Below are positions 1 to 6,982 of a stretch of 6,982 bases of DNA, piece after piece (within the stretch, counting starts at the first letter, position 1; each line of letters starts with the position of its first letter). The notes under the pieces were generated by a model. The model was not told where the DNA came from. It saw nothing but the letters and a program-made list of their open reading frames with translations, and ran no database searches. Origin of the DNA: Nitrospira sp. UBA6909 (lineage in GTDB: Bacteria > Nitrospirota > Nitrospiria > Nitrospirales > Nitrospiraceae); NCBI GenBank assembly GCA_002451055.1, contig DKBD01000163.1, positions 1,406 through 8,387 of the forward strand, in the 5' to 3' direction. Both the position numbers and the translations under genes were made by a program.

Positions 1-30
1 AGGGGCATCCCCCTGCTGAATCAGCGATGA
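1..30 (+). CDS. Probable 3' end of an upstream gene (partial)
   Basis: Read from base 1, the first nine codons are open (RGIPLLNQR) and end at TGA 28-30. This stop overlaps the next gene's ATG (27-29) as ATGA, the same arrangement seen between the next two genes at 1409-1412. The shared arrangement is the only argument that this is a real gene end, because nine codons cannot show function. If real, the upstream gene belongs to the same translationally coupled cluster. The frame of the next gene is also open back to base 3, so this could be coincidence. Confidence 0.3.
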   Translation, partial: RGIPLLNQR

Positions 31-1412
31 TAACTTTGAGACCTATCCTGTGGCAGACGATATTCAAGACCGGTCGTAAGGGCGTGATACTCGCGGCCCT
101 CCTGTCCACCCTCACCCTGCCAAGCCGCGCGGCGGATATCAGCTACGTGTATGACGACCTGGGCCGTCTGCTGGCCGTGATAGATCCGGCGACCGACACC
201 GCGGTGTATGCCTACGACGCCGTCGGCAATCTCACGGGCATCACGCGGCACGCGTCTTCCACGTTGGCTATCTTTCAGTTCACGCCGTCCGCCGGGCCGG
301 TCGGGACAAACGTCACGCTCTACGGGACCGGCTTTAGTGCCACGCCAGCCTCGAACACCGTCAAGTTCAACGGCACGACGGCGACCGTGCTGACCGCGAC
401 GACCACGGTGCTCACGACGACAGTGCCCTCTGGGGCGACCACGGGGGCTATCAGCGTCACGGTGGCCGGCAATACGGTCACGAGCGCTACGAACTTTACC
501 GTGGGCTCACCCGGGGGCCCAACCATCTCTGGTTTTTCACCAACAGTTGGCACGGCTGGGACCGCTGTCACAATCAATGGCACCAACTACGACACGACCT
601 CGACCAAGAACAAGGTAACGTTCAGCCCCGCCTATGGAGTCGTGAACACGGCATCGGCGGCATCGATGGGCGTTACTGTACCAGTGGGCGCGCAATCGGG
701 AAAAATCGGCGTGACCACGGTGAATGGGAGCGTTCTCAGTGGCGACGACTTTTTTGTGACCCCCGGCGGGGTCAACCCCGCCGATGTTCAATTCACGGGA
801 CGCATCGTGGTAGGCGGCAGCACGGTCACCGCGACGATCAGCACGGCCAACAAAGTGGCATTGGTCGTCTTCGATGGGGTCGCGGGACAACGGGTCAATC
901 TTGGGATGACCGGAGTGACCATCGCCTCCAGTGCCATATCGATGTTCAAGCCGGACGGCATTGTGCTCGCCACCGCCAACTATGGGTCCGGAGGTGGGGC
1001 GTTGGACTCCCCGGTTCTGCCGATGACCGGCACCTATACGCTCACGGTGAATCCATCGGGGGCCAATACCGGCAATATGACGATCACGCTGTCATCCGAA
1101 GTGACGGGCTCCGTCACCATCAACGATCCGGCCACGCCCGTGACGCTTGGACGGGCCGGGCAGAATGGTCGCTATACATTCAGCGGCACCGCGAGTCAGC
1201 AAGTCACGGTGCGCATCACGAGCAATACGCTGGGGAACACCACGGTGAATCTCTACACCCCCAGCGGGAGCTATCAAACCGGCACGACGAACGCAGCGGC
1301 AAGTTTCAATCTGTCCACCGTGACACTTGGGAGTACGGGCACCTATACGATCACGGTCAACCCCACCACGACTGCCACCGGCAGTCTTAATCTACAGGTG
1401 ACCAACCCATGA
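27..1412 (+). CDS. Exported YD-repeat / IPT-TIG / PPC-like domain protein, companion of the RHS gene
   Basis: This 461-residue protein is predicted to be exported. Residues 1-36 look like a Sec signal: a basic N-region with R17 and K18, a hydrophobic run around GVILAALLSTLTLP, and a likely cleavage near SRA-AD (35-36). Residues 39-73 contain two YD-type units (YVYDDLGRLLAV, YAYDAVGNLTGI). Residues 81-160 and 164-245 are two IPT/TIG immunoglobulin-like domains, each with the FTPSAGPVGT or FSPTVGTAGT opening. Residues 252-356 and 361-461 are two related beta-rich domains resembling bacterial pre-peptidase C-terminal (PPC) domains, each ending in GTYTLTVNP or GTYTITVNP. No catalytic residues are recognised, so a structural or adhesive role outside the cytoplasm is inferred. 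The stop overlaps the RHS gene start as ATGA, implying translational coupling. No clear Shine-Dalgarno precedes ATG 27, and the frame is open to base 3, so a start outside the window is possible; the signal peptide favours ATG 27. Confidence 0.85.
   Translation: MITLRPILWQTIFKTGRKGVILAALLSTLTLPSRAADISYVYDDLGRLLAVIDPATDTAVYAYDAVGNLTGITRHASSTLAIFQFTPSAGPVGTNVTLYGTGFSATPASNTVKFNGTTATVLTATTTVLTTTVPSGATTGAISVTVAGNTVTSATNFTVGSPGGPTISGFSPTVGTAGTAVTINGTNYDTTSTKNKVTFSPAYGVVNTASAASMGVTVPVGAQSGKIGVTTVNGSVLSGDDFFVTPGGVNPADVQFTGRIVVGGSTVTATISTANKVALVVFDGVAGQRVNLGMTGVTIASSAISMFKPDGIVLATANYGSGGGALDSPVLPMTGTYTLTVNPSGANTGNMTITLSSEVTGSVTINDPATPVTLGRAGQNGRYTFSGTASQQVTVRITSNTLGNTTVNLYTPSGSYQTGTTNAAASFNLSTVTLGSTGTYTITVNPTTTATGSLNLQVTNP
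1396..1400 (+). promoter_or_regulatory. Ribosome binding site of the RHS gene
   Basis: AGGTG lies inside the 3' end of the preceding gene, eight bases before ATG 1409. Together with the ATGA stop/start overlap it supports the start chosen for the RHS protein and suggests reinitiation or coupled translation. Confidence 0.5.
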
Positions 1413-4400
1413 ATACACGACGACTGGTTCGGTATGCGGTAGTGCTCTGGTGTACCATCGAAGTGATGGCGGGGGCTCTGCATGTCTGGGCAGAAGAGGG
1501 GGCAGCCGTTAACAGCTCAAGTATTCCCAAAGGATTCATTTTGCCCTCGTGTGGGTCAGGAACCATAAATGTCAATTCCTTCGTAGGAGATCAAGTCCAA
1601 AGCTGGTCGGCCGGCTGCAGTTCCACCTACGATGCCACCGGGTTTTTCTTGCGGCCTCCTCATAATGCCACCACGACAATCCCTTCTGGCTGGGTTAGTA
1701 ATGGGGGAGTGATCCAAAATTGCAGCTCAAAAGGGGAGGATTATCCCACTTTTGGCTCGTTTTTCCTGGCCTATATCAAGAATTTAAGCGGTTCAGTTGT
1801 AGTGGATGTCAAATCTCCGGACCCGCTTCCTACATGGTGCACGTGGTCTTACCAAGAGGGGTACTTCCATAATGTCTATGACCAAGCCCTCCATCCAATA
1901 GATAATCCCAACCCGCCGGACTGGGCGCCGGATCCGCCGGCTCAGCAAGCCACTGATGGAGAGAAACAAACCGGTGGCGACCCAGTCGAACTCTCGACTG
2001 GGCTCTTTATCATGGAGAAGACCGATCTGGCCACTCCCGACCTCATACCCCTCATCCTCACGCGGACCTACCGACAGAACGATGCGGGGTCTCGCACCTT
2101 TGGCATCGGCTCGACCCATGCGTACGATCTATGGTTGGTGCGGGACGACTATTGCAGCGTGATACAGTTGATCCAACCGGACGGCGCTCGCGAGACCTAC
2201 ACCCGCATCAGCGGGACCGATTGTTTTACCGCCTCTTTGGTCAACCAGAACTCTCCGAGCGCTGCACTGCAATCAACACTCAACTGGGATCCCGGCCGGC
2301 AGCTCTGGCAGCTAAAGCGCAAGGATGGCACGATCTATCGTTTTTCCGGCATGCTCACCTATGCCCGGTATTTGTTGATGGAAATCGAAGACCGCAACGG
2401 CAACCGCACCGTATTGGTGCGTGATGCGTTGGGCCGGTTGACGAGGGTCATCAGTCCTTCGACCAAGTTTTTTCAATGGACGTATGATACGAGCAATCGC
2501 ATCACCCAAGTGTCGGACAATACCGGGCGCACCGTGACCTATACGTACGATGCCAGCGGTCGGCTCTGGAAAGTGACTGATCCGGCTGGCGGCATCACGG
2601 AGTATACATATGATGCGTCTCACCGGATGCTGACGATCAAGGATGCGAAGGGCATCGTCTTTCTGACCAATACCTACGATGCCAATGGGCGCGTGGACAC
2701 GCAGACGCAAGCCGACAGCACCACGTACCAGTTTGCCTACACGCTCGATGGAAGCGGGAAGGTGACCCAGACCGACGTCACCGACCCCCGGGGCTTCGTG
2801 CGGCGGCTGACGTTCAATAGCGGCGGCTATGCGCTTACCGACACCGCGGCCTACGGGCAGGCTGAAGCCCAGACGACGACCTACGAACGCCAAACGGGAA
2901 CCAACTTGATCCTGAGCATTACCGATGCGCTCAATCGCAAGACGGCCTATACCTATGACAGCAAAGGCAATGTGCTGACGGTAACGCGACTGCACGGAAC
3001 GGCCAATGCCGTTACGACGACATACACGTACGAGTCCACGCACAATCAACTGGCAACTGTTACCGACCCCCTCAACCACACGACGACGTTCACGTATGAC
3101 AGCAAGGGCAACCTGACGGGGATGACGAACGCGTTGAACAAGACCACCGCGATCACCGTCAACGATCAAGGGCAACCGCTGACCGTCACCGATCCGTTGA
3201 ACAATCAGACCACGCTGGTCTATGCGCAGGGTGATCTCGTGACCACGACTGACCCGCTCAGTCGAGTGTCTACGCGGTTCGTCGATGGTGTGGGGCGTCT
3301 GCTGGCTCTTACCAATCCCAATAAGAACCGAATCCAGTATGATGTGGATGTTTTGAATCAAGTGACGAAAGCCATCGATCCCATGAGCGGCGAAACCCAG
3401 TTCACGTACGATGCGAATGGGAATCTCTTGACCGTATCGGACGCCATGGCGCAGGTGACGACCTACACGTACAACAGCATGGATCGGACGGCGACTCGCA
3501 AGGATGCGTTGAACAACACCGAGACGTACACCTACGATAACAACGGCAATGTCGCCACAGTGACGGATCGCAAGAGCCAAGTGACCACATTGACGTACGA
3601 TGCCTTGAATCGCCGCACGAAGGCCAGCTATCACGACGGGACCTCGACGAATTATACCTACGATGCCGGCAACCGGATCACGCAGGTGCAAGAGAAAGAC
3701 GCGACGAACACGGTGACGGCCACGATCATACGGACCTATGACGGATTGGATCGGCTCACGCAGGAAGTGACGCCGCAGGGCACAGTGAGCTACACGTATG
3801 ACAATGCCAGCCGCCGCGCCAGTATGACTGTCGCTGGACAATCGGCGGTCAATTACACCTATGACAACGCGAACCGGCTCACGCAGATTCAACAAGGCAC
3901 TGATACCGTCACGATCGCCTACGATGATGCCGATCGCCGGACCAGCGCGACGTATCCCAACGGGAATAAGATCGAGTATGCCTACAATGCGGCCTCGGAA
4001 TTGACGAGTCTCACCTATAAGTCAGGGACCACCACGATTGGGGACCTGACTTACACGTATGACGCGGCGGGGAACCGCATCAAGACGGGCGGTTCCTTTG
4101 CCCGATCCAATTTGCCTCCCGCGTTGGCCACTGTGAGCTACAATGCCAACAATCAACAGACCACATTCGGCAGCAACACACTTACCTATGATCTGAACGG
4201 CAATCTGGCCACGGTGGATGATGGCAGCGACACGACGACGTACACCTGGAACGCCCGTAATCAACTCGCGGGGATCAGCACCACCGGCTTCGCCGCGACC
4301 TTTACCTACGACAGTTTCGGACGACGAACGGGCAAGACGATTCAGGGCACCACGACCAATTTTGTCTACGATGGGCTCAATCCGATCCAGGAGAAGAACG

Positions 4401-5137
4401 GCTCGACCGTCACGGCCAATCTGCTCACCGGGCTCGGTATCGATGAATTCTTCACGAGGACCGACGGAGCAGGGGCGAAGTCGCTCTTACACGATGGGCT
4501 CGGCTCGACGGTGGCCCTGGACGATGGGACCGGCTCATTGCCCACCCAGTACACCTATGAGCCCTTTGGCTACACTACTGAATCCGGCGTAACGAGCACG
4601 AACAGCTATAAGTACACGGGGCGTGAAGATGACGGAAGTGGGCCCTCCTACTACCGCGCACGGTACTACCAGCCACGGCTGCAGCGGTTTATCAGTGAGG
4701 ATCCGATTGGGTTTATGGGTGGGGATGTGAATCTGTATGGCTATGTGGGCAATAGCCCGATCCTGAGAACCGATCCAAATGGGCAGATTGTTCCCGCTAT
4801 TCTCCTTGGTTGTGCCCTGGGGGCCTCCAGCGGTTATTTAGGTGCCAAAAAACCCTTTCGAGTTCAAGGTGCCATAATCGGAGGGCTTATTGGATGCAGT
4901 TTAGGTCCTTTAATCAGCGTTCTTCCGGCAACGCCGGGGTCGGCATTCTTGAGTGCGTATCTTGGTGGTCTCGCGGGAGCAGCAACAGCTGGTGCTGGAG
5001 GAGGGAATATGCAAGCTGGTGCGGTGGGCGGCACTCTTGGTGGGGGAACCGGTGGGTTAGTTGGTGGTCAAATTGGAGCTATCGGCGGAGCCGTCATTTC
5101 CGGTGGTATAGGGTGGGTCTCAGGGAGTGGACTATAA
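1409..5137 (+). CDS. Sec-exported RHS/YD-repeat protein with variable C-terminal tip (putative polymorphic toxin)
   Basis: This is a 1242-residue RHS family protein. Residues 1-28 look like a Sec signal with basic NTRRLVR, a hydrophobic stretch and VWA-EE cleavage. Residues 40-180 match no family I recognise; they hold cysteines C48, C70, C105 and C144 and end in a proline-rich linker (about 164-180). Residues 189-245 resemble DUF6531, the usual entry domain, with GDPVELSTG followed by LTRTYRQ. From about 357 to 996 there are over 20 YD repeats of the form YTYDxxGRLxxV, which in known RHS/Tc structures build a hollow beta shell. Residues 1079-1125 are the conserved RHS core (YYRARYYQP, RFISEDPIGF, NLYGYVGNSP, TDPNG), which in characterised RHS proteins is the site of self-cleavage that frees the C-terminal toxin. 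Residues 1126-1242 form a nonconserved glycine-rich hydrophobic tip. No PAAR or VgrG domain is present and no type VI genes are seen nearby, so export by Sec is inferred. Start: AGGTG eight bases upstream, plus the signal peptide. The RHS identity is secure; toxicity is inferred. Confidence 0.93.
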   Translation: MNTRRLVRYAVVLWCTIEVMAGALHVWAEEGAAVNSSSIPKGFILPSCGSGTINVNSFVGDQVQSWSAGCSSTYDATGFFLRPPHNATTTIPSGWVSNGGVIQNCSSKGEDYPTFGSFFLAYIKNLSGSVVVDVKSPDPLPTWCTWSYQEGYFHNVYDQALHPIDNPNPPDWAPDPPAQQATDGEKQTGGDPVELSTGLFIMEKTDLATPDLIPLILTRTYRQNDAGSRTFGIGSTHAYDLWLVRDDYCSVIQLIQPDGARETYTRISGTDCFTASLVNQNSPSAALQSTLNWDPGRQLWQLKRKDGTIYRFSGMLTYARYLLMEIEDRNGNRTVLVRDALGRLTRVISPSTKFFQWTYDTSNRITQVSDNTGRTVTYTYDASGRLWKVTDPAGGITEYTYDASHRMLTIKDAKGIVFLTNTYDANGRVDTQTQADSTTYQFAYTLDGSGKVTQTDVTDPRGFVRRLTFNSGGYALTDTAAYGQAEAQTTTYERQTGTNLILSITDALNRKTAYTYDSKGNVLTVTRLHGTANAVTTTYTYESTHNQLATVTDPLNHTTTFTYDSKGNLTGMTNALNKTTAITVNDQGQPLTVTDPLNNQTTLVYAQGDLVTTTDPLSRVSTRFVDGVGRLLALTNPNKNRIQYDVDVLNQVTKAIDPMSGETQFTYDANGNLLTVSDAMAQVTTYTYNSMDRTATRKDALNNTETYTYDNNGNVATVTDRKSQVTTLTYDALNRRTKASYHDGTSTNYTYDAGNRITQVQEKDATNTVTATIIRTYDGLDRLTQEVTPQGTVSYTYDNASRRASMTVAGQSAVNYTYDNANRLTQIQQGTDTVTIAYDDADRRTSATYPNGNKIEYAYNAASELTSLTYKSGTTTIGDLTYTYDAAGNRIKTGGSFARSNLPPALATVSYNANNQQTTFGSNTLTYDLNGNLATVDDGSDTTTYTWNARNQLAGISTTGFAATFTYDSFGRRTGKTIQGTTTNFVYDGLNPIQEKNGSTVTANLLTGLGIDEFFTRTDGAGAKSLLHDGLGSTVALDDGTGSLPTQYTYEPFGYTTESGVTSTNSYKYTGREDDGSGPSYYRARYYQPRLQRFISEDPIGFMGGDVNLYGYVGNSPILRTDPNGQIVPAILLGCALGASSGYLGAKKPFRVQGAIIGGLIGCSLGPLISVLPATPGSAFLSAYLGGLAGAATAGAGGGNMQAGAVGGTLGGGTGGLVGGQIGAIGGAVISGGIGWVSGSGL
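2477..4396 (+). repeat. YD-repeat array of the RHS shell
   Basis: This part of the RHS gene encodes residues 357-996, a degenerate tandem array. Units recur every 20-21 residues in places and are irregular elsewhere. Clear examples are YTYDASGRLWKV (379-390), FTYDSKGNLTGM (561-572), FTYDANGNLLTV (665-676), YTYDAGNRITQV (749-760) and YTYDNANRLTQI (817-828). The DNA repeats as variants of ACSTAYGAY..GGCAAY. The array fits the beta-shell of RHS proteins. Its biased codon pattern also produces long open frames on the opposite strand that are not genes. Confidence 0.9.
4643..4783 (+). other. RHS core domain ending in DPNG (predicted self-cleavage region)
   Basis: Residues 1079-1125 of the RHS protein carry the family signature: YYRARYYQP, then RFISEDPIGF, a GG-containing loop, NLYGYVGNSP and TDPNG. 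In characterised RHS toxins the aspartates of the two DPxG-type motifs (here D1098 and D1122) belong to an intramolecular aspartyl protease that cuts just after this region. Both aspartates are present, so the core looks intact and cleavage near residue 1125 is a reasonable inference. Confidence 0.8.
4784..5134 (+). other. Variable C-terminal tip of the RHS protein: glycine-zipper-like hydrophobic domain
   Basis: These 117 residues (1126-1242) follow DPNG and have no resemblance to the YD repeats. They are rich in Gly, Ala, Ile and Leu with many small-xxx-small spacings, for example AIIGGLIG, YLGGLAGAATAG and GGQIGAIGGAVISGG. There are two similar segments, LLGCALG (1132-1138) and LIGCSLG (1160-1166), and one basic turn, AKKPFR. 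No nuclease, deaminase, ADP-ribosyltransferase or peptidase residues are recognised. Glycine-zipper segments are typical of peptides that pack in membranes, so a pore-forming or membrane-disrupting tip is inferred. The alternative is that this is the glycine-rich linker that often precedes RHS toxin domains and that the toxin itself has been lost. Confidence 0.5.
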
Positions 5138-5143
5138 CTGAGG

Positions 5144-5437
5144 ATGTTTAGATTATTCGATTTTTCAGCGCCTATAGATCGTACAACCGATCAGTTAGTC
5201 GTGGGAACCGTTCTCTTTTTGTTTCTCGCATGTCTCTGGGTCTATTTCATTTATTACCGCGACCAAGAAGCGCGGCGATTAGTGGACTTGGCTAAACTTT
5301 GGGGAAAACGAGTTGAAGATGACGCAAGAGAATTGCGGAGAACTAAAACGCGGATGGTTATCGGCTATTCAGTGTTGCTGGTGTTGAGCTTGTTGCTAGC
5401 AGCACGGTTCTGTGTTGAGCTCTTGCGTCGGCTCTAG
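5144..5437 (+). CDS. Small two-TM membrane protein, candidate immunity protein for the RHS tip
   Basis: I do not recognise this 97-residue protein as a named family. It has two strong hydrophobic segments, about residues 18-38 (LVVGTVLFLFLACLWVYFIYY region) and 71-91 (MVIGYSVLLVLSLLLAARF region). They are joined by a highly charged, probably helical loop (39-70) with many Arg and Lys, which by the positive-inside rule should face the cytoplasm. It begins six bases after the RHS stop and in the same reading frame (TAA CTG AGG ATG), so it is almost certainly co-expressed. Its place directly after the variable tip is where immunity genes of polymorphic toxins sit, and an inner-membrane immunity protein would suit a membrane-acting toxin; both points are inference. 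The start is slightly uncertain: GAGG (5140-5143) directly abuts ATG with no spacer, so translation may depend on reinitiation by ribosomes finishing the RHS gene. GC is lower than in the RHS core (26 of 60 bases in 5161-5220 against 36 of 60 in 3061-3120). Confidence 0.7.
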   Translation: MFRLFDFSAPIDRTTDQLVVGTVLFLFLACLWVYFIYYRDQEARRLVDLAKLWGKRVEDDARELRRTKTRMVIGYSVLLVLSLLLAARFCVELLRRL

Positions 5438-5709
5438 CCTATGTGGAAGGAGAGCATGAAGACCCGAGGGGATCATCGCCATTGAAGAGAAATTGGGCTC
5501 AGAGAACAATTCAATTACGGACGGTCCAACGGGTCTGACCCGTCAGTAATGGCGTTCTGACTCAAGCCAGGACTTGATGTGACGGTGATTCGGTGTCTCA
5601 AGCAGGCAGAGTGGTGGAGAGAGTGAGTGTAAGACCTTGCTACTCTTTCCGTGGGCCTTATGCCGGGTGGGATGAACGGGGCCATTCTCCGTGATCTCCG
5701 CGCGATGGA
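5438..5709. other. Intergenic region between convergent units
   Basis: No convincing gene is seen on either strand. The plus-strand cluster and the minus-strand toxin-antitoxin operon end facing each other here. Two structures stand out: the palindrome at 5529-5543 and a weak imperfect hairpin with arms 5616-5625 and 5641-5650 (10 pairs, two of them G-U when transcribed from the plus strand, with a 15-base loop). Neither is followed by a T-run, so no standard intrinsic terminator is identified. Confidence 0.5.
5529..5543. repeat. Short perfect palindrome, possibly REP-like
   Basis: ACGGGT and ACCCGT form six-base arms around CTG. A second short arm, GACGG (5520-5524), could pair alternatively with CCGTC (5540-5544). 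GGGTCTGACCC-type palindromes are familiar as extragenic repeats associated with REP-type transposases. Only one copy is in the window, so repeat status is unproven. With no T-run after it, it is a poor intrinsic terminator. Confidence 0.3.
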
Positions 5710-6027
5710 TTATGCGGCACGGTTGCGGTTGTGTTTGGCTTCGAGCGTGAGATCGAGCCGTCCGCCGCAGGCATCGACGATTTTCTGGAGCGTGCGGAGC
5801 TCGTACCGGTTGTACTCCGCGTTTTCATACCGGCTGATCGCCGAAGCGGTGGTGCCGATGCGCTTGGCCAATTGGGCTTGGGTGAGGCCGGCCTGTTGGC
5901 GCAACCGTGACAGTTGCTCCCCTATCGCCAATTTCTGAGATTCTGCTTCAAACCCCTCACGAAACTTTGGACTAGCAAGCTTTTTCTCCAGCCAACCTTT
6001 GCCCGCTCTCGTTTTCTTAGGCTTCAT
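5710..6027 (-). CDS. XRE-family HigA-type antitoxin
   Basis: This 105-residue protein is the likely antitoxin and autorepressor of the adjacent toxin. The basic N-terminal segment (MKPKKTRAGK) is followed by residues 11-34, a charged helical stretch that may contact the toxin. Residues 36-90 form a Cro/CI-type helix-turn-helix: LSRLRQQAGLTQAQLAKRIG, then the recognition-helix region TTASAISRYENAEY (59-72), then RTLQKIVDACGGRLDL. This pattern and length fit antitoxins partnered with Gp49-like toxins. The start ATG at 6027-6025 has GGGAG (6040-6036) eight bases upstream, inside the toxin gene, and the two genes overlap by 11 bases, so translation is coupled. It probably represses its own operon through the palindrome at 6437-6450. 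Confidence 0.88.
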   Translation of the reverse strand: MKPKKTRAGKGWLEKKLASPKFREGFEAESQKLAIGEQLSRLRQQAGLTQAQLAKRIGTTASAISRYENAEYNRYELRTLQKIVDACGGRLDLTLEAKHNRNRAA

Positions 6028-6418
6028 GGATCACTCTCCCTTCAAAGAGATGTTTGTAGGCCTCGGCCCGTTCGATTTCCCGTTTCGGCGTCTTGTCCCC
6101 AGCCTTCCGGAAACCATGCGTCAAGATCAGTCGTCGGCCGACGAAGAAGAAACACAAGATGCGATCGGCATCGGCCTTGAATTCGAAGAGCTGATCCGTT
6201 TCGGTCAAATGTTTGAATTTGCGCTCATTCCAGATCTTGCCTGTATCGCCCATGCGGGCGAATAGGGCCGCGAACTTTTGCTGCGCTGTTGCTGGAAGCT
6301 GTTCGAGCCAGTCTTCTGCAGGAGCCGTTCCGCTCGGAGTTACATAGAACTCGATTTGGAAGACCGCCCCGTCGTAAACAAGACGAGTCAGTGGCGGCTT
6401 GCTCGATGGCTGTCCCAT
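6017..6418 (-). CDS. Gp49-like / HigB-type toxin (RelE superfamily)
   Basis: This 133-residue protein matches the phage Gp49-like (DUF891) branch of RelE/HigB toxins, whose known members cut mRNA at the ribosome. Recognisable parts are FQIEFYVTPSGTAPAEDWL (20-38), a helix with ATAQQKFAALFARMGD (43-58), then KFKHL, LFEFKADADRILCFFF (77-92), RLILTHGFRKAGDKTP (96-111) and the final helix REIERAEAYKHLF. The basic and aromatic residues around RILCFFF and HGFRKAGDKTP are where this family places its RNA-handling surface. The toxin-first order is typical of HigBA-like modules. A start 24 bases further upstream (ATG 6442-6440) is possible, but it lies inside the operator palindrome and lacks a ribosome site. 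ATG 6418-6416 has GGAG five bases ahead and is preferred. The 3' end overlaps the antitoxin gene by 11 bases. The toxin appears intact. Confidence 0.87.
   Translation of the reverse strand: MGQPSSKPPLTRLVYDGAVFQIEFYVTPSGTAPAEDWLEQLPATAQQKFAALFARMGDTGKIWNERKFKHLTETDQLFEFKADADRILCFFFVGRRLILTHGFRKAGDKTPKREIERAEAYKHLFEGRVIHEA
6036..6040 (-). promoter_or_regulatory. Ribosome binding site of the antitoxin gene
   Basis: On the minus strand GGGAG lies eight bases before the antitoxin ATG and inside the 3' end of the toxin gene. It supports this start and suggests that the antitoxin can be translated well independently of the toxin's initiation site. Confidence 0.6.
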
Positions 6419-6423
6419 AGCAT

Positions 6424-6427
6424 CTCC
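6424..6427 (-). promoter_or_regulatory. Ribosome binding site deciding the toxin start
   Basis: On the minus strand GGAG is followed by five bases and ATG 6418-6416. This places the toxin start at 6418 rather than at the in-frame ATG at 6442. Confidence 0.6.
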
Positions 6428-6432
6428 GAATG

Positions 6433-6462
6433 GATATAGCATATATGCTACTATGACCGCAA
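6433..6462 (-). promoter_or_regulatory. Possible promoter of the toxin-antitoxin operon
   Basis: On the minus strand TTGCGG (6462-6457) resembles a -35 box. An AT-rich TATATC (6438-6433), 18 bases later, could act as the -10 box. The palindrome at 6437-6450 lies between and over these elements, which would allow repression. The matches to sigma-70 consensus are modest. Confidence 0.3.
6437..6450. promoter_or_regulatory. Perfect 14-bp palindrome, likely toxin-antitoxin operator
   Basis: TAGCATATATGCTA reads identically on both strands and lies 19-32 bases upstream of the toxin start. HigA-type antitoxins commonly bind such palindromes over their own promoter. Position and perfect symmetry make this the best operator candidate; binding is inferred. 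Confidence 0.6.
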
Positions 6463-6507
6463 TGGGATTGCTGGGCGCTGATCTTCATTGCGCGGCGCGT
6501 GCTGGGC

Positions 6508-6981
6508 TTAGAGGTGTTCTTGCTTGGGCGGGCGTTCGTAAATTCGGAATCGCTGCTTTATTGAATCCATGACCTGTTTCGCTTGTGCTTCATCAAGGCC
6601 TGCACCAAATCGACAGGTTTTTGGCACCATCTGTTTCAGCGCCGGGGGACCGAAGCGCATTGGATTGCGGTGGGCTATCATGGTAGGGTATCGGCTGCGT
6701 GAGATTGCCGAGCATCTCGGTGTCGATAAGGTTACACCGGCAGGGATTCCTGGTCGGCAACCGTTTCCGACAAAAGACCGGTCCGTTTCCGGGCTCGAAT
6801 AGCCTTTGCTGTAATCAGTGCTCATGAAGCGGCATCCGTTGAAGCCTCCAAGTCCGGGGATGATTTCCCGCGAAAGAAGTTCGAATTGACGGTTCAAAAT
6901 GAACACCACGCCGGCGGCCGAGGACCGGTTTTCACGTTTCGTAGCGGTGCCGCCGACGATGACGATATGCTCGTCGTCCAT
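6508..6981 (-). CDS. Hypothetical protein, possibly 5'-truncated by the window edge
   Basis: This frame of 157 codons runs from ATG 6981-6979 to TAA 6510-6508. Only one base lies beyond the ATG, so it may be internal to a longer gene. I do not recognise the family. The first 60 residues (IVIVGGTAT, GVVFILNRQFELL, EIIPGLGGFNG) alternate in the manner of beta strands, and the last 32 (GLDEAQAKQVMDSIKQRF) look helical. The middle (about 65-110) is rich in Ser, Arg, Pro and Cys and less protein-like. Its opposite strand reads GYRLREIAEHLGV, a helix-turn-helix-like peptide. Either this is one real gene with a coincidental antisense reading, or it is a gene interrupted by a mobile-element remnant. 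It shares the strand of the downstream toxin-antitoxin operon, 89 bases away. Confidence 0.35.
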   Translation of the reverse strand: MDDEHIVIVGGTATKRENRSSAAGVVFILNRQFELLSREIIPGLGGFNGCRFMSTDYSKGYSSPETDRSFVGNGCRPGIPAGVTLSTPRCSAISRSRYPTMIAHRNPMRFGPPALKQMVPKTCRFGAGLDEAQAKQVMDSIKQRFRIYERPPKQEHL

Positions 6982-6982
6982 C

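Follow-up and report, generated by a model that had tools for sequence, protein, structure and literature searches.

Tse5, a toxin of the Pseudomonas aeruginosa H1-T6SS, is described as an Rhs protein with a membrane-pore C-terminus, and its immunity protein Tsi5 has two predicted transmembrane (TM) regions (PMC9637101). Glycine zippers are described in several other systems. EsxX/ExiCD and TelE of the T7SS LXG group combine a C-terminal glycine-zipper toxin that depolarizes membranes with membrane-integrated immunity and orphan immunity genes (PMC12744356). CdzC and CdzD of Caulobacter are glycine-zipper killers accompanied by a small membrane immunity protein, CdzI (PMC5380434). The ionophoric CdiA-CT regions of CDI systems place an entry domain before an ionophore domain, with a predicted disulfide in the entry helices and a putative glycine zipper (PMC11630599). 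For Tde1, the glycine zipper is described as serving translocation, not killing (PMC10240207).

We analyzed a stretch of 6,982 nucleotides from Nitrospira sp. UBA6909 (contig DKBD01000163.1; hereafter the window), in which an RHS protein ends in a glycine-zipper tip and is followed by a gene for a small two-TM protein. The pair is best read as a membrane toxin with its immunity protein, in the manner of Tse5/Tsi5. Shared features are the RHS shell, the DPxG...DPxG boundary, the membrane-acting C-terminus (predicted in the window), and the two-TM immunity or partner protein (PMC9637101, PMC10684867); Tse5-CT and Tsi5 are likened to the window's pair by description, not sequence. The window's RHS protein matched the solved Tse5 (8cp6, E = 1.9e-30), the best stretch being shell residues 375–759, outside the tip. 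Tse5 differs in its PAAR-like N-terminus, where the window's protein carries a likely Sec signal, and in its DPxG-X19-DPxG spacing, which is X20 in the window; the window's tip family has two invariant cysteines. EsxX/ExiCD and TelE, also compared by description and not by sequence, have an LXG/T7SS carrier and no RHS shell. CdzC and CdzD are two small bacteriocins (86 and 84 residues) with type I export, and CdzI has three predicted TM segments (PMC5380434). CdiA-CT differs in its CdiA carrier and in having known entry receptors (PMC11630599).

The RHS shell and its delivery

The RHS gene (1409–5137, forward strand) encodes 1242 residues comprising a likely Sec signal, DUF6531, RHS repeats, Rhs_assc_core, and a variable tip. 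The putative signal peptide (residues 1–28; 1409–1492, forward strand) was judged by eye and hydropathy. The protein resembles known Rhs proteins as far as DPNG (residues 1122–1125). The Rhs_assc_core (TIGR03696) match stops at residue 1126, and alignments with the solved Rhs structures 8h8a and 8h8b extend to residue 1125. The core/tip boundary is marked by an aspartyl-protease-like sequence motif, DPIG-X20-DPNG (4700–4783, forward strand), whose D1098 and D1122 are conserved in all eight aligned loci. A boundary motif of this kind has been described for Rhs proteins, and the spacing in the window is one or two longer than the published DPxG-X18/19-DPxG (PMC10684867).

Rhs_assc_core was found in 45 of 79 Nitrospira genomes. 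The retrieved loci show the layout of RHS polymorphic toxins, with conserved RHS repeats and core and a variable C-terminus; they contain 65 distinct tips, which were extracted by profile and are not a random sample, many of the loci being query matches. Extraction by regular expression gave 31 tips and missed several. By a hand count from the table, the 79 genomes have about 128 RHS core ends, and the zipper tip type follows 8 of them. Like tips occur on shells of unlike size, namely the 1242-residue protein of the window and a 2432-residue ORF in genome G016.

Upstream lies a gene (27–1412, forward strand) for a 461-residue protein that contains two TIG domains and a single RHS repeat. The stop codon of this gene overlaps the RHS start (ATGA), so the two genes likely form one operon. 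Genes with a start like that of the TIG-domain gene were seen 3' of the pair in genomes G342 (L071:2564–3613) and G016 (L078:1–8285).

Delivery by a T6SS was considered and found unsupported, as judged from one family in one genome and from the RHS protein itself. The sheath protein VipB (PF05943) was absent from the window's own assembly while an E. coli control was detected, and the RHS protein's Pfam matches included no PAAR model. The assembly is 90.7% complete, so the absence of a T6SS is not proven. The pair probably works without one.

The glycine-zipper tip and its two-TM partner

The tip comprises the last 117 residues of the RHS protein (1126–1242; 4784–5134, forward strand). Taken with DPNG (121 residues), it contains 29.8% glycine, and its only charged residues are D1, K26, K27, and R30 (here and below, the D of DPNG is residue 1). 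It has 17 GxxxG spacings compared with 10.2 in composition-preserving shuffles (P = 0.003, 10,000 shuffles); among glycine spacings of 2 to 8, enrichment occurred at 4 and 8 only. In all ten aligned tips, the zipper glycines and the two cysteines are invariant, and there are invariant lysine and proline positions. The RHS ORF stops with TAA at 5135–5137, and six bases (5138–5143) precede the ATG of the partner. A preliminary description of this DNA had placed a Gly/Ala/Ile-rich tip of 117 residues, with many small-xxx-small spacings, after DPNG and a 97-residue two-TM ORF six bases on, and the ORFs, the coordinates, and the GxxxG excess agree with it.

The tip probably has two parts, a two-cysteine head and a family-specific zipper tail. 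The head (4784–4921, forward strand) contains two predicted zipper helices (6–24 and 30–50) with a KKP turn between them, and the invariant Cys14 (4811–4813) and Cys42 (4895–4897). The tail (4934–5134, forward strand) has predicted family-specific glycine-zipper helices at 55–75, 80–97, and 100–116. It is the candidate for the membrane toxin proper, and likelier so than the head. The structure model of the tip was of medium confidence (mean pLDDT 65.7, pTM 0.48). The first ~46 residues fit a two-cysteine pattern that also opens 5 of the 56 other RHS tips; this pattern was written post hoc, after the sequences had been viewed, it misses the zipper tip of G342, and tips t25–t27 in the test look mutually related. 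Since other tips share the pattern, part of the tip may merely deliver. The head profile alone found one other tip weakly (t13, E = 0.0022) and no further non-zipper tip below 0.1, which leaves the head/tail split itself uncertain.

Neither the tip nor the partner of the window matched a Pfam or NCBIfam model at its cut-off, and PADLOC gave nothing at E ≤ 0.01. Gly-zipper_Omp (PF13488) scored 16.3 bits on the tip, below the gathering cut-off of 25. A profile search of PDB sequences with the tip returned CrcB only (E = 0.09), which was rejected, as was the best Foldseek hit of the tip model (E = 2.5), which was uninformative. In the protein database, searches with the tip gave four proteins, one of them the window's own. 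The genome contig collection gave one related locus (L053, the contig of G015).

The partner gene (5144–5437, forward strand) encodes 97 residues with two predicted TM helices and is the candidate immunity gene. Hydropathy windows above 1.2 begin at residues 13–23 and 67–79, and the AlphaFold2 model (mean pLDDT 88.5) has helices at 15–37, 39–52, and 60–96. An alignment of 20 partner sequences, 56–77% identical to that of the window, has 20 invariant columns; the protein database gave 21 partner proteins, counting that of the window itself, and these entries lack genomic context. The conserved charged loop contains R39, E42, A43, R45, K51, and W53-G54-K55, and the C-terminus reads ELLRR. The two membrane segments described earlier were confirmed as predicted helices, and the loop then called basic is so in part, as Asp/Glu are abundant in it as well as Arg/Lys.

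DUF2627 (PF11118, function unknown) gave 13.4 bits on the window's partner against a cut-off of 22.4. Five of the 20 A1 members reached E ≤ 0.01, and two metagenomic proteins, P0017 (23.4) and P0018 (22.5), passed just above the cut-off over residues 7–43, which is the TM1 part only. The two metagenomic proteins are relatives of the partner; for the two sequences of the window, the earlier remark that neither was recognized as a described toxin or immunity family holds. UPF0114 (PF03350) also stayed below its cut-off on the window's partner (17.4 vs 23.1 bits), with 1 of the 20 members at E ≤ 0.01. Imm17 proteins are described as having two TM helices, a WxW motif, and an R between the helices (PMC3482391); the window's partner has no WxW, and no Imm family was among its Pfam matches. 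With the partner profile, the best PDB sequence match was RPB_PLP3_R6 (E = 0.006); the best Foldseek hit of the partner model, V-ATPase subunit f (E = 1.1), is a generic helical hairpin and was set aside as uninformative.

Joint inheritance of tip and partner

A two-TM gene adjoins the tip at all ten tip loci, nine in Nitrospira (the window included) and one in another family. The tip-side search of Nitrospira gave nine loci in 7 of 79 genomes, with the two-TM gene directly 3' in each. The partner-side search of the phylum gave 7 of 395 genomes, and the sole one outside Nitrospira, G342, has a like tip directly 5'. In a control, a partner-profile hit lay within 600 nt downstream of 9/9 zipper tips vs 0/56 other tips; for 50 of the 56, the downstream sequence available was 400 nt or longer. 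Searches bearing on a mobile origin gave no match to the partner by tblastn among 72,556 plasmid records, and no partner relative was among the 26 pattern hits in viral contigs.

Across eight loci, two of which are near-identical (tip 98%), tip identity correlated with partner identity (r = 0.92, Mantel P = 1e-4). The partial correlation of tip and partner controlling for the RHS core was 0.86; that of core and partner controlling for the tip was −0.13. The partial tip–partner value was 0.81 after removal of one near-identical locus and 0.71 with six loci. The window's core is nearest to those of G023 and G040 (78 and 76%), but its tip and partner are nearest to those of G016 (54 and 56%), whose core is 58% identical. 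This indicates that the tip was transferred together with its partner, and the arrangement resembles a swapped cassette in its sequence relationships. As in polymorphic toxins, a tip-specific gene lies directly 3' and is co-inherited with the tip rather than with the shell. In the comparison of loci, the toxin–immunity pairing proposed in the preliminary description was supported by the ten adjoining genes, the empty control, and co-variation, which it had suggested examining, beyond that of the core. Two of its counter-scenarios applied in part. A linker common to other RHS proteins describes the head pattern, the tail being family-specific; a small protein widespread without the tip describes relatives of the types termed A' and B, the free-standing 97-residue form being always behind a tip (3/3 Nitrospira cases).

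A' proteins are fusions of the two-TM head with an FGE-like domain (PF03781 in the G022 copy, E = 4e-67, 227 bits vs a cut-off of 23.3). The G022 gene lies directly behind a tip, and the remaining five (G002, G005, G012, G055, and G058) have none. FGE-like T6SS immunity proteins were reportedly described by Lopez in 2021. The G022 protein is alike in its FGE-like domain and differs in the two-TM fusion and in the other kind of RHS nearby. FGE-fold proteins have been described as T6SS immunity proteins (PMC13340143). B-type genes were found at 13 loci (15 table rows, G012 and G279 having two each); at eight no tip precedes the gene, although one of the eight could not be judged, and four (G051, G058:C178, G279, and G019:C424) have no RHS gene. 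The similarity of the A and B types is weak (hhalign probability 23).

Proposed action and alternative readings

We consider it probable that the RHS C-terminus is an antibacterial membrane toxin and the adjacent 97-residue protein its immunity protein. The RHS protein would be exported via Sec and displayed at the cell surface, perhaps alongside the TIG-domain protein, and the DPIG/DPNG motif would release the tip by cleavage within the shell. Once in the target periplasm, the head would serve for entry or insertion; it is predicted to be a zipper hairpin, probably held together by a disulfide between Cys14 and Cys42. Within the inner membrane, the tail helices would then come together as an oligomer that leaks ions. 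In producing cells, the two-TM partner and its charged loop would bind the zipper helices in the inner membrane and keep this oligomer from forming.

The tip could instead be an entry or anchoring domain of an adhesin or surface RHS protein, with the two-TM protein as its anchor or export partner. We regard this as unlikely, though worth keeping in view: other tips share the head pattern, Tde1 uses its zipper for translocation (PMC10240207), a TIG-domain gene lies directly 5', and tipless partner relatives exist. However, the zipper ends the window's protein, which therefore has no cargo to deliver, and the co-variation of tip and partner does not depend on the shell. Two loci, G015:C33 and G002:C111, combine a broken or partial tip with an open partner ORF. 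At G015:C99, moreover, two tips stand in tandem, each with a partner, the second on an RHS ORF of 398 residues, which fits a displaced toxin module better than an adhesin.

The tipless A' genes and the B-type genes lacking an RHS gene would also suit a unit whose partner family is mainly a membrane regulator or envelope protein, with some copies recruited by RHS tips. This is improbable in our judgment, as orphan immunity is described for ExiCD (PMC12744356) and in Serratia (PMC10539506), three of the five FGE-fused orphans directly precede a B-type gene in an immunity-island-like arrangement, and both families are patchy (A and B profiles each in 9 of 79 Nitrospira genomes). There is hardly any likelihood that a Gly/Ala-rich tip with no family above cut-off is a functionless, degenerate low-complexity remnant followed by a chance passenger ORF, given its invariant residues, its four-residue glycine periodicity, and the conservation of the partner.

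Beyond the toxin–immunity reading, we raise tentatively, and with some doubt, that the locus represents two-module RHS membrane toxins of a kind not yet described, present in Nitrospira and in a relative that belongs to a different family of the same taxonomic class. The disulfide-clamped hairpin may be a general entry head swapped among RHS tips, the tail a pore former, and delivery T6SS-free. Immunity would come from a bare two-TM protein or one fused to a catalytically dead FGE-like domain, uniting membrane and FGE-like immunity in one lineage.

Nitrospira are key nitrite oxidizers of soil, water, and wastewater, and how they fight their neighbors seems to be little studied. Among the matches listed for open-licence literature on Nitrospira with RHS proteins, polymorphic toxins, or interbacterial competition, there was no such pair. 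Should the pair act in the proposed way, it would add one toxin family and one immunity family and would suggest that RHS membrane toxins can act without a T6SS. The A, A', and B types would then offer naturally occurring pairs, cognate and non-cognate, for studying how a small two-TM protein blocks a glycine zipper. The two-cysteine head, common to several tips, makes the entry of Sec-type RHS toxins into Gram-negative cells testable.

The RHS gene and its neighbourhood

The window probably encodes an RHS membrane toxin and its immunity protein, belonging to two undescribed families. The window assembly spans 3.07 Mb in 275 contigs (completeness 90.7%). The RHS ORF (1409-5137, + strand; 1242 aa) contains DUF6531, RHS repeats and Rhs_assc_core. 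Its alignment with the solved Rhs proteins 8h8a and 8h8b ends at residue 1125, the G of DPNG. The tip beyond it (residues 1126-1242) is rich in glycine and almost without charge, and glycines four apart occurred 17 times, as compared with 10.2 in shuffles (P 0.003). The partner ORF (5144-5437, + strand; 97 aa) starts six bases past the RHS stop. The preliminary description, which placed a distinct tip after DPNG and a partner six bases on, was thereby confirmed. The AlphaFold2 model of the partner (pLDDT 88.5) yielded helices at 15-37, 39-52 and 60-96. Its closest genome relative is in G015, a genome of the same genus.

Upstream, a protein with TIG domains and one RHS repeat (27-1412, + strand) overlaps the start of the RHS ORF. 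In genomes G342 and G016, genes that begin similarly are found on the downstream side of the pair. This protein might serve Sec-type RHS toxins as a partner in secretion or at the surface. On the minus strand (5710-6442), a Gp49-like gene (6017-6442; PF05973) overlaps an HTH gene (5710-6027). The two are likely a toxin-antitoxin pair of the ordinary type, adjoining the RHS cassette.

Co-occurrence and co-variation

A seven-row tip profile was searched against 79 genomes of the genus, 45 of which contain Rhs_assc_core. Nine tip loci were found in seven genomes, the window included (10 rows, two being pieces of one tip). The zipper tip occupied 8 of about 128 Rhs_assc_core ends over the cut-off, by hand count from 135 rows in the 79 genomes. 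All nine tips had a two-TM gene directly downstream. It was of the 97-aa A type at three loci (the window, G016 and contig C33 of G015), had an FGE domain joined to an A-like head (A') in G022, and was of a B type of ~91 residues in G023, G040, G002:C111 and, twice, G015:C99. The tip of G015:C33 is frame-broken and that of G002:C111 partial, with open partner ORFs at both; assembly error is possible. From the partner side, a search of 395 genomes across the phylum with the A profile gave matches in 7. Outside the genus it matched G342 alone, where a tip of this kind lies just upstream of the partner, which brings the total to 10/10 loci. In a control on the 65 distinct tips of the fetched loci, a partner-profile match lay at most 600 nt downstream of 9/9 zipper tips and 0/56 other tips, 50 of the latter having at least 400 nt of downstream sequence.

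Identities were correlated over the eight loci whose tips are complete. For tip and partner, r was 0.92 (Mantel P 1e-4); for core and partner, it was 0.67. Partial correlations from the rounded identities were 0.86 for tip-partner given core and -0.13 for core-partner given tip; the former was 0.81 without one near-duplicate locus and 0.71 on six loci. Co-occurrence and co-variation both support the pairing proposed earlier. The window core is nearest to those of G023 (78%) and G040 (76%; G016, 58%), but its tip (54%) and partner (56%) are closest to G016, a hallmark of cassette swapping in which tip and partner move together. Two zipper cassettes stand in tandem in G015:C99; the first extends past the contig edge, and the second belongs to a 398-aa RHS ORF. 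The G016 tip is carried by a 2432-aa ORF.

A probable two-part tip and a wider partner family

Numbered from the D of DPNG, ten aligned tips shared invariant G13-C14, G17, G21, G24, K27, G33, G37, G41-C42, P52, G65, G69, A73, A75, G77, G83, G87, G91 and A103. These are small residues at four-residue spacing in the first four of five predicted helices (model pLDDT 65.7; 6-24, 30-50, 55-75, 80-97 and 100-116). K27, in the turn, comes 13 residues after C14 and 15 before C42, so that a disulfide across the predicted hairpin is plausible.

A head pattern (after DPxG: C-x2,3-G...[RK]K...C-x1-3-G), written after the sequences were seen, was present in 8/9 zipper tips of the extracted set; the G342 tip keeps both cysteines and lacks the last G. 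It also occurred in 5/56 other tips (shuffled mean 0.05, maximum 2 in 1000). The tails of these five differ, three look like one lineage, and the downstream genes of four (loci L020, L021, L022 and L028) appear soluble by eye. One of the five is the first of two successive cassettes at the contig start of G015:C33 (L053, 3-1130): its tip has a different tail, and just downstream comes the zipper cassette (1896-3009), with its broken zipper tip and open partner ORF. The zipper and head-pattern other-tip groups aligned in hhalign with probability 67 (P 5e-5). The late choice of the pattern and the likeness of three of the five tips count against a shared head, as does the finding that a head profile alone matched, among the other tips, only t13, weakly (E 0.0022). 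The tip had been described as a single toxin, which was probably too simple. We take the tip to consist of an entry or pre-toxin head common to several tip types and a tail that is the toxin specific to this family. Within the zipper family, partner identity tracks the identity of the head and that of the tail to a similar degree (0.87 and 0.90), so the split depends on the other tips.

A different Nitrospira tip type (GPYAAALAGGLWPKSWAPATSGRGP in L041, from G015:C44) occurs in L041 and in L043 of G023. The next gene encodes a protein of 129-138 aa that combines a single hydrophobic segment at the N-terminus with a soluble part; the two resemble a further tip-partner pair, likewise undescribed.

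In the A-type alignment (20 proteins), 20 of 97 columns were invariant, nine in the charged loop (39-64) and four in R88-R96. Two A-type relatives narrowly exceeded the cut-off of DUF2627, which names no function, over the TM1 part. Similarity between the A and B types is weak (hhalign 23%), and in the search of the fetched ORFs G051 matched each of the two profiles (A 3e-5, B 3e-9). FGE-fused A' genes occur in six genus genomes, with only that of G022 directly behind a tip. A B-type gene comes after those of G002, G012 and G058; the B-profile search gave no B-type match in G005 and G055. The A' frames of G002 and G012 are interrupted. Of 13 B-type loci, five lie behind a tip, three behind an A' gene and four without an RHS gene; the last, G019:C128, has just 126 bases of upstream contig.

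No RHS gene neighbours the fusions of a two-TM head and an FGE-like domain in L073 (3911-5248), L074 (3195-4601), L075 (6236-7372, frame interrupted) and L077 (1241-2575). A B-type two-TM gene comes immediately after the fusion in both L075 and L077, an arrangement that resembles an immunity island. In L073, from G005, a small protein with a glycine-zipper stretch, likely a lipoprotein (6576-7010), lies ~1.3 kb from the fused gene.

Lopez 2021 reportedly described FGE-like T6SS immunity proteins. Catalytic FGE has cysteines in the stretch after RGG[GA]W; the four uninterrupted FGE-like domains examined had no cysteine in the ~20 residues after this motif. T6SS immunity proteins with the FGE fold are reported (PMC13340143). 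The pair first suggested is supported, with a two-TM partner at 10/10 tip loci, but the partner's family is wider than the pair, some A' and B relatives lacking a tip. Such orphans count against a strict pair, though orphan immunity genes are described (PMC12744356).

Proposed mechanism

With the anatomy, co-occurrence and co-variation of the window pair established, we propose that the RHS protein would be exported through Sec and its tip cut at the DPIG/DPNG pair. The tip may then insert into the membrane and depolarise it, and the two-TM partner would block it. The nearest working parallel is Tse5, an Rhs protein reported to form ion-selective pores through its C-terminus, and its immunity protein Tsi5, with two predicted TM regions (PMC9637101, PMC10684867). 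In contrast to Tse5, the window RHS protein is, on the evidence here, probably not a T6SS effector: its Pfam matches include no PAAR model, and a search for the sheath protein VipB (PF05943) found none in the 90.7% complete assembly. By analogy, the window pair would work like Tse5/Tsi5.
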